A stretch of 64,000 bases of DNA from Gammaproteobacteria bacterium (GTDB taxonomy: Bacteria > Pseudomonadota > Gammaproteobacteria > Pseudomonadales > Cellvibrionaceae), in NCBI GenBank assembly GCA_004172865.1, contig SEBV01000006.1, positions 62,001 through 126,000 of the forward strand, in the 5' to 3' direction. Below are positions 1 to 64,000 of the stretch, one piece after another; position 1 is the first letter of the stretch; every line of letters begins with the position of its first letter. The position numbers and the translations under genes are program-made. A model generated the notes under the pieces. That model saw only the letters and a list, made by a program, of their open reading frames with translations. It was not told where the DNA came from and searched no databases.

Positions 1-1643
1 GGCGTTACAAAACGCGGCGATGAATCAGCACCAGCGTTCAGGTTATAACTATCCAACTGATAGGAAAGCCCTTTAACCGCAACACTCGGTTTTACAAAAC
101 CCCACGTGTAGGACTTGTCCCAAGTCAAACTATAATTGGTATTGAAGCGCTCACCATAAATGGTATTTAAATAGGCAGTATCGTACTCAGCCGGCGTGCC
201 GAAAGAATCCTGGTAAAACCGGTTTTGTACAAAGTTAACGTATTCATTATTGAGCTTTAGCACCCAATCGTTAATTTGGTAACTACCATCGGCGTGTATA
301 CGCGGCAATTCGCGATACGGCAATTGCGTTGTTGTTAGCAAGCGATATTCATCGACTTTAACGCCGGTAAACCAATGCTCGGAACGATAATCAGCCGATG
401 CCATTTGGCGAATATAAGCTTGACGATTCGAATCAATCGAGCCGTTATACAAGTCGCGCAGGTAATCTTTATCACTCAAGTCTGCATAGCTGACAAGAGT
501 GCTCCAGTCCTGACCAACACCGCCAGTTTGATCTAACTTCGCATACCAACGATCACGACCTCGATAGGGATAAGCTTGTTCTTCGGTTAGGGCACCGTCG
601 GCAATTTGGCCCTCCAGATAACTACTGTAACCACCTCGATCATTGCTAATCGCGCTGCTATCCAGCGTGGTTTTAAAGTATGGCGATAAATGGCGCAATT
701 CCGTATCCAACATAAAACCACGGTTGGATAAATAGTGCGGCGTAAGTGTAGCGTCGGTATCGGGTGCAATATTCCAGTAAAAAGGAACGGCCAGTTCGGT
801 ACCGTTGCGCTTACTGTAACCAGGTGTGGGCGTTAAAAAACCCGTCAAACGATCATTGCCCACGGGGAAACGAATATAGGGAAGATAAAGCACCGGTACA
901 TCGCCGATGTTAATGCGCATATTGTCGGCGGTGCCGTAATGCTCATCGGGATGCAAAGAAATTTCCGAACCATGGATTGACCAGGCGCTATCCCCCGGCT
1001 CACAGCTGCTGATAACACTTTGCTGCAAATTAACAACGTTATCGCCAAATTTCTTGAGCTGTGATGCCACACCGTGGATGCGGCTCTCATAGAGAACGAA
1101 GCGCGCGTTATTAAAAGTCGCATCGCCGCTATCGACATTGATATCGCCAGACTCGGCGCGAATCATAACCTCAGGGTCACGCAACTGAATACCGCCGGTG
1201 AGCTTGGCCATTTCAGTGTCGTTATCGAAAGCTGCGGTATCAGTAGTAATCGAACGATTACCTTGAGTAATAGACACATTGCCTTTAAAGACCGCGCGCG
1301 CATTGCCTTCGCTGGTCTGCTCATCGGCATGGGCGCGAATCGGCGCCTGCTTGGGATCAAGAGCCACATCGCTATCAGTTCGCAAAGGCGCAACATAGGC
1401 ACCTTTGCAGCAGCTATTGGGAATGCTTTTCTTCTGTTCTTCGGTAAGATTTTCAATCGGCACCCAATCGAGATGACGACTATCTTCAAATTCTTTTTCA
1501 AGTTTTTTGGTACTTACAGGTTGCTCATCGGCAACCGCAGAGGGGACATAAAGCAAACTCATCACCGGCGCTGCGGCGGCAAAACCGGCGGCGTGCATGG
1601 CTATTATTAGTTGCTTCACAGGAAATTTGGGAGTCAAAGCCAT
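1..1643 (-). CDS. lptD: LPS-assembly protein LptD (partial, C-terminus outside window)
   Basis: LptD is the outer-membrane barrel of the Lpt machine that inserts lipopolysaccharide into the outer leaflet. The reading frame stays open from the ATG at 1643 to the window edge, about 547 codons, so the C-terminal end of the barrel is missing. It begins with a signal peptide ending near AVADEQ. An N-terminal jellyroll (OstA-like) region follows, with text such as DTAAFDNDTEMAKLTGGI, and then barrel signature stretches such as VLYLPYIRFPVGNDRLTGFL. Two cysteines in NSCCKGAY and one in SSCEPGDSAW fit the disulfide-rich LptD pattern. It is divergent from amgK-murU, the same arrangement as in Pseudomonas, where surA and pdxA follow lptD. 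Family call is firm; the exact start could also be a downstream ATG at codon 16. Confidence 0.93.
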   Translation of the reverse strand, partial: MALTPKFPVKQLIIAMHAAGFAAAAPVMSLLYVPSAVADEQPVSTKKLEKEFEDSRHLDWVPIENLTEEQKKSIPNSCCKGAYVAPLRTDSDVALDPKQAPIRAHADEQTSEGNARAVFKGNVSITQGNRSITTDTAAFDNDTEMAKLTGGIQLRDPEVMIRAESGDINVDSGDATFNNARFVLYESRIHGVASQLKKFGDNVVNLQQSVISSCEPGDSAWSIHGSEISLHPDEHYGTADNMRINIGDVPVLYLPYIRFPVGNDRLTGFLTPTPGYSKRNGTELAVPFYWNIAPDTDATLTPHYLSNRGFMLDTELRHLSPYFKTTLDSSAISNDRGGYSSYLEGQIADGALTEEQAYPYRGRDRWYAKLDQTGGVGQDWSTLVSYADLSDKDYLRDLYNGSIDSNRQAYIRQMASADYRSEHWFTGVKVDEYRLLTTTQLPYRELPRIHADGSYQINDWVLKLNNEYVNFVQNRFYQDSFGTPAEYDTAYLNTIYGERFNTNYSLTWDKSYTWGFVKPSVAVKGLSYQLDSYNLNAGADSSPRFVT

Positions 1644-1903
1644 CAACAGCTATCTCTTTGGAGAAGGATGCCGCGCATCCTCACATAAGCGTACTTGAGA
1701 TCACACAAAATAGATCACGTAAAAATTGCCGCGATTCTACTGCAATCAGCCTTGGCAGGGAATTAATTCGCCATTAATCCTTTGTAATCAGCACGACTTG
1801 TAACACCAAAATCATCCTGAGCGGATTTTAGCGGGAGATTTAGCCTGCGTGCCGATGCTAGAATCGCGCCCAACTTACACTCCACGTCCTTACCGGAGCC
1901 TGA
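1644..1903. promoter_or_regulatory. Divergent intergenic region between lptD and amgK
   Basis: This 260-base gap must carry the start signals of both lptD (leftward) and amgK (rightward). I see no clear hairpin or dyad and no convincing -35/-10 pair. An antisense-frame open stretch at 1763-2134 overlaps amgK and is not a gene. Confidence 0.4.
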
Positions 1904-2959
1904 ATGTCGCCTACCGAGACACTCGCCGTGCGCGAACAGCAACTTAGCCTGTGGGTTGCACAACAACTTGCACGTGCGCCCAAATCCATTCAACTTAAAC
2001 CCATCGCTAGCGATGCCGGTTTTCGTCGCTACTTTCGCTTTAGTACTCCATCGCAATGGCTGGCAGTTGATGCACCGCCGCAAACTGAAGATAGCCTTCA
2101 GTTTATTAATCTCGCTCGTTATCTGAGTGCGCATAAAGTCAACACCCCCAGCGTATTGGCTGCAGATGACGCCTCAGGTTTTTTATTAGTGACAGATTTT
2201 GGCGATGAGCTTTTATATCGCCATCTAACACCTGAGACGGTCGCAACACGCTACCAACAAACGTTCGAGACGCTGGTGAGTTTGCAAAAATGCGTCGACG
2301 AGCCAACGCTCATTCCGCGCTACGATCTTGCGTTGCTACGACGAGAATTGCAGATTTTCAGCGAATGGTTTGTCGGCAACTTACTGGGCTATGGCCTATC
2401 GGATGCCGAAAATACACTGCTCGACAAGCTGTTTACCGACTTGGAAAACTCCGCGCTTGAGCAACCGCAAACCTTGGTGCACCGCGATTTCCATTCCCGC
2501 AATTTAATTATCTGCAGCGATAACACGCTGGGCGTAATAGATTTCCAGGGCGCGCTTTGGGGCGCTTGTACTTATGATTTGGTATCGCTGCTACGTGATT
2601 GTTATATCCGTTGGCCTGCAGCGCTGGTGAAAGATTTAGCGTTGGATTATCGCAAAACAGCCATCAACAAAGGTTTACTGCCTGCAACTATTGATGAGCA
2701 GACCTATTTGCGCTGGTTTGATTGGATGGGACTGCAACGTCATATTAAGGTACTGGGAATTTTTGCGCGCCTTAATCTGCGCGACAACAAGCCTCACTAC
2801 TTAAAGGATTTACCCTTGGCAATTCGCTATACACTTGAAGTTGCACAAGCCTATCCCGCGCTTCAACCTTTTGCAGATTGGTTTCGCGAAAAACTTTTGC
2901 CGCTCGCCGAACAACATTCCTGGTATAGCGATTATCTAACTGCAGGTGAACTGAAATGA
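1904..2959 (+). CDS. amgK: N-acetylmuramate/N-acetylglucosamine anomeric kinase AmgK
   Basis: AmgK phosphorylates MurNAc and GlcNAc at C1 in the cell-wall recycling route that bypasses de novo UDP-MurNAc synthesis, known from Pseudomonas. The 351-residue protein has an aminoglycoside-phosphotransferase fold. The catalytic loop HRDFHSRN lies at residues 193-200 and the metal-binding IDFQGA at 212-217. The N-terminal SDAGFRRYFR (residues 36-45) matches the glycine/arginine-rich nucleotide strand of the COG3178 family. The stop overlaps the start of murU by four bases (ATGA), indicating translational coupling. Family and context agree, so confidence is high. Confidence 0.92.
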   Translation: MSPTETLAVREQQLSLWVAQQLARAPKSIQLKPIASDAGFRRYFRFSTPSQWLAVDAPPQTEDSLQFINLARYLSAHKVNTPSVLAADDASGFLLVTDFGDELLYRHLTPETVATRYQQTFETLVSLQKCVDEPTLIPRYDLALLRRELQIFSEWFVGNLLGYGLSDAENTLLDKLFTDLENSALEQPQTLVHRDFHSRNLIICSDNTLGVIDFQGALWGACTYDLVSLLRDCYIRWPAALVKDLALDYRKTAINKGLLPATIDEQTYLRWFDWMGLQRHIKVLGIFARLNLRDNKPHYLKDLPLAIRYTLEVAQAYPALQPFADWFREKLLPLAEQHSWYSDYLTAGELK

Positions 2960-3660
2960 TCCGCAAAGCCATGATATTGGCCGCCGGTCTCGGCCAACGT
3001 ATGCGCCCGCTGACGGATACACTTCCAAAACCCATGCTGCAAGTGGGCGGGAAACCGCTGCTGCAATATCATCTGGAAGCGCTCGCCAGCGCAGGCATAC
3101 AAGAAGTGATTATTAACCTCGCCTATCTCGGTGAAAAAATTCGCGAGTTTGCGGGTAATGGCGAAAGGTTTAGTTTAACTATTCGCTATTCCGAAGAGCC
3201 TGAGCCGCTCGAAACTGCCGGTGCTTTATTGCATGCTCTGCCTTTATTAGGCGATGAACCTTTTATTCTGGTCAATGGCGATGTATGGACTGACTACCCG
3301 CTTATTGCTCTTGCAAACCATCTCTTAAAGGTGGATGAAGATGCGCATCTGGTTTTGGTGCCGAATCCCGAGTTTCATCCCAACGGCGATTTTTCGCCCA
3401 ATGCTGTCGGTCAACTTGAAGATAACCCTCAACTCGAAAAGTTTACCTTCGCAGGATTAAGCGTGATTCACCCGCGCCTGATCACGACCTACCCTCAGAA
3501 ACGCCGAAAATTTCCGCTTGTTGATGCCTTGCGCTATGGCATTGCCAAGCAGCGAATTAGTGCTGAAGTTCATCGAGGCGCATGGAGCGATGTGGGCACG
3601 CCAGAGAGACTTGTAGAACTGGATAGCCAACTGAATAGCCATCTCGGTCGTTCGACCTAG
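2956..3660 (+). CDS. murU: N-acetylmuramate 1-phosphate uridylyltransferase MurU
   Basis: MurU converts MurNAc-1-phosphate and UTP to UDP-MurNAc, the step after AmgK in peptidoglycan sugar recycling. The 234-residue protein is a single nucleotidyltransferase domain. The signature LAAGLGQRMRPLT is at residues 8-20, followed by LPKPML, and the metal-binding NGDVWTD is at 107-113. It has no left-handed beta-helix, unlike GlmU, which fits MurU. It starts inside the end of amgK (ATGA overlap). The next 136 bases hold no gene and no obvious terminator. Confidence 0.92.
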   Translation: MIRKAMILAAGLGQRMRPLTDTLPKPMLQVGGKPLLQYHLEALASAGIQEVIINLAYLGEKIREFAGNGERFSLTIRYSEEPEPLETAGALLHALPLLGDEPFILVNGDVWTDYPLIALANHLLKVDEDAHLVLVPNPEFHPNGDFSPNAVGQLEDNPQLEKFTFAGLSVIHPRLITTYPQKRRKFPLVDALRYGIAKQRISAEVHRGAWSDVGTPERLVELDSQLNSHLGRST

Positions 3661-3796
3661 TCTTTATAAAATAAATAGGCGCGGTGTTTACGAATATTCT
3701 GTTAGATCGCCTTTAGACTATAAAGCGAAGCCGAGCTAAATTATTGAGCTATAGTGTAATAACACCTTAGATCATCAAAGCGACAGTCCCAGGGCG

Positions 3797-5635
3797 ATGA
3801 CCAGACTTCAATCCCAAAAACACCTTCTCGAACAACTCAATGTGCCCGTGCAGGATTTGGCGCAACTCAGTTTTTGCGATGGTAGCCGGGAAACCAGTGT
3901 TAAAGCCTGGGTTCGATCACTACCGTTAACCCAAGTGCAATTTGTAAGTGGGTTGCTGTATCAGGCGCTGCCAGATGTAGGCCGCTATCAAACTTCAGCG
4001 GCCAATCGCATTGCGATTTTAGAGATTTTACGCAACACCACGTTGCAATCGATTGAGGGTTTAACCCAAAGTTTTCTCAACCAGCCGTTGATATTGCCAG
4101 ACCCCGCTGTAAAAACTGCGACCATCGCGCAAGCGCTGCAAAAACATATGATTAACGGCTATCTGGTAGCCATCCGCGATCTTAGTAATCAAGCCAACGC
4201 TAACACTGAGTTACTGGCGTTGGCGGTTCATCGCGCTATCACTGGGATAAGCCTTTTACTGTTGCGCTATTACCAGCTTTACGTACCTATTTCCGGCCAA
4301 TTGTGGACCGAGCTGCATTCGCTCTATCAACTGGCGTTGCATTTCGACATCACCGAAACGCCGGTGACCGATGATTACCCATATCTACAGCATTGCAACA
4401 CTATTACCCTCGCCTATGTTCGTGCGCTACTGTTGGCCTGCGCACGCCCAAATCAGTTGCGACAGGATGAAATTTTTTCCACTTTTGAAGCGCTGAATGA
4501 ACTGAGCGCTTTGGCGCAGTTACAAGATCCACAAACCGGCAACCACGATAATTTGTTTGCCGTAGCGCTTAATACCAATCGTCCGCCCATGTATCGTTCG
4601 CGCTTTGCGGATGATAAAAATAGTTTGTTACTGGAAGTTAATACCTCACAAATTTGCAAAAAGCTGAACGAGGTTAATACCGTCACCAATACCGATTCCG
4701 GTGAAGGTTCGGGCTTGCGCAACGAATTGAAATTAACCTCGTCTTTAACGCTACACCTTATTCAAGCATGGAATTTATTAGCGCAGCGAAACTTCGAGCG
4801 TCAACAAAGTCATGGCACTTTGGATGTCGCAGTCGGCTTAACCACTATTCATTACCATCTTTCCGGGCAAATGAATTTCACGCATTTTTTGAACCGCACC
4901 GCGAGCGTTCAATCTTTGGAAAGTTCGGGCTCCATTTTTCAAAAACGTGGCGTTACCTTGAAAGCTGGCGAACAAAAAAAATCCAAAAATGATCCTTGGG
5001 ACGATGCTTTTGATATTTCAGGAACAGCGCTCGCAGGCACCAAAATCGCCACCAGCAATATCGAACGCGCGATTAAAAAACAGGAAGAAGATGAATTCAA
5101 AGATGCCTACCCGGTTTATCAGGTACCTTTAATAGATACCAGCCCCGGCGGCTACTGTATTGAATGGCGCAATGAAATTCCCAACCAAGTTAAAGCGGGC
5201 GAATTACTTGGCCTGCGCGACCCAATACGCAACCGCTGGAGTTTGGGCGTGGTGCGTTGGGCGAATCAAACCAAAGGCGCAACCCAACTCGGCATTCAAA
5301 TTCTGGCAGCAAATGCTAAACCGGTTGGCTTGGCGATTATTCATAAGACAGGCGATTCATCCGAATATTTGCGTGCGCTCGAAATTCCACCGTTAAAGGC
5401 GATTAATCAACCAGCAACACTTATCACCAACGCGGTTTCGTTTCGTGAATATAGCAAAGCACGAATCTATCAACGTGTTGCAACCAATCCCGAGGGTGAA
5501 CAACATAATATCCAGCTCACGCGTCGATTATTTGCGACCGGCGTGTTCAGTCAATTTACCTGTCGTGCGCTCGCGAGCCCAAAACAGAAAGAAGCGGGTA
5601 AGAGTGATGACTTCGATTCAATTTGGGATTCCTAA
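3797..5635 (+). CDS. Unknown protein upstream of fimX, possible PilZ-like C-terminal barrel
   Basis: This 612-residue soluble protein has no signal peptide or membrane segment. Residues 1 to about 330 read as alpha-helical. The middle is polar (GEQKKSKNDPWDDAFD). The last ~170 residues are beta-rich (GELLGLRDPIRNRWSLGVV, then GATQLGIQILAANA) and resemble the barrel of PilZ-type domains, but I do not see the full canonical PilZ signature. As I recall, P. aeruginosa has a similar uncharacterised gene directly before fimX (PA4958). A role with FimX in c-di-GMP control of pili is inference from position. The 276 bases to fimX contain no terminator that I recognise. Confidence 0.6.
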   Translation: MTRLQSQKHLLEQLNVPVQDLAQLSFCDGSRETSVKAWVRSLPLTQVQFVSGLLYQALPDVGRYQTSAANRIAILEILRNTTLQSIEGLTQSFLNQPLILPDPAVKTATIAQALQKHMINGYLVAIRDLSNQANANTELLALAVHRAITGISLLLLRYYQLYVPISGQLWTELHSLYQLALHFDITETPVTDDYPYLQHCNTITLAYVRALLLACARPNQLRQDEIFSTFEALNELSALAQLQDPQTGNHDNLFAVALNTNRPPMYRSRFADDKNSLLLEVNTSQICKKLNEVNTVTNTDSGEGSGLRNELKLTSSLTLHLIQAWNLLAQRNFERQQSHGTLDVAVGLTTIHYHLSGQMNFTHFLNRTASVQSLESSGSIFQKRGVTLKAGEQKKSKNDPWDDAFDISGTALAGTKIATSNIERAIKKQEEDEFKDAYPVYQVPLIDTSPGGYCIEWRNEIPNQVKAGELLGLRDPIRNRWSLGVVRWANQTKGATQLGIQILAANAKPVGLAIIHKTGDSSEYLRALEIPPLKAINQPATLITNAVSFREYSKARIYQRVATNPEGEQHNIQLTRRLFATGVFSQFTCRALASPKQKEAGKSDDFDSIWDS

Positions 5636-5911
5636 GCGACGCGAGCGAATAATCAGCATTTAAATATAATTATTTTTTGCCGCTCACATCCATGCTTGCC
5701 GTACACTCCACGCGAAACATTAAAAAAAGCTGCAATTTAACGGCAAGGTTAACCAAGTCGCATAAATCGACACAAAGCTTGAGCTAATAACGTATTTAAG
5801 TAAGATAGCGAAAACTCCCAACAATTCATTTCGGCTTTACAGCAACTTGTTGCCGATATTTGGCATAGATACCGAACTCAACGGTTAAGGATCGGTGCGG
5901 AAAGCACACAT
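5636..5911 (+). other. Gap between the unknown gene and fimX
   Basis: These 276 bases hold no supported gene and no strong hairpin. A fimX promoter may be here but I cannot point to one. A purine-rich GCGGAAAG lies before the fimX ATG. Confidence 0.35.
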
Positions 5912-8005
5912 ATGACTTCCATAGATACTATTCGCCTTATTATTCTCAATAACTCGCGCGCAGAAGCGGAGCGGTTAATCAGTATGTTGCACAATGCCGG
6001 ACGACCCAGCCGCGCACAACATGTCGACAGCGAGGAAGCGCTCGTCAAATTGTTGCAAGAACAAACCTGGGATTTACTAATTGGTAACGACAACACAACC
6101 AACCCGAGCCCACAAGTTGCGCTCAAACATATCCGCCGCTTAAATAAAGACGTTCCCGTGATTTTGTTACACGAAGACGAAGAGCCTTTTGCGGAAGTCG
6201 AAGGTATGAAAATGGGTGCGGTTGATGTGGTTAATCTCGACGATGACCAACACTTATTGCTTGTTATCCAGCGTGAAATGACTAACCGTTTGGATCGTCA
6301 AGCGCGCCGCTCGGCAGATCGCCGGTTTCGCGAAGCTGAACGTCGCAGCCAGCAATTATTAGATTCATCGCGCGATGCAATCGCCTACGTGCAAGATGGA
6401 CTTTATCTTTACGCGAACGAATCTTTCGCCGAATTATTCGGCTTTGAAAATCGCGATGAAATTGAAGCGCTTCCTATCATGGATATGGTGGCCGAAGAAG
6501 AACAAAATAAACTGAAAAATTTCCTGAAAGAATTTACCTTAAAAGGTGAAGACGTCGGTTCAAGTCAACTCGCGTTTCGCGGCTTGATGCAAGACGGAAC
6601 ACCTACCGCAATTAATTTGGATGTATCTCACGTTACCTATGACGAAGAACCTTGCATTCAATTTTTAGCGCGTGCGCAACGCTATGAAGCCACCAATAAT
6701 AGCGAAGAATTACAAGCGCAAATAAACCAAATTAAATCGCAAGATTTAGTAACTGGTCTCTACAATCGCCAGCACATGATTCAAACGCTGGAACACACGA
6801 TTGATCATATCAGCGACCAGCAATCTCTAAGCTTGCTTTACATCGAACTGGATGGCTTTAACGAACGTGTTTCTTCCGCATTTGGTGTTGCCGCATCAGA
6901 TTTGGTCTTGAGTGATGTCGCCGCGCTCTTTCGCGAAAAAGTTAATACCACCGATATTCTCGCGCGCTTTGCCGACACCGCATTCACTTTATTAATTCAA
7001 AATATTAAAGCGGATGCTGCGGTAAATCGTGCAGTGCAATTATGTAAGCTGCTTGAAAATCATATTATTGAAATTGATAACAAAACCCTGCAATTAAGCT
7101 GCAGCATTGGTGTTTCCATTGTTAACGAAACATCTACCAATGCAGGCACGGTTATCGAACAAGCAAAGTCAGCGATGGAAAAAGTAAGCTCAGCGCAAGG
7201 CAATAACGCGAGTTTGTTTGAACCTGAAGTTGTAGTTGTGGATAAAACGCGCGATATCGCCACAGAATTACAGCATGCACTCGACAATGATAAATTTCGT
7301 TTACTGTTTCAACCGATTATTAGTTTGCGCGGTTCCGAAGAAGAATATTACGAAGTTTATTTACGCTTGATTACCGAATCAGGTGCAGAAGTTGAGCCGG
7401 ATGATTTTCTTGAATCGGCCAGCAAAATTAATTTGAGTGCAAAGATAGATCGCTGGGTAATTTTAGAATCCATAAAAATGCTGTCGCAACATCGCAGTAA
7501 AGGTAACAAAACCAAATTAATTGTTAATTTGGGCCGTCAATCAATTTGTGATGAAACACTTTTGCCCTGGCTTGGCGTTGCGTTTAAAGCTGCGAAATTG
7601 ACACCGGATGCTATTACCTTTCAGGCCAATGAAGTTGATATCACCAATCATTTAAATGCAGCTAAAGGTTTTGCTGAAGGTTTGCAAAAATTAAAAACCC
7701 AAATGTCGATTACGAATTTCGGCTGTTCATTAAATCCGTTCAATGCACTTAAACATGTTCCGGTCGGTATGATTAAAATTGATGGATCTTTCACTAGCGA
7801 CATCCAACACAAAAATGAAAGCTCTGCGGCATTGATCGAACTCATTGAAAAATTGCACGCCGAAAACAAAGTAACGATTGTTCCTTTCGTTGAAAACGCG
7901 AGCGTTTTATCTACGCTCTGGCAAGCTGGCGCTCACTATATTCAAGGCCATTATTTGCAAGAACCAACACAGAGCTTGAGTTACGATTTTAATATGGAAT
8001 CTTGA
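5912..8005 (+). CDS. fimX: FimX-type c-di-GMP effector of type IV pili (REC-PAS-GGDEF-EAL)
   Basis: FimX proteins bind c-di-GMP through an inactive EAL domain and promote type IV pilus assembly at the pole. The 697 residues hold a receiver-like domain (about 1-130) without a clear phospho-acceptor Asp, a PAS domain (about 145-265), a GGDEF domain (about 285-435) and an EAL domain (about 450-690). The GGDEF motif is replaced by ADTAF in LARFADTAF. The EAL motif reads EVY in YEVYLRLI. Both enzyme sites therefore look dead, as in P. aeruginosa FimX, which suggests an effector rather than an enzyme. It lies between an unknown gene and, after an OmpA gene, serB, matching the Pseudomonas PA4958-fimX-serB order. 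A terminator follows at 8036. Confidence 0.87.
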   Translation: MTSIDTIRLIILNNSRAEAERLISMLHNAGRPSRAQHVDSEEALVKLLQEQTWDLLIGNDNTTNPSPQVALKHIRRLNKDVPVILLHEDEEPFAEVEGMKMGAVDVVNLDDDQHLLLVIQREMTNRLDRQARRSADRRFREAERRSQQLLDSSRDAIAYVQDGLYLYANESFAELFGFENRDEIEALPIMDMVAEEEQNKLKNFLKEFTLKGEDVGSSQLAFRGLMQDGTPTAINLDVSHVTYDEEPCIQFLARAQRYEATNNSEELQAQINQIKSQDLVTGLYNRQHMIQTLEHTIDHISDQQSLSLLYIELDGFNERVSSAFGVAASDLVLSDVAALFREKVNTTDILARFADTAFTLLIQNIKADAAVNRAVQLCKLLENHIIEIDNKTLQLSCSIGVSIVNETSTNAGTVIEQAKSAMEKVSSAQGNNASLFEPEVVVVDKTRDIATELQHALDNDKFRLLFQPIISLRGSEEEYYEVYLRLITESGAEVEPDDFLESASKINLSAKIDRWVILESIKMLSQHRSKGNKTKLIVNLGRQSICDETLLPWLGVAFKAAKLTPDAITFQANEVDITNHLNAAKGFAEGLQKLKTQMSITNFGCSLNPFNALKHVPVGMIKIDGSFTSDIQHKNESSAALIELIEKLHAENKVTIVPFVENASVLSTLWQAGAHYIQGHYLQEPTQSLSYDFNMES

Positions 8006-8035
8006 TTTTTAAATCTTTAATTAAAATAGAATTTA

Positions 8036-8071
8036 AAAATGGCCGATTGGCAAATCTAATCGGCCATTTTT
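8036..8071 (+). terminator. Rho-independent terminator after fimX
   Basis: A 13-bp stem, AAAATGGCCGATT paired with AATCGGCCATTTT around a 9-base loop, ends in a T run 30 bases after the fimX stop. The A run on the left side could also allow leftward function. Confidence 0.85.
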
Positions 8072-8459
8072 ATCTTAATAATCCATTACATTTTTTAGCA
8101 CCCTCTTTACACAATCAATCCCTTTCCAATCAATCCCTTTCCAATCAAGCTCCTTCCAATCAAAATCAACTAATACTGAAACTAGGCTTAAGTCGCTTAC
8201 ATCAACAGACTATTTAAATTTCAAAAATATTTTATATTTCAATCAATAAATTGAAGTGAAATCGTAAAATTTACTTTCTCGTTAACTTTAAATTTCGCAG
8301 CACTTAAGTGCGTCAACGAACAGAAGCATGCATTGCTGGTGAGTAATATGCATGCAAGATTCGCGAATTTAATTTTTAAATCGCAAATCTCTTTATAAGT
8401 TGTTTATTCGTAACAAAAAATCTGTTCGTATAAGCACATAATTCTTGAGGAGACACACT
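8072..8459. other. AT-rich leader of the OmpA-type gene, with short palindromes
   Basis: The 388 bases between the fimX terminator and the ompA-like start have no supported gene. They hold a 15-base tandem repeat (8112-8163) and several short perfect palindromes: CACTTAAGTG at 8301-8310, GCATGCAT/ATGCATGC at 8326-8333 and 8348-8355, and ATTCGCGAAT at 8359-8368. The promoter and a long 5' leader of the OmpA-type gene are expected here; ompA messages of other bacteria carry regulatory leaders. Confidence 0.5.
8112..8163. repeat. 15-bp direct tandem repeat, about 3.5 copies
   Basis: Unit CAATCAATCCCTTTC occurs identically at 8112-8126 and 8127-8141. A third copy at 8142-8156 has two changes and a partial fourth copy follows. 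It is non-coding. Confidence 0.85.
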
Positions 8460-9563
8460 ATGAAATTTAAAAAATCATCTGCACTACTAAGCATATTGGC
8501 TTTAACAACTGTTGCTACACCACTCGCATTTGCTGCTGAACCAACAGCTGACGAATCAGGTTGGTACATTGGTGGTAACTTGGGCCAATCGAGAGCGCGT
8601 CTGAACGAGCAAAAAATTGCTGATGACGTGATTACTCTTCCAAATACTTATTTAGACCACAACACAATCGATGGCGGCGGTAAACTTTTCGCTGGTTACC
8701 AATTTAATCGTTATCTTGCGGTTGAAGGTGGATATTTCGATTTGGGCGAATTCCAATTTAATCACATCACTATTCCGAGTGGCTTGGTAAAAACTAACCA
8801 ACAAGTTAGAGGTGTGAATGTTGACGTTGTAGGTTACTTACCTTTCACTGAAAAATTCTCTGCCTTTGCACGCCTTGGTGTTAACTACGCGTTAACGCAA
8901 GATACTTTCACCGGTTCAGGTGGCGCTGCCGGAATTGGCGGAAAATTGAGTGACCGCGATATGTTCGGAAAAGCAGGCGTAGGTTTGGAATACAAATTTA
9001 ACGACAACTGGGCCGCACGTATTGAAGCTGAGCGTTACAGAGTGAGCAATGCGATTACCGATCACAATAATGTTGATCTGTATTCAGTAGGCGTTGTTTA
9101 CCGTTTCGGTTCCCACAAGAAACCAATGCCAGTTGCTGCAACGCCAGCTCCTGTTGTAACGCCTCCACCAGCACCGCGCTTTGAAAAAGTTACCATTTCT
9201 GCAACTGAGTTATTTAATTTTGACAGCTCTGACGTAAATGGTGCGCAACCTGAATTGGAAAAATTAACCAGCACACTTAAAGGCAGCACTGCTCCTAAAC
9301 AAGTGAATATTGTTGGCTACACCGACCGTTTAGGTTCTGAAGAGTACAACCAACAATTATCTGAACGCCGCGCTGCTGCTGTAAAAACCTATATGGTTGA
9401 TAAAGGCATTGAAGAAGGCCGTTTGGTGACTGAAGGTAAAGGCGAGAAAGACCCAGTTGTTCAATGTAACGACAAAAACCGTCAAAAACTGATTGAATGT
9501 TTACAACCAAACCGTCGTGTTCAAATCGATCAAATCGAAGTTGAACGTGAAGTTAAACCTTAA
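8460..9563 (+). CDS. OmpA-family outer membrane protein (8-strand barrel plus peptidoglycan-binding domain)
   Basis: The 367-residue protein should sit in the outer membrane and grip peptidoglycan from the periplasm. A signal peptide (residues 1-25, ending AFA) is followed by a beta-barrel (about 30-215) with alternating aromatic strands such as GWYIGGNLGQSRARL. A proline/alanine hinge (AATPAPVVTPPPAP) leads to a C-terminal OmpA domain with GYTDRLGSEEYNQQLSERRA, including the Asp and Arg that bind diaminopimelate. Two cysteines (VQCNDK and IECLQP) flank the final strand as in enterobacterial OmpA. The start was moved to the ATG at 8460 because TTGAGGAGA just upstream supplies the ribosome site. 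It is strongly related to OmpA/OprF; I do not assign a symbol. Confidence 0.88.
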   Translation: MKFKKSSALLSILALTTVATPLAFAAEPTADESGWYIGGNLGQSRARLNEQKIADDVITLPNTYLDHNTIDGGGKLFAGYQFNRYLAVEGGYFDLGEFQFNHITIPSGLVKTNQQVRGVNVDVVGYLPFTEKFSAFARLGVNYALTQDTFTGSGGAAGIGGKLSDRDMFGKAGVGLEYKFNDNWAARIEAERYRVSNAITDHNNVDLYSVGVVYRFGSHKKPMPVAATPAPVVTPPPAPRFEKVTISATELFNFDSSDVNGAQPELEKLTSTLKGSTAPKQVNIVGYTDRLGSEEYNQQLSERRAAAVKTYMVDKGIEEGRLVTEGKGEKDPVVQCNDKNRQKLIECLQPNRRVQIDQIEVEREVKP

Positions 9564-9583
9564 TAAGTTTAATTTTTAAAGTT

Positions 9584-9619
9584 CAAAAAAAATGAGCGCC
9601 TTGTGCGCTCATTTTTTTT
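9584..9619. terminator. Bidirectional terminator between the ompA-like gene and serB
   Basis: The stem AATGAGCGC / GCGCTCATT has A and T runs on the two sides. It sits between two convergent genes and so can serve both. Confidence 0.88.
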
Positions 9620-9632
9620 GATTGAGAAATCA

Positions 9633-10862
9633 TCAAAGTAATTTATCGCGTTCGCGGAAACCCAATAAATACAAAATCCCGTCTAAACCTAAAGTCGAAA
9701 TAGAATGTTCAGCTGACGCTTTTACCAAAGGTTTCGCACGAAAGGCTACGCCTAAACCGGCAACATTCAGCATAGGCAAATCATTAGCACCATCGCCTAC
9801 AGCAATAACTTGCTCAAGCGCAATTCCCTCTTGCTGTGCCAGCATGGCTAGCAATTCTGCTTTGCGTTGGCCGTCAACCACCGTACCTTTCACTTCACCG
9901 GTTACTTTGCCGTCGACAATATCCAGTTCATTCGCGTAGACGTAATCTATACCGAGTTTGTTTTGTAAAAAGCGACCGAAATAATTAAATCCGCCCGATA
10001 AAATTGCGGTTTTGTACCCCAATTTTTTAAGCGATGAAATTAATTTTTCCGCACCTTCATTCAAACGCAAATTTGCGGCGATTCCTGCAAGAACCGATTC
10101 ATCCAAACCTTTGAGTAATGCCATACGCGCAGCGAAACTTTGTTTGAAATCCAATTCGCCACGCATGGCGGCTTCGGTGATTTCTGAAACTTGTTCACCA
10201 ACGCCTGCTGCTTTTGCTAATTCATCAATAACTTCTGCATCGATCAAAGTTGAATCCATATCGAAGCAAACTAAACGGCGATTGCGGCGATAAACCGTAT
10301 CGCGCTGGAAAGCGATATCAATATTTAAACGCGCTGATAAATCCATAAAGTCTGAACGTAAAGCAGCGATATTTTCCGGTGTGCCACGCACTGAAAACTC
10401 AACACAGGCGCTGCTGGTATTTTCGACATCACCTTGCAACACATCCAAACCCACACGCCCGGAAAGGCGGCTGATGCTATCGATATTCAAACCATGTTTA
10501 GAAGTGATTGCAGTAAGTTCCGCAATTTGCGCTGCAGAAACCTGACGTGCGAGCAGAGTGACTATGTGACGAGTTTTGCCTTGCTGCTCAACCCAATGCG
10601 CATAGTTATCGTGACTGATGGTTTGGAAGCGAACCTGAATTCCCAACGGTGCAGTGCATTGTTCAATGTCGTGTTCAAGTTGTGCACGCGTATCGCCAGT
10701 TAATTGAATATCCACCAGAATGCCGAGCGCGAGCATGTCGTGAATAACGGCCTGACCGATATCCAATACGTTGGCATTGTGCGCCGCGAGCACTTTGCTG
10801 ATAGCGCGGGTAACGCCCGGCTTATCCACGCCAGAAGCATTAATCAATAAAATAGTATTCAC
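9633..10862 (-). CDS. serB: Phosphoserine phosphatase SerB
   Basis: SerB dephosphorylates O-phosphoserine, the last step of serine synthesis. The 409-residue protein has an ACT-type regulatory N-terminal half (starting MNTILLINASGVDKPGVTRA) and a HAD phosphatase half. Catalytic DMDSTLID gives the DxDxT motif near residue 200; ILSGGFNYF and VGDGANDLPML supply motifs II and IV. The start codon is GTG at 10862 with GCGGAG seven bases upstream. Length exceeds E. coli SerB because of the extra N-terminal ACT region, as in Pseudomonas. Its neighbours (fimX side and the AhpA-like gene) are conserved in Pseudomonas. Confidence 0.95.
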   Translation of the reverse strand: MNTILLINASGVDKPGVTRAISKVLAAHNANVLDIGQAVIHDMLALGILVDIQLTGDTRAQLEHDIEQCTAPLGIQVRFQTISHDNYAHWVEQQGKTRHIVTLLARQVSAAQIAELTAITSKHGLNIDSISRLSGRVGLDVLQGDVENTSSACVEFSVRGTPENIAALRSDFMDLSARLNIDIAFQRDTVYRRNRRLVCFDMDSTLIDAEVIDELAKAAGVGEQVSEITEAAMRGELDFKQSFAARMALLKGLDESVLAGIAANLRLNEGAEKLISSLKKLGYKTAILSGGFNYFGRFLQNKLGIDYVYANELDIVDGKVTGEVKGTVVDGQRKAELLAMLAQQEGIALEQVIAVGDGANDLPMLNVAGLGVAFRAKPLVKASAEHSISTLGLDGILYLLGFRERDKLL

Positions 10863-11134
10863 TGGTTACTCCGCAGTCATGCATTTATCGGCTGATAATT
10901 TAACTGGCACAATTCATTTTAGGGGCGGCATTCTAGCCTAACTCCCGCACAAGCACCTAGAGCAATCATGCGTAAACTGTGCTGCGCAAAGCGAAACAGC
11001 TACTGCTCATTTGCGGCCAAACACCTACAGTAAGCGGGGCAATTAGGCTAGAATGTGCGCTTTGTCGCATCGGCTTCACCGCGAAAGCCTGCGCATCATG
11101 GAATGATCCCTATAACATTTATATTGAGAGATAC

Positions 11135-12286
11135 ATGTCACTGCTCAACAACTACCGCACCTATCCCCAACTCAGTTTGTGCAGCGTACTTTTATTAGTA
11201 TTGGGATTAATGGGTGCGATATTTTATTTGTACAACGCCGATAGAAATCAACAAGCCAACATTGAACGCTACGGCCAGATTTTAGCAACCAGCACAGCCC
11301 GCCAGGCAGTAGATGCCACACTCAACCAAGACATGGTAAGCCTGCAAGCAATTCTGCAAGAAGTGGGTCAGTACCCAAATGTGATCGGCGCAACGCTGCG
11401 CAACGTGGACAACAAATTATTGGTACAGAGCGGCTATCGCCCCAATCAGCCCGCACAAGGTAAGCGTTATACATTCACAGCACCCGTGGCCTTACACAAC
11501 AATGTTGCAGGCTATTTGGAAGTTGCACTCGAAGTTCCTCGTCGCACCGCTTACGACGAATTCTTTTTAGTCTGCTGGGCAGCCGCAGTGACTATTTCGC
11601 TGTTAATTATTTGGTGGTCGATTCATCGCCGCTGGTGGTCTGCGTTGCGCGATAAAATGCCCAGTGCCAACGAGATCGTCACCGCTGTTGTGGATAAAAT
11701 CCCCACGATTGCAGAGCCTGTAGAACCCGAGCCATTACCGCCGCCACCGCCAACTCAGGTTTCAGTGCGCTTAAGTTTGAACCTCATCAATCTCACTAAA
11801 TTGCACCAGCAACTTAATAGCGAAGGTTTCAACGGCGTAGTTCGCCGCTTTGAAAAGCAGCTGCAAGGTTTGCTAAGCCTTTATAACGGCAATCGCCAAT
11901 TGCTCTCAGGCGATACTTTGTTAATTGATTTTTCCGGCGAAGAGTTTCACGAATGTAGTTTTCGCGCCGTGTGCTGCGCACAGATCCTTATCAATATGGC
12001 CGCGCGCAACCCCAGCCCTCGCCTGCATTTGGCGGCTGCTATCCAGCCTTTAGCGGCGCAGCCTCAGCAATCAGCAGGAAGTGCGTTGGTGAAAGAATTT
12101 CTTCTACAACACAACAACAACCTCACGCCGGCTAAAAATGAAATTCTGGTCAGCGGAACCTTGCTGGATACGGTGCTGCTACACCACGCCGAATTTGATC
12201 TAAACTCAGGGAAGCTCAATCACATCAAAGAGCCCTACAGCGATTACGTTAGCAAACAGGAAGAGCAATTGTTGCTGCGTCAGTAA
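11135..12286 (+). CDS. AhpA/YtjB-like inner membrane protein
   Basis: This 383-residue protein has two membrane segments, at about residues 12-33 (LLLVLGLMGAIFYLY) and 138-160 (CWAAAVTISLLIIWWSI), flanking a periplasmic domain of ~100 residues. A proline-rich linker (PEPLPPPPPT) leads to a cytoplasmic C-terminal domain of unknown function. The layout and N-terminal text (ATSTARQAVDATLNQDM) resemble the YtjB/SMP family, called AhpA in pseudomonads, whose gene also sits next to serB. Its molecular job is not known to me. The frame is open 52 codons further upstream, but the ATG at 11135 has GAGAG ahead of it and begins a proper membrane-protein N-terminus, so I chose it. Confidence 0.7.
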   Translation: MSLLNNYRTYPQLSLCSVLLLVLGLMGAIFYLYNADRNQQANIERYGQILATSTARQAVDATLNQDMVSLQAILQEVGQYPNVIGATLRNVDNKLLVQSGYRPNQPAQGKRYTFTAPVALHNNVAGYLEVALEVPRRTAYDEFFLVCWAAAVTISLLIIWWSIHRRWWSALRDKMPSANEIVTAVVDKIPTIAEPVEPEPLPPPPPTQVSVRLSLNLINLTKLHQQLNSEGFNGVVRRFEKQLQGLLSLYNGNRQLLSGDTLLIDFSGEEFHECSFRAVCCAQILINMAARNPSPRLHLAAAIQPLAAQPQQSAGSALVKEFLLQHNNNLTPAKNEILVSGTLLDTVLLHHAEFDLNSGKLNHIKEPYSDYVSKQEEQLLLRQ

Positions 12287-12369
12287 GTCGTCCACTCCAT
12301 CAAAAGTGCGGCTCATCATTACTAATAAACATAGTCATAGTCGTTGATTAAACGGCACAAGGATTAACA

Positions 12370-13626
12370 ATGAAACTTAAAACAATCCCACTTGTTTGCG
12401 CGAGCCTGACTTTCCTGGCGTCCAGCATGGCCTGCAGTGCAGAAACGCTCAGCGAAGCTTTGCAGACGGGTAGCAGCATCAAGCTTAACTTCCGCACGCG
12501 CTATGAAAACGTAGAGTGGGATGGACTTAAAGATTCAGACGCACTCGTCATTAGATCGCGCCTGACCTATCAATCAGGTGCGTGGAACGGTTTTGCTGGA
12601 ACAATTGAAGTAGACAATATATCTGCTGTTATCGATCAGGATTATCGTACTTGGGCTAAAGACCCGGAAAATCCCGGCACAGCGATTATTGGTGATCGCA
12701 AAGGTACTGATCTTAATCAATCTTACATTTCCTATACGGTAAATAAAGATGTAATCAAATATGGCCGCCAGCGCATTATTTTGGATAACGCCCGTTTTAT
12801 CGGCAATTCTGCTTGGCGTCAGAACGAACAAACTTACGATGGAGTGAGCATCACCGACCAAAGCTTGCAAGACACAACCATTTTCGCAGCTCATATCACC
12901 AACGTTAATCGCGGCGCAGGTAATGACGTGCCGATTCAGGGCGATTACAAACAAGATACCAATTTGTTCAACGTGGGTTATTCGGGCTTTAAAGCTGGGA
13001 AACTAAGTGCTTTTGCTTATTTGATTAACAACTTATCCGACCCTTATTTGGTTGCCGATGCAGGCAATAATCGCGCTGCTATTTCCAACAATACCTACGG
13101 ATTTCGCTGGGCCAGTACAGCTAACCCGAAATTTACCTATGCGCTGGTTTTTGCCACCCAAAAAAGTGCCTACGATAATCCCATCGATTATTCTGCAGAC
13201 TATAAGTTCGTGGAAGTGGGAACCAAAATCGGTGTATTCCAACCAAGCGCCAGCTATGAAGTATTGGGATCAGATGACGGCAAAAAAGGTTTCGCCACGC
13301 CGCTGGCTACGCTTCATTCATTTAAGGGCTGGACTGACCGTTTCGGCACTACACCGGTTAATGGTTTAACTGATTTAAATCTCAGCTTGGCCAGCACCTA
13401 TTGGAATACGCAATTTTTAGTTCAGCATCACGACTTCAAATCTGACATTGGCAGTATTAATTACGGAAGCGAATGGGATCTGAGCGTCAGCAAAAAAATT
13501 GGTGCCGTGGTTTATCTAGCGAAATATGCCGTATTTGATAATAAAGGATTGATAGAGCGCATCGGAACGCAAAATCTTGCCTCGGACACCACTAAATATT
13601 GGTTTCAGGCTGACTGGAATTTTTAA
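12370..13626 (+). CDS. Outer-membrane beta-barrel, alginate-export-like porin
   Basis: The 418-residue protein has a signal peptide (residues 1-24, ending ACSAE) and a beta-barrel rich in alternating aromatic strands, finishing YWFQADWNF with the terminal Phe of outer-membrane proteins. The stretch YGRQRIILDNARFIGNSAW followed by RQNEQTYDG matches what I remember of proteins with the alginate-export barrel domain. Substrate is unknown; nothing nearby points to alginate. AAGGATT precedes the ATG. It is preceded by the ahpA-like gene and followed, after 118 bases, by the olsF candidate; there is no obvious terminator between them. Confidence 0.65.
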   Translation: MKLKTIPLVCASLTFLASSMACSAETLSEALQTGSSIKLNFRTRYENVEWDGLKDSDALVIRSRLTYQSGAWNGFAGTIEVDNISAVIDQDYRTWAKDPENPGTAIIGDRKGTDLNQSYISYTVNKDVIKYGRQRIILDNARFIGNSAWRQNEQTYDGVSITDQSLQDTTIFAAHITNVNRGAGNDVPIQGDYKQDTNLFNVGYSGFKAGKLSAFAYLINNLSDPYLVADAGNNRAAISNNTYGFRWASTANPKFTYALVFATQKSAYDNPIDYSADYKFVEVGTKIGVFQPSASYEVLGSDDGKKGFATPLATLHSFKGWTDRFGTTPVNGLTDLNLSLASTYWNTQFLVQHHDFKSDIGSINYGSEWDLSVSKKIGAVVYLAKYAVFDNKGLIERIGTQNLASDTTKYWFQADWNF

Positions 13627-13689
13627 TCGGCTGTAATAATTTCAAGCCTACACATCACGCAACAAATCTGTAACCGTTTCATCATCTCA

Positions 13690-13707
13690 CTGTCATTTTT
13701 TAGTCAT
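13690..13707 (+). promoter_or_regulatory. Candidate PhoB box upstream of the ornithine-lipid synthase gene
   Basis: CTGTCAT (13690-13696, exact consensus repeat), TTTT, then TAGTCAT (13701-13707, 5 of 7) reproduces the 7-4-7 direct-repeat layout of a Pho box, 37 bases before the start codon. The link to phosphate starvation fits the known use of ornithine lipids as phospholipid substitutes. Assignment is by eye. Confidence 0.5.
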
Positions 13708-13709
13708 AG

Positions 13710-13736
13710 CCTTGTAGGAAATCAAAGCCTACAAGG
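13710..13736 (+). promoter_or_regulatory. 9-bp perfect inverted repeat covering the ribosome site of olsF
   Basis: CCTTGTAGG (13710-13718) and CCTACAAGG (13728-13736) pair perfectly around nine bases. The right arm contains AAGG, the likely Shine-Dalgarno of the ATG at 13745, so the hairpin could hide it in a transcript that starts upstream. Confidence 0.55.
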
Positions 13737-13744
13737 TATGACTC

Positions 13745-15478
13745 ATGCTCAACATCGAACAATCCGTTACCGATAAATTTCCCGGCTTTGCAGATCAAAC
13801 GCCCATCATTCGCAACTCAACCTTATCGATATTACGCCGGCTAACGCGCGAGCAAGAAATTAATAGTTTTTTGCATGAACATCAGGGCGTTACCGGCATC
13901 GATTTTATTGATCGCATTTTCGATTACTTTAATTTCAGCTACACAATTTCCCAGCGCGACCGCGATAATATTCCGTCCCACGGTCGCGTAATTATTATTG
14001 CCAATCACCCCATAGGTTCGCTCGATGGCCTGGCGCTTTTACGTTTAGTAAGCGAAGTACGACGCGATGTAAAAATCGTTGCCAACGATATGTTGATGGC
14101 ATTCGAACCACTGCATGAATTATTGCTACCGCTCGATAATCTCACACGCGGCGCTTACAAACAAAGTTACAAAAATATTCTGCAAGCCTTAACCGATGAG
14201 CAAGCCATTATTATTTTTCCCGCTGGCGAAGTTTCCCGGGCAAGCCCGCAGGGAATTCGCGATGGCAAGTGGCAAGCTGGCTTTTTACATTTTGCACGTA
14301 AAGCCAAAGCACCGATTCTGCCGATTTTTGTTTCCGCAAAAAACTCGCTGCTGTTCTACACAACATCTATTATTTTCAAACCGCTCGCAACAGCGCTACT
14401 TGCGCATGAAATGTTTAATAAGCGTTCCGCTGAAATTAAATTCCGTGTAGGCGAAGCTATTCCGCATCACACCTTGGAATCGAATCAACTTGCCGATAAA
14501 GCCTTAATAAAGCGTCTTAAAAAACATCTTTATAAAATTGGCAAAGGTAAGAAAGCAATTTTTGTTACCGAAAAAACCATAGCGCACCCGGAAGACAGTA
14601 GTGCTATCAAAAAGGAATTAAAGACTGCACAACTACTTGGAAAGACTAGCGACAATCACAAAATATTTTTATGTAACTACGAAGATCACCCAACTGTATT
14701 GCGTGAAATTGGTCGCTTGCGTGAACACACATTTCGTCGCGTTGGCGAAGGCACTGGCAGCCGTCGCGATTTAGATAAATACGATCACTATTATCGTCAC
14801 CTAGTATTGTGGGATGAAGATAAACTCACCATCGCCGGCGCATATCGCTTGGGCGAAGTGAATAAAATTTTGCAGAAAAAAGGCGTGAAAGGTTTATACA
14901 CTGCAGATTTATTTGAGTATCAACAACCCGCATTGCCGTTGCTTGTACAAGCATTGGAATTGGGCCGCAGTTTTGTGCATCCACATTATTGGGGCAAAGC
15001 GAGTCTCGATTATTTATGGCAAGGTTTGGGCGCTTATTTGCAACATCACCCGGAAATTCGCTACGTGCTCGGTCCCGTGAGTATGAGTGCACAATATCCA
15101 AAAAATTTACGCGATGCTTTGGTTTATTATTACGAACGTTATTATTGCCCCGCTGGCGTATCTGAAACATTGGCGGATGCTAAACATCCCCACGAAACCG
15201 ACGAAGATGAATTAATTTATTTGCAGCAACAATTTTCCGGCTTGGATCGAAAACAAGGTTTTGAGTTATTGCAAAAAAAATTCACCATGCAAGATCACAA
15301 AATTCCCGTATTGTTTAAACAATACGCAGCGCTATATGAGGAAGGTGGTTATCAACTACTCGCATTCAGCGTGGACTCGGAATTTGGCAATTGTGTGGAC
15401 GGTTTATTTATCGCTGATTTAACGCTAATGAAAGCCACAAAACGCGCGCGTTACCTCACAACAGAAGCAGCGGCTTGA
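13745..15478 (+). CDS. olsF: Bifunctional ornithine-lipid synthase candidate (O-acyltransferase + N-acyltransferase)
   Basis: The 577-residue protein fuses two acyltransferase domains. Residues about 60-260 are PlsC/OlsA-like, with ANHPIGSLDG carrying the His and Asp of the acyltransferase motif and FPAGEVSR as a later block. Residues about 295-480 resemble the OlsB/hemolysin-type GNAT-like domain (REIGRLREHTFRRVGEGTG, AGAYRLGEV, GPVSMSAQYP). The same order is described for OlsF of Serratia, which makes ornithine lipid from ornithine with 3-hydroxyacyl and acyl donors. No membrane segment is obvious; it likely acts at the inner face of the membrane. A candidate Pho box and an RBS-covering hairpin precede it. 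Substrate assignment is inference from the fusion. Confidence 0.72.
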   Translation: MLNIEQSVTDKFPGFADQTPIIRNSTLSILRRLTREQEINSFLHEHQGVTGIDFIDRIFDYFNFSYTISQRDRDNIPSHGRVIIIANHPIGSLDGLALLRLVSEVRRDVKIVANDMLMAFEPLHELLLPLDNLTRGAYKQSYKNILQALTDEQAIIIFPAGEVSRASPQGIRDGKWQAGFLHFARKAKAPILPIFVSAKNSLLFYTTSIIFKPLATALLAHEMFNKRSAEIKFRVGEAIPHHTLESNQLADKALIKRLKKHLYKIGKGKKAIFVTEKTIAHPEDSSAIKKELKTAQLLGKTSDNHKIFLCNYEDHPTVLREIGRLREHTFRRVGEGTGSRRDLDKYDHYYRHLVLWDEDKLTIAGAYRLGEVNKILQKKGVKGLYTADLFEYQQPALPLLVQALELGRSFVHPHYWGKASLDYLWQGLGAYLQHHPEIRYVLGPVSMSAQYPKNLRDALVYYYERYYCPAGVSETLADAKHPHETDEDELIYLQQQFSGLDRKQGFELLQKKFTMQDHKIPVLFKQYAALYEEGGYQLLAFSVDSEFGNCVDGLFIADLTLMKATKRARYLTTEAAA

Positions 15479-15567
15479 TAAAATTGACATCAAAAGGTGC
15501 AACTGAATTTCTGTCATAAGTCACTTCATGGTAAGCTCGCCGCATTAAAAACGATACGAGCTTATCC

Positions 15568-16944
15568 ATGCATATTCATATTCTCGGCGTGTGCGGCACA
15601 TTCATGGGCAGTCTCGCGCAACTTGCTAAAGCATTGGGCCATCGCGTTACCGGCAGCGACGCCAATGTTTATCCACCCATGAGCACACAGCTCGAACAAG
15701 CCGGCATAGAGCTTATGCAGGGCTTCGATACTGTACATCTGCAACCTGCTCCCGATTTGGTCATCATTGGCAACGCCATGAGCCGCGGCAACCCCGCTGT
15801 GGAATATGTGCTCAACCAAGGCATCGCTTACACCTCCGGCCCGCAATGGCTGCGCGATCATGTATTACAAGGCAAATGGGTATTAGCCGTTGCAGGCACT
15901 CACGGAAAAACAACTACAAGCTCAATGCTCGCGTGGATTTTGGAATACGCCGGTATGGCACCAGGTTATCTAATTGGCGGCGTAACAAAAAACTTTCCTA
16001 CTTCCGCACGCTTGGGTGATACACCTTTTTTTGTGGTGGAAGCTGACGAATACGACAGCGCATTTTTTGATAAGCGCTCCAAGTTTGTTCACTACAATGC
16101 GCGCACGGTTATTTTAAATAATCTGGAATTTGATCACGCTGATATTTTTCCAGACCTTGCCGCCATTCAAAAACAATTTCATCATTTGGTTCGCACCGTT
16201 CCCAATAACGGTTTACTTATTTCGCCAACAAATGATAAAGCGCTCGCAGAAGTTATCGCCCAAGGTTGCTGGACGCCACAACAACAATTTGGATTAGCAA
16301 CGGATGATAATGCAAGCGAATGGCAAGCAAAATTAATTGCGAATGACGGCAGCGAATTTGCGGTACTTCATAACGAAACAGAAATCGCACGCGTTAACTG
16401 GGCACAAACTGGTTTGCATAATGTGAACAACGGATTGGCTGCGATTATTGCAGCGCGTCACGTGGGTGTGACACCAGAACAAAGCGCAAAAGCATTGGAG
16501 CAATTTGCGGGCGTAAAACGCCGTATGGAAGTTTTGGCAGATATACATACCGTAAAAGTGTACGACGACTTTGCACATCATCCCACCGCGATTAAAACTA
16601 CACTCGCCGGCTTGCGTGCAAAAGTTGGCGATGAAAAAATTATCGCCATCATTGAACCGCGCTCAAATACCATGCGTATGGGCGTGCATAAAAATGCTCT
16701 TAACCAAAGTTGTACAGATGCAGATGACGTGCTTTGGTACCAACCCGCAAACGTCGATTGGGCAATGGATGAAGTCGTCAACAAGAGCCCCGTTCCCGCC
16801 AAGCTTCTACGTAATTTGGATGACTTAATTCACTGCGCGATTTCTCTGTGCGAAAAAAATACGCACATAGTCATCATGAGCAATGGCGGATTTGGCGGGG
16901 TACATCAAAAATTAATTGAGCAATTAAATAAACATGCTCTTTGA
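15568..16944 (+). CDS. mpl: UDP-MurNAc:L-Ala-gamma-D-Glu-meso-DAP ligase Mpl
   Basis: Mpl joins recycled murein tripeptide to UDP-MurNAc in the cytoplasm. The 458-residue Mur ligase begins MHIHILGVCGTFMGSLA (Rossmann start). The P-loop AGTHGKTTTSSML is near residues 110-122. EADEYDSAFFDKRSKF is the Mpl/MurC-type central motif, followed by NLEFDHADIF. The C-terminal domain carries DDFAHHPTAIKTT and EPRSNTMRMG, typical of Mpl. With amgK and murU it gives this window three cell-wall recycling genes. A terminator follows 28 bases after the stop. In P. aeruginosa mpl adjoins ubiX; here two PEP-CTERM genes lie between them. Confidence 0.94.
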   Translation: MHIHILGVCGTFMGSLAQLAKALGHRVTGSDANVYPPMSTQLEQAGIELMQGFDTVHLQPAPDLVIIGNAMSRGNPAVEYVLNQGIAYTSGPQWLRDHVLQGKWVLAVAGTHGKTTTSSMLAWILEYAGMAPGYLIGGVTKNFPTSARLGDTPFFVVEADEYDSAFFDKRSKFVHYNARTVILNNLEFDHADIFPDLAAIQKQFHHLVRTVPNNGLLISPTNDKALAEVIAQGCWTPQQQFGLATDDNASEWQAKLIANDGSEFAVLHNETEIARVNWAQTGLHNVNNGLAAIIAARHVGVTPEQSAKALEQFAGVKRRMEVLADIHTVKVYDDFAHHPTAIKTTLAGLRAKVGDEKIIAIIEPRSNTMRMGVHKNALNQSCTDADDVLWYQPANVDWAMDEVVNKSPVPAKLLRNLDDLIHCAISLCEKNTHIVIMSNGGFGGVHQKLIEQLNKHAL

Positions 16945-16971
16945 TAAAATCAAATAATTATTAAAACAATT

Positions 16972-17004
16972 AAAATCCCCGCCTGTTATGCGGGGATTTT
17001 TTAT
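16972..17004. terminator. Terminator between mpl and the PEP-CTERM genes
   Basis: The stem AAAATCCCCGC / GCGGGGATTTT around seven bases is followed by more Ts. It lies between convergent genes and has an A run on the left, so it may work both ways. Confidence 0.9.
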
Positions 17005-17011
17005 TAAGCAT

Positions 17012-17653
17012 TCAGTTTGATAAAAATCTTCTGGCACTTGAACGACGTATAATCAAACCAGCTAAACCTATACCGAGCAACGCTATTATTGATGGCTCGG
17101 GAACAGATGCGTAAGTGTAAGAAAGATCATCAATATATGCATCTCCTTGACCGGAGAAACTGATTGCGGAAATTCCCGTTGAAGAAGTGAAAGAAAAGAC
17201 CTGGTTTGGAATATACGGCGTTCCCTGATCATCAGTCATGCCGTGTATTTCTCCAGAGGAAACTATGCTTTTAGAGTAATTGGGACCTAGTGCATCAATT
17301 ACCACAGCAGTTTTCGAATGTGATCCCAAATAAAAACTAACTGTAGTTGGTAAATCTCCAACAAACTCAAGCCCAAAACCCGGACCCGCAATATAATTTG
17401 TCAGCGACACAGGCGGTACACCCTCAAACCATTTAACTAAATAGGCATAATTTAATAGTAAGCCCTGTGCTTCATATTCATTGCTTAGATAAGTAAGTTC
17501 ACCATTGGCATCAATATAATGATTTTGATCGAGCTCATCAAAATTTATAAGAACAGCACTTGCTGAATTACAAATTATTATAGAAAAGCCGACACCCACA
17601 AAAAATAATCTTTTACATTTTTTTCGAAACGCACTCCCAAACTTGAAAGTCAT
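17012..17653 (-). CDS. PEP-CTERM sorting-signal protein, second of tandem pair
   Basis: This 213-residue exported protein has a signal peptide (residues about 10-33, ending SASA) and a C-terminal PEP-CTERM tail: VPEPSIIALLGIGLAGLII then RRSSARR. Such tails are recognised by exosortase, and the proteins are usually linked to exopolysaccharide or biofilm. The body is a beta-sandwich-like domain beginning VLINFDELDQN. It is a clear paralogue of the gene before it, sharing GPGFG, SFYLGSHS, VVIDALGPNYS and SSGEIHGMT. Its ATG overlaps the stop of that gene (ATGA), and CCGGAG lies upstream. No exosortase or polysaccharide genes are in the window. Ligand unknown. Confidence 0.8.
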   Translation of the reverse strand: MTFKFGSAFRKKCKRLFFVGVGFSIIICNSASAVLINFDELDQNHYIDANGELTYLSNEYEAQGLLLNYAYLVKWFEGVPPVSLTNYIAGPGFGLEFVGDLPTTVSFYLGSHSKTAVVIDALGPNYSKSIVSSGEIHGMTDDQGTPYIPNQVFSFTSSTGISAISFSGQGDAYIDDLSYTYASVPEPSIIALLGIGLAGLIIRRSSARRFLSN

Positions 17654-18324
17654 AACAATCTCCGGTTAAAGCAAATAGCAATTAAATTAATTGCTATTTT
17701 TAAACGAGGAGCCATTAAACCCAGGAAGCCGATCAGAAATAGTATAAGGGCTGAAGGCTCTGGCACTTGTACGGGGGGAGAATAGTTGTAGGTCAAATCA
17801 TCTATATTTACATCGCCTCTCCCGGAAAACTCAATGGAAGAAATTCCAGTTACTGAATAGAACGAAAATAGCTCATTAGGAATGTAGGGTGTGTAGCCTT
17901 CTTCTGTCATTCCGTGAGCCTCTCCAGAGGAAATAATATGACTTGCGTAGTTTGGGCCAAAGGCATCAATAATGACTGCCATGTGAGAACTTGACCCTAA
18001 ATAAAAGCTAACGGATGTTGGAAGCTCGCCAACAAATTTAAAACCAAAACCAGGCCCTCCAACATAATTGGGGGTAGACACACTAGGCGTACTTCCTGAC
18101 CATTCAAGCAAATAAGCGGCATTTTCAAACACCAGCCCTTGCGATTCATACTCATTGGTTAAATATGGATTGCCACCTTCATATGAATAGGCATTTGGGT
18201 CAAGGTCATCGAAATTTATTAACACTGCGTGAGCAACATTACAAGTCGCCAAAAGAGCTATGCAAATACTAAATACCGATTTTTTTACTATCTTGAGGAT
18301 CTTGCTACCAACTTTCGTATTCAT
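17650..18324 (-). CDS. PEP-CTERM-type protein with extended C-terminus, first of tandem pair
   Basis: This 224-residue paralogue of the next gene has a signal peptide (ending VAHA) and a domain starting VLINFDDLDPNAYSYEGG. Its sorting tail is VPEPSALILFLIGFLGLM followed by APRLK. Unlike a normal PEP-CTERM protein it does not stop there: about 15 further residues (IAINLIAICFNRRLL) are encoded by DNA that forms a 27-base palindrome and the ribosome site of the following gene. That looks like loss of an older stop codon. Whether exosortase still processes this tail is uncertain. AGGAGG seven bases before the ATG is a very strong ribosome site. The 206 bases upstream, shared with ubiX, hold no gene. 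Confidence 0.78.
   Translation of the reverse strand: MNTKVGSKILKIVKKSVFSICIALLATCNVAHAVLINFDDLDPNAYSYEGGNPYLTNEYESQGLVFENAAYLLEWSGSTPSVSTPNYVGGPGFGFKFVGELPTSVSFYLGSSSHMAVIIDAFGPNYASHIISSGEAHGMTEEGYTPYIPNELFSFYSVTGISSIEFSGRGDVNIDDLTYNYSPPVQVPEPSALILFLIGFLGLMAPRLKIAINLIAICFNRRLL
17673..17699. repeat. 27-bp palindrome at the junction of the two PEP-CTERM genes
   Basis: AAATAGCAATTAA (17673-17685) and TTAATTGCTATTT (17687-17699) are perfect inverted arms around one base. The palindrome lies inside the C-terminal extension of the first gene, just before the ribosome site of the second. Confidence 0.85.
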
Positions 18325-18530
18325 GATAACCTCCTAGTTCAGAGCATTTTGAGGGAAAAATCACTAGCGTCTAAATCTTACTCTTTCACTGTAAACTTGG
18401 CATTACAATTCAGGAAGCAGGAAAGCAAATAACTCTATAATTCTCGATAAAAACTAAAAAAACTCGCAATTGATTATTGTGACGCCACAGGTTTGTTTAT
18501 AATGCATCGACTAATCGGAGAATAATTTTT

Positions 18531-19136
18531 ATGCGACGCACAGTTACTCTCGCCATGACAGGCGCTTCTGGCGCGCAATATGGCCTACGGCTTTTACAAT
18601 GTTTATTAGCAGCAGATTGCAAAGTGTATCTACTTCTATCAAACGCGGCGCAAGTAGTGATTCGCACCGAAACAGATTTGGATTTGCCGGAATCACTAGA
18701 AAAGCAGCAATTATTTTTAAATGAAATCTTCGAAGCTAATGAAGACCAATTACAACTATTGGCAAAAGATGATTGGTTTTCTCCTGTTGCATCTGGCTCC
18801 AGCTCACCAAGCTCAATGGTTATTTGTCCCGCGAGTGGCGGCACACTTTCGGCAATCGCTCACGGTGCCAGCAATAATTTAATTGAGCGCGCAGCAGATG
18901 TTGCTCTTAAAGAACGTAGACAGTTAATCGTAGTGCCGAGAGAAACGCCGTACTCCGCCATTCATTTGGAAAACATGTTGAAGCTGACTCAACTCGGCGC
19001 AATCGTGTTACCTGCGAGCCCCGGCTTTTATATGCAACCACAAACCATCAATGAATTAATTGATTTTATTGTTGCTCGTATTTTAGATCAACTCGATATC
19101 GAACACGATTTAATGCCGCGTTGGGGTGAAGATTAA
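18531..19136 (+). CDS. ubiX: Flavin prenyltransferase UbiX
   Basis: UbiX makes prenylated FMN from dimethylallyl phosphate and reduced FMN, the cofactor of the UbiD decarboxylase in ubiquinone synthesis. The 201-residue protein starts with the flavin-binding [17 protein letters not shown] and carries the conserved [20 protein letters not shown] and [17 protein letters not shown]. It has no signal peptide and is cytoplasmic. GGAGAATAA precedes the ATG. The last base of its stop codon is the first base of the next gene, so the pair is co-translated. The neighbouring mpl side matches Pseudomonas order. Confidence 0.94.
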
Positions 19137-20041
19137 TGGCATTTCCATCGCAAGTTCGCATTGTAGAAGTCGGCCCACGCGATGGTTTGCAAAACGAAAA
19201 GCAAATCATTCCAACAGCGATAAAAATCCAACTTATCGATAAATTAGTGGACGCCGGATTAAACTATATCGAAGCCGGTAGTTTTGTAAACCCGAAATGG
19301 GTCCCACAAATGGCTGATAGCGCAGAAGTATTTCTAGGCGTAAATCGTAAACCAAATGTCACCTACGCTGCGCTAGTGCCTAATATACAAGGATATGAGC
19401 GTGCACTCGCTGCAAACGCAAATGAAGTTGCTATTTTTGCGGCGGCATCGGAAGCATTTAGTCAAAAAAATATTAATTGTTCCATCAGCGAAAGCATTAA
19501 AAGATTTGAGCCGTTAATTGAAGCCGCGCAACTACAAAAAATTCCGGTGCGTGGCTATATTTCGTGCGTCGCTGGCTGTCCTTACTCGGGCGATGTAGAT
19601 GTCACGCTAGTTGCCACTATCGCAAAAGAATTATTTGATATGGGTTGCTACGAGATATCGTTAGGCGACACCATTGGTGTAGGCAATGCAAATCAAACTA
19701 AAATATTAATTGATGCAGTCGCGCAGCACATTCCTGTTAAAAAAATTGCAGTGCACATGCACGACACTTATGGCCAAGCGCTTACCAATATTTATGCTGC
19801 TTTAGAATTAGGCATTGAAGTTATCGACAGTTCAATTGCAGGCTTGGGCGGTTGCCCCTACGCAGTTGGAGCATCAGGTAATGTCGCCACTGAAGATCTG
19901 GTTTATCTTTTAAATGGTTTGAATATTTCACACGGGGCTGATTTACAAAAACTTGTTCAGGCAGGAAATTTTATTAGCCAGAATCTACAAAGACCTAATC
20001 AATCCAAAGCCGCTCAGGCATTAATAGCTAAATACAATTAA
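19136..20041 (+). CDS. mvaB: Hydroxymethylglutaryl-CoA lyase
   Basis: HMG-CoA lyase splits HMG-CoA into acetoacetate and acetyl-CoA, the end of leucine breakdown. The 301-residue TIM-barrel protein begins RIVEVGPRDGLQNEK, the metal- and substrate-binding start of the family. It carries SLGDTIGVGN, the metal ligands in HMHDTYGQAL, and the signature IAGLGGCPYAVGASGNVA with the catalytic cysteine. Size fits bacterial enzymes. It stands apart from any other leucine-degradation gene, linked instead to ubiX by a one-base overlap and to a DUF2288 gene two bases later. Homologous aldolases cannot be fully excluded, but the signature is specific. Confidence 0.9.
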   Translation: MAFPSQVRIVEVGPRDGLQNEKQIIPTAIKIQLIDKLVDAGLNYIEAGSFVNPKWVPQMADSAEVFLGVNRKPNVTYAALVPNIQGYERALAANANEVAIFAAASEAFSQKNINCSISESIKRFEPLIEAAQLQKIPVRGYISCVAGCPYSGDVDVTLVATIAKELFDMGCYEISLGDTIGVGNANQTKILIDAVAQHIPVKKIAVHMHDTYGQALTNIYAALELGIEVIDSSIAGLGGCPYAVGASGNVATEDLVYLLNGLNISHGADLQKLVQAGNFISQNLQRPNQSKAAQALIAKYN

Positions 20042-20043
20042 TT

Positions 20044-20337
20044 ATGAATGACAACACGCTAACATCAGAACTTTTACTCGAAACCGCACAAATTCCATGG
20101 CGTGAACTGCAACGCTTTTTTGCAAGTGGTAATGCAATTTCTGTGGATGACTCGCTTGATTTAATTCACGTTGCAACGCAAATATCAAACGATAATGCCA
20201 CGCAAGTTAAAGCCTGGATGGAAGCCGGATTAGTCGACGCGGTAAAAGATTCACAAGCACAAACCTGGTTTGAACAGGATGTAATGCTCTGGGCTTTAGT
20301 CATTAAGCCATGGGTGCTAGTACAATATAAGAAATGA
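20044..20337 (+). CDS. DUF2288 family small protein
   Basis: This 97-residue cytoplasmic protein has the DUF2288 pattern: LLLETAQIPWRELQRFFASG near the start, DLIHVATQI in the middle and the C-terminal WALVIKPWVLVQYKK. Function is unknown. It starts two bases after the HMG-CoA lyase stop and ends ten bases before pilR, so it sits in the middle of a ubiX-lyase-DUF2288-pilR operon. Aromatic residues (W at 19, 58, 76, 83 and 89) are conserved-looking. Confidence 0.75.
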   Translation: MNDNTLTSELLLETAQIPWRELQRFFASGNAISVDDSLDLIHVATQISNDNATQVKAWMEAGLVDAVKDSQAQTWFEQDVMLWALVIKPWVLVQYKK

Positions 20338-20347
20338 GCACGTAAAT

Positions 20348-21763
20348 ATGAGTAAAAAACGCGTATTGGTTATTGATGATGAACCAGACATTCGTGAGCT
20401 GGTTGAAATTACTTTGGGGCGAATGCAACTCGATACCGATTGCGCTGAAAATATCACTCGCGCCAAACAATTGTTACAACAACAAACCTATGATTTGTGC
20501 CTAACTGATATGCACTTGCCCGACGGCAATGGTTTGGATTTAGTCGAATTTATTCAACAACATTTTCCACGTTTACCTGTTGCTGTTATCACCGCACATG
20601 GAAGTATCGACACAGCAATTGAATCCATGAAAGCGGGTGCGTTTGATTTTATTTCAAAACCAGTTGACCTTAATGTATTGCGTAAATTGGTAAACACCGC
20701 AATTCAATCAAGCCAACTGCCAGGCAACGAAAAATTACCCACCGAAAGTTTTATTATCGGCCAATCAAAGGCGATTCAGGATTTAACACGTAGCATTCAA
20801 AAATTAGCGCGCTCACAAGCACCTATTTACATTAGCGGCGAATCAGGTTCAGGGAAGGAATTAGTCGCACGCTCTATTCACGAATTAGGCCCGCGCGCAT
20901 CAAAACCATTTATTGCCGTTAACTGCGGTGCAATCCCTCGAGAACTAATGGAAAGCGAATTTTTTGGGCACAAAAAAGGAAGCTTTACTGGCGCACATCA
21001 AGACAAGCTAGGTTTATTCCAGGCCGCTGAAGGCGGTACACTATTCTTCGACGAAGTAGCTGATTTGCCATTAGATATGCAGGTGAAACTCTTGCGCGCA
21101 ATTCAGGAAAAATCCGTTCGCCCCGTTGGCGCATCTGAAGAATTAGTGACTGATGTTCGTATTCTGTGCGCAACTCACAAATCGTTGGAGACAGAAGTTA
21201 AAGAAAGCCGATTCCGCCAAGACTTATTTTATCGCCTCAACGTAATCCAATTAAGCGTTCCCGCATTACGTCAGCGCCGTGAAGATATTGCACTACTCGC
21301 AACTCATCTCTTACAAAAAATCTCAAGTGAAATGCAATTACCTGCGCCTAAATTATCGAATGCTGCGTTACAAACTCTTAATGACTATTATTTTCCCGGC
21401 AATGTGCGCGAGCTAGAAAATATTTTAGAGCGCGCGTTTACTCTTTGCGAAAACGACGAAATAGATGTAGGTGATTTGCAACTACAAACCGATCAAACCT
21501 CATTCGTTACTTTTGAGAAAATCGAAAATAATAAGAATCCTAATCAAACAAACACAGAAAATAAAAATAATCGCATCGACTATCCCGCACGCTGCGCAGA
21601 GTACTCGTCCCTAGACGATTATTTATTAGATGTAGAAAAGGAAATTCTCTGCGATGCACTCGAAAAAGTACGCTGGAATAAAACGCTTGCGGCGAAAAAA
21701 TTAGGGATAACTTTTAGGTCGCTACGTTATAGATTGCAGAAGTTAGGATTGGATGATGAATAA
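20348..21763 (+). CDS. pilR: Sigma-54-dependent response regulator PilR
   Basis: PilR activates RpoN-dependent type IV pilin transcription when phosphorylated by PilS. The 471-residue protein has a receiver domain (RVLVIDDEPD, phospho-acceptor in LTDMHLPDGNG, residues about 1-120). Its AAA+ domain has Walker A GESGSGKE, the sigma-54 contact loop KKGSFTGAHQ, and GGTLFFDEVADLP. A C-terminal Fis-type helix-turn-helix follows (KTLAAKKLGITFRSLRYRLQ). GSFTGA instead of GAFTGA is, as I recall, usual for PilR. The adjacent minor-pilin cluster supports PilR over other NtrC-type regulators. The partner kinase gene pilS, normally directly upstream, is absent here. A terminator overlaps its last bases. 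Confidence 0.88.
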   Translation: MSKKRVLVIDDEPDIRELVEITLGRMQLDTDCAENITRAKQLLQQQTYDLCLTDMHLPDGNGLDLVEFIQQHFPRLPVAVITAHGSIDTAIESMKAGAFDFISKPVDLNVLRKLVNTAIQSSQLPGNEKLPTESFIIGQSKAIQDLTRSIQKLARSQAPIYISGESGSGKELVARSIHELGPRASKPFIAVNCGAIPRELMESEFFGHKKGSFTGAHQDKLGLFQAAEGGTLFFDEVADLPLDMQVKLLRAIQEKSVRPVGASEELVTDVRILCATHKSLETEVKESRFRQDLFYRLNVIQLSVPALRQRREDIALLATHLLQKISSEMQLPAPKLSNAALQTLNDYYFPGNVRELENILERAFTLCENDEIDVGDLQLQTDQTSFVTFEKIENNKNPNQTNTENKNNRIDYPARCAEYSSLDDYLLDVEKEILCDALEKVRWNKTLAAKKLGITFRSLRYRLQKLGLDDE

Positions 21764-21788
21764 AAAATCCCGCCGATGCGGGATTTTT
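21763..21788. terminator. Bidirectional terminator between pilR and pilE
   Basis: AAAAATCCCGC / GCGGGATTTTT with loop CGAT lies between convergent genes, two bases from the pilE stop. Confidence 0.92.
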
Positions 21789-21790
21789 AT

Positions 21791-22246
21791 TTACCAACAA
21801 TTATCATTGGAGTTTCCACTAGAATCCTTAGCCGATCTTTGCCCATCTTGACTAATAGAAATCTCCTTACATTTATTATCATTAGTTTGAGGAGCTTTTA
21901 CCGGTTTAGCAGTTAACTTATAGGTAGTTGCTGTCACGGCAGGGTTGGTATCAAAAGTAATTTCATAATACCCCGAACCACGCGCTGTAATTTTACTGTC
22001 ACCAGTAGTAAGTTGCTTGTACACGGTACAGTTTACTGAATCATTGAACTTTGAATATGCGGTGTAACATCGCTGTAATCGTTGAGCCGCATCCGTAAGT
22101 TCAGATTTTGCTTCTGATCTGTTGGATCTTTTAACCGATTCAACATAGGACGGATAAGCAATTGCTGCAAGTATGCCGACTATTGCTACTACTATCATAA
22201 TCTCAATTAAAGTAAATCCTAAATGCCGATGCGTATCTTTAAACAT
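21791..22246 (-). CDS. pilE: Minor type IV pilin PilE
   Basis: PilE-type minor pilins join FimU, PilV, PilW and PilX in the complex that primes type IVa pilus assembly with PilY1. The ~151-residue prepilin has a short leader (MFKDTHRHLG) cut before FTLIEIMIVVAIVGILAAIAYPSY, with Glu5 present. The C-terminal half has cysteines at RCYTAY, NCTVY, KCKEI and the final NCW, enough for a D-region disulfide. A GTG two codons upstream is possible, but the ATG at 22246 has AGGTG just ahead. It is last in the fimU-pilV-pilW-pilX-pilY1-pilE run, as in P. aeruginosa. Confidence 0.88.
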   Translation of the reverse strand: MFKDTHRHLGFTLIEIMIVVAIVGILAAIAYPSYVESVKRSNRSEAKSELTDAAQRLQRCYTAYSKFNDSVNCTVYKQLTTGDSKITARGSGYYEITFDTNPAVTATTYKLTAKPVKAPQTNDNKCKEISISQDGQRSAKDSSGNSNDNCW

Positions 22247-22265
22247 ATTCACCTACCGCCCATAA

Positions 22266-25200
22266 TTAGCGAATTTGACGCCATGATTGGCGCCCCATTG
22301 AGCCAGTACATATCTCTCCCTGAACATTTGTGATCTTTTGTCCATTTGTACCGGAATTTACTACAGAAACATTCGTTGTTGAGCTGCAGGGCCCCGCACT
22401 TGAGGATGAACTACTGCTAGCAGAGCCTGAACTACCCTTCGGCTTTCCTATTCCTCCAATAGCAAAATTTTGATCACCTAAGTAGAGTTCCTGATTATAA
22501 ATAGGCTTATCAATAATATGATTGTTCACATATTTATCGCCCACTGCAGGTACTTCAAATAGCCAACTTTGACCACCCGAATCACATGTTTTCTGGCTTG
22601 GAATAAGTGAAGTAATAAGTAACTTATCTTGAACTAATAAAGCTTTAGTTGTTATGCGTTCGCCCTTACTGGAACCGGCAGCCAAATCCAAATCGATATA
22701 CCACCCATGCTTGCCTGTCCAAGGCTTGGTCCAAGATACAGTCCTAGATTCAGCGCCAGTTGTATAGTCTGTAGTTAGAGTTTGTTGTTGAAGGGTAGAC
22801 CTAGTCTCAGCAGCACCTCCTGAACCATTGTCTGGCACCGCATAAAAACTTTGCTTGGTATTAGCAAAGAAATTGTCGTTTACATCAAAATATTTCCCCG
22901 TACCAACATACACCATAATTTTTTGCAAAGGCGTGTTGTACCCTAAGGTCGGTGACGCTGTAATAGGCTGATCACTATTAGCTGCAAATACTTTATAGGA
23001 ACCCCAACTACCTGAATTGGAATTTGTCAAATTAAACCGCCAGATATTACCGCTCAGATCACCTGAGTACACGTCTGTAATACGACCATAACCGTCTACC
23101 AAAATGGATGGGGACGTTAACCCAGAACCCGCACCAGTATCAATTATCTTCACTGTTTTAGAGGAAGAGTTAAGTTGAAGCATCACGAGCTTGGATGTAA
23201 CAGGTGAACCACTATAGGCTCCATTGCCAAAAACCGCATACCAATTGCCATCTTGGGCAGGAACTATGTAAATTTTGCCGAGCACATAACCAATTTGACT
23301 TGGATCAGAATATTCAAAGAGTACAGTTGGGCTGCTAGGATCTGTAATATCCAATCCATAAATTGCTTTGCCTCCAGCACCGAGAGATCCGACAGCAATT
23401 GTATGCCATGCACCGTTCATATATATGTCGCTGACTGTTATAGCACCATCCACCATGTACTGATGCGGATTAGTCAAATTGTTACCGTAATCAGGCTTTG
23501 AAAGATTCACTAGCTTGTTAAACAAGATTGAAGGAACGTAAGCAAACTTCTCCTTTAATACATCTGAGGCCGTAACAGCAGGGCTTGCTTCCACATTAGT
23601 ATTTCCAACAAATCCATGAACCATACCATCGTTAGCGCCTACCAACACCAGTGGTATTTTTTTGCGCTTTAATGCTAGGTAGGCTTGATAGTCACTACCG
23701 CCTACAGGCAAGAGATTAAATGCAAAATCATAGTAGCCCGCGTAAGTAGGTCCCGAATTTACAATATCCCCTAATATATTGTGATATGCATTGATGGTTC
23801 TTTCGCGAAACTTAGTTGCATTATCTTCATCAGCGGCATCTCCTCGAATCCAACCGATTCTAGCTTTAGATACACTTGTTTGTTCGCCACTGATAGTCAA
23901 TGCCGCCTGTTGCGCTGGACTCAAATTGTCCCACGCAAAGGATACAGTTCCAGCATTATATGTAATTATATTCCTATCCGTACCGGAGGTGGGCATACGA
24001 CCAGTATCAGTTGTTTTATAGGTGGGGACAACAGGAAGCGCCCCCCCAGCGTCAGGCTTGTATGCGAGTAATTGTCCAGTCCACAACTTACTTTCAAAGA
24101 CAGCCTGATATACGAAATCACTGCCCGTAAGACGAGTGGAGCTAGTAGCAACTGCGGATGCAGATCCATCTTTTTGAAGGATACTGAGGAAAACGTTTTC
24201 CAAACTATCTTCCAATAGAGAAGGGTTGCGCACACTGAAAAAATTATCAGGCACCCCATCTGCAACGCCCTTGTAATTATCCCAATCTTTTACGCTATCG
24301 ATCTTATTGTTACCATTCGAATCTTCAAAACCACCATACTTCGCAGCATAATAAAGTGGCTTTTTAAGCATGGTAGTTGCACTAGTACTAGTTGACGCAG
24401 AGGTAAATGTAATTAAAGAGCTACCGACGGTAGCAGGTATAGCTGCGCCTAAACTATAATTGATATTTCCTGGTCGGATAGTCCATGGCGAAACTATCCC
24501 ACCGCCAAAATCTTGATCAATAGCTTTAACTGGACTAACGAATAAATTACCCTTTTCATGACTAACACCATAAATACTGTAACTCATGCGCAATGCATTA
24601 CCCGCTGCGGCCATTGCTACAGTATTAGAAATTTGTATTTTATCGTCATCAATCGCAGGACTGCATGAGGCACCAACACAAAACGTTATACGCTGTGCAG
24701 TATCCAAATCGTAGTCGTTACCCCATAGGGAGTCCTCCCAATAAAATAAAAAAGTCCCTTTCACAGGCCTACTCAAATTAGTATCGGTGGAATAAGTAAG
24801 ACTTTCGACTTTTACATCAATTAATGAACAACCTTGCCAAGCAGGACTAGTTGTATCATTTGTTGCAGTACTAGAAGTATTTGCCTCGCAGGAAGGAATA
24901 AAGCTTACAGTTTTGGTACCGGTTCCAGTGACTATAGGGATACTGAAGGTAGGAACATTTTCAGCCAAATCAACTGCATAAGTAGTGAGTTTTTGAGCTC
25001 TAGTAGGGTCTTTACTTGTATAAGAACGTAGATCCGTAGTGTGAGCGTAGTAGGCAAGCCCAGCAATATTATAGCTACCTTCTAATGCAGGTAATTCCGG
25101 GCAAATACCTTTGAAATCAGATAGTTTCGACAGAGAGGTAGACTTACAGAAACGATTACCGTTATCTGTGCCTCCAGCAAAATAATTTCCGCTAAAAGAA

Positions 25201-26939
25201 TTATTAAATTCTAAAGCACCAACTTCATCAGTTTTTGCCAGAACACTTGCCGCTCCGGTCATACCAATTAAATCACTAGCTGAACCTAAGTCATCACCAT
25301 CGAAAGAATTAACACCTGTTGAAAGAACAATGGCACTACATTTAGCGCACCACTCGTCATTTGGCCAAGGATCGGTGCCCCACGCAGCCTTACTTAATCC
25401 AGCAATACCCGGATAGTTACCAGATGCTGCAGAATCATCTACATCAAAACCTGCAGACGGCGTTGCTTTCCCCGAAATATAACGTAGCATTTCAAGGTAA
25501 ATCTCACTAATAGGATTACCCCAATCGGTACAACGAGTACCTGCAGCAGTGTGACCGCTTGCTGGTGAGCCAGTTTTAACTTCATCAATAGTTATACCGT
25601 AAGTATTGCAATCGGAATAATTGTTATTCGCATAGTTATATGTGCCTATACGAAAACTATTAATATTTTTAATAATGCCTGGTATGTCATTGAATACCCC
25701 AGTAGTGTAATTAATCTCATCCTTAGTAGAATCAGTAGCGTGAGAAATAGGGCCAGCAGCCTTACGTAAAACGCCTCCTTTTAAATGTGCTACATGGCTA
25801 CCAGTTGTTAAGCTAAAGTTGATGGCGCCATCTTCACCGTACTTTTGCAAAAGCCCACTAGGTTTATATGTAGATCCATACTTACGGCACCTACTAGAAG
25901 TTGCCGCTTCTTTTCCGGTCACGCAAGCCTCGACCTTAACAGTTAGATCTTTACCAGATGTCGGTCCCGGTGAAACATATTGGCACTGCGACGGGTCTGA
26001 AGCTGACCATTGTGGAAAATTACCTTCAGAAATACGAAGAATTGGATATCCAGTAGAGGCATCTGCTGAAGTCGACACATTACAAAAACTCCACCCTTTC
26101 TTTCCAGTACTTGAATCATATTTATAAGGAGTGAAATTATTAATATCCGTGCCTGTATATATTTTTACAAAGGCATGAATATCCTTAGGAAGATATGCGC
26201 GCTCCAATAGGGTTTGTGCCGTAGAGTCCACAGAACGCTTGCCGCCAAATAATACTCGCCTAACAATATCCATTCTCGACATTGTTAACCAATTAAGAAA
26301 GTTACCGCTCCATGCACCTATCGCATCAGGAAGATTACTGCCAGTCCCCAAGCATGTGTGTGAGTTAGTGCCAGCGGCTAAAGAATTCGGTGTGAAATAC
26401 TTATCCTTTTCCGCAGAAGGTGTTGTGTTGTAGGTATAACACCAAGCCGAGTCGTAATAACCATAATAGTTAAAATTATCCCTGTAAGTTGTATCTGCCA
26501 AACTTAAAGGGTTGCCATCAAGATTAGAGTAATCTGAATAAGCTTTTTTGAATAACTCATTATCAACTGACATCACTAGTGCTATGTGCGGTTTTGCTGA
26601 TGCAGTTAAAAATAATGGGGATTGAGCTGGCGCTGGGGTAGACGCATACGATGAAAAACTTAAAGAAGATCTAGAGGATGATGACACCACTGCAGATGAC
26701 GAACTCAATGAAGACCTGGAAGAGGACGACACCGCAGATGACGAACTCGATGAAGATCTGGAGGAGGACGACACTGCAGACGACGAGCTTGATGATGATC
26801 TGCTTGAGGACGACGAAGACGCAGAATATGCTTGTTCAGCAAGAACAAAGGACATTACCAGTACGAAAAAAGAACGGAAATATCGCAAAATAACCGATTT
26901 ATTTTGCAAGTGATTTTTGATAATCGGATAAAAAATCAT
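22266..26939 (-). CDS. pilY1: PilY1-type pilus tip/assembly protein with polyserine linkers
   Basis: PilY1 acts with minor pilins in pilus priming, adhesion and surface sensing. The 1557-residue protein has a signal peptide (about 1-40, ending QAYSA). Next comes a ~60-residue serine-rich tract of 14-residue repeats, then an N-terminal domain starting KPHIALVMSVDNELF; the DxSxS motif of a typical vWA domain is not evident. The C-terminal third is the PilC-type beta-propeller (LVGANDGMVHGF, VGSLGAGGKAIYGLDI, YSGDLSGNIWRFNL). A calcium-like loop DSNGNNKID follows YGGFE. The loop before YSGDLSGN, which holds the calcium Asp residues in P. aeruginosa, reads VDGYGRIT and lacks most of them. A second Ser block precedes the end. 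GGAG precedes the ATG. Confidence 0.9.
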   Translation of the reverse strand: MIFYPIIKNHLQNKSVILRYFRSFFVLVMSFVLAEQAYSASSSSSSRSSSSSSSAVSSSSRSSSSSSSAVSSSSRSSLSSSSAVVSSSSRSSLSFSSYASTPAPAQSPLFLTASAKPHIALVMSVDNELFKKAYSDYSNLDGNPLSLADTTYRDNFNYYGYYDSAWCYTYNTTPSAEKDKYFTPNSLAAGTNSHTCLGTGSNLPDAIGAWSGNFLNWLTMSRMDIVRRVLFGGKRSVDSTAQTLLERAYLPKDIHAFVKIYTGTDINNFTPYKYDSSTGKKGWSFCNVSTSADASTGYPILRISEGNFPQWSASDPSQCQYVSPGPTSGKDLTVKVEACVTGKEAATSSRCRKYGSTYKPSGLLQKYGEDGAINFSLTTGSHVAHLKGGVLRKAAGPISHATDSTKDEINYTTGVFNDIPGIIKNINSFRIGTYNYANNNYSDCNTYGITIDEVKTGSPASGHTAAGTRCTDWGNPISEIYLEMLRYISGKATPSAGFDVDDSAASGNYPGIAGLSKAAWGTDPWPNDEWCAKCSAIVLSTGVNSFDGDDLGSASDLIGMTGAASVLAKTDEVGALEFNNSFSGNYFAGGTDNGNRFCKSTSLSKLSDFKGICPELPALEGSYNIAGLAYYAHTTDLRSYTSKDPTRAQKLTTYAVDLAENVPTFSIPIVTGTGTKTVSFIPSCEANTSSTATNDTTSPAWQGCSLIDVKVESLTYSTDTNLSRPVKGTFLFYWEDSLWGNDYDLDTAQRITFCVGASCSPAIDDDKIQISNTVAMAAAGNALRMSYSIYGVSHEKGNLFVSPVKAIDQDFGGGIVSPWTIRPGNINYSLGAAIPATVGSSLITFTSASTSTSATTMLKKPLYYAAKYGGFEDSNGNNKIDSVKDWDNYKGVADGVPDNFFSVRNPSLLEDSLENVFLSILQKDGSASAVATSSTRLTGSDFVYQAVFESKLWTGQLLAYKPDAGGALPVVPTYKTTDTGRMPTSGTDRNIITYNAGTVSFAWDNLSPAQQAALTISGEQTSVSKARIGWIRGDAADEDNATKFRERTINAYHNILGDIVNSGPTYAGYYDFAFNLLPVGGSDYQAYLALKRKKIPLVLVGANDGMVHGFVGNTNVEASPAVTASDVLKEKFAYVPSILFNKLVNLSKPDYGNNLTNPHQYMVDGAITVSDIYMNGAWHTIAVGSLGAGGKAIYGLDITDPSSPTVLFEYSDPSQIGYVLGKIYIVPAQDGNWYAVFGNGAYSGSPVTSKLVMLQLNSSSKTVKIIDTGAGSGLTSPSILVDGYGRITDVYSGDLSGNIWRFNLTNSNSGSWGSYKVFAANSDQPITASPTLGYNTPLQKIMVYVGTGKYFDVNDNFFANTKQSFYAVPDNGSGGAAETRSTLQQQTLTTDYTTGAESRTVSWTKPWTGKHGWYIDLDLAAGSSKGERITTKALLVQDKLLITSLIPSQKTCDSGGQSWLFEVPAVGDKYVNNHIIDKPIYNQELYLGDQNFAIGGIGKPKGSSGSASSSSSSSAGPCSSTTNVSVVNSGTNGQKITNVQGEICTGSMGRQSWRQIR
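26692..26817 (-). repeat. Three 42-bp tandem repeats encoding the PilY1 polyserine linker
   Basis: Units begin at 26692, 26734 and 26776, exactly 42 bases apart, each starting GCAGAYGACGARCT on the + strand. They encode a 14-residue block of serines interrupted by AV and R. Sequence drift is mostly silent. Confidence 0.85.
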
Positions 26940-26951
26940 GTCATGTCTCCG

Positions 26952-27518
26952 TTAATTATTCCGTGGAATAGCATAAATTGACTGAACTATCACTTGAGTA
27001 TCTGCGGATGCTCCTACGCCGATAGCAGTAATTCTATAGGGGCGAATCTGATTAGCAGGCATGCCGTTGTATTCCAATGCACTTCCATCATCTTTAACTT
27101 GATAATCAGCCAGCTGCTCTACGACATAACGCGGTTGTGAGGCGATGCCCAATAGATTTAAAGAAGTCGTATTTCCCTTAGCATCGAAGGTAGCAATTGG
27201 GGCATATTGAAGAGAACCCGAAGGCTGATTGCTATCGAAATCAAGAAAGCAAATAAAACCATTATTAGAGGCGCCATCACAATTGGGGGGAGTGCCTATT
27301 TTCAAAGTAGATTCTCCCACTGAAAGTGCTGCTTCGGACGCTTGAAATGACAAGCCTCTATCACGCATATTTCCCACCATAGCTTCCTGTAGGCCGCTGC
27401 CACTAATTGAAGATAGAGCGATGATAGAAATTAATAAAACCATAACCAGACCTACAATCAAAACAACTCCTTTCTGTTTTTTAGGTCTGTGTTTAAATTT
27501 ATAACGTTGAGCTCTCAT
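26952..27518 (-). CDS. pilX: Minor type IV pilin PilX
   Basis: PilX belongs to the priming complex for type IV pili. The 188-residue protein has a basic leader (MRAQRYKFKHRPKKQKG) and the hydrophobic segment VVLIVGLVMVLLISIIAL. As in PilX of Pseudomonas, the usual Glu5 is not present in this segment. The typical PilX/GspK-like stretch SGLQEAMVGNMRDRGLSFQA follows. AGAGG precedes the ATG. It ends 12 bases before pilY1 and starts 13 bases after pilW, so the genes are co-transcribed. Confidence 0.88.
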   Translation of the reverse strand: MRAQRYKFKHRPKKQKGVVLIVGLVMVLLISIIALSSISGSGLQEAMVGNMRDRGLSFQASEAALSVGESTLKIGTPPNCDGASNNGFICFLDFDSNQPSGSLQYAPIATFDAKGNTTSLNLLGIASQPRYVVEQLADYQVKDDGSALEYNGMPANQIRPYRITAIGVGASADTQVIVQSIYAIPRNN

Positions 27519-27531
27519 CTATGCCTCTGAA

Positions 27532-28563
27532 TTAATTAGCCCGTGATCTAACCGAAAAAGTAGCCTTAAAAACTTGCCTAATAATTTTGTCTGTGGGTGT
27601 AGTTGTAGCCCCAGCGAAAGTATAAGGCTGCTCATCATCCAAGTTTTTTTGTTCAAGTCCACGCACTAATACTTCAACACGAACAGTTGTAATTAAATTC
27701 CAATCGGTCACAGAACTCGCGGGTTGATAAGCTCCACCTGAACTGTAGCGAATCGATATATTTTCAACACCTTGTAAAATTTCCAACGGCGCTTGAGTGT
27801 CGATTTTTTGCCACAAGCTTGGAATTGTATTGTTAAGGGGAGTATTTGAAGTTCCAACAAAATACACAATCGTGTGAACCGGAAATATATTTCCACTCGC
27901 ATATATGTCTGGCAACTGTGGTGGCGTAGCAGAAATAGGCCAACTGTCCGCATGGGTCAAAGTAACGGAATTACTTCCTAATGTTGGAGAGCCACTAATC
28001 TTAAAAAAACGACCTTGTTGGCAATTGGTAACAACTGCAATTCCTCCACTACAAAAACCTTCCACGCAACCAGCCGAATTCAAAGCAGTCTCTGGTGTGT
28101 ATCCAATAGCTGTAGTTTGAGTGGTGGGAGATGTTTTTGGAATCGGAACTCCTCGCTCATTAGAACCGCGAATAACAATAAGGTCGCTGGGAGATTTGAT
28201 AACAAACCCACCGCCTAAATCTGTTGCAACACCATGTGGTAATGTAGTGTCGGTATATCCAATTAACCCCTGTTCAAATGTGGTATGTAGTCCAGTCAAA
28301 CCTGTAAGAGTGTTGGTTATATTAGAAGTCTTGTCAGCCTGATCGATAGTATTAACACAACCATAGTAAGAGGCCATGCGTAAGTCCCGACCAATAAATT
28401 CAATAGCAAGACGGCCGGTCTCCTGAATTCTAGAAAGACCTTGCTGAGCAACGAAAACAGTTTTACTTGATAAAAAAATCTGAACAACTCCGGCCATTAA
28501 AACAAGACCTAAAGCAAGTGATATCATTAATTCGACTAGAGATAAACCAGAATGTTTTTTCAT
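27532..28563 (-). CDS. pilW: Minor type IV pilin PilW
   Basis: PilW is the largest minor pilin of the priming complex. The 343-residue protein has leader MKKHSG and mature start LSLVELMISLALGLVLMAG with Glu5 present. The next stretch, TGRLAIEFIGRDLRMASYYGC, is typical of PilW. Cysteines in YYGC, AGCVEGFC and TNCQQG could form disulfides in the globular domain. It starts four bases after pilV ends. Order and neighbours match Pseudomonas. Confidence 0.88.
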   Translation of the reverse strand: MKKHSGLSLVELMISLALGLVLMAGVVQIFLSSKTVFVAQQGLSRIQETGRLAIEFIGRDLRMASYYGCVNTIDQADKTSNITNTLTGLTGLHTTFEQGLIGYTDTTLPHGVATDLGGGFVIKSPSDLIVIRGSNERGVPIPKTSPTTQTTAIGYTPETALNSAGCVEGFCSGGIAVVTNCQQGRFFKISGSPTLGSNSVTLTHADSWPISATPPQLPDIYASGNIFPVHTIVYFVGTSNTPLNNTIPSLWQKIDTQAPLEILQGVENISIRYSSGGAYQPASSVTDWNLITTVRVEVLVRGLEQKNLDDEQPYTFAGATTTPTDKIIRQVFKATFSVRSRAN

Positions 28564-28567
28564 TGAT

Positions 28568-29041
28568 TTACTCCGAGATTCTAGTCATATAACTGAAGGA
28601 GGTTGCGTCATCAGCATGTTCTGTCCCGAAATTATGTTCAGATGAATTAAGTTCGCTCCAATTTACTGTAACAGTACATACTCTATTAGCAGCACCACAC
28701 GCTACACTTGCCTGCGCAGAAGGTAATCGTGTGTCTACATCTTGCCTCCACTCATAAAGATCGACCGCGTCGATAGGGCTTGAACTATTGGTTGCAGTAG
28801 CACTTGCGAATGAAGCTAATGCAAAATTATATGCAGATATTTTTTTATTATTTGCTCTAATTTTATCCAATATATCATAAGCCAAAATATTAGCTTGAGA
28901 GCGAAAGTAAGAGCTTTGATTATATTGCAACGCACGAGTCTGCAGAGCTGCCAGTGTTAGTAAAGCAGTCGACAACAAAAGCATAGTAATTAACACTTCA
29001 ATTAATCCTACGCCGCGAGAATGTAATGGGGATCCATTCAT
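28568..29041 (-). CDS. pilV: Minor type IV pilin PilV
   Basis: PilV is a minor pilin of the same priming complex. The ~157-residue protein carries leader MNGSPLHSRG, mature start VGLIEVLITMLLLSTALL with Glu5, and AALQTRALQYNQSSYFRSQA, a common PilV pattern. An in-frame start 11 codons upstream would overlap fimU by ten bases. I prefer the ATG at 29041 because GAGG sits six bases before it and the leader then has normal length. A cysteine pair (VACGAANRVC) is present in the globular part. Confidence 0.85.
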   Translation of the reverse strand: MNGSPLHSRGVGLIEVLITMLLLSTALLTLAALQTRALQYNQSSYFRSQANILAYDILDKIRANNKKISAYNFALASFASATATNSSSPIDAVDLYEWRQDVDTRLPSAQASVACGAANRVCTVTVNWSELNSSEHNFGTEHADDATSFSYMTRISE

Positions 29042-29064
29042 AGAAAACCTCATAGAATCGATAA

Positions 29065-29637
29065 CTATCGACAACTTAGAACCTGAGAAGAAACCAAACC
29101 GGAAAGGCCAATAGTAATGGATCGCACATTATTTCCGTTACAGCCAGTCATACTTGCTTCGATCTTTATGGGATTCGTGCTACCGGATATACGTCCTAGT
29201 GTTCCCAACGCGGTGTAACGAAAAAAACTCACAGACGCCGCATCATTTTCCACAGTGATGACAGCTTTAGCATCGAGTTTTGAGAACTTTTTTATAATTA
29301 CCATATTCGACCCTGCTATACCTAAATCAACAGCACTAGCCTGATCTGAGGTTGCGTTATCTACAAACATAATATATCCCTCAGTCCAATTGCCTGTGCA
29401 AGTTGGTGTTGTCGTCGTGCTATTTGAGCTTGCACACATTGATACTCGTGTACCTCTCTTTATAGCTTCATAACGAGCCAAATTAATCTGGGAAACCAAA
29501 TCCTCGCCAAGACTAGTAGATTTGTTGTTCAATATTTGTCGATTAAAATTCGGAAGAGCTAGCCCAAGCACCACAGCAAGTACAGCTAGCGTAACCATCA
29601 ATTCAATCAGGGTAAAAGCCTTCTGATTTTTCAACAT
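29065..29637 (-). CDS. fimU: Minor pilin FimU (GspH/FimT family)
   Basis: FimU connects the minor-pilin priming complex to the pilus body. The ~190-residue prepilin reads MLKNQKA then FTLIELMVTLAVLAVVLGLALP, with Glu5. It has the GspH-type NLARYEAIKRGTRVSMC and the GNWTEGYIMFVD block. The C-terminus (GLSGLVSSQVLSC) lacks the GRxR motif seen in the neighbouring fimT, which is why I name this one FimU. The frame is open five codons further upstream (start at 29652), but the inner ATG gives a normal short leader. First gene of the minus-strand cluster. Confidence 0.83.
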   Translation of the reverse strand: MLKNQKAFTLIELMVTLAVLAVVLGLALPNFNRQILNNKSTSLGEDLVSQINLARYEAIKRGTRVSMCASSNSTTTTPTCTGNWTEGYIMFVDNATSDQASAVDLGIAGSNMVIIKKFSKLDAKAVITVENDAASVSFFRYTALGTLGRISGSTNPIKIEASMTGCNGNNVRSITIGLSGLVSSQVLSCR

Positions 29638-29726
29638 GATTAGCTCACTCATTAAAAATCCGTTTAATCGACTAGACGAGGCTCGAACTAGCGATTATAT
29701 TAACCAAACCTTAACATAGGTGTTTC

Positions 29727-29758
29727 ATGACCGCGCCTATCATCTGATATGCGGTCAT
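29727..29758. promoter_or_regulatory. Dyad between divergent fimU and fimT
   Basis: ATGACCGC (29727-29734) and GCGGTCAT (29751-29758) are perfect inverted 8-mers 16 bases apart, with a smaller ATCA/TGAT pair between them. It lies about 60-90 bases from both start codons and could be an operator or a hairpin. No sigma-54 site was recognised. Confidence 0.45.
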
Positions 29759-29820
29759 CAAGGATGAATGAGCGGCTAGAGTGTCGCTCTAAACTCAAAT
29801 ACATATCACGGAAGAATATT

Positions 29821-30345
29821 ATGCGCTCTTTTGGCTTTACCCTTATTGATCTACTCACCACTCTTACAATTCTCTCAATCCTACTAGCGTTTGGCCTCCC
29901 CAGTTTCACGGCTCAAATTCAAAATACGCGAGTTAAAACAGCAGCGATTAGTTTATCGGAAGCAATTGATCTAACTCGAACCAAAGCTGTTTTTTCCAAT
30001 AGTCGTGCGACCATGTTAAAACGAACTACGTGGGAAGATGGCTGGGAAATTTTTATTGATAAGGATAACGATGGCGTTCGCGATCAGGACGAGGATGTGC
30101 TACAACAACATGAAAAACTAAGCGGCATTAAGATTATTTCCGATTCTAAATTAAAAAATTATGTTTCTTACATCGGTACGGGCGAAGGTAGAAGCGCAAG
30201 CGGCTCGGCGACAGCGGGAGCAATGCAAATTGGCAGCTTGAAAGTTTGCCCAACATCTAAGGGCAAAGGGTATCAATTAATTTTATCGCGTGGCGGTCGA
30301 GTAAGGATGGATGAGATCAAAGCCGAGGATTGCGATGAAAGCTAA
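29821..30345 (+). CDS. fimT: FimT-type minor pilin with GRxR motif
   Basis: FimT-type pilins bind DNA during natural transformation in some gammaproteobacteria. The 174-residue protein starts MRSFG then FTLIDLLTTLTILSILLAFGLP. Position 5 of the mature pilin is Asp instead of the near-universal Glu. The globular part has a GspH/FimT pattern (AAISLSEAIDLTRTKAVFSN, EDGWEIFID) followed by a calcium-like loop DKDNDGVRDQDED. Near the end, LSRGGRVRMDE contains GRVR, fitting the GRxR DNA-binding motif described for Legionella FimT. The start at 29821 was chosen because GGAAG lies seven bases upstream. It is divergent from fimU and convergent with ispH, seven bases apart. Confidence 0.8.
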   Translation: MRSFGFTLIDLLTTLTILSILLAFGLPSFTAQIQNTRVKTAAISLSEAIDLTRTKAVFSNSRATMLKRTTWEDGWEIFIDKDNDGVRDQDEDVLQQHEKLSGIKIISDSKLKNYVSYIGTGEGRSASGSATAGAMQIGSLKVCPTSKGKGYQLILSRGGRVRMDEIKAEDCDES

Positions 30346-30352
30346 ACAACAT

Positions 30353-31291
30353 TCAGATACGTAGCGCTTTCGGCAAAGAAAAACTAATTGTTTCAGGTGT
30401 GCCGTCCATTTCTACTGGAATTGTTGCACCACATGCTTGAAGTTTTTCGATAACTTGTTTTACTAAAACTTCGGGAGCAGATGCGCCTGCAGTAATTCCG
30501 ATTGATGTTTTTGCCTTTATCCAATCAGGATTAATATCGTCTGGGCCATCTATTAAATAAGCTTCAGTTCCGCAGCGCTCGGCTAACTCGCGTAAGCGAT
30601 TTGAATTTGATGAGTTGGGCGAACCTACTACTAAAACCAAATCGCATTCGAGTGCTAATTGGCGTACAGCGTCTTGGCGATTTGTTGTTGCATAACAAAT
30701 ATCGTCTTTGCGTGGGCCTTGGATATTTGGGAATTTTTTTCTCAGTGCATCAATAACTTTTGCAGTGTCATCCATCGATAAAGTTGTTTGTGTTACGTAT
30801 GCCAAAACATTCGGATTTTTAACAATCAAAGCTTCAACATCTGCTTCATCTTCAACTAAATAAATTTCGCCGCCCTTGCTGTTGTTGTATTGCCCCATGG
30901 TTCCTTCAACTTCGGGATGACCTTCGTGGCCAATTAAAATGCACTCCCGACCTTCGCGACTGTAACGTGTGACTTCGATATGAACCTTCGTTACAAGCGG
31001 GCACGTTGCGTCAAATACTTGCAAGCCACGACTTTCAGCTTCTTTGCGAACCGCTTGCGATACACCATGCGCGCTGAAAATCAAAATAACATCGTCAGGA
31101 ACCTGATCAACTTCTTCAACAAAAATTGCGCCGCGCTCGCGCAAGCTATCAACCACAAATTTATTGTGTACAACTTCATGACGGACATAAATAGGAGCAC
31201 CAAAAACATCGAGCGCTCGATTTACAATATCGATTGCACGATCAACACCGGCGCAAAAGCCACGTGGATTGGCGAGTTTAATTTCAGTCAT
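30353..31291 (-). CDS. ispH: 4-hydroxy-3-methylbut-2-enyl diphosphate reductase IspH
   Basis: IspH makes IPP and DMAPP in the last step of the MEP isoprenoid pathway, using a [4Fe-4S] cluster. The 312-residue protein has the three cluster cysteines in [10 protein letters not shown] (Cys13), DATCPLVTK and [32 protein letters not shown] and [10 protein letters not shown] are further family blocks, and the active-site text [10 protein letters not shown] is present. It follows fkpB in the ileS-fkpB-ispH operon by 72 bases. The position next to the minor pilins is the same as in P. aeruginosa. Confidence 0.96.
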
Positions 31292-31363
31292 GAAAATACC
31301 TATTTATTTACAACGATTTATTTACTGCAAAATCCAATTAAAGCGATGCACATCTACTGAATG

Positions 31364-31813
31364 TTAATGAACTTGTGCTGGCTCAATTTTCAAAATAGCA
31401 ACTTCAAAAACAATATCGCGGCCGGCAAGTGGGTGGTTAAAATCTACCGTAACCACATCATCGTTGAAGCGTTTGACTACACCCGGCAATTCAGTTTTTT
31501 GTGCATCAGCGAAAGATAAAACTAACCCTTCTTCCAGCGTCACACCGGCATCAAATTGACCGCGCGGAATTTCCTGGACATTATTTGGATTACGCTGACC
31601 GAAACCATGTTCGGGCTTTATTACGACAGTTTTGCGGTCGCCTTCTTGTAATCCGAAAATAGCCTGCTCAAAACCTTGCAATAAATTTCCGTCGCCCACG
31701 GTAAAAGTTGCGGGTTCTCGTTCGAAATTTGAATCGATTAATTCGCCGTCCGGCATGCGCAGCGCAAAATGTAAGGTAACGCGAGTACCGGGACCTAAAG
31801 CTAAATTACGCAT
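31364..31813 (-). CDS. fkpB: FKBP-type peptidyl-prolyl isomerase FkpB (SlpA)
   Basis: FkpB is a cytoplasmic FKBP-type prolyl isomerase/chaperone. The 149-residue product equals the E. coli length. It shows GTRVTLHFALRMPDGELID, then VGDGNLLQGFEQAIFGLQEG and the HGFGQRNPNN flap, finishing with the insert-in-flap pattern VDFNHPLAGRDIVFEVAI. The frame is open 33 codons further upstream, but that part is unlike the family and the ATG at 31813 gives the normal N-terminus with AGAG upstream. In most relatives lspA lies between ileS and this gene; here there are only 120 bases. Confidence 0.92.
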   Translation of the reverse strand: MRNLALGPGTRVTLHFALRMPDGELIDSNFEREPATFTVGDGNLLQGFEQAIFGLQEGDRKTVVIKPEHGFGQRNPNNVQEIPRGQFDAGVTLEEGLVLSFADAQKTELPGVVKRFNDDVVTVDFNHPLAGRDIVFEVAILKIEPAQVH

Positions 31814-31933
31814 GAACTTTTTCTCTTTAAAGCTTAAATAAGCTAGTTGATAACCAATCATCGAGATGGTGCCGCAGATCAAGTTTATCAAGCCAAGCTT
31901 TTCGTTAATCAAAACAATTTTCGGATAGGATTA

Positions 31934-34732
31934 TTACGCAAACAAACGTTTTTCACCGCTGCCATCAACGTTATCAACACAACGTAAACAAATTTCCGGA
32001 TGCGCAGCATTGGCTCCAACATCAGCACGATGATGCCAACAACGTGCGCATTTCGCGTGTTCGGATTTTTTCACGAACACTTTTAACCCTGAAACTTCAG
32101 TGGCTTCTGCATTTTTTTCACCCGCTAAACTGCGAACTTCCGCCGTGGATGTAATCAACACAAAACGCAGTTCATTGGCGAGTTTTTTTAATTCTGTTTG
32201 CAAAGTTTCATCGCAATACAACACAACTTCTGCACCCAGCGAACCACCTACCTCACCAGCGGAACGTTTCGCTTCGAGAACTTTATTAACTGCATCTTTA
32301 ACTTGCGCGATTAATTCCCAATAAGTATCCGCAAATGTATCTGCGGGCACGCTTGGCAATTTATACCATTCAGCCACAAATACGTTTGCTTCGCGATCAC
32401 CAGCAATCGTTGGCCAAATTTCATCGGCGGTGAAACTTAAAATGGGAGCGATCCAACGCACCATGGCTTCAATTACATGTTGCAACGCCGTTTGTGCAGA
32501 GCGACGCGCAAGCGAATCACCTTTGGTGGTGTATTGGCGATCTTTAATAATATCGAGATAAAAACCACCCAACTCAACAACACAAAAGTTGTGGAGTTTT
32601 TGATAAATCAAATGCAATTGATAGGTATCGTAAGCATTGATAATTTCTTGTTGTAATTCAGCGGTGCGACCGACAATCCAGCGATCAAGCTGCAACATAT
32701 TTTCAACAGGAACCGAATCTGTTACAGGATTAAAGCCACTAAGATTCGACAAAATAAAACGCGCAGTATTACGAATGCGGCGATAGGAATCCGCTGTGCG
32801 TTTTAAAATTTCATCAGATACACTCATCTCGGTGCTGAAATCAGTTGCGGCAACCCACAGGCGCAAAACATCTGCACCCAAGTCATTCATCACTTTTTGC
32901 GGTGGGATTACATTGCCAATTGATTTCGACATTTTGCGACCTTGTGCATCCACCACGAAGCCGTGAGTTAATACGGTTTTGTAGGGAGGAACACCATTCA
33001 TCGCCATCGAGGTTTTTAATGACGACTGAAACCAACCACGATGTTGGTCTGAACCTTCGAGATATAAATCCGCAGGAAAACGCAAACCTGCGCGTTGCTC
33101 AAGCACTGCATAATGAGTTACGCCAGAATCGAACCAAACGTCTAACGTGTCAGTCACTTTTGAATAGTGTTCAGCATCGGCACCGAGCAATTCTGCTGCA
33201 TCCAAATCAAACCAAGCATCCATTCCGCTTTGCTCAACTTTTTGCGCAACTGCTTCAATTAACTCGGATGTTTTTGGGTGCAATTCTTGCGTTTCTTTGT
33301 GCACAAATAATGCGATAGGAACGCCCCAAGTGCGCTGACGAGAAATACACCAGTCGGGGGACGTTGCTAACATGGCGTCAATACGTGCCTTGCCCCAATC
33401 GGGAACCCACTCAACACCATCAACTGCTTTTGCAACTTGATCGCGCAAATTATTTTTGCTCATGCTGACGAACCATTGCGGAGTAGCACGGAAAATTAAT
33501 GGTGTTTTTGTTCTCCAGCAATGCGGGAAGCTGTGTGTAATTTTACCTTGCGCAAGCAGTGCATTTTTTTCGATCAATAATTCGATAACTTTTTCATCAA
33601 CTTTGTACACGTGATCGCCCGCAAAAATTTCTACGTTTGGACGATAGTAGCCATTGTCGTCTATATAGTTGAGCGTGCCGATTCCGTATTTCACGCCGAC
33701 ACTAAAGTCGTCTGCGCCGTGATCTGGTGCAGTGTGTACAAAGCCAGTACCGGCATCAGTCGTAACATGATCGCCCAATAAAATTGGAACCTGACGACTA
33801 TAAAACGGATGCTGTAATTTTAAATTTTCCAGCGCAGCGCCTTTCACGCGACCAACAACTTTATGCTCGCCAACTTTTGCACGACCTAATACATTGGTAA
33901 CCAAAGCCTCTGCAATGAGCAAACGCGAAGCTTCTAATTGCACCAGCACATAATCAACGTCGGCGTTTGCGCTTACAGCCTGATTTGCAGGCAAAGTCCA
34001 CGGCGTGGTTGTCCAGATAACCAGAGCAATATCGCCCTCGCCTTCAAGATTTTCGATAACATTTTTTACTGCAGCTTGATCGACAAATGAAAATTTCACG
34101 TCGATAGAGAATGAGGTTTTATCCTGATATTCCACTTCCGCTTCAGCCAAGGCAGAACCACCAACAACGCTCCAATACACCGGTTTGAAACCTTTGTGCA
34201 AATGGCCGTTCTCGGCAATTTTTCCGAGTGAACGAATAATGTCGGCTTCAAATTTAAAGTCCATGGTGAGATAAGGTTTATCCCAATCGCCCAATACACC
34301 TAAACGAATAAAATCCGTTTTTTGGCCTGAGACTTGTTTGGCTGCATATTCGCGGCATTTTTCGCGGAAGGTTTTTACATCAACTTTATCGCCCGCCTTA
34401 CCAATTTTTTTCTCAACATTGTGTTCGATAGGCAAGCCGTGGCAATCCCAACCGGGAACATAGGGCGCATCGAAACCGCTAAGCGTTTTACTCTTGACGA
34501 TAATATCTTTCAGAATTTTATTGACGGCGTGACCGATGTGAATATCGCCATTTGCATAGGGGGGGCCATCGTGTAAAATAAATTGCTCACGGCCAGCGCG
34601 TGCGCTGCGAATAGTTTGATACAAATTATTTGCTTGCCATTGTTTTAGCATTTCCGGCTCGCGCTGCGCGAGATTCGCCTTCATGGCGAAATCGGTATTA
34701 GGTAGATTCAATGTGGCTTTGTAATCTGTCAT
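31934..34732 (-). CDS. ileS: Isoleucyl-tRNA synthetase
   Basis: IleRS charges tRNA-Ile. The 932-residue class I enzyme has HIGH in [19 protein letters not shown], the editing domain with [16 protein letters not shown], and KMSKS in [14 protein letters not shown]-terminal zinc-binding domain reads [12 protein letters not shown] then CLRCVDN. These features fit the eubacterial IleS1 type. The frame is open three more codons to a TTG, but the ATG at 34732 ([10 protein letters not shown]) is the normal start. It sits between mgtC-like and fkpB genes in a long minus-strand operon. Confidence 0.96.
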
Positions 34733-34786
34733 CACGGTCAACTTATTTACGGTAGTGTTTAAAATAAAAAGAATAAAATGAAAAAA

Positions 34787-35284
34787 TTAAGAGTTATCTT
34801 TACGACCAATTAGTCCAGCGAGCTTTGGAATAATTAGTAAAACCATTAACGCTAAGAGCGTACACAAAATAGCGGATGATTCACGCCCTAATCCTGCCGC
34901 AACACCAATGGCAGCGGTGAGCCAAATTCCAGCGGCGGTTGTTAGGCCTTTGAGATTTTTTTCATCGTCGCCTTTTAAAATTGCGCCTGCGCCGAGAAAA
35001 CCAATTCCCGCAATTATGCCTTGCATAATGCGACTCAATTCAGCTTGCGAGATCACGCCTGCTTGCTGTGGAATTAACACAAAAAGTGCAGCGCCAATAC
35101 AAACCAGCATGTGGGTTTTTATTCCTGCAGATTTACCGCGCTGTTCGCGTTCAAAACCCAGAAGCCCACCAAGCAATGCAGCAACGAGCAAGCGCAAGCT
35201 GATGCGCGTTAGTTCTTTCACATCATTCAGGTCTGAAAACTCTGCAACTACAGTCGAACTAATTTGTTCCCAAATGCCGCCCAT
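34787..35284 (-). CDS. MgtC/SapB family membrane protein
   Basis: This 165-residue inner-membrane protein has about four hydrophobic segments. It contains the MgtC signature RLLVAALLGGLLGFEREQRG followed by KSAGIKTHMLVCIGAALFVL, and GIGFLGAGAILK. MgtC-family proteins are linked to growth in low magnesium and to ATP-synthase control, but this short form lacks the extra C-terminal ACT-like domain of Salmonella MgtC, so its job is open. It is inserted between ribF and ileS, genes that are adjacent in Pseudomonas. GAAGG precedes its ATG. Confidence 0.85.
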   Translation of the reverse strand: MGGIWEQISSTVVAEFSDLNDVKELTRISLRLLVAALLGGLLGFEREQRGKSAGIKTHMLVCIGAALFVLIPQQAGVISQAELSRIMQGIIAGIGFLGAGAILKGDDEKNLKGLTTAAGIWLTAAIGVAAGLGRESSAILCTLLALMVLLIIPKLAGLIGRKDNS

Positions 35285-35316
35285 AATAAACCTTCACTGA
35301 ATTCAAACCTGATTGG

Positions 35317-36261
35317 TTACAACTTGAAAAATGCTTTTGCGTCGTCGATATCGGTTTGCAATTGCGCTTTTAATTCATCAAGCGAGTTAAATTTTTTCTC
35401 TTCACGCAATTTGTGATGGAAAACCACATCGATCACCGCACCATAAATGCTGCGCGAAAAATTAAATAAATGAACTTCCAATAAAGGTTTTTTAAGACCG
35501 TTTACGGTGGGGCGAACGCCGATGTTGGCAACACCCTTAACCTCAGAACCGTCAATAAAAATCGCAGTTACTGCAAACACGCCGTGCAAAGGTGAACGAT
35601 AACGGCGCAAATCTACATTCGCCGTGGGCACTCCCAATTGTCGGCCTAATTGTTTACCGTAAACCACACGGCCATAAATACCGTAGGGCTTACCCAGCAA
35701 TTTTTCTGCTTCTTCAAAATTTCCGGCTTCCAATAAATGACGAATGCGTGTGCTGCTTACGCGTGCGCCATCAATCTCCAAAGTATGAGTATCGGTGACG
35801 GCAAAACCTAATTCAGCGCCTTTAGTTTGCAGCAACGCATAATCGCCTTTGCGATCACAACCGAAACGGAAATCATCGCCTACGACTAAATGTTTTATCG
35901 CCAAACCTTGCACTAAAACTCGATCAATAAATTGTTCAGCAGATAAGTTGCGCAGGGTTTCATTGAAATGCAGGCATAAAACTTTATCGATACCTGCGGC
36001 CCAAAGCGCTTCCAACTTTTCACGCATGCGCATTAGGCGCGCGGGAGCTTTATCGCCCGCAAAAAATTCATGGGGTTGGGGTTCGAACACTATGGCAACG
36101 GCAGGTAGATTAAGAGCGCGAGCAACCTGAATTAGCTGTCGCAATATCGCCTGGTGCCCGAGATGCACGCCATCAAACGAACCAATAGTCGCCACACAGC
36201 CTTTGTGCTCGGGGCGAAGATTGTGTAATCCGCGGATAAATTCTCGTTGCGCTAGCTGCAC
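35317..36261 (-). CDS. ribF: Bifunctional riboflavin kinase/FMN adenylyltransferase RibF
   Basis: RibF converts riboflavin to FMN and FAD. The 314-residue protein has an N-terminal nucleotidyltransferase domain (TIGSFDGVHLGHQAI, then VVGDDFRFGCDRKGDY and SSTRIRHLL) and a C-terminal riboflavin kinase domain (LGKPYGIYGRVVYG, GVPTANVDL, GVFAV, GVANIGVRPTV). The start codon is GTG at 36261; no other start lies before the conserved region and its ribosome site is weak. It is 77 bases after murJ and 32 before the mgtC-like gene. Confidence 0.94.
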   Translation of the reverse strand: MQLAQREFIRGLHNLRPEHKGCVATIGSFDGVHLGHQAILRQLIQVARALNLPAVAIVFEPQPHEFFAGDKAPARLMRMREKLEALWAAGIDKVLCLHFNETLRNLSAEQFIDRVLVQGLAIKHLVVGDDFRFGCDRKGDYALLQTKGAELGFAVTDTHTLEIDGARVSSTRIRHLLEAGNFEEAEKLLGKPYGIYGRVVYGKQLGRQLGVPTANVDLRRYRSPLHGVFAVTAIFIDGSEVKGVANIGVRPTVNGLKKPLLEVHLFNFSRSIYGAVIDVVFHHKLREEKKFNSLDELKAQLQTDIDDAKAFFKL

Positions 36262-36338
36262 GGGTTGCCGATACCTGGTTTATGGTGAAATAAGGACGCT
36301 AAAGGGCGAGAAGTATACAGGAGCCGCGCGCTCTGCTG

Positions 36339-37955
36339 CTAATGCGGCGCGCGAAAATCTTTGGGACGGAAACCGGCAACACCAAGCCCGATAATATAAA
36401 CCAAACCGCCGCCCACACAGAGCACGCCGAGATAGAAGATACGCTCCAAAACGCCCCACACCGCCCAATCGCTCAAGTAGTAGGTTCCGAGTAAAAGCAC
36501 AGACACCATCAGGGCATTGGCGAAACCATAGCGTAGCCAGGTTTTCCCCCAACCGGGCGCGGGAATATAGACCTCACGCTTGCGTAGTCCGCGATACAAC
36601 AAAATAACGTTCACATAAGCCGCCAGCGCCGTGGATAGCGCTAAACCCACGTGCCCCATCTGCCAATAAATATTCAGTGGAGCAACGATCAGTACCTTAA
36701 GCGCAATCCCCGCACCTATGGCAATCATGCCGACTTTGACTGGCGTTTTGATGTCCTGACGGGCGAAATAACCGGGTGCCAAAACCTTAATCAGCATAAA
36801 CGCCAGCAATCCCAGCGCGTAGGTTTGCAGACTGTAGGAGGACATAAGCGCATCCTCAGGCTTAAATTGGCCGTGTTGGAACAAGGTAAAAATCACTGGC
36901 TTCGCGAGAATAACCAAGGCCAGCGTTGCAGGCAGCGCGATCAACATAATGAAGCGCACCGCCCAGTCCAGCGTTTTGCTGAATGCCTCGGTCGAGTCGG
37001 TCGCATGCAGACGCGACAGGTTAGGCATGATCACTGTACTGATAGCGACTGCAAAAATCCCCAACGGCAACTCCACCAAACGGTCGGAATAATAAAGCCA
37101 GGTAATGCTACCTTCGGGCAGCCATGAGGCGGCGATGGAATCAAATAAGGTATTAATTTGGGCGATGGACACCCCAAAAATAGCCGGCGCCATAAGGGAT
37201 AAAATGCGGCGCACACCTGGATCTTTCCAATCCAGTTTGGGCGATGGCAAAAGATGTAAACGTTTCAGATGCGGCGCCTGAAAAGCAATCGACAAAACAC
37301 CCGCCAAGAGCACGCTCCAGGCCAGCGCGAAAGTCACAGAACTCATGAAATGCGCGCTTATCAACATGGCAGTAATGGACACCACATTTAGCAATACGGG
37401 AGTAAAGGCTGAGACCGCGAAACGGTCGTAACTATTGAGGATCGCCCCCATAAATCCGCTTAGGGAAATCAGCATTAAATAGGGAAACATAATGCGAATA
37501 AGCGAGGTGCACTGGTCAAACTTGGCCGTGTCATCCATAAAGCCCGACGCAAAGACCGCGCCTAATACTGGCGCACCCACTATGCCCAGAACCGTAACTA
37601 CTATCAACACCGAGCCCAAACAACCAGCCACACGATCGATCAAACTTTTCAGTGCTTCTTGCGAACCTTTGGCGCGATATTCGGACAACACCGGGATAAA
37701 CGCCTGCGAAAATGCACCTTCAGAAAATAATCGACGGAAGAAATTGGGAATACGAAAAGCAAGGTTGAAAGCATCAGCGTCACTACCCGCGCCCAACAAA
37801 TAGGCTTGTAATTGATCGCGCACCAAACCTGTAACACGCGACATCATCGTCATACCGCCCGTAATAGCACTTGAACGCAGCAGGCTGCGCTTTGGCTCGG
37901 GGGCTTGCTGAGGAGCTTGCGAAGTAGGAACTTGCGGTGACGCAGAATCAGACAC
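36339..37955 (-). CDS. murJ: Lipid II flippase MurJ
   Basis: MurJ flips lipid II across the inner membrane for peptidoglycan synthesis. The 538-residue protein has about 14 membrane segments. Family blocks include SRVTGLVRDQLQAYLLGAG, DAFNLAFRIPNFFRRLFSEG, AFSQAFIPVLSEY and PLGIFAVAISTVIMPNLSR. The start is GTG at 37955 with AAGGA six bases upstream, giving a ~25-residue proline/glutamine-rich N-terminal extension before RSSAITGGMTMMSR. It heads the murJ-ribF-mgtC-ileS-fkpB-ispH run. The divergent rpsT usual in Pseudomonas is not here. Confidence 0.94.
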   Translation of the reverse strand: MSDSASPQVPTSQAPQQAPEPKRSLLRSSAITGGMTMMSRVTGLVRDQLQAYLLGAGSDADAFNLAFRIPNFFRRLFSEGAFSQAFIPVLSEYRAKGSQEALKSLIDRVAGCLGSVLIVVTVLGIVGAPVLGAVFASGFMDDTAKFDQCTSLIRIMFPYLMLISLSGFMGAILNSYDRFAVSAFTPVLLNVVSITAMLISAHFMSSVTFALAWSVLLAGVLSIAFQAPHLKRLHLLPSPKLDWKDPGVRRILSLMAPAIFGVSIAQINTLFDSIAASWLPEGSITWLYYSDRLVELPLGIFAVAISTVIMPNLSRLHATDSTEAFSKTLDWAVRFIMLIALPATLALVILAKPVIFTLFQHGQFKPEDALMSSYSLQTYALGLLAFMLIKVLAPGYFARQDIKTPVKVGMIAIGAGIALKVLIVAPLNIYWQMGHVGLALSTALAAYVNVILLYRGLRKREVYIPAPGWGKTWLRYGFANALMVSVLLLGTYYLSDWAVWGVLERIFYLGVLCVGGGLVYIIGLGVAGFRPKDFRAPH

Positions 37956-38071
37956 AAAAAATCCTTGAACGTGGCAATTAAAGACGGCGCATTATCCACG
38001 GTCTGCCAAGGAAGATACAGTGTTTACGAAATCGAATAATTCCCACCTCCTTGCGGGCGCCGTAATAAAAA

Positions 38072-38704
38072 TCAGAAAGTGTATTCTACTCCAGTCGATA
38101 GCGTGCTTAGCGCGAAGTCCCCCGCGTTAGTGCGGCGCGCATCAACGCGCAGATTAAGCGAATCATTTAGCGCATATTTTGCGCCCACGCCATAGACCAA
38201 TCCTTGATCCGAAGCGTTGCTTTTCATCGGACTGATGCCGGTAACAGGGGAAAAACCACCGGATTGTGTTGCCTCATAATCCATTGCCATCACACCCAAA
38301 ACCCCGAAAATCGAAAAATGGGTGAAAAGCTTGTAACCAAAAACGCCTGAAACGGACGCGCCTTTGGCTGATACAGATTGCGTATCGTTCGGGCTCACTA
38401 TAAAAATCACATCACTTCGAAGCTTAAAACGATCTGTTGCTTTGCCAAAATCGGAATAGCCCAATTCTGCCGCGAACCAATTATTAAATTGAAAGCCCAG
38501 ATGCAGTCCGTAACAAGTATCCAACCCACCGAAATTCTGCCCGGCGATAAATAGAGAATCATTGCGCGGGCCATCACCTGAGAAATGCGTGCGTCCGACA
38601 TCTGCCCCAAAATAAAACTCACCGGTTTCAGCGGCGACTTGTTGCCCTGCACATAGGCATATCACCAAAGATGTGAGCACACTTAATTGCTTAATATTCC
38701 TCAT
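38072..38704 (-). CDS. Small outer-membrane beta-barrel protein (OmpA-like barrel)
   Basis: This 210-residue protein has a signal peptide ending QQVAAE and a predicted 8-strand barrel: GEFYFGADVGRTHFSG, GLHLGFQFNNWFAAELGYS, VSGVFGYKLFTHFSIFGVLG, and the last strand STLSTGVEYTF with a terminal Phe. There is no peptidoglycan-binding domain. Role unknown. It stands alone, separated from murJ by 116 bases and divergent from yebG. Confidence 0.75.
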   Translation of the reverse strand: MRNIKQLSVLTSLVICLCAGQQVAAETGEFYFGADVGRTHFSGDGPRNDSLFIAGQNFGGLDTCYGLHLGFQFNNWFAAELGYSDFGKATDRFKLRSDVIFIVSPNDTQSVSAKGASVSGVFGYKLFTHFSIFGVLGVMAMDYEATQSGGFSPVTGISPMKSNASDQGLVYGVGAKYALNDSLNLRVDARRTNAGDFALSTLSTGVEYTF

Positions 38705-38854
38705 AGGATTCTTCGCTACTGACCAAGGACACTTAAACGGAACCCAACATTTACATACTGGAATAGAGCTAGTGTAAGTAAGTCAAACCCTTGAAAAATA
38801 GGCGATATTTGCACGCAATTGTTAAAGACTGTAAGTCGTGATTACAAAAAATAG

Positions 38855-38895
38855 TTGACTCTTACAGCGCTTTAAAATACTGTACATAAAAACAG
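38855..38895 (+). promoter_or_regulatory. yebG promoter with LexA (SOS) box
   Basis: TTGACT (38855-38860), a 17-base spacer and TACTGT (38878-38883) make a promoter candidate. The LexA box CTGTACATAAAAACAG at 38880-38895 keeps CTGT-N8-ACAG and overlaps the -10, the usual layout for repression. Confidence 0.85.
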
Positions 38896-38915
38896 TAAAA
38901 CCAAGAGGAAATACC

Positions 38916-39206
38916 ATGACAGTAGTCGCCGTATGGCTTTGTGATCGGGATGGCAGCATGTTTGAAGACAAAAAACTCGCAGAAGAACACGACAAATATC
39001 TTGAACTGGCTGCAAATATTACCCAGCTAATTGAAGAAAATATTCCCGGTATTGATGAGCAACACAGTGAAGCGATTGGTTTATTGCTCGCTCAGCGTCG
39101 TGAGCTGTTAGCTAAAGCCTGTAAAGGCAAACCCGATGAATTGTTACAACCATTTACCTACGAAAAACCCGTAACCCTGAATGCCAGCGTTGCCGCTAAG
39201 GACTAG
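38916..39206 (+). CDS. yebG: YebG-family SOS-induced protein
   Basis: YebG is a small DNA-damage-inducible protein of unclear biochemical role. The 96-residue product starts MTVVAVWLCDRDGSMFEDKK and has the YebG pattern EEHDKYLELAANI and GLLLAQRRELLAKACKGKP. AAGAGGAAA precedes the ATG. A strong LexA box lies 20 bases upstream, supporting the name and SOS control. Downstream the same strand runs into a hairpin-rich stretch ending in a terminator. Confidence 0.9.
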   Translation: MTVVAVWLCDRDGSMFEDKKLAEEHDKYLELAANITQLIEENIPGIDEQHSEAIGLLLAQRRELLAKACKGKPDELLQPFTYEKPVTLNASVAAKD

Positions 39207-39224
39207 GACATAAGGCAGCAATGC

Positions 39225-39482
39225 GAGTTAGCGTTTGGTGCAAATCAAACGCCACCGATTTGCCCACAAGGCTTTATCTGCAAAGCCTATAAATCGGTGC
39301 GATCAGATTCATACCGAAACACCACGTCGACTTGAACCTGATTAGCTAAACCTGGATGGCTCTCCACAAGCCCTCCACTTTTCATGTGTTTGTAACTATG
39401 GCCATAGCTGCAAACACATGATCCCCTTTCACCACTGCACCTTCTTCTAATGGAAGCCTCAACGGGTGCGGTGGTTTTTATA
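39225..39482 (+). ncRNA. Candidate structured RNA or structured 3' UTR downstream of yebG
   Basis: The 317-base gap after yebG holds a series of perfect or near-perfect inverted repeats. GCGTTTG/CAAACGC pairs 39231-39237 with 39246-39252. CACCGATTT/AAATCGGTG pairs 39253-39261 with 39291-39299 and encloses AGGCTTT/AAAGCCT. ATCAGATTC/GAACCTGAT (one mismatch) pairs 39302-39310 with 39334-39342. GGATGGCT/AGCCCTCC (one mismatch) spans 39354-39376. CATGTGTTTG/CAAACACATG pairs 39383-39392 with 39411-39420. The last hairpin is a terminator with Ts on the + strand. No protein frame is convincing. I recognise no known RNA family. It may be an independent RNA or the tail of the yebG message. Confidence 0.5.
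39431..39480 (+). terminator. Terminator at the end of the structured region
   Basis: ACCACTGCACC (39431-39441) pairs with GGTGCGGTGGT (39465-39475) over 11 bp, with one G-T wobble, and is followed by TTTTTA. A short inner TTC/GAA pairing is possible. Confidence 0.75.
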
Positions 39483-39523
39483 TTCGAAAAATATTGCAAA
39501 AAGAATTTCATTTTTACGTGCGA

Positions 39524-40483
39524 TTATCCATCAGCCTCACACAAACTACACAGCGCACTATCCGCATCGGGATAAGCAAACTCAAAACCACTCGCTAATA
39601 AATTTACCTGTGCTACTCGTTGCCCCTCCAACAATAAATCTGCCTGCTCACCAAGCATTAAACGCATGGGCCACGCCGGCGTCGGGAAAAAGCAGGGCCG
39701 ATGTAAAATATTTGCAGCCACTTTGCTAAAATCAAATTGAGTCAGAGCTTCTGGCGCAGTGAAGTTGTAAGTCGTTATTAAATTCTCAGATGATTCGGCA
39801 GCAGTGTGAAACTTCCATAGATGAGCAATGCCGCGCAATAAATCTTCAATGTGAATCCACGATAACCATTGCTTTCCGCTGCCTAACTTTCCGCCTAAAA
39901 ATAGTTTAATCGGTAGCAGCAACATTGGTAGCGCTCCACCCTGCCCAAGGACCAAACCAAAACGCATGCATGCAACGCGAACGCCGTATTGACTGGCAGC
40001 CTGAGCAGCACGCTCCCAATCGTGACAGAGGCTCGCCATAAAAATAGATTGCGTATGACTGTCTTCAGTTAATTCAGTATCGTCACCAATCGCCTGAATA
40101 CCGTAATAACCTATAGCAGATGCCGATAATAATAATTTTGGTTTTTGTTCTGCTTTTGCAATCCAGTTCACCAGATTATTTGTCAATTCAATTCGGCTTT
40201 TTCGCAGAACTGCTTTTCGTGCATTAGTCCAGCGCCAACCTAAAATACGCGCGCCTGCTAAATTGATAATAATATCGATAGGATAATTAGCCGGAAGCTT
40301 ATCCATAGCTTCAACGCATTTTACTTTTCCATCAAAAAGCTGCGCCGCTTTTTTGGCGTTGCGAGTCAAAAGGGTTACACGCTGTCCGTCAGCCAATAAA
40401 TTCTCAACGAGCAATTTTCCAATAAATCCAGTCGCGCCTGTTACCAACACGTTTTCACTTTTATCACTAAAATGTATTGGCAT
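39524..40483 (-). CDS. TIGR01777-type NAD-dependent epimerase/dehydratase (YfcH-like)
   Basis: This 319-residue protein of the extended short-chain dehydrogenase group begins with the NAD-binding NVLVTGATGFIGKLLVENL. IIINLAGARILGWRW, SASAIGYYG and ACMRFGLVLGQGGALP are typical of the TIGR01777 subgroup. The C-terminal domain (PTPAWPMRLMLGEQADLLLEGQRV) is the usual DUF1731 ending. Substrate unknown. It starts 15 bases after a small membrane-protein gene, so the two form an operon. In other bacteria the family is often mislabelled as a cell-division inhibitor. Confidence 0.88.
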   Translation of the reverse strand: MPIHFSDKSENVLVTGATGFIGKLLVENLLADGQRVTLLTRNAKKAAQLFDGKVKCVEAMDKLPANYPIDIIINLAGARILGWRWTNARKAVLRKSRIELTNNLVNWIAKAEQKPKLLLSASAIGYYGIQAIGDDTELTEDSHTQSIFMASLCHDWERAAQAASQYGVRVACMRFGLVLGQGGALPMLLLPIKLFLGGKLGSGKQWLSWIHIEDLLRGIAHLWKFHTAAESSENLITTYNFTAPEALTQFDFSKVAANILHRPCFFPTPAWPMRLMLGEQADLLLEGQRVAQVNLLASGFEFAYPDADSALCSLCEADG

Positions 40484-40498
40484 CTTTCAGCTCCACGT

Positions 40499-40963
40499 TT
40501 ATTTATTTTCACTTTCCGCAATAGAATTTTTACGGTCAAGATTCCAAAGACTTATTAATGGCGGCAAGATTAGTAACAGCGCAATACTATCTAACCATAG
40601 ATGTGATTCAACACCGGCCTGGAGTGAAATCAAAATATCCTGCGGCGCCCAGACAAGAACTCCCGCGATCATCCATAACCAAACATGCTTGTTACGATAA
40701 AGATTGCCCACATAGATCATTGCTCCCATAAAAATACCAATATTTTGCAAGGTTGCACCAAATAAACTTAACCACCATGCTTGAAATCTACTTTCTGATT
40801 GGGATATTTCGGAGAAAAAACCTGACAAGACTTCGTGATTATAAGCATCAAAGTAATCCAGACTCGATCCCCACGCTAAAAGCACGCCAACTACAAAATG
40901 TAAAATTGCTATGCCGTAGAGCCACACAATTAAGTATTGTCTTTTGGTTTCAATATTTTTCAT
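40499..40963 (-). CDS. Small membrane protein, four predicted helices, unknown function
   Basis: The ~154-residue protein has four hydrophobic segments, including WLYGIAILHFVVGVLLAW, LFGATLQNIGIFMGAMIYV, HVWLWMIAGVLVWAPQDILI and LDSIALLLILPPLISLW, so it belongs to the inner membrane. I do not recognise the family for certain. The frame extends 22 codons upstream, but the ATG at 40963 has TGAGA before it and begins a normal cytoplasmic N-terminus. It is in an operon with the epimerase gene downstream and is divergent from the GDPD gene. Confidence 0.65.
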   Translation of the reverse strand: MKNIETKRQYLIVWLYGIAILHFVVGVLLAWGSSLDYFDAYNHEVLSGFFSEISQSESRFQAWWLSLFGATLQNIGIFMGAMIYVGNLYRNKHVWLWMIAGVLVWAPQDILISLQAGVESHLWLDSIALLLILPPLISLWNLDRKNSIAESENK

Positions 40964-41137
40964 TTTTAGTCTCAGCAAAAAAATAATTTTAATCTGATGC
41001 AAGTTAGTCATAAATCTTTCGCAAATCATTCATAAAACTAACAAAGTTTCATCACATTCGTGAGTTAGGTTTAATCATCCGATGATTCTTATCGGTATTT
41101 ATGTATCCCAATAATCTCGATAACAGGAGCATTGAAT

Positions 41138-42442
41138 ATGACAAAACGATCCATGCGTCAAATCACACTCATACTTTCTCTCGCTTTATTGCCAGGCTAT
41201 GCGTTAGCGGAGAAATCACACTACGAAGATAATCAGGATAGTTACGAAAAACACCGCGACAATTTTGATAGAGATGACCGCCGAGATCACAGTGACAATG
41301 AATCGCTCATACAACTTGGCCCACGTCCATTTTATTTAGTGGAAGATATGGATGAAAGTCCGTTAAAACAAAAGCTGCAATCATGTGCCAATGGTCCATT
41401 TAAGAAAACAACTTTTTCAATTGCACATCGCGGTGCGCCTTTGCAATTTCCAGAGCACACAAAAGAATCTTACCAAGCCGCCGCGAGAATGGGCGCGGGC
41501 GTGGTGGAATGCGATGTCACTTTCACCAAAGATAAACAATTAGTATGCCGTCATTCACAATGTGATTTACACACAACAACTAATATTCTCACGTCTAATC
41601 TCGCCAACAAATGCACCCAACCATTCACCCCCGCGAATCCAATTACAGGCGAACCCGCCAAAGCAAATTGCTGCACAACCGATATTACCTTAAATGAATT
41701 TAAAAGTTTGCAAGGCAAAATGGATGGTTACAATCCGCAAGCAACCACTGCCGCAGAATACGTTAAAGGTACACCGAATTGGCGCACTGATTTATATGCA
41801 GGCAAAGGCACATTGTTAAGCCATGCGGAAAGCATTCAACTCTTTAAAAAATTAGGCGTTAAATTTACACCTGAACTAAAAGAAGCGAGCGTTCCCATGC
41901 CCTACCGTGGAAACTACACTCAGCAAGATTACGCGCAACAACTTATCAACGAATACTATGCTGCAGGAATAAAACCTCGCGATGTTTTTCCGCAATCATT
42001 TAATCTCAATGACGTTTTATATTGGCGCAGTCATGAACCACTTTTTGCAGAACAAGCGGTGTACTTGGATGACGCCGACACACCTGCTGATCTTCCCTCT
42101 ACAGCGGAACTGAGAACTTATGCAGCCAAAGGTGTAAAAATAGTTGCGCCACCTATTTGGGCTTTAGTCGCATTGGATGCAAAAAATAAAATTGTTCCTT
42201 CGGAATACGCTCGCAATGTAAAAGCTGCTGGACTAAAAATTATCGCCTGGTCATTTGAGCGCGCTGGCCCACTTAAAGAAGGTGGTGGCTGGTATTATCA
42301 AACAATCAATTCTGCATTAAATAATGACGGTGATATGATGAATGTATTGGATGTTCTCGCTAAAGATGTTGGCGTTATTGGGATATTTTCTGACTGGCCT
42401 GCAAGCGTTTCTTATTACGCAAGCTGTATGAATTTTAAATAA
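41138..42442 (+). CDS. Periplasmic glycerophosphodiester phosphodiesterase
   Basis: GDPD enzymes release glycerol-3-phosphate from glycerophosphodiesters. The 434-residue protein has a signal peptide (about 1-25, ending ALAE). A charged Asp/His/Arg-rich stretch ([14 protein letters not shown]) follows. The GDPD barrel starts [19 protein letters not shown], with the catalytic His-Arg and Glu; [11 protein letters not shown] and CRHSQCDL supply the metal-binding acids and second His. Several cysteines (CRHSQC, KCTQ, ANCCTT) suggest disulfides in the periplasm. The start was set at the ATG at 41138, eight bases after CAGGAG. It resembles the longer GlpQ-like secreted forms. Confidence 0.87.
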
Positions 42443-42451
42443 AAAAATATC

Positions 42452-42485
42452 GGCCACTATGCTTAATTAAATAAGCATAGTGGTC
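42452..42485 (+). terminator. Hairpin after the GDPD gene
   Basis: A 14-bp stem (GGCCACTATGCTTA with TAAGCATAGTGGTC, one G-T wobble) starts nine bases after the stop codon. The T tract that follows is weak (GACTTATTTT), so termination strength is uncertain. Confidence 0.65.
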
Positions 42486-42682
42486 GACTTATTTTCAAAT
42501 AAATTTCCTCTCACTTTCCTCTCTGCTACACCTCCGCGTTAACTCCGCAAAATCCAGATCTTTGCTTCTATCTTTACTAACAAAAATCGTGAACATAAAA
42601 CCACTGCCTTTAAATATTTAGCCAATTCGCCAATTAAAATATAGACTGGCGATTATCAAAATCCGCTATGGAAAAACTGATA

Positions 42683-43102
42683 ATGAGCATTCAATCAAAT
42701 AAAGAAGACGTTTGGCTGGTATATGACGGCGAGTGCCCGGTTTGTAAAACCTACTGCAAATATATCCGCATCCGCAAAGCCGTCGGTAATTTGCATTTAG
42801 TGGATGCACGCCTGCCAAGTCCTATCATGGATGAAATTACCCACGCCGGATTGGATATCGACCAAGGTATGGTGCTGAAGTTTAAGGATGCGATTTACTA
42901 CGGATCAGATGCAGTTCATATGCTGACCCTGCTCAGCACACCGTCCGGATTTTTTAATCGTGTTAATTATTATTTATTCAGCACCAAGCTCGGCGCCGCT
43001 ATTTTTTACCCGGTGGGAAAGGCATTTCGTAATCTATTATTAAAATTATTGGGAATTAACTATATTGAAAACTTGAAGCTAAACGGGCAGGAAAATAAGT
43101 AA
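42683..43102 (+). CDS. DCC-family (DUF393) thiol-disulfide-type protein
   Basis: The 139-residue protein carries the family motif VYDGECPVCKTYCKYI, where the D-x-x-x-x-C-x-x-C pattern gives the DCC name. LVDARLP, DQGMVLKFKDAIYYGSDAV and the C-terminal FYPVGKAFRNLLLKLLG follow. It is thioredoxin-like in the broad sense; no substrate is known. There is no signal peptide. An in-frame ATG five codons earlier (42668) is possible, but GGAAAA lies before the ATG chosen. No partner gene is close: 225 bases upstream and 167 downstream are empty. Confidence 0.82.
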   Translation: MSIQSNKEDVWLVYDGECPVCKTYCKYIRIRKAVGNLHLVDARLPSPIMDEITHAGLDIDQGMVLKFKDAIYYGSDAVHMLTLLSTPSGFFNRVNYYLFSTKLGAAIFYPVGKAFRNLLLKLLGINYIENLKLNGQENK

Positions 43103-43269
43103 ATTCTCATTCTGCAGTCCACATGGCTATAAATATCCATTCAGCGTAAGATATTCCGCAACTACTACACTTTAACGGCCTCGTCGCGACCCAATAACTC
43201 CAAGTTGCCTTCGCCAGACTGAGCCATTATTGTTCCTTTCTACCTTATCTATGCGCTTCCGGAGTTTTC

Positions 43270-45177
43270 GTGAATCCACCCGTTATTTCTCCCTCCAACC
43301 CTCTTGTTGAATCCGAGCGTTTCAGGCTCCTTGTCCAGAGTGTGAATGACTATGCCATTTATATGCTTTCACCGGAGGGGATTGTCAGTAGCTGGAATAG
43401 CGGCGCGCAGCGATTCAAGGGTTACACCGCGGATGAAATAATCGGCCAGCATTTTTCCAAATTTTATCGCGATGAAGACCGCGCACGCGGCTTGCCAAGC
43501 AACGCATTGAACACCGCGAGAACCAGCGGTAAGTTTGAAGATGAAGGTTGGCGGGTGCGCAAGGATGGATCATTTTTTTGGGCAAGCGTCATCATAGATC
43601 CGATCCAGGATGATGACGGCAATCTCATCGGCTTTGCAAAAATCACACGGGATATCACCGAACGAAAGCAGGCGGCAGAGTCGCTCCATGCCAGTGAGGA
43701 ACGTTTTCGCCTTTTAGTTCAGGGCGTAACGGACTACGCAATTTATATGCTGTCTCCTGCTGGCATAATCACCAACTGGAATGCGGGTGCGAAACGCATC
43801 AAAGGCTACGAAGAATCTGAAGTTATAGGAACGCATTTTTCGCGTTTCTATACCGAGGATGATCAACAAACGGGTTTGCCCGCAAAAGCCTTGGCAACAG
43901 CCACAGCTCTTGGTGTTTTCGAAAACGAAGGTTGGCGTGTACGAAAAGATGGCTCGAAATTTTGGGCACATGTTGTTATAGATTCCATTAAAAATGCGAA
44001 CGGAGAACTCATCGGTTTTGCAAAAGTAACGCGCGATGTAACCGAGCGCCGAAAAACCGCTGAAGAATTAAAGAAAGCACAGGCTGCGCTATTTCAGGCG
44101 CAAAAAATGGAATCGATTGGGTTACTCACTGGCGGCATTGCTCACGACTTTAATAATTTACTTAACATCGTCAGCAACAGCGTTGCACTTTTGCGCCCTT
44201 CGCTTGACGGTGCAAAAGAAATACGTTTATTGGAAGGAATCGAGAAAGCGACATCCCGAGGCTCACTATTAATTCAACAACTTCTCGCTTTTGCCAAACA
44301 GCAAACATTTACGCTTGAACGACGAAATGTTAATCGCATTGTTGAATCCTTTGAATCTGTATTGCGCCGTGCTAACAACAGTCTCATTCAATTTAATATT
44401 AAATTGGCAGATCATTTGCCGCCGGTGGAAATTGACGTAGCGCAACTTGAATCAGCAATGCTTAATCTTGTAATTAATGCGTGCGACGCAACACCATCCG
44501 GCGGGAAGATTTTATTGACCACTGAAGCAATACAATTATCTGAACATGAAATTGAAAAACTGCCTGCCGGAAATTACGTAAAAATTAGCGTGCTGGATAC
44601 CGGTCATGGAATTCCTCCAGAAATTATTAGCCGAATTGTAGAACCGTTTTTCACCACGAAACCGATTGGTAAAGGCACAGGTTTGGGGCTTAGCCAGGTA
44701 TATGGTTTTGCACAACAAGCAAATGGCACACTTCAAATTATATCGAGCAATGGGCAAACAACAATTTCTATCATACTTCCATCATTGAGCGAAGACGTTA
44801 TGGATTTACACCAAGAACCCGCATCAGAAATAGCGCTCATTGTTGATGATCAACCAGACGTACTTGAAATAGCTGCCGAAGTGTTTAAGACGCTGGGATA
44901 TGATGTTATCTGCGCAAACTCCGCACGAGAAGCACTCGAAATTATCGAAAGATCCAAAGGAATTGATGTGCTATTTAGCGATGTAATGATGCCCGGCATG
45001 AACGGTATCGAACTTGGCCACAAAGCAAAAACAATAATGCCAAATATCAAAGTTCTATTAGCATCTGGCTTCACCACACCTGTACTCAAAGAAAGATACT
45101 CAGGATTGGAATCATTTGATCTGGTAACAAAACCCTACAAGGTTTCTGAAATCGCGAAGAAGTTGCGTTCCGTTTAG
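43270..45177 (+). CDS. Hybrid sensor histidine kinase, PAS-PAS-HisKA-HATPase-REC
   Basis: This 635-residue soluble kinase has no membrane segment, so it senses an internal signal. Two PAS domains (about residues 15-133 and 142-260) are alike over their length; both contain DYAIYMLSP, then HFS.FY and EGWRVRKDGS. The phospho-His is in LTGGIAHDFNNLLN. The ATPase domain has NLVINACDATPSG, LDTGHGIPPE and GKGTGLGLSQVYGF. The C-terminal receiver has ALIVDDQPD and phospho-acceptor FSDVMMPGMNG, with KPYK at the end. The start codon is GTG (43270) after CCGGAGTTTTC. No separate response regulator is adjacent. Signal and target are unknown. Confidence 0.88.
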   Translation: MNPPVISPSNPLVESERFRLLVQSVNDYAIYMLSPEGIVSSWNSGAQRFKGYTADEIIGQHFSKFYRDEDRARGLPSNALNTARTSGKFEDEGWRVRKDGSFFWASVIIDPIQDDDGNLIGFAKITRDITERKQAAESLHASEERFRLLVQGVTDYAIYMLSPAGIITNWNAGAKRIKGYEESEVIGTHFSRFYTEDDQQTGLPAKALATATALGVFENEGWRVRKDGSKFWAHVVIDSIKNANGELIGFAKVTRDVTERRKTAEELKKAQAALFQAQKMESIGLLTGGIAHDFNNLLNIVSNSVALLRPSLDGAKEIRLLEGIEKATSRGSLLIQQLLAFAKQQTFTLERRNVNRIVESFESVLRRANNSLIQFNIKLADHLPPVEIDVAQLESAMLNLVINACDATPSGGKILLTTEAIQLSEHEIEKLPAGNYVKISVLDTGHGIPPEIISRIVEPFFTTKPIGKGTGLGLSQVYGFAQQANGTLQIISSNGQTTISIILPSLSEDVMDLHQEPASEIALIVDDQPDVLEIAAEVFKTLGYDVICANSAREALEIIERSKGIDVLFSDVMMPGMNGIELGHKAKTIMPNIKVLLASGFTTPVLKERYSGLESFDLVTKPYKVSEIAKKLRSV

Positions 45178-45210
45178 TTGCTAAAAAATCACGCGGGCCA
45201 CATCAAAACC

Positions 45211-45252
45211 GCAAATAAAAAACCACGCTATAAGCGTGGTTTTTTTATTTGC
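45211..45252. terminator. Bidirectional terminator between kinase and porin genes
   Basis: AAACCACGC / GCGTGGTTT with a five-base loop is flanked by long A and T runs, and the symmetry extends out to GCAAAT/ATTTGC. It lies between convergent genes. Confidence 0.92.
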
Positions 45253-45308
45253 GAGATAAAGTAGTTAAGTTTTTAAAGACAAAACAACTTTATCCGCATA
45301 ACGGTTTA

Positions 45309-46412
45309 TTAATAAGAAATCTGCGCAAACAAACCAAATTCCTTAAACTTGCCTTCACCCGCTGTAGACGTACCACCGATAGTGCCGTTGCTTGTACCTA
45401 TAGCGCCATTAGTAGTTTTGTCATTTTTCACTACGAAACCTAAATCAACATTTTTGCGCGCCTTGTAAGCCAAACCAATGTTGAAGTATTTGTTTTCACG
45501 ATTCGGAAGCAAATCTTCGCTGGTAGTTGCTTCGTCGTAACGTGCAAAAGCTGCAAGTTTCTCGGTGAAATTAACAGAACCCCATACTGAGTAACCATCG
45601 CCAGAATCGGTAGCAACTTTGCTCAACACTAAGTTGGTGCCGGCTAAATCTGTGCCCCAGTTTTTAGCTTTGTAATATTCCGCACCTATACGAAAGCTTG
45701 GTTGAATGTACGCCGCTAACAAATTGTAACGGCTGGCGGTATTTTGCGGATCAGTAGATTCTTTGTCCTGACCCAACTTACCGTTGTAGTAACCTGCTGC
45801 AAAGGTTAGACCTTTAACTGGCGTAAAACCTACACGCGCTTCCAAATCCATAGTGTTAGTGCGGGTAGGATTTTTGTAGCCATTACCGTTGATAACGGAT
45901 ACTGAGTAATTCACCATTCCATCTGATAACAAACCTGACGCGTTAATACCCCAGTCAGCTGAAGATTGCACTTTAACGTGATCAATCAACGTTGGTTCAA
46001 TCCAGCGATAACCGTAAAGACTTTCAGCGTAAGGAATCCATGGAGTGTCGTAAGCACCGGCGTTGATTACCAATTCATCGCTGATTTTTGCGCGCACAAA
46101 AGCTTTCTTGATGAACACTTGAGTTTCTTGAGTTTCGGTTGTTTTGTTAGCGTAGTTAAAATCTGTAGTAACGTTTGCAGACCACATAGAGTCGAACACG
46201 TGATCAACACCAATGTAGAAACGCTTTACATCTATACCTACACCGCTAGCATCTGATTTAACGCCATTTGAATCTTGATCTATGCTGGTGAAATCCACGA
46301 AAGCCTTACCAGACACAGTAGTATTTTCAGCTATCTCAGTGGCAGCATACCCTTGTGAAGCGAAGCCAATTGCACTCGCCAGGATGGTTGCAGTTAAAAT
46401 CTGTTTTTGCAT
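45309..46412 (-). CDS. Outer-membrane porin, possibly of the phosphate-porin (OprO/OprP-like) type
   Basis: The 367-residue protein has a signal peptide (MQKQILTATILASAIGFA, ending GYAA) and a 16-strand-type barrel with a final strand KEFGLFAQISY. Blocks such as VKRFYIGVDHVFDSMWSANV, FIKKAFVRAKISDELVINAG and YDTPWIPYAE recall the O/P porin family. The frame is open 34 codons upstream, but GAGG eight bases before the ATG at 46412 and the signal peptide fix the start. A candidate Pho box about 155 bases upstream would fit a phosphate porin. Substrate remains inference. Confidence 0.72.
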   Translation of the reverse strand: MQKQILTATILASAIGFASQGYAATEIAENTTVSGKAFVDFTSIDQDSNGVKSDASGVGIDVKRFYIGVDHVFDSMWSANVTTDFNYANKTTETQETQVFIKKAFVRAKISDELVINAGAYDTPWIPYAESLYGYRWIEPTLIDHVKVQSSADWGINASGLLSDGMVNYSVSVINGNGYKNPTRTNTMDLEARVGFTPVKGLTFAAGYYNGKLGQDKESTDPQNTASRYNLLAAYIQPSFRIGAEYYKAKNWGTDLAGTNLVLSKVATDSGDGYSVWGSVNFTEKLAAFARYDEATTSEDLLPNRENKYFNIGLAYKARKNVDLGFVVKNDKTTNGAIGTSNGTIGGTSTAGEGKFKEFGLFAQISY

Positions 46413-46566
46413 GGAGGTATCCTCGATATAGAAATTGCCAATTCGGTGGAGCAATGAAAAGTACAAAAGGGGTGGCGAATGTTGGCGACCGTTTTTTTTG
46501 CACTTGAAATACATTCGGTAAACTTTGCTGCCGTCACCGAACTGGAAACTAGAATATTACCTTTCT

Positions 46567-46584
46567 ATGACAAATTTGTGACAT
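46567..46584 (-). promoter_or_regulatory. Candidate PhoB box for the porin gene
   Basis: Read on the minus strand it is ATGTCAC-AAAT-TTGTCAT: two 7-mers, each matching CTGTCAT/C at six of seven positions, spaced by four bases. A TAATAT hexamer follows seven bases downstream as a possible -10. Confidence 0.55.
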
Positions 46585-46614
46585 GGGCAGGAAAAAGTGG
46601 AAAGAATTGACGGC

Positions 46615-46669
46615 TTGACCATGTCTGCTATTTCCTGTAATTTCAGTAAATACTGAAATTACAGGAAAT
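46615..46669 (+). promoter_or_regulatory. Promoter and 40-bp perfect palindromic operator of the GbsR-type regulator
   Basis: TTGACC (46615-46620), 17 bases, TAATTT (46638-46643) form a promoter candidate. It is overlapped by perfect 19-base inverted arms at 46630-46648 and 46651-46669 around AA; the core reads TTTCAGTAAATACTGAAA. The right arm also contains AGGA, the probable ribosome site of the gene at 46676. This layout predicts autorepression. Confidence 0.75.
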
Positions 46670-46675
46670 TCGAGC

Positions 46676-47224
46676 ATGACTAAAAACCTCACGCCCATGA
46701 TTCAATCTTGCGTTATGCATTTTGGGGAGATGGGCAGCCGCTGGGGAATTAATCGCACTGTCGGGCAAATGTATGCGCTCATCGTTCTGAATAAAGAGCC
46801 TTTATGTGCCGATGATATTGCCGAAGCGCTCGGCTTTTCGCGCTCTAATGTAAGCATGGGCATCAAAGAATTATTGTCGTGGGAATTAATAAAGCTGCAG
46901 CATTTACCGGGTGAACGCCGTGAATTTTATTCTGCACCGGGCGATGTATGGGATATCGCCAAAACACTTATTGAGCAGCGCCGCAAACGTGAAATTGATC
47001 CGACGCTTTCCACTTTGCGCAATTTATTAATTGAGGTGCCCGCAAACACCGAAGAAGAATATGCGCAACAGCGTATGCGTGAAATGCACGAACTAATTGA
47101 AATGCTCACGCTGTGGACCAGTGAAATTCAACGTCTGGATTCAGCTAAGTTAGGTAAGTTACTGAAGCTGGGCAGCAGTATAGGTAAAGTGTTGGACCTA
47201 AAGGATAAGCTACTCAACCGTTAA
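46676..47224 (+). CDS. GbsR/MarR-type transcriptional regulator beside cydAB
   Basis: The 182-residue protein is a winged-helix regulator of the GbsR family. CVMHFGEMGSRWGINRTVGQ then MYALIVLNKEPLCADDIAEA lead to the recognition segment LGFSRSNVSMGIKELLSW and the wing LPGERREFY. A long C-terminal coiled helix (TEEEYAQQRMREMHELIEML) would form the dimer. The gene begins six bases after a 40-bp palindrome and ends 52 bases before cydA without a terminator, so it probably controls itself and the oxidase operon. Effector unknown; GbsR of Bacillus senses choline, but nothing here points to choline. Confidence 0.82.
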   Translation: MTKNLTPMIQSCVMHFGEMGSRWGINRTVGQMYALIVLNKEPLCADDIAEALGFSRSNVSMGIKELLSWELIKLQHLPGERREFYSAPGDVWDIAKTLIEQRRKREIDPTLSTLRNLLIEVPANTEEEYAQQRMREMHELIEMLTLWTSEIQRLDSAKLGKLLKLGSSIGKVLDLKDKLLNR

Positions 47225-47276
47225 CAAATTACGTCAATAATCCCGCTGCGTTAATTATGTTTTTGAGGTAAATGTT

Positions 47277-48641
47277 ATGCTGGACACTCTCATCCTTTCG
47301 CGTATGCAGTTCGCCGCGAACATTTCTTTTCATATTTTGTTCCCCTCTATTTCGATTGCACTTTGTTGGTTTTTATTATTTTTTAAAGTGCAATACAACC
47401 GCACTAACGACGAAGTATGGATGCGAATTTATCGTTTCTGGGTAAAAATTTTTGCGCTCACATTTGCGTTGGGTGTCGTGAGCGGCATCACCATGAGTTT
47501 TCAATTCGGCACCAACTGGCCGGGCTACATGAAAACCGTCGGCAATATCGCTGGGCCATTATTAGGTTACGAAGTCTTAACCGCATTTTTTCTAGAAGCG
47601 ACATTCCTGGGCATTATGTTGTTCGGTATTAATCGCGTTTCAAATCGCGTTCACACGCTCGCTACGTTTTTAGTCGCCTTCGGCACCAGCATGTCGGCGT
47701 TTTGGATTATCGCGTTGAATTCGTGGATGCAAACTCCAGTGGGTTACGAAATGCGCGATGGTGTTGCGCACCCTGTCGATTGGTTAACGATTATTTTTAA
47801 TCCATCTATGCCCTACCGTTTAGCGCATATGGTTACAGCGTCTGGTATTACAGCAGGATTTTTAATTGCGGGTATTTCGGCGTATCGCATTTTAAAAGAC
47901 GATCACAAACCTGCGCCGCGCCGGGCATTAAAAGCAGCCGTTTTTGCCTTGGCATTTTTAGTTCCATTACAAGTATTGCTAGGCGATATGCATGGGTTAA
48001 ATACCTTGCATCATCAACCTGCAAAAATTGCGGCAATGGAAAGCGTGTGGAATACCGAAAAAGGTGCGCCTTTGATTTTGTTTGCAATTCCCGATGAAAA
48101 AACCAAAAGCAATTTGTATTCAATTGAAATTCCACATGGTGCCAGCTTAATTTTGGGGCACGATTACAACGCGGAAATTAAAGGTCTCAATGAATTCCCG
48201 GATGCGCATCCGCCAGTAAAACCACTTTTCTACGGATTTAGAGTTATGGTGGGTATGGGTATGCTAATGCTGTTGGTTGCCTGGGTCGCGGCATTTCATT
48301 ATTTCCGTAAAAAAGAATTGCCCGCGTGGTTATTAAAAGTATTTTTGGGCATGACATTTTCCGGTTGGATTGCAACGCTTGCCGGTTGGTATGTAACAGA
48401 AATTGGTCGCCAACCTTATTTGGTGACAGGCATTTTAAAAACCGCAGATGCGGTAACGAAATTGCCCGCTCACAATGTCGGAACATCCTTAACACTTTAC
48501 TTGTTGCTCTACGCATTTTTATTAGTGGCTTACATCCGCACATTATTTGTGATGGCTCGCAAAGCAATTCTTGTCGACCGCCCCGAGGACATCAAAAGCT
48601 TGCAAGAAAAAATTCATGATGTTGAGAATGCGCCGCTGTAA
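47277..48641 (+). CDS. cydA: Cytochrome bd-type quinol oxidase subunit I (cyanide-insensitive, short Q-loop type)
   Basis: Subunit I oxidises quinol and reduces oxygen in the inner membrane, carrying hemes b558, b595 and d. The 454-residue protein has about nine membrane helices. Heme and quinol regions include RMQFAANISFHILFPSISIA, GPLLGYEVLTAFFLEATFLG, the AHMVTASG helix, GDMHG and MVGMGMLMLL. GWYVTEIGRQP is the conserved end block. Length and the lack of the long E. coli Q-loop insert fit the CioA subtype. GAGG precedes the ATG. Operon: regulator-cydA-cydB. Confidence 0.93.
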   Translation: MLDTLILSRMQFAANISFHILFPSISIALCWFLLFFKVQYNRTNDEVWMRIYRFWVKIFALTFALGVVSGITMSFQFGTNWPGYMKTVGNIAGPLLGYEVLTAFFLEATFLGIMLFGINRVSNRVHTLATFLVAFGTSMSAFWIIALNSWMQTPVGYEMRDGVAHPVDWLTIIFNPSMPYRLAHMVTASGITAGFLIAGISAYRILKDDHKPAPRRALKAAVFALAFLVPLQVLLGDMHGLNTLHHQPAKIAAMESVWNTEKGAPLILFAIPDEKTKSNLYSIEIPHGASLILGHDYNAEIKGLNEFPDAHPPVKPLFYGFRVMVGMGMLMLLVAWVAAFHYFRKKELPAWLLKVFLGMTFSGWIATLAGWYVTEIGRQPYLVTGILKTADAVTKLPAHNVGTSLTLYLLLYAFLLVAYIRTLFVMARKAILVDRPEDIKSLQEKIHDVENAPL

Positions 48642-48673
48642 AACGCGCCCTATAAATCCAGAGGATTTTGTAA

Positions 48674-49684
48674 ATGACAACACTCACAGGAGAAGCCTAT
48701 TGGTTGCCGGTTATTTTTATCGGACTCATGGGCTTGGCATTTTTTCTCTACGCAATTTTGGATGGTTACGATTTAGGCGTAGGAATTTTATTGCCGAAAG
48801 ATTCTGATGAACATCGCGATATGATGATCGCCTCGATTGGCCCGTTTTGGGATGCCAATGAAACCTGGCTCGTGCTCGGCGCGGGCATTTTATTAATTGC
48901 ATTTCCGCAAGCACACAGTTTGGTTTTATATAATTTGTATTTACCCGTTGCTGCAATGTTGATCGGATTAATTTTGCGCGGGGTCTCCTTCGACTTCCGC
49001 GCAAAAGCGCCTGCAGACCACAAAGCAGTTTGGGACAACACATTTAAAGCGGGCTCAATTATCGCCACCTTATCGCAAGGTTATATGCTCGGCAGTTACG
49101 TTATGAGTTTTGAACAAAGCGTACCGGCGTATTTATTTTCTGCATTAAGTGCCGTATGTGTAACTGCTGGTTATAGTTTTATCGGCGCAGCTTGGTTGGT
49201 GTTTAAAACTGAAGGCGATTTGCAAGTACGCGCTGCGCGTTGGGCGCGAAAATGCGGCTGGTTTACAGCGATAGGAATTTTCGCAGTATCCGTTGTTAAT
49301 CCACTTATCAGCCATGCGATTTTTGATAAATGGTTTGGCAGCCCCATGGTTATTTTTCTCATGTTTATCCCCGTGTTATGCGCGGTGTTATTTTTTATTG
49401 TGGATCGTTACCTCGCACATTTTCCACACGATAAAGATTTTGGTTCATGGATTCCGATTCTCTGTATCGCTATGATTTTCTTATTGTGTTTTATTGGCTT
49501 GGCTTACAGTTTCTTTCCTTACGTTGTGCCAAACACGTTGGATATTTGGCAATCTGCAAGCGCGCCAGAATCGCTTAAATTTATTTTGTACGGCGTAGTG
49601 ATTGTATTGCCCACTATTATTGGCTACACCATTTATTCGTATTCGGTTTTTTCTGGTAAGGCTACGCAGTTGAAGTATTATTAA
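48674..49684 (+). CDS. cydB: Cytochrome bd-type quinol oxidase subunit II
   Basis: Subunit II supports assembly and stability of the bd oxidase in the inner membrane. The 336-residue protein has about eight membrane helices. It carries FFLYAILDGYDLGVGILLP, GPFWDANETWLVLGAGILLI, LPVAAMLIGLILRGVSFDFR and FSFFPYVVP-type endings (YSFFPYVVPNTLDIWQ). It starts 32 bases after cydA with AGAGGA as ribosome site. No small cydX gene follows, as expected for the CIO subtype. A terminator lies 50 bases downstream. Confidence 0.93.
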   Translation: MTTLTGEAYWLPVIFIGLMGLAFFLYAILDGYDLGVGILLPKDSDEHRDMMIASIGPFWDANETWLVLGAGILLIAFPQAHSLVLYNLYLPVAAMLIGLILRGVSFDFRAKAPADHKAVWDNTFKAGSIIATLSQGYMLGSYVMSFEQSVPAYLFSALSAVCVTAGYSFIGAAWLVFKTEGDLQVRAARWARKCGWFTAIGIFAVSVVNPLISHAIFDKWFGSPMVIFLMFIPVLCAVLFFIVDRYLAHFPHDKDFGSWIPILCIAMIFLLCFIGLAYSFFPYVVPNTLDIWQSASAPESLKFILYGVVIVLPTIIGYTIYSYSVFSGKATQLKYY

Positions 49685-49733
49685 GTTCAAACACAGTTTT
49701 TCGTTCACGCTGTTACTAACGTCTCGCCAAAAA

Positions 49734-49766
49734 AAATGCCACCCGAAGGTGGCATTTATTATTTTT
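49734..49766. terminator. Bidirectional terminator between cydB and the TonB receptor gene
   Basis: AAATGCCACC / GGTGGCATTT with loop CGAA is flanked by an A run on the left and T-rich sequence on the right. It lies between convergent genes. Confidence 0.9.
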
Positions 49767-49808
49767 TACATCAGCTCTTATCCCTGGCCATAATTTATTC
49801 CTGATTAT

Positions 49809-52514
49809 TTAGTAGGTGTACTTAAAGTCTACACTGAAGCTTGTTCCCACCTGCTGCGTTAAAATATCCACTGTGGTACCGCGATCATTCACCTGCTCGA
49901 AAACGCGTTTTTCGTTGAGCAAATTTCCGAATTTTACTTTGGTACTGAAATTATCCGTTGCGTACCAGGAGTAAGTTAAATCCAAAGCATTAAACGGTTT
50001 TTCATAAGCGTCTTGGTGGTTGCCAATATTGCGCGCAGCAAAAAATAAACGTTTTCCGTAAAGGTTATAGGCTAATGATGCCGAATGCTTGCCATCTTCC
50101 GAATCAAAACCTAATTGCGCGTTGAGTACGTAATCGGATTGTCCGGTCATGGAGCGTTTGGTATTGGTGTAGCCTTGGCCTTCCGGTGAAATAATTTCTG
50201 ATTTGCTCACGGTTAAATTGCTGGAGACAAAAAATCCTGCACCTATATCGTGTAGCGCTTCCAATTCCAAACCGTAAATCTCACCGCTTACAGAATTTTC
50301 GAAGGTGAGAATTACGTCATCATCCGATCCTGGCAAACGCGTGCTTTCAATCGGGTTGGCGATGTCTTTGTAAAACAGTGTGGCGGTGAAATTATTGCCG
50401 CTTTCAAAAAACCATTCAGCGCGCAGATCGTAGTGTGTCAATTCGGAAATTTCCAAACGCGAATTGCCTTTTACTTTCATGCCCAATTCAGTGTCGATAT
50501 AAACCACGTCAGACATTTCGCGCAAATCTGGACGCACCAATGTTTTACTTGCACTCAAACGAACCTGAAAAGTTTTGGTGTCCATAAAACCGGGGTTCAT
50601 GTAAGTCACGGCTAGCGATGGATACCAACCATCTTGCGCAAAACCGTAGCGTTGATCCGGGTTGGTGGCAATCTCGTTGATGATTTTCAGTTGGCTGTTG
50701 CCGGTGTAATCGAGTAGATCAACCGGTAGCAAACCTTGCTTGAACGTTTCATAGCGAGCGCCGCCAGTTACGCGCCAGGTTTCATCCCATTTGGCATCGA
50801 ACATGCCGTAGCTGCCTTCGGTAATTTGGCCGGCGACATAACTTTCCGTACCAAAACCGCCGCCTACGCTCAATGCAAATTTGTTGTTCAAATCGCTGAT
50901 ACGATTGCTGTTGAGCACATCATTCACATTACCACTGAGTACCGCGCTTTGATTGCCAGACGCGTCTATGTTGGCGGTATAACCATAATATTCGCGGGAT
51001 TTTTTGTTGTAGCTAAATCCACCCGACAAGGTGAGTGCCAGTCGGTCGAAAACCAATGGCACTTTCGCATTCCAACCGTTGCTGATGACGTGATCTTCCA
51101 GATTTAAAAATTCAAAACTAGCCATGGCAGAACGCGGTGACAATTGCGTGCTGATCAAAGCACCATCCGTTGGATTTACGGTGTTGTCCGCAGCGATAGA
51201 GGTGTGATTCGGAACGCTGGTTTTCACAGTGGAGTCAGAATAGAACCAGTCAAATTCTAGGGTTTCCAAATGATTGCTATTGAACTGATCAAACTTGTGT
51301 TCACCGGTTAGCTGACCAACATTTAATTCACGACTTTCCAGACGAGTATCGTAAGTGGCGTATTGGGTGCCATCAGCAAGACTGTAGTTGCCACCGTTAA
51401 AGCCGGTTTTAATACTGGATTCATCGTTAATATTTTCAATGTGATACACGCTAGCTTGCAGCTTGTGTAACTCCTGATAATTCACCCCCAAATTGCCCGA
51501 CAGCAATTGGCGAGTTTCCTCGGTGGTGCGCTGAGTGTTGGAATAACGATCATCCGGTGAACCTATATCGTGGCGTTCCTGATCTTTGTTGCGCCACTTG
51601 GTGTCCTGACTGAAATTGACAATGCCGCCCACGGTGACGTCGTCGGTTGCTGACCAGCTATTACCCAGGGCCAAACTGCTGGAAATATCGGCCGGCAAAT
51701 TTTTCTGTTCGATCTGAACGTCGCGATTCAAACTCAACAGCAAATCGCGATTGGTTTGATGTGCGAACGCATCGCGCTCCGCGTTTGTTACTGTAGGATT
51801 CGCACGCTTATAAAAATCGCCGATACGCTGTTCGCTCAAACTGCCTTGATAAGTATCAATAGCATTGCGCAATTCTGACGGTATACCGTGTTCTTCGCCG
51901 TGACTCGCGTTGGTTAAGCCATCGCGACCTTCGAAATTCAAACCTGAACCTAGCGATGCACTAAATACAAATTTATCAGGAACGCCGATGGTGCGAATAT
52001 CCACCGCGCCGCCGCCGAAGTTGGCAGAAAGCTCTGGCGAATAGGATTTTTGTACGCGCAAAGATTCCACGATAGACGATGGAATTAAATCGAGCGGCAA
52101 GACATTGCGCGTTAATTCCGGTGAAGGTACAGCCGCGCCATTCAAGGTAGCGTTGGAGTAACGTTCACCTAGGCTGCGCACGTAAACGTATTTGCCATCC
52201 AACAAGGTTACGCCGGTAACGCGAGTCAGTGCGTTAGCCACGGTTGAATCGCCGGTGCGCGCAATTTGGTCTGAGCTGATGAGATCGATTGAAAAGGGTT
52301 CCTGGATGCGCTCTTCCACAACTTGCTGCGCTGCGGTTTTCTGGCGACCAGTAACAACCACCTCTTCTGCATTTAAAGAGTCGGCGGCTGCTAACGCCGC
52401 GAGTTCCACCGGCGGCGCTGCAGTTTCTTCAGCAACAGCCAGCTGGCAGCCACCTAAAGCAGCAGCCGTTACGGCCAACCACAAATGGCGTCGCTTGGTA
52501 GTTAATATTTGCAT
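49809..52514 (-). CDS. TonB-dependent outer-membrane receptor
   Basis: This 901-residue receptor should import a ligand across the outer membrane using TonB energy. It has a signal peptide (to about residue 28, QLAVAEE), a TonB-box-like EEVVVTGRQ and a plug domain with ARTGDSTVANALTRVTGV, YVYVRSLGERYSNATLNG and ELSANFGGGAVDIRT. A 22-strand barrel follows, ending VGTSFSVDFKYTY. It follows a lipoprotein gene by 89 bases in the same operon. A candidate Pho box precedes the pair. Ligand is unknown; the long plug-barrel type with YVYVRSLGERY is common in Alteromonadales and Caulobacter relatives. Confidence 0.88.
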   Translation of the reverse strand: MQILTTKRRHLWLAVTAAALGGCQLAVAEETAAPPVELAALAAADSLNAEEVVVTGRQKTAAQQVVEERIQEPFSIDLISSDQIARTGDSTVANALTRVTGVTLLDGKYVYVRSLGERYSNATLNGAAVPSPELTRNVLPLDLIPSSIVESLRVQKSYSPELSANFGGGAVDIRTIGVPDKFVFSASLGSGLNFEGRDGLTNASHGEEHGIPSELRNAIDTYQGSLSEQRIGDFYKRANPTVTNAERDAFAHQTNRDLLLSLNRDVQIEQKNLPADISSSLALGNSWSATDDVTVGGIVNFSQDTKWRNKDQERHDIGSPDDRYSNTQRTTEETRQLLSGNLGVNYQELHKLQASVYHIENINDESSIKTGFNGGNYSLADGTQYATYDTRLESRELNVGQLTGEHKFDQFNSNHLETLEFDWFYSDSTVKTSVPNHTSIAADNTVNPTDGALISTQLSPRSAMASFEFLNLEDHVISNGWNAKVPLVFDRLALTLSGGFSYNKKSREYYGYTANIDASGNQSAVLSGNVNDVLNSNRISDLNNKFALSVGGGFGTESYVAGQITEGSYGMFDAKWDETWRVTGGARYETFKQGLLPVDLLDYTGNSQLKIINEIATNPDQRYGFAQDGWYPSLAVTYMNPGFMDTKTFQVRLSASKTLVRPDLREMSDVVYIDTELGMKVKGNSRLEISELTHYDLRAEWFFESGNNFTATLFYKDIANPIESTRLPGSDDDVILTFENSVSGEIYGLELEALHDIGAGFFVSSNLTVSKSEIISPEGQGYTNTKRSMTGQSDYVLNAQLGFDSEDGKHSASLAYNLYGKRLFFAARNIGNHQDAYEKPFNALDLTYSWYATDNFSTKVKFGNLLNEKRVFEQVNDRGTTVDILTQQVGTSFSVDFKYTY

Positions 52515-52603
52515 GATGTAAACCTTGTATAAACAGGCGGTAGGAATGGCTTAATTCAAAAGGTGCCCGAAGGCACCTGTGAAGTGATCAATGATGCGAT
52601 CAA

Positions 52604-54277
52604 TTAAAGTCCTACAGTCCAGCCTGATACCCAGTCGTTCGTCTCGGAAGCGGCGCCGATATGAGTTGGTTTTACAAAGAAGGTGTTGGTACCCACTGCA
52701 GGTACAGCACCGGCACTGAAGTTGGCAGCCAAGGTAGTTACATCAAACACTGGAACGTTGATAGCAGCAGTGCTGGCATCGGTGATAGCAGCGAGAGTTA
52801 AGTAAGCTTTATCGTTAGTGGCAGCGTCTTTGAAAATGCTGACTGGCAATTGGGTAGCGCCGGTAACAACCACGTTGTTGGTGTTAGGTGCAGCGGCAAA
52901 CCAGTTAGCTACGTTGAAGCCCGCGTTAGCTGGATCAATTTTGGTAGCGGCAAATGCGAGAGTGCCTGCGAACAAGTTACTTTTAGCAGTCGACCAACCA
53001 TCAGTAGCGCCCTTAATTGTTTGTGGACCTTCGGTATCGTGGAAAGTGAATAGTGCTTTTGAAGCCTGACCGCTGAAGTTAGAGGTAATAACGCTGTTGT
53101 AAACCTCAACAAACATACCTTCGCGGATCAACAAACCCAGTGAATCACCATCTGGCGATGGAACAGTACCTTGAGTCTTAGCCACGTTGTTAGTTACACA
53201 GGTCAAGTTGGAAATGCGCAATTTGGTCAACGGAGTAATGTCATCAGCACGACCAGCACCAGTGTTATCGGCTTCAACGCAGTTGTTGCCGCCCACACCT
53301 GCCGGGTGTACTGACAAGGCGTATTGGATATTGCCAACATAGCCATCGGTGAAGTCAAACGAGTCATCTGATGAACCAACTGCAACAATGTGCTTGGCAC
53401 CTACAGCACCACCAAACCATTCAAAACCATCGTCTGCAGTTGAATAAGTTTGAACGTAATCGATAACAGTTTTTGAACCTACGCCATTCAAAGTAACAGC
53501 GTTCAATTCGTTACCTTCAACCACTTTGTAGCCTGCGTGTTTGATGATTACGTAGTTGAGAATACCAGAGCTTTCGGCGTTGTTGTTGCCACCGTAAGTG
53601 CCTGGCAAACCTTCAGACGTGATATGACAACCGTGCACGTTATTAGCAGTTGGCAAACGTTGCGCATCAGTACATTTGTTAGTGATGCCGTTACCGTTAA
53701 TTTGCACGCCGCCCCACAAACCGCGATCTGCGATAGTTGCAGTGTTATCGCGCAAATCTTTGGTGCCAGAAATAATAATGGGTTTTGCTTTAGTGCCTTG
53801 CGCAACAATTTTTGAACCACGCGCAATACGCAAATAATCTTCACCGCGATCAAACGCCAATTTCGCACCGGCTTCAATCGTCAAAGTCGCGCCTTCACCT
53901 TCTTGTGGAATACGCTTGCCTGCCAATGCAGCGTTGTTATCTACGTCTTCACCAATAAACAATGCGCCTTGGAAAATGTGCACGCCGCCTGGCAATTCAG
54001 GAATGAAAACACTGACTTTTAATTGCTTGGCGCTGGATGCGAAAGACGCGTTATAAATACAGTTTTTACCATCTTGCGTACCTTGTAACTTCTGACCGTC
54101 TTGCTCGTATGACGCGCAAGGATTTACCGCTGGTACTGTAGTAGGTGGATTATTGACTGTGGTGTTATTCGAATCATTAACAGTATTGCTTGGGTTCAAA
54201 TTTACATCGCCACCGCCACCGCACGCAGCGAGAAGCCCTGCGATTAAATTCAACGCAAAAATATTTTTTAGTTTCAT
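52604..54277 (-). CDS. Surface lipoprotein with beta-helix-like repeats, partner of the TonB receptor
   Basis: The 557-residue protein has a lipoprotein signal (NLIAGLLAACGGGG; Cys is the lipidation site) followed by an Asn/Thr/Pro-rich tether (SNTVNDSNNTTVNNPPTTVP). The body has the turn pattern of a right-handed beta-helix (TIEAGAKLAFDRGEDYLRIA, GLWGGVQINGNG, NYVIIKHAGY, YSTADDGFEWFGGAVGAKHI). Cysteine pairs occur at CASYEQ..CIYNAS, KCTDA..GCHIT and NCVEA..LTCVT. It lies directly before the TonB-receptor gene. I know similar lipoprotein-receptor pairs in marine gammaproteobacteria but not a proven function; substrate capture at the surface is inference. Confidence 0.75.
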   Translation of the reverse strand: MKLKNIFALNLIAGLLAACGGGGDVNLNPSNTVNDSNNTTVNNPPTTVPAVNPCASYEQDGQKLQGTQDGKNCIYNASFASSAKQLKVSVFIPELPGGVHIFQGALFIGEDVDNNAALAGKRIPQEGEGATLTIEAGAKLAFDRGEDYLRIARGSKIVAQGTKAKPIIISGTKDLRDNTATIADRGLWGGVQINGNGITNKCTDAQRLPTANNVHGCHITSEGLPGTYGGNNNAESSGILNYVIIKHAGYKVVEGNELNAVTLNGVGSKTVIDYVQTYSTADDGFEWFGGAVGAKHIVAVGSSDDSFDFTDGYVGNIQYALSVHPAGVGGNNCVEADNTGAGRADDITPLTKLRISNLTCVTNNVAKTQGTVPSPDGDSLGLLIREGMFVEVYNSVITSNFSGQASKALFTFHDTEGPQTIKGATDGWSTAKSNLFAGTLAFAATKIDPANAGFNVANWFAAAPNTNNVVVTGATQLPVSIFKDAATNDKAYLTLAAITDASTAAINVPVFDVTTLAANFSAGAVPAVGTNTFFVKPTHIGAASETNDWVSGWTVGL

Positions 54278-54387
54278 GAGGTCACTCTCTTTGTCATCTA
54301 GTAGGAAAAAGCGCTAATGGGGAAATTAGTGAAAGCAAAAGATCAGAAAAAGTACTGCTCTGCTTTGGTCGCGCTATATTTGACGAC

Positions 54388-54409
54388 AAATGTGAAACTT
54401 GGGTGACAG
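54388..54409 (-). promoter_or_regulatory. Candidate PhoB box upstream of the lipoprotein/TonB-receptor operon
   Basis: On the minus strand: CTGTCAC (7 of 7), CCAA, GTTTCAC (5 of 7), ATTT, about 110 bases before the lipoprotein start. A third weaker repeat, GTCGTCA, continues in phase. Confidence 0.45.
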
Positions 54410-54461
54410 GGAGATGAAGCTTTTATGGCAGGTGAAAAATAATGGAACTTTTTTAAAAACC

Positions 54462-54525
54462 AAAAAAAACCCTCGTGCTTAGGAATTTTTGTTAAAAATT
54501 TCTATAAGCGCGCGGGCTTTTTTTT
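54462..54525. terminator. Long bidirectional terminator after proB
   Basis: CCCTCGTGCTTA and TAAGCGCGCGGG pair at 11 of 12 positions, with an inner AT-rich stem. Eight As stand on the left and eight Ts on the right. It serves proB (leftward) and isolates the lipoprotein promoter region. Confidence 0.82.
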
Positions 54526-54535
54526 GAAAACTTTA

Positions 54536-55660
54536 TTAACTTAAGACTAAATTATCGCGATGGATTAATTCACTATCATCCTGATAACCTAAAATTTCGA
54601 CAATCAAACTGCTCGGTTTACCGATAATTTTACGCGCTTCATCCGCATGATAATTCACTAAACCACGCGCAATTTCGCGGCCATTTGCGTCAGCGCAAAT
54701 CACCATATCTCCGCGCGTAAAATCGCCACGTACTTCTTTTACACCAACGGGCAATAAACTTTTTCCGAGTTCGCGAACTACGCGCACCGCACCATCATCC
54801 AATACCAATGTGCCGCGAGTTTGTAATTGACCAGAGAGCCAACGCTTGCGCGCTGCTTGTGGTTGTTGCTCGGCCCATAAAAACGTTCCTATGTTTTCAC
54901 CAGCAGCTACTTTTAATAATGCGTCTTCAATACGACCACCAACAATGACGGTGTCTGCACCTGAACGCGCGGCAACGCGTGCGGCGCGAACTTTGGTAAT
55001 CATTCCGCCGCGCCCTAAAGCACCACCGGTTCCGCCCGCCATTTGCTCGAGGCGCGTATCGTCGGCGGCAATTTCGCTGAGCAATTGTGCATCGGGATTT
55101 GAACGCGGGTCGCTGTCGTACATACCTTTTTGATCGGTAAGAATCACCAATAAATCGGCTTCAATTAAATTCGCAACCAGCGCACCGAGCGTATCGTTAT
55201 CGCCAAAACGGATTTCGTCGGTTACTACCGTATCGTTTTCATTAATGACAGGAACAACGTTTAAACCAATAAGTGCTTTTATTGTGGAGCGTGCATTTAA
55301 ATAACGCTGACGCGATGAAAGATCATCGTGATCCAACAACACTTGCGCCGTGAGCAAACCGTAGCGTTGGAATTCGACTTCATAGGTTTGAATCAAACCC
55401 ATTTGCCCAACTGCCGCTGCCGCTTGTAATTGATGAATTTCAGTCGGGCGTGTCGCCCAACCTAAACGGCGCATACCAGCTGCCACCGCACCGGATGACA
55501 CCAACACCAATTCAATACCCTGCAACCGCAGCTTGGCCATTTGCGCAACCCAGCCGGCGATGGCTTCGGCATCAAGCCCGCGGCCATCATTGGTTAGCAA
55601 AGCACTGCCAATTTTTACCACCCAGCGTTTGGCTTGGGGGATGATTTCTCTTTTACTCAT
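54536..55660 (-). CDS. proB: Glutamate 5-kinase ProB
   Basis: ProB phosphorylates glutamate in the first step of proline synthesis. The 374-residue protein has the amino-acid kinase domain ([81 protein letters not shown]) and a C-terminal PUA domain (about 280-360). Feedback inhibition by proline is typical. It stands alone; the obgE-rpmA-rplU genes that precede proB in Pseudomonas are absent, and accA lies upstream instead, beyond 176 bases with a terminator. Confidence 0.95.
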
Positions 55661-55789
55661 GGAGTTTTTATATCACTGGAAAACGTTAATAATTAACAAC
55701 GGTTGCTGTTCGTTCATGAGCCGCGAATTATTACATATCGCCGCCAGTATGTTGCAAAAGAAGTCTTACGAAACAGGCTGAACACCAAC

Positions 55790-55824
55790 AAAAAAGCCGC
55801 TGATTTTCACCAGCGGCTTTTTTT
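55790..55824. terminator. Terminator after accA
   Basis: AAAAAGCCGCTG / CAGCGGCTTTTT with an eight-base loop. A and T runs on both sides make it able to act in either direction. Confidence 0.92.
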
Positions 55825-55836
55825 AAGTGCGATATT

Positions 55837-56787
55837 TTACGGATTACCGTAACTCATCAAACGTTCGTAGCGACGATCCAACAAGGAATCGAGTGACTCT
55901 GTGCTGAGTTTATCGACTTGTGCGATTAAACGTTCTTGTAGCTTGCGCGACATTGCATCTACATCGCGATGCGCGCCGCCGAGTGGCTCAGGAATTGTTT
56001 CATCCACAATGCCAAGGTCTTGCAGAATTTTTGAAGTAACACCCATCGCCTGTGCAGCTTCCGGCGCTTTGGCAACAGTCTTCCAAATAATATTGGCGCA
56101 GCCTTCCGGGGAAATTACAAAGTAAGTTGAGTACTGCAACATGTTGAGCTGATCGCCCACGCCAATTGCCAGTGCGCCGCCCGAAGAACCTTCGCCAATT
56201 ACGGTGCAGATAATAGGCGTACGTAAACGTGACATGACCGCGAGGTTTTGCGCGATAGATTCGGAAATTCCGCGCTCTTCCGAGTCGATACCAGGATAAG
56301 CACCGGGAGTATCAATTAGGGTAATTACCGGCATTTTAAAACGCTCGGCCATTTCCATTAAACGCAAGGCTTTGCGATAACCTTCCGGCTTTGGCATACC
56401 GAAATTGCGCATCACTTTTTCATGCACGGTGCGGCCTTTTTCTTCGCCGATCACCATCACAGGCTTACCATCCAAACGCGCAACGCCGCCGATAATTGCT
56501 TTGTCATCACCAAAGTGACGGTCGCCGTGGAGTTCTTCGAACTCGGTAAAAATGCGCGGAATATAATCCGACGTGTAGGGACGCTGAGGGTGACGAGCGA
56601 TTTTCACTACGTCCCACGCGGTCAATTTGGAATAGATGGTCTCAGTGAGTTTGCTGCTTTTTTGGCGCAGCTTGGCAATCTCATCAGCGATATTCACATC
56701 GCTGGAATTGCCAACCAATTGTAACTCTTCAATTTTGCCTTCGAGTTCGGCGATGGGCTGTTCAAAATCCAGATAATTCAGATTCAT
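55837..56787 (-). CDS. accA: Acetyl-CoA carboxylase carboxyltransferase subunit alpha
   Basis: AccA pairs with AccD to carboxylate acetyl-CoA to malonyl-CoA for fatty-acid synthesis. The 316-residue protein starts [20 protein letters not shown]. It shows [28 protein letters not shown], then [20 protein letters not shown] with [14 protein letters not shown], and [16 protein letters not shown]. Size and motifs match the gammaproteobacterial form. The order dnaE-accA is the same as in Pseudomonas and E. coli. The 258 bases to dnaE show no gene or clear hairpin. Confidence 0.96.
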
Positions 56788-57045
56788 AGCAATGATTGGC
56801 TCTGTATTTAGGAGTAGGCTTATTGCCGAAAATGTCTATTGCCGAGGTGCCGGTATTTCGCTATCAATTTATTAGGATGAGCTGGGTACGGCACCATAAG
56901 TGGGTCGCTACCTTACGCGAAATGATGCATTTAGTCGACCATTTCTCGCAATATTCCATCATTTAGCACTGATCTTAAATTATGTTTTGATCAAAAAATC
57001 AGCGCGCCATGATCGCTTTAATTGACTGCACAAACATCATGCATT

Positions 57046-60000
57046 TTAGTAGACCAACTTCACTTTCCCGGCGCCATAGTTATCGCGTAAGCGCTGCAAG
57101 AGTTCATCTTCGGGTCGTATATTCCACGCATCACCCAACTTTAACTGGGCTTTAGCATTACTGCGGCGATAATCAATAACCAGCGGGCAGCGCGCCGGAT
57201 GCGTTGAGGTGCCGCGATAAGGCTCCAGAATTTCCGATATCTGACGAATAAAATTGGCCGGTAACGCACCCGACTCCAACTCGAGAGACAACTCCCGCGC
57301 CCGCTCTTCTCGCAACTCGGCAAGCGGGCGAATCGTTAAGGCACGCATTTTAAGCATGCCGCTAAAATCGTCGATGCTGACTTGCCCGGCGATAACCAGC
57401 AAGCCATCTTTCAGTAAAACATCGCGACATTGAATATAAGTATCTGCAAACACAGCGATCTCAATGCGACCCGTGCGATCATCCAGCGTCACAAACGCCA
57501 TGGTATCGCCACGCTTGGTTTTCATGGTGCGCTGCGCAACCACCAAACCAGCTACGGACTGGCGCGGCTTGTCATCGCTCTTGCCTTTTTCGCCGCGCGC
57601 TTCGTATTTATCGGGTTTGAGATCAGCAATGCGCGAACTAACCAAATGCGGCAACTCACTTTCGTATTCATCGATGGGGTGACCAGTTAAATACAACCCA
57701 AGCGTTTCTTTTTCTGCGTGCAAGCGCTCTTTCATAGTCCAGGTGCGCACACGACGAAAATCGCTGTAAGGATCGGTATTGCTATCGCCACTCGCAATCA
57801 TTTCACCAAACAAATCCATCATACCGGCGTTGGTATTTGCAGCGGCTTGCTCCGCAGTTTTTACTGCTTCGCCCATGGAGGAAAACATCACGGCGCGATC
57901 GTGGTCGATATTGTGTTGCGGCGTATTCACCGTCGGGCCGAGGTTATCGGCAGCACCCGAACGAATGAGGGCTTCCAACGCACGTTTGTTGATTTTTTTT
58001 GGGTCGACACGCGAACAGAAATCGAATAGATCTTTGAAGGCGCCGCCTTGGTTACGCGCATTAATGATGGCTTCCACCGGGCCTTCGCCCAAGCCTTTAA
58101 TTGCGCCCAAACCGTAAATAATATTGCCTTCATCGTTTACCGTGAATTTGAATTCGCCGGAGTTTACATCCGGCGGTAGGAGCTTCAATTTCATGTGGCG
58201 ACACTCTTCAATGAAGGTCACCACCTTGTCGGTTTTATCCATATCCGACGAAATAGTCGCCGCCATAAAGTGCGCGGGATAATGTGCTTTCAGCCATGCG
58301 GTTTGATAAGAAACCAGCGCGTAGGCAGCCGAGTGCGACTTGTTAAAGCCGTAGCCCGCAAATTTTTCCACCAAGTCGAAAATACGCGTCGCAAGATCAG
58401 GATCGATTCCTAAACCTTTCGCCCCTTCTGCGAAAACTTCGCGCTGCTTCGCCATTTCCTCGGGTTTCTTTTTACCCATAGCGCGACGCAACATGTCCGC
58501 ACCGCCGAGCGTATAACCCGCCAATACCTGCGCAATCTGCATTACCTGTTCTTGGTAAACGATAACGCCATAGGTCGGCTCAAGTACGGGTTTTAGGCTG
58601 AGATGCTGGAATTTAGCATCAGGATAAGCAACCTGCGCTCGCCCGTGCTTACGGTTAATAAAGTCATCCACCATGCCCGATTCAAGTGGGCCGGGACGGA
58701 AGAGCGCAACCAATGCGATGAGGTCTTCGAGGTTATCCGGCTGCAAACGTTTGATCAGATCTTTCATGCCGCGCGATTCAAGCTGGAATACCGCAGTGGT
58801 TTCAGCGCGCTTTAACAGATCAAACGTGGGCTTGTCATCGAGTGGAATGGCAGATATATCAAGCGGCGCCTCACCGAGTTTCAGGCGCTTTTTGTCGATC
58901 ATAATCCGCGCCCAATCGATAATCGTGAGCGTACGCAAACCGAGGAAGTCGAACTTCACCAGGCCCGCTTCTTCCACGTCATTTTTATCGAATTGGGTTA
59001 CAAGACCGCCGCCGCTTTCATCGCTAAATAGCGGCGCAAAATCGGTAAGTTTGGTCGGTGCGATAACCACGCCACCGGCGTGTTTACCGACGTTACGCGT
59101 TAAGCCTTCGAGCTGAACCGCCATTTCCCAAATTTCTTGTCCATCACCGTCGCCCGCCAAAAACTCTTTAAGGATCGGTTCTTCTTCCAGCGCTTGCGCG
59201 AGCGTCATACCCGGCGTAGGGGGAATCATTTTAGAGAGCTTGTCGGCCAAGCCGTAGGATTTACCTTGCACACGCGCAACGTCACGCACGACCGCTTTTG
59301 CAGCCATGGTACCGAAGGTGATGATCTGGCTTACGGCATCGCGGCCATAGTTATCGGCCACATAGGAAATCACGCGGTCGCGGCCATCCATACAGAAATC
59401 GATATCGAAGTCGGGCATGGAAACCCGTTCCGGGTTCAGGAAACGTTCGAATAGTAAATCGTATTGCAGTGGATCGAGGTCAGTAATCAGCAATACGTAA
59501 GCAACCAGCGAACCCGCACCCGAACCACGACCCGGGCCAACCGGAATATCGTGATCCTTCGCCCACTGAATAAAGTCCATCACGATAAGGAAATAACCGG
59601 GGAAACCCATCTGGATAATAATATCCAACTCGAATTTCAAACGATCGTCGTACACTTTGCGACGCTCAGCGTAATCGGCTGCGGATTTATCCAGAATACG
59701 CTCAAGACGTTTTTCCAAACCTTCTTCAGAAATTTTTCTAAAGAACTCACCTTCCGTTAAACCTTCAGGCACGGGGTACGCGGGCAAAAAATATTTGCCC
59801 ATTTGAATATTTACAGTGCAGCGTTTGGCGATTTCGAGGGAGTTTTCCAGAGCCTCGGGAATATCGCTAAATAATTCCGTCATCTCTTCAGCAGAGCGCA
59901 AATATTGCTGCTCGCTGTAGCGACGCTCGCGACGTGAATCGTCGAGCGCACGACCTTCACTGATACAGACGCGGGCTTCGTGCACTTCAAATTCATCGCG

Positions 60001-60615
60001 ATTTAAAAAGCGTACATCGTTTGTTGCTACAACCGGACACTGTAAAGTTTCTGCAAGCGCGACCGCAGAGTGCAAATAACTTTCATCGTTTTCACGACCG
60101 GTGCGCTGCAACTCCAAATAAAAACGATTGGGGAAATCGCGCATCCACCCCTGCAATAATTCTTGCGCTTGCTCAGCACGACCGGCCAGTAAACACATAC
60201 CGACATCGCCAAACTTTCCGCCGGAAAGCGCAATGGTGCCTTCACTAAATTCGCTGATCCACTCGCGTTGCACATAGGCAACGCCTTGCTGTTGGCCTTG
60301 ACGCCAGGCGCGGGAAATTAATTCAATAATATTTTTGTAGCCGGTGTTATTCATCGCCAACAAAGTAATGATTGTCGGCTTGCCCTCGCTGTCGCTACTG
60401 GCCATCCAAAAATCGCTGCCGATAATTGGCTTAATACCTGCACCTTGCGCGGCTTTGTAAAATTTAATCAGCCCGTAAAAATTACATTGATCGCTAATAC
60501 CACACGCAGGCATATCCAGCTCAGCTACGCGCTTAACGAGCTTCTTAATTCGCACCAAACTATCGACAAGCGAAAATTCAGTATGCAGGCGTAAATGTAC
60601 AAAATTTGCGGTCAT
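57046..60615 (-). CDS. dnaE: DNA polymerase III alpha subunit DnaE
   Basis: DnaE is the replicative polymerase catalytic subunit. The 1189-residue protein begins with the PHP domain ([20 protein letters not shown]). The polymerase active site includes [16 protein letters not shown] (the catalytic Asp pair) and [16 protein letters not shown]. Later blocks are [20 protein letters not shown] and the finger/thumb motif [20 protein letters not shown]. The C-terminal part has the OB-fold region ([20 protein letters not shown]). It is slightly longer than E. coli DnaE (1160). Neighbours rnhB and accA are as expected. Confidence 0.96.
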
Positions 60616-60678
60616 GGTTTTTCAATAAGTGGTGTGGAAGTTTTCAGAAGATTTTGTCTGGCAGGCCGAATCAAAAAA

Positions 60679-60963
60679 TCAATAACGACAAACAAATTTT
60701 AAATCACTGATCAATATCCACAAGGCATTTGGAATTTCGTTGTGACTCGCCAAACCCAAATTCGATAAATCGCGGTCGAATTTTAGTAGCACACGATCAA
60801 CATCTTTAGCTAATTCAACAACTGCTTTGGAGCCGATCAACAACCAATAATTTTCTTCAGCTTTTGTGTCGTGCGGTGCATTCAAACTGCCATTAAACGA
60901 TTTCAACACAACACGTTTGCCGGGTTTTAAATGATGAATATCTGCGTCACAGATATCCGCCAT
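60679..60963 (-). CDS. Unrecognised 94-residue protein coupled to rnhB
   Basis: The product has no signal peptide or membrane segment. It begins [20 protein letters not shown], continues with FNGSLNAPHDTKAEENYWLL and ends DLKFVCRY. I do not recognise a family. Its ATG shares one base with the rnhB stop (TGATG), so it should be translated together with rnhB. The codon before is TTG, which is why the frame looks one codon longer. It ends 63 bases before dnaE. In Pseudomonas I recall no such gene at this place. Coding by position and coupling; function unknown. Confidence 0.6.
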   Translation of the reverse strand: MADICDADIHHLKPGKRVVLKSFNGSLNAPHDTKAEENYWLLIGSKAVVELAKDVDRVLLKFDRDLSNLGLASHNEIPNALWILISDLKFVCRY

Positions 60964-61571
60964 CAAAATAACTCAATCTGTTCAATTTGAGCGCGCACGG
61001 GTGCAAAACTTTTGCGATGAATGGCGGTAATTCCCAACCGTATCAATGCATCCATATGCACTTTGGTTGGATAGCCTTTGTGATCCGCCATGCCGTAACC
61101 CGGATACTGTTTATCAAACTCAATCATCTCACGGTCGCGCACAACTTTCGCCAAAATGGACGCGGCACTAATTGCCTGTACACGACTATCACCTTTTACA
61201 ACGGCTTCGGCTGTGTATTTCCATTTGGGTAATTTATTGCCATCGACCAAAACATATTCAGGTTCAATATGAAGCCCTTGCACGGCACGATGCATTGCCA
61301 GCAAACTCGCTTGTAAAATATTGATCTCATCAATTTCATCAACAGATGCACGCGCTACGCACCAACTTTTGGCTTTGAGTTTTATTTCATCGAATAAAAG
61401 TTCGCGTTTTTTTTCGGTAAGTTTTTTCGAATCATCTAATCCCATTATAGGATTTTCAGGATCAAGAATTACGGCAGCAGCTACAACATCGCCAGCCAAA
61501 GGCCCACGGCCTACTTCATCGCAACCCGCTAATAAAATGCCTTGATAACTACAGATGAAAGGTTCAAACAT
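60963..61571 (-). CDS. rnhB: Ribonuclease HII
   Basis: RNase HII removes ribonucleotides from DNA. The 202-residue protein carries the catalytic acids in [20 protein letters not shown] (Asp-Glu), LVDGNKLP and [14 protein letters not shown], and ends [15 protein letters not shown] then HRKSFAPV. The ATG at 61571 is preferred over an in-frame TTG five codons earlier. It lies 15 bases after lpxB, with which it forms the lpxA-lpxB-rnhB run typical of gammaproteobacteria. Confidence 0.95.
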
Positions 61572-61586
61572 AGAATAATTCCGCAA

Positions 61587-62729
61587 CTACTTTCTATTAA
61601 TAAGCTTCGCAATTGCAGCAGCAGCGCGCACGCTGGCATCACGCTTTAAAATACCGTGCATATCTGCAAATGTATTAACTAATTCTTGTGTCTCTTCAGG
61701 ATTTTCAAAATAATTCATAATCGCAGCACTCAACTTTTCAGGAGTCGCTTGATTTTGTAACAACTCGGGCACCAAGGGTTTATTAGCCAATAAATTCGGC
61801 AGCGCCACATAAGGTGTTTTAATAAGCCACGAAAAAATTTTGAACGTAAGTGGCGCCATTTTGTAAGCAACAACCATTGGCTTCTTTAAGAGTAAGGCCT
61901 CAAGAGTTACAGTTCCCGATGCTAATAACAACACATCCGCCGCCGCCATCACCTTAAGTGAATTGCCATTAAATAACTGCACTGAAAAATCGACGTAATC
62001 GTTGAGCTGCAAATGCAATTGACGGTAGCGATCTGAATTCGCCGCTGGAATATAAAATAATAATTCCGGGTCTTGCTCCAGACAAAAAACTGCCGTGTGC
62101 ATAAACAAACTGCCCATGCGTTCAACTTCACTCGCACGACTGCCTGGCAACAAAGCGACCACGCGCGCATGCTCGGGAATACCTAACTCACGGCGCGCCT
62201 GGAACTTATCAACATGCTGGGGAATTTCATCGGCCAGGTGATGACCAACAAACTCTACCGGAACATTATGCTTTTCATAAAACGCCGCTTCAAAGGGTAA
62301 AAGCGTGAGCATTAAATCGACAGATTTTGCAATTTTAAAAATACGCTTTTGTCGCCAGGCCCATACTGATGGACTGACGTAGTGAACGGTTTTAATGCCT
62401 TTTTCTTTGAGCGAACCCTCAAGGGAAATCGTGAAGTCCGGTGAATCTATTCCGATAAAAACAGCAGGCGGGTTGGCAATAAAATGTTCGCGTAAAAATT
62501 TACGAATCCGCAATAGTTCAGGTAAACGTTTTAGCGGTTCAACGAACCCCATTACAGCGAGGCGATCTTGCGGGAAAAAAGAATGGAAACCCAATTCCAA
62601 CATGCGCGGGCCACCGATGCCGGAGAATTCTGCGTTGGGATAAAGTTTACGTAACTCGGCGATTAATGCTGCGCCTAGAATATCGCCGGACGCTTCACCA
62701 ACAACGATACCTATGTGTATGCGTTCCAT
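61587..62729 (-). CDS. lpxB: Lipid-A-disaccharide synthase LpxB
   Basis: LpxB condenses UDP-diacylglucosamine with lipid X to lipid A disaccharide. The 380-residue protein starts IHIGIVVGEASGDILGAALI and shows SGIGGPRM, the MGFVEPLKRLPEL block, GIDSPDFTISLE, TVHYVSPSVWAWRQKRI, FVGHHLADEI, LLPGSRASEVERM and SGTVTLEALLLKKPMVVAYK. It is a GT19 glycosyltransferase of usual length. It follows lpxA after 68 AT-rich bases. Confidence 0.96.
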   Translation of the reverse strand: MERIHIGIVVGEASGDILGAALIAELRKLYPNAEFSGIGGPRMLELGFHSFFPQDRLAVMGFVEPLKRLPELLRIRKFLREHFIANPPAVFIGIDSPDFTISLEGSLKEKGIKTVHYVSPSVWAWRQKRIFKIAKSVDLMLTLLPFEAAFYEKHNVPVEFVGHHLADEIPQHVDKFQARRELGIPEHARVVALLPGSRASEVERMGSLFMHTAVFCLEQDPELLFYIPAANSDRYRQLHLQLNDYVDFSVQLFNGNSLKVMAAADVLLLASGTVTLEALLLKKPMVVAYKMAPLTFKIFSWLIKTPYVALPNLLANKPLVPELLQNQATPEKLSAAIMNYFENPEETQELVNTFADMHGILKRDASVRAAAAIAKLINRK

Positions 62730-62797
62730 TTCCTAGCCCTAATAAAAATTTCTTGTTGTTCTTTTTTATTTTCGTTTTTGAAACAATAAAATAATTT

Positions 62798-63568
62798 TTA
62801 TCTCACAATACCGCGGGTTGATTCTTTGATGGATTGAATTAATGGCTGCAAAGCTTCGCAATCCGGTAGTAGCGCATTCAACTCAACCAAGACTTCATCA
62901 ATCGTCAAACCACGACGATAAATTAATTTGTAAGCTTTGGTGATGGTTGCAATATCTTCAGAGCTAAAACCACGACGACGCAAACCTTCTGAGTTAATAC
63001 TTTTTGCTTCTGCAGGGCTACCGGTAACCATAACGTAAGCAGGAATATCTTTACCAACAGCAGTGCCCATACCGGTGAAACTATGCGTGCCGATTCGACA
63101 AAATTGATGCACAAGTGTGTAGCCGCTAAGTATTGCCCAATCACCAATATGAACATGGCCAGCCAAGGCCGTGTTGTTCACCAAAATACAATGATTGCCT
63201 ATGACGCTGTCATGACCGACATGTACGTAGGCCATAATTAAATTGTGATTGCCGATTGTAGTTTCATTGCGATCCTGAATCGTGCCGCGATGAATAGTTA
63301 CACCTTCTCGAATCGTATTGTGATCGCCGATCACAAGACGCGTTGGCTCACCTTTGTATTTTAAATCCGGAGTATCTTCACCCACTGATGAAAACTGGTA
63401 AATATGATTGTGCTTACCAATGACGGTTGGACCTTTAATCACGACATGGGACGCAACGATAGTTCCTTCACCAATTTCTACATCGGGCCCGATAATTGTC
63501 CACGGACCGACCTGAACATCAGGTGCAAGTTTTGCGCTGGGATGAATTATTGCGTGTGCATCAATCAA
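62798..63568 (-). CDS. lpxA: UDP-N-acetylglucosamine acyltransferase LpxA
   Basis: LpxA adds the first 3-hydroxyacyl chain to UDP-GlcNAc in lipid A synthesis. The 256-residue protein is a left-handed beta-helix of hexapeptide repeats (IHPSAKLAPDVQVGPWTIIG and on). It carries YVHVGHDSVIGNHCILVNN, with the catalytic His, then LVHQFCRIGTHSFTGMG. The C-terminal helical part ends ESTRGIVR. The start codon appears to be TTG at 63568; no in-frame ATG precedes the conserved N-terminus and GAG lies upstream. It is 62 bases after fabZ. Confidence 0.94.
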   Translation of the reverse strand: MIDAHAIIHPSAKLAPDVQVGPWTIIGPDVEIGEGTIVASHVVIKGPTVIGKHNHIYQFSSVGEDTPDLKYKGEPTRLVIGDHNTIREGVTIHRGTIQDRNETTIGNHNLIMAYVHVGHDSVIGNHCILVNNTALAGHVHIGDWAILSGYTLVHQFCRIGTHSFTGMGTAVGKDIPAYVMVTGSPAEAKSINSEGLRRRGFSSEDIATITKAYKLIYRRGLTIDEVLVELNALLPDCEALQPLIQSIKESTRGIVR

Positions 63569-63630
63569 GATAAATTCTCGTCACTAAGTAGATTTTCAAT
63601 AACTATAATTTGTCGACTAACTTACACCTT

Positions 63631-64000
63631 TTATATTTTGCGATCCGCGCACAGAATTGTGGCAGAAGCGGCCAGCACTCCATCCACAGACGCTTTACAT
63701 TCAAACTTCCAGATGCCGCGCTTTTCAGAGACAACACGGGATTCCAACTGCAAACGATCACCAGGAATAACTTGACGCTTGAAGCGCACATTATCAGCAG
63801 CAGCGAACAAATAAATTGAACCATCTTCCGGTTTTTTATTCATAGTTTTGAATCCGAGAATACCGGATGCTTGCGCCATAGCTTCAATAATCATTACACC
63901 GGGAAATATCGGCGCTTGAGGAAAATGTCCGTTAAAAACTTCCTCGTTAGCGGTGATATTTTTGTAGGCAATAATGGATTCACCTTCAATCAACTCAACT
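63631..64000 (-). CDS. fabZ: 3-hydroxyacyl-ACP dehydratase FabZ (partial, N-terminus outside window)
   Basis: FabZ dehydrates 3-hydroxyacyl-ACP in fatty-acid elongation. The visible ~123 residues run from VELIEGESIIAYKNIT through the hot-dog fold. The catalytic region is NGHFPQAPIFPGVMIIEAMA, followed by GDRLQLESRVVSEKRGIW and the final ATILCADRK. The frame is open to the window edge; about 20-25 N-terminal residues, including the usual LPHRYPFLLVD block, should lie beyond it. It belongs to the lpxD-fabZ-lpxA-lpxB-rnhB operon. Confidence 0.94.
   Translation of the reverse strand, partial: VELIEGESIIAYKNITANEEVFNGHFPQAPIFPGVMIIEAMAQASGILGFKTMNKKPEDGSIYLFAAADNVRFKRQVIPGDRLQLESRVVSEKRGIWKFECKASVDGVLAASATILCADRKI

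What the first reader, a model, noticed from the sequence alone, without database searches (positions are those of the whole stretch)
39225..39482. Hairpin-rich 250-base stretch after yebG: possible undescribed structured RNA
Six stems, four of them perfect over at least seven base pairs and one nested inside another, occupy almost the whole gap and end in a terminator on the + strand. That density is far above what neighbouring gaps show and no protein frame explains it. Because it follows the LexA-controlled yebG on the same strand, it may be an SOS-linked 3' RNA, a separately transcribed sRNA, or a riboregulator of unknown type. I could not match it to any RNA family I know.
Basis: partly seen in the sequence, partly recalled or inferred. 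Interest (0 to 1): 0.7.

Follow-up and report, generated by a model that had tools for sequence, protein, structure and literature searches.

The report
SOS gene's hairpin-array 3' RNA
Behind a DNA-damage gene (yebG) in Cellvibrio bacteria lies a conserved chain of RNA hairpins that show off short C-rich loops, very probably a new regulatory RNA made when DNA is damaged, though what it binds is not yet known.

Summary
39207-39482 is by far the most structured 276-base block of the window (fold z -7.0, rank 1 of 231, next -3.5). It begins right after the yebG stop and ends in a terminator; yebG has an exact CTG-N10-CAG LexA-type box (38880-38895). Of 20 same-genus (Cellvibrio) genomes with yebG, 19 keep the terminator there and 16 the C-rich-loop hairpin array; so do 8 of 8 genomes of another genus, and two Marinimicrobium genomes keep the terminator. 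Stems covary (30 of 80 pairs changed on both sides in an 11-sequence sister subclade, 0 of 500 shuffles as good), while apical loops are C-rich, G-poor and conserved (CGCCCACA, ACACCAC, YCCACA, CUCCCCAG, CCUCAAC). G-U exceeds A-C in stems, pointing to a + strand RNA. No Rfam family matches. Best reading: an SOS-co-expressed 3'-UTR RNA acting in trans through its loops, architecturally like 6C/B11 and CsrB-type RNAs, positionally like Klebsiella DinR. Transcription, processing and target are unproven: ftsZ (DinR's target) and rRNA were tested as partners without support. Protein titration and a purely cis role are the main rivals. New variant of a known kind.

The parts
38880..38895 (+). LexA-type operator CTGTACATAAAAACAG upstream of yebG
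   Evidence: Exact CTG-N10-CAG; a CTG-N10-CAG box 36-74 nt before yebG in 22 of 23 loci examined, L048 being the miss. LexA binding itself not tested.
38916..39206 (+). yebG coding sequence (96 aa)
   Evidence: Pfam PF07130 YebG, E 1.9e-23
39207..39482 (+). Whole structured 3'-UTR element: hairpin array plus terminator
   Evidence: Fold z -6.4 and -7.0; counterparts behind yebG in relatives
39231..39252 (+). Hairpin A, GCGTTTG/CAAACGC
   Evidence: a hairpin at the same place in L040 carries a CCUCCACA loop, here the loop is GCAA
39253..39299 (+). Hairpin B, CACCGATTT/AAATCGGTG, with unpaired CCCACA (39263-39268) and a nested AGGCTTT/AAAGCCT hairpin (39269-39288)
   Evidence: absent from the alternative MFE of a 273-nt version
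39301..39345 (+). Hairpin C with loop ACACCAC (39319-39325)
   Evidence: ACACCAC, UCACCAC or UACCAC in the corresponding loop of most relatives, with different stems
39353..39377 (+). Hairpin D with loop CUCCACA (39362-39368)
   Evidence: Loop YCCACA kept, stem letters exchanged in L039, L041, L053; L040 has ACCACU
39382..39421 (+). Hairpin E, long palindromic stem with inner UAUGGCCAUA
   Evidence: inner UAUGGCCAUA also in L040 and L053 with different outer stems
39431..39482 (+). Intrinsic terminator ACCACUGCACC...GGUGCGGUGGU with U tail and unpaired CCUCAACG (39457-39464)
   Evidence: 29 yebG loci hold it (picked by the CCUCAAY motif); CCUCAA invariant in the 24 aligned, stem 97.2% paired; model R2 matches strongly only at yebG

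Best explanation
The element is the structured 3' UTR of the yebG mRNA. Transcription from the LexA-type promoter runs through yebG and stops at the terminator at 39482. The 3' part, either still attached or released by an RNase, folds into an array of hairpins whose main conserved letters are short C-rich, G-poor apical loops (YCCACA, ACACCAC, CUCCCC, CAGCCAC, CCUCAAC, the set differing by branch). I propose that it acts in trans as a small RNA: each loop is a pre-presented seed that pairs with G-rich stretches such as ribosome-binding sites of mRNAs, so that DNA damage represses several targets at once. Shown here by computation: structure, strand, conservation, linkage to yebG, loop motif. 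Inferred: SOS induction, transcript ends, trans action. Unknown: targets.
For: Extreme + strand folding here and in relatives: 25 of 29 elements beat all 60 shuffles, 24 of 29 still do so without the terminator (some of the 29 are near-identical). Covariation in 11 relatives: 30 of 80 pairs changed on both sides against 16.0, sd 2.4, shuffled; 95.3% of cells paired against 30-50% when slid. G-U 29 against A-C 5 at 52 pairs with a Watson-Crick majority. Found behind yebG each time, while the window's downstream gene was detected in only 3 of 20 same-genus loci. Loops: 56 of 77 non-terminator loops of 5 nt or more carry CCAC or CCCA against 21.7, sd 3.4, for shuffled loops; 57 of 78 carry CCAC/CCCA/CCCC against 18 of 238 in random G018 stretches. 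LexA-type box in 22 of 23 loci. Precedents: DinR, an SOS 3'-UTR sRNA from dinI that represses ftsZ (passages of PMC10907235); B11, which represses eccB4, whose 5' UTR has a six-G tract that B11's two C-rich loops could bind (passages of PMC10470900).
Against: No transcript data. ftsZ ranks only 202 of 617 (G018) and 56 of 306 (G000) gene starts for best loop duplex, and mismatched arrays rank it better. No loop stands out for pairing with 16S or 23S rRNA after allowing for 16 tests. No target was found. The strict covariation test rests on a sister subclade, not on the window's own branch. Loops differ between branches; L055, L057 and L059 keep little beyond the terminator, and L056 has no excess of structure without it (z +0.4). 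The minus strand also folds better than its shuffles in many relatives.
Confidence: 0.45

Rival explanations
1. Protein titrator: the array is a multivalent decoy, like CsrB/RsmZ for CsrA, that presents several copies of a C-rich loop motif (core YCCACA) to an RNA-binding protein not yet identified, and so ties SOS induction to that protein's regulon.
For: The same core recurs in several hairpins of one molecule and the number of hairpins varies, as expected for a titrator. Stems drift more than loops (stem columns 0.82 identical on average, four loop stretches 0.86-0.96, one linker 0.98).
Against: No protein with this specificity is known to me. Loops at given positions differ from one another (CUCCCCAG, CCUCAAC) and each is kept at its own position, which fits specific pairing at least as well.
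Confidence: 0.25
2. Cis-acting 3' UTR: the hairpins only shield yebG mRNA from 3' exonucleases, insulate against read-through into the converging gene, or let YebG or another factor tune yebG itself.
For: It is directly attached to yebG and all strong terminator-model matches lie at yebG. A converging gene ends about 40 bases beyond the terminator in this window.
Against: Shielding or termination does not need conserved loop letters. G017 (L058) and many other yebG loci of the family make do with what looks, by eye, like a plain terminator. The converging gene was detected in only 3 of 20 same-genus loci within the fetched flanks.
Confidence: 0.23
3. DNA-level or repeat feature: cruciforms, or a mobile palindromic element of REP/MITE type.
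For: The stems are palindromic in DNA, and the minus strand also folds better than chance here and in many relatives.
Against: Single copy: no second copy in the own genome, an assembly of 229 contigs. Strand bias of wobble pairs, G-U 29 against A-C 5. No plasmid match; two records of one phage match only 42 bases.
Confidence: 0.04
4. Chance clustering of hairpins in one intergenic gap.
For: None found.
Confidence: 0.01

Closest known systems
DinR (3'-UTR sRNA of dinI, Klebsiella pneumoniae; PMC10907235, passages read)
   Same: Lies at the 3' end of a small LexA-controlled DNA-damage gene; no own promoter found for either.
   Different: Different gene (dinI against yebG) and clade; DinR is 157 nt and is cut out within the coding sequence by RNase E; its ftsZ target is not specifically supported here. 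No sequence comparison with DinR was made.
6C RNA / B11 (Actinobacteria; PMC10470900, passages read)
   Same: Hairpins with C-rich loops that can bind G tracts in 5' UTRs.
   Different: B11 has two C-rich loops and, as recalled, its own gene; here two to six loops with YCCACA-type cores in the 3' UTR of a gammaproteobacterial gene; no Rfam match.
CsrB / RsmZ titrator RNAs (recalled; tested only through Rfam and the loop list)
   Same: Array of hairpins with a repeated loop motif and a terminator; stems drift.
   Different: Motif is C-rich (CCACA), not GGA; no Rfam match of any kind; linked to an SOS gene.
NrsZ of Pseudomonas and CcsR/cuckoo RNAs (recalled only; the search listed no paper on them)
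   Same: Several stem-loops exposing C-rich loops aimed at ribosome-binding sites (recalled).
   Different: Different locus and control; no sequence comparison made here.

Membership tests
3'-UTR-derived regulatory sRNA (DinR type) | Lies at the 3' end of an mRNA and ends in an intrinsic terminator | tested here: met
   39207-39482 follows the yebG stop; terminator stem with U tail; co-transcription itself is inferred
3'-UTR-derived regulatory sRNA (DinR type) | LexA-type operator before the parent gene | tested here: met
   CTG-N10-CAG box in 22 of 23 loci; binding and induction not tested
3'-UTR-derived regulatory sRNA (DinR type) | Stable, processed or separate short transcript | not testable with these tools
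   No RNA-seq available
3'-UTR-derived regulatory sRNA (DinR type) | Pairs with the ftsZ ribosome-binding site | tested here: inconclusive
   ftsZ ranks 202 of 617 and 56 of 306 by best loop duplex: no support
6C/B11 RNA | Rfam covariance model match | tested here: not met
   No match at gathering score in the window or in 18 relatives' loci
6C/B11 RNA | C-rich apical loops | tested here: met
   Loops 46.9% C, 10.8% G against stems 26.5% C, 31.7% G over 29 elements
CsrB/RsmZ titrators | Rfam model match to a CsrB- or Rsm-type family | tested here: not met
   No match to any family
CsrB/RsmZ titrators | GGA motifs in apical loops | tested here: not met
   None of the 6 loops listed for the window element holds GGA; GGA stands in one 5' loop each of L039, L041 and L053
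Any Rfam 15 family | Score at or above the gathering threshold | tested here: not met
   0 matches in the 64-kb window and 0 in 18 loci; the only sub-threshold match near it (E 2.1) lies outside the element
REP/MITE palindromic repeat | Multiple copies in the genome | tested here: not met
   Only the locus itself and its own reverse palindrome match strongly; next best E 0.7

The most novel reading that the evidence does not exclude
A DNA-damage-induced titrator RNA: a CsrB-like hairpin array, built into the 3' UTR of yebG, that displays several copies of a YCCACA loop to sequester an RNA-binding protein of unknown identity, giving the SOS response a post-transcriptional arm in Cellvibrio and related genera.
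Probability: 0.25. Interest if true: 0.85.

Novelty: new variant of a known kind. Interest (0 to 1): 0.6.

Why it matters
yebG is a classical SOS gene whose protein has no assigned function that I know of. A conserved, covarying 3' RNA on its presumed transcript suggests that part of the locus's role may lie in the RNA. In the DinR paper (passages) none of the SOS-box genes enriched with Hfq was tied to an sRNA except dinIR, so a second, unrelated case from another clade would point to a general design: small DNA-damage genes carrying a regulatory RNA in the 3' UTR. The repeated C-rich loop also gives a ready bait for finding its partner.

Tried and rejected
ftsZ as target (the DinR precedent): the ftsZ start region of the genus is G-rich (AAAGGGGUGUGGCC-AUG in 11 of the 19 loci that I gave to the script, of 21 fetched; GGGGAG-type forms in the window's branch), and one loop form GCCACACC (L042-L045, L048) matches GGUGUGGC perfectly. 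But ranked against predicted starts ftsZ is 202 of 617 in G018 and 56 of 306 in G000, and mismatched arrays (loops of one genome against starts of the other) rank it better, 31 of 617 and 4 of 306. Only part of each genome was used: 0.8 of 4.5 Mb and 0.4 of 5.2 Mb, with starts called by a home-made rule. Not supported.

rRNA as target: the first attempt used the wrong strand. On the right strand 3 of 16 loop-rRNA comparisons had 6 or fewer of 100 shuffled loops as long: UACUCCCCAG and GGCUUCCAAC with 16S, UGGAACCUCAA with 23S. Too weak after 16 tests.

Model R1 (hairpins 1-2 of the sister subclade) finds nothing convincing in the own genome or window; the window's branch has different stems. 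Terminator model R2: strong only at yebG loci; of its many weaker matches I opened 7 in the family and 5 of 8 in the rest of the order, and saw ordinary terminators or nothing recognisable. No coding explanation: no + strand ORF within it, minus ORF without Pfam hit. A first whole-window z scan timed out and was repeated with fewer blocks. Literature: searches were read as listings only; passages were read of PMC10907235, PMC3009722 and PMC10470900. What is said of 6C, CsrB, NrsZ and CcsR beyond those passages is recalled.

Full report
What was checked. The stretch after yebG was read and folded. It is 276 bases from the yebG stop (39207) to the end of the terminator (39482). Its minimum free energy of -97 kcal/mol lies 6.4 standard deviations below dinucleotide shuffles, 0 of 200 as stable; the reverse strand gives -3.2. 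In 231 non-overlapping blocks of the same size it ranks first with z -7.0, the next being -3.5. Rfam gives no match at gathering score in the whole window, and the only weak match near it lies beyond the element.

Conservation and linkage. A DNA search of 144 family genomes found matches to the 3' end of the element in the same genus; in 19 same-genus genomes, the own one included, yebG lies beside the match. Searching with YebG gave 126 of 144 genomes; 20 of 21 same-genus genomes have yebG (G030, 79% complete, has none). Of those 20, 19 have the conserved terminator within 450 bases; G017 (L058) does not. Sixteen (L038-L053) have the array of C-rich-loop hairpins; L054 keeps one such loop, L055 and L056 little beyond the terminator. 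Outside the first 30 loci, 78 of the remaining 96 yebG loci were fetched and read. Together with L066, 8 of 8 genomes of genus g13 have the terminator and C-rich-loop hairpins; L057 (g17) and L059 (g21) have the terminator with little else. Names identify the genus as Cellvibrio (the contigs of C. mixtus J3-8 and Cellvibrio sp. OA-2007 have the lengths of those of L042 and L052); L057 and L059 have the 3' sequences of the Marinimicrobium records L285 and L286. The downstream converging gene of the window was detected near yebG in only 3 of 20 same-genus loci within the fetched flanks, so the element goes with yebG.

Structure. 25 of 29 elements fold better than all 60 of their shuffles, and 24 of 29 still do so without the terminator; L039, L055, L056 and L059 fall short in the first count, these and L057 in the second. 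L081 and L100 gave identical values, so the 29 are not all independent. The minus strand also beats its shuffles in many Cellvibrio rows, less so in g13. In the 11-sequence subclade L042-L052, 31 of 83 predicted pairs have a change on both sides. With the named structure of 80 pairs, 95.3% of cells pair (shuffled 88.1), 30 pairs change on both sides (shuffled 16.0, sd 2.4), and no shuffle of 500 reaches the covariation score; slid structures pair 30-50% of cells. The tool warns that related sequences can exceed shuffles without structure; the slide control and the individual fold z-scores argue against that. In the terminator alignment (24 of 29 rows used; L043, L044, L045, L048, L100 left out) 97.2% of cells pair against 93.7 shuffled and 4 of 11 pairs change on both sides (11 of 500 shuffles reach that), but the number of pair types is no better than shuffled (409 of 500). 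The window's own branch (L038-L041, L053) is too divergent for a mechanical alignment. There hairpin D was paired by hand in 5 sequences: stem letters are exchanged while the loop stays YCCACA, except ACCACU in L040.

Strand. At 52 pairs of A1 chosen for a Watson-Crick majority, departures are G-U 29 times and A-C 5 times on the + strand; over all array pairs 80 against 8, a count biased by RNA folding of that strand. This points to selection on a + strand RNA, not on DNA cruciforms or an antisense RNA.

Loops. Apical loops of the MFE folds (helices under 3 pairs opened) are 46.9% C and 10.8% G, against 26.5% and 31.7% in the stems. In 16 Cellvibrio arrays 56 of 77 loops of 5 nt or more (CCUCAA loops left out) contain CCAC or CCCA, where shuffling within each molecule gives 21.7, sd 3.4; in g13 15 of 18 against 7.5, sd 1.8, with some near-identical rows. 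For C-rich motifs in general: array 57 of 78, yebG 3' regions of g22 24 of 118, of other genera 20 of 150, random G018 stretches 18 of 238. In A1 four loop stretches are 86-96% identical and the CUUCCAAU linker 98%, the stems 82%. Position-specific loops of the subclade are CGCCCACA, CGCCCACACA, UCACCAC, CUCCCCAG and CAGCCAC; the terminator has CCUCAAC (CCUCAAU in L057) in 29 elements, which were picked by that motif, so the count is not an independent test. The covariance model of the terminator matches 29 of 143 family genomes at E 6e-10 or better, each at yebG (24 of the 29 are its training rows); the next match, 7e-7, is an ordinary terminator. Among 293 sampled genomes of the order only three match strongly, all of the family.

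Control. An exact CTG-N10-CAG box lies at 38880-38895, and such a box precedes yebG in 22 of 23 loci examined (L048 is the miss). The consensus scan finds no sigma-70-type site in 38700-39700 at all, so its silence about an internal promoter is weak evidence. Co-transcription with yebG under LexA is therefore inferred, not shown.

Mechanism. Loops kept on drifting stems are what one expects of an RNA that binds something with its loops. Pairing with G-rich mRNA starts (as proposed for B11) or titration of a protein (as CsrB does; recalled) both fit. DinR shows that a LexA-controlled gene can release a 3'-UTR sRNA. The DinR target ftsZ was tested and is not specially favoured; rRNA was tested without a clear result. 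I put trans-acting pairing at 0.45, protein titration at 0.25 and a purely cis role at 0.23.

Novelty. No Rfam family matches in the window or in 18 relatives' loci, and no paper on this locus appeared in the listings (open-licence PubMed Central only). It is a new RNA of a known general kind, with an unusual array architecture and an SOS link.

Noticed in passing
yebG 3' regions of family genus g22 (30 loci within L071-L117): 29 of 30 fetched g22 loci share the core AUCCCUGUACU within 450 bases of yebG, by eye mostly as an unpaired UUCCAUCCCUGUACUCUG just before a plain terminator; 0 of the other 48 loci fetched with them have the core. It looks like the seed of a separate, non-homologous yebG 3'-UTR sRNA.
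   Followed up: partly
L194-L213 (ftsZ loci of the genus): The ftsZ start region is conserved and G-rich, AAAGGGGUGUGGCC-AUG in 11 of 19 extracted loci; the window's branch has GGGGAG-type forms.
   Followed up: partly
G018 C1:1737645-1751909 (whole-genome handle): Several partial 23S rRNA matches lie just before a complete rRNA operon, suggesting a broken or interrupted copy.
   Followed up: no
window 39287-39511, minus strand: 74-codon ORF antisense to the element, no Pfam match; probably a by-product of the stems.
   Followed up: partly
L058 (G017): The one same-genus genome with yebG but without the element; by eye it has a plain GC-rich terminator-like hairpin instead.
   Followed up: no
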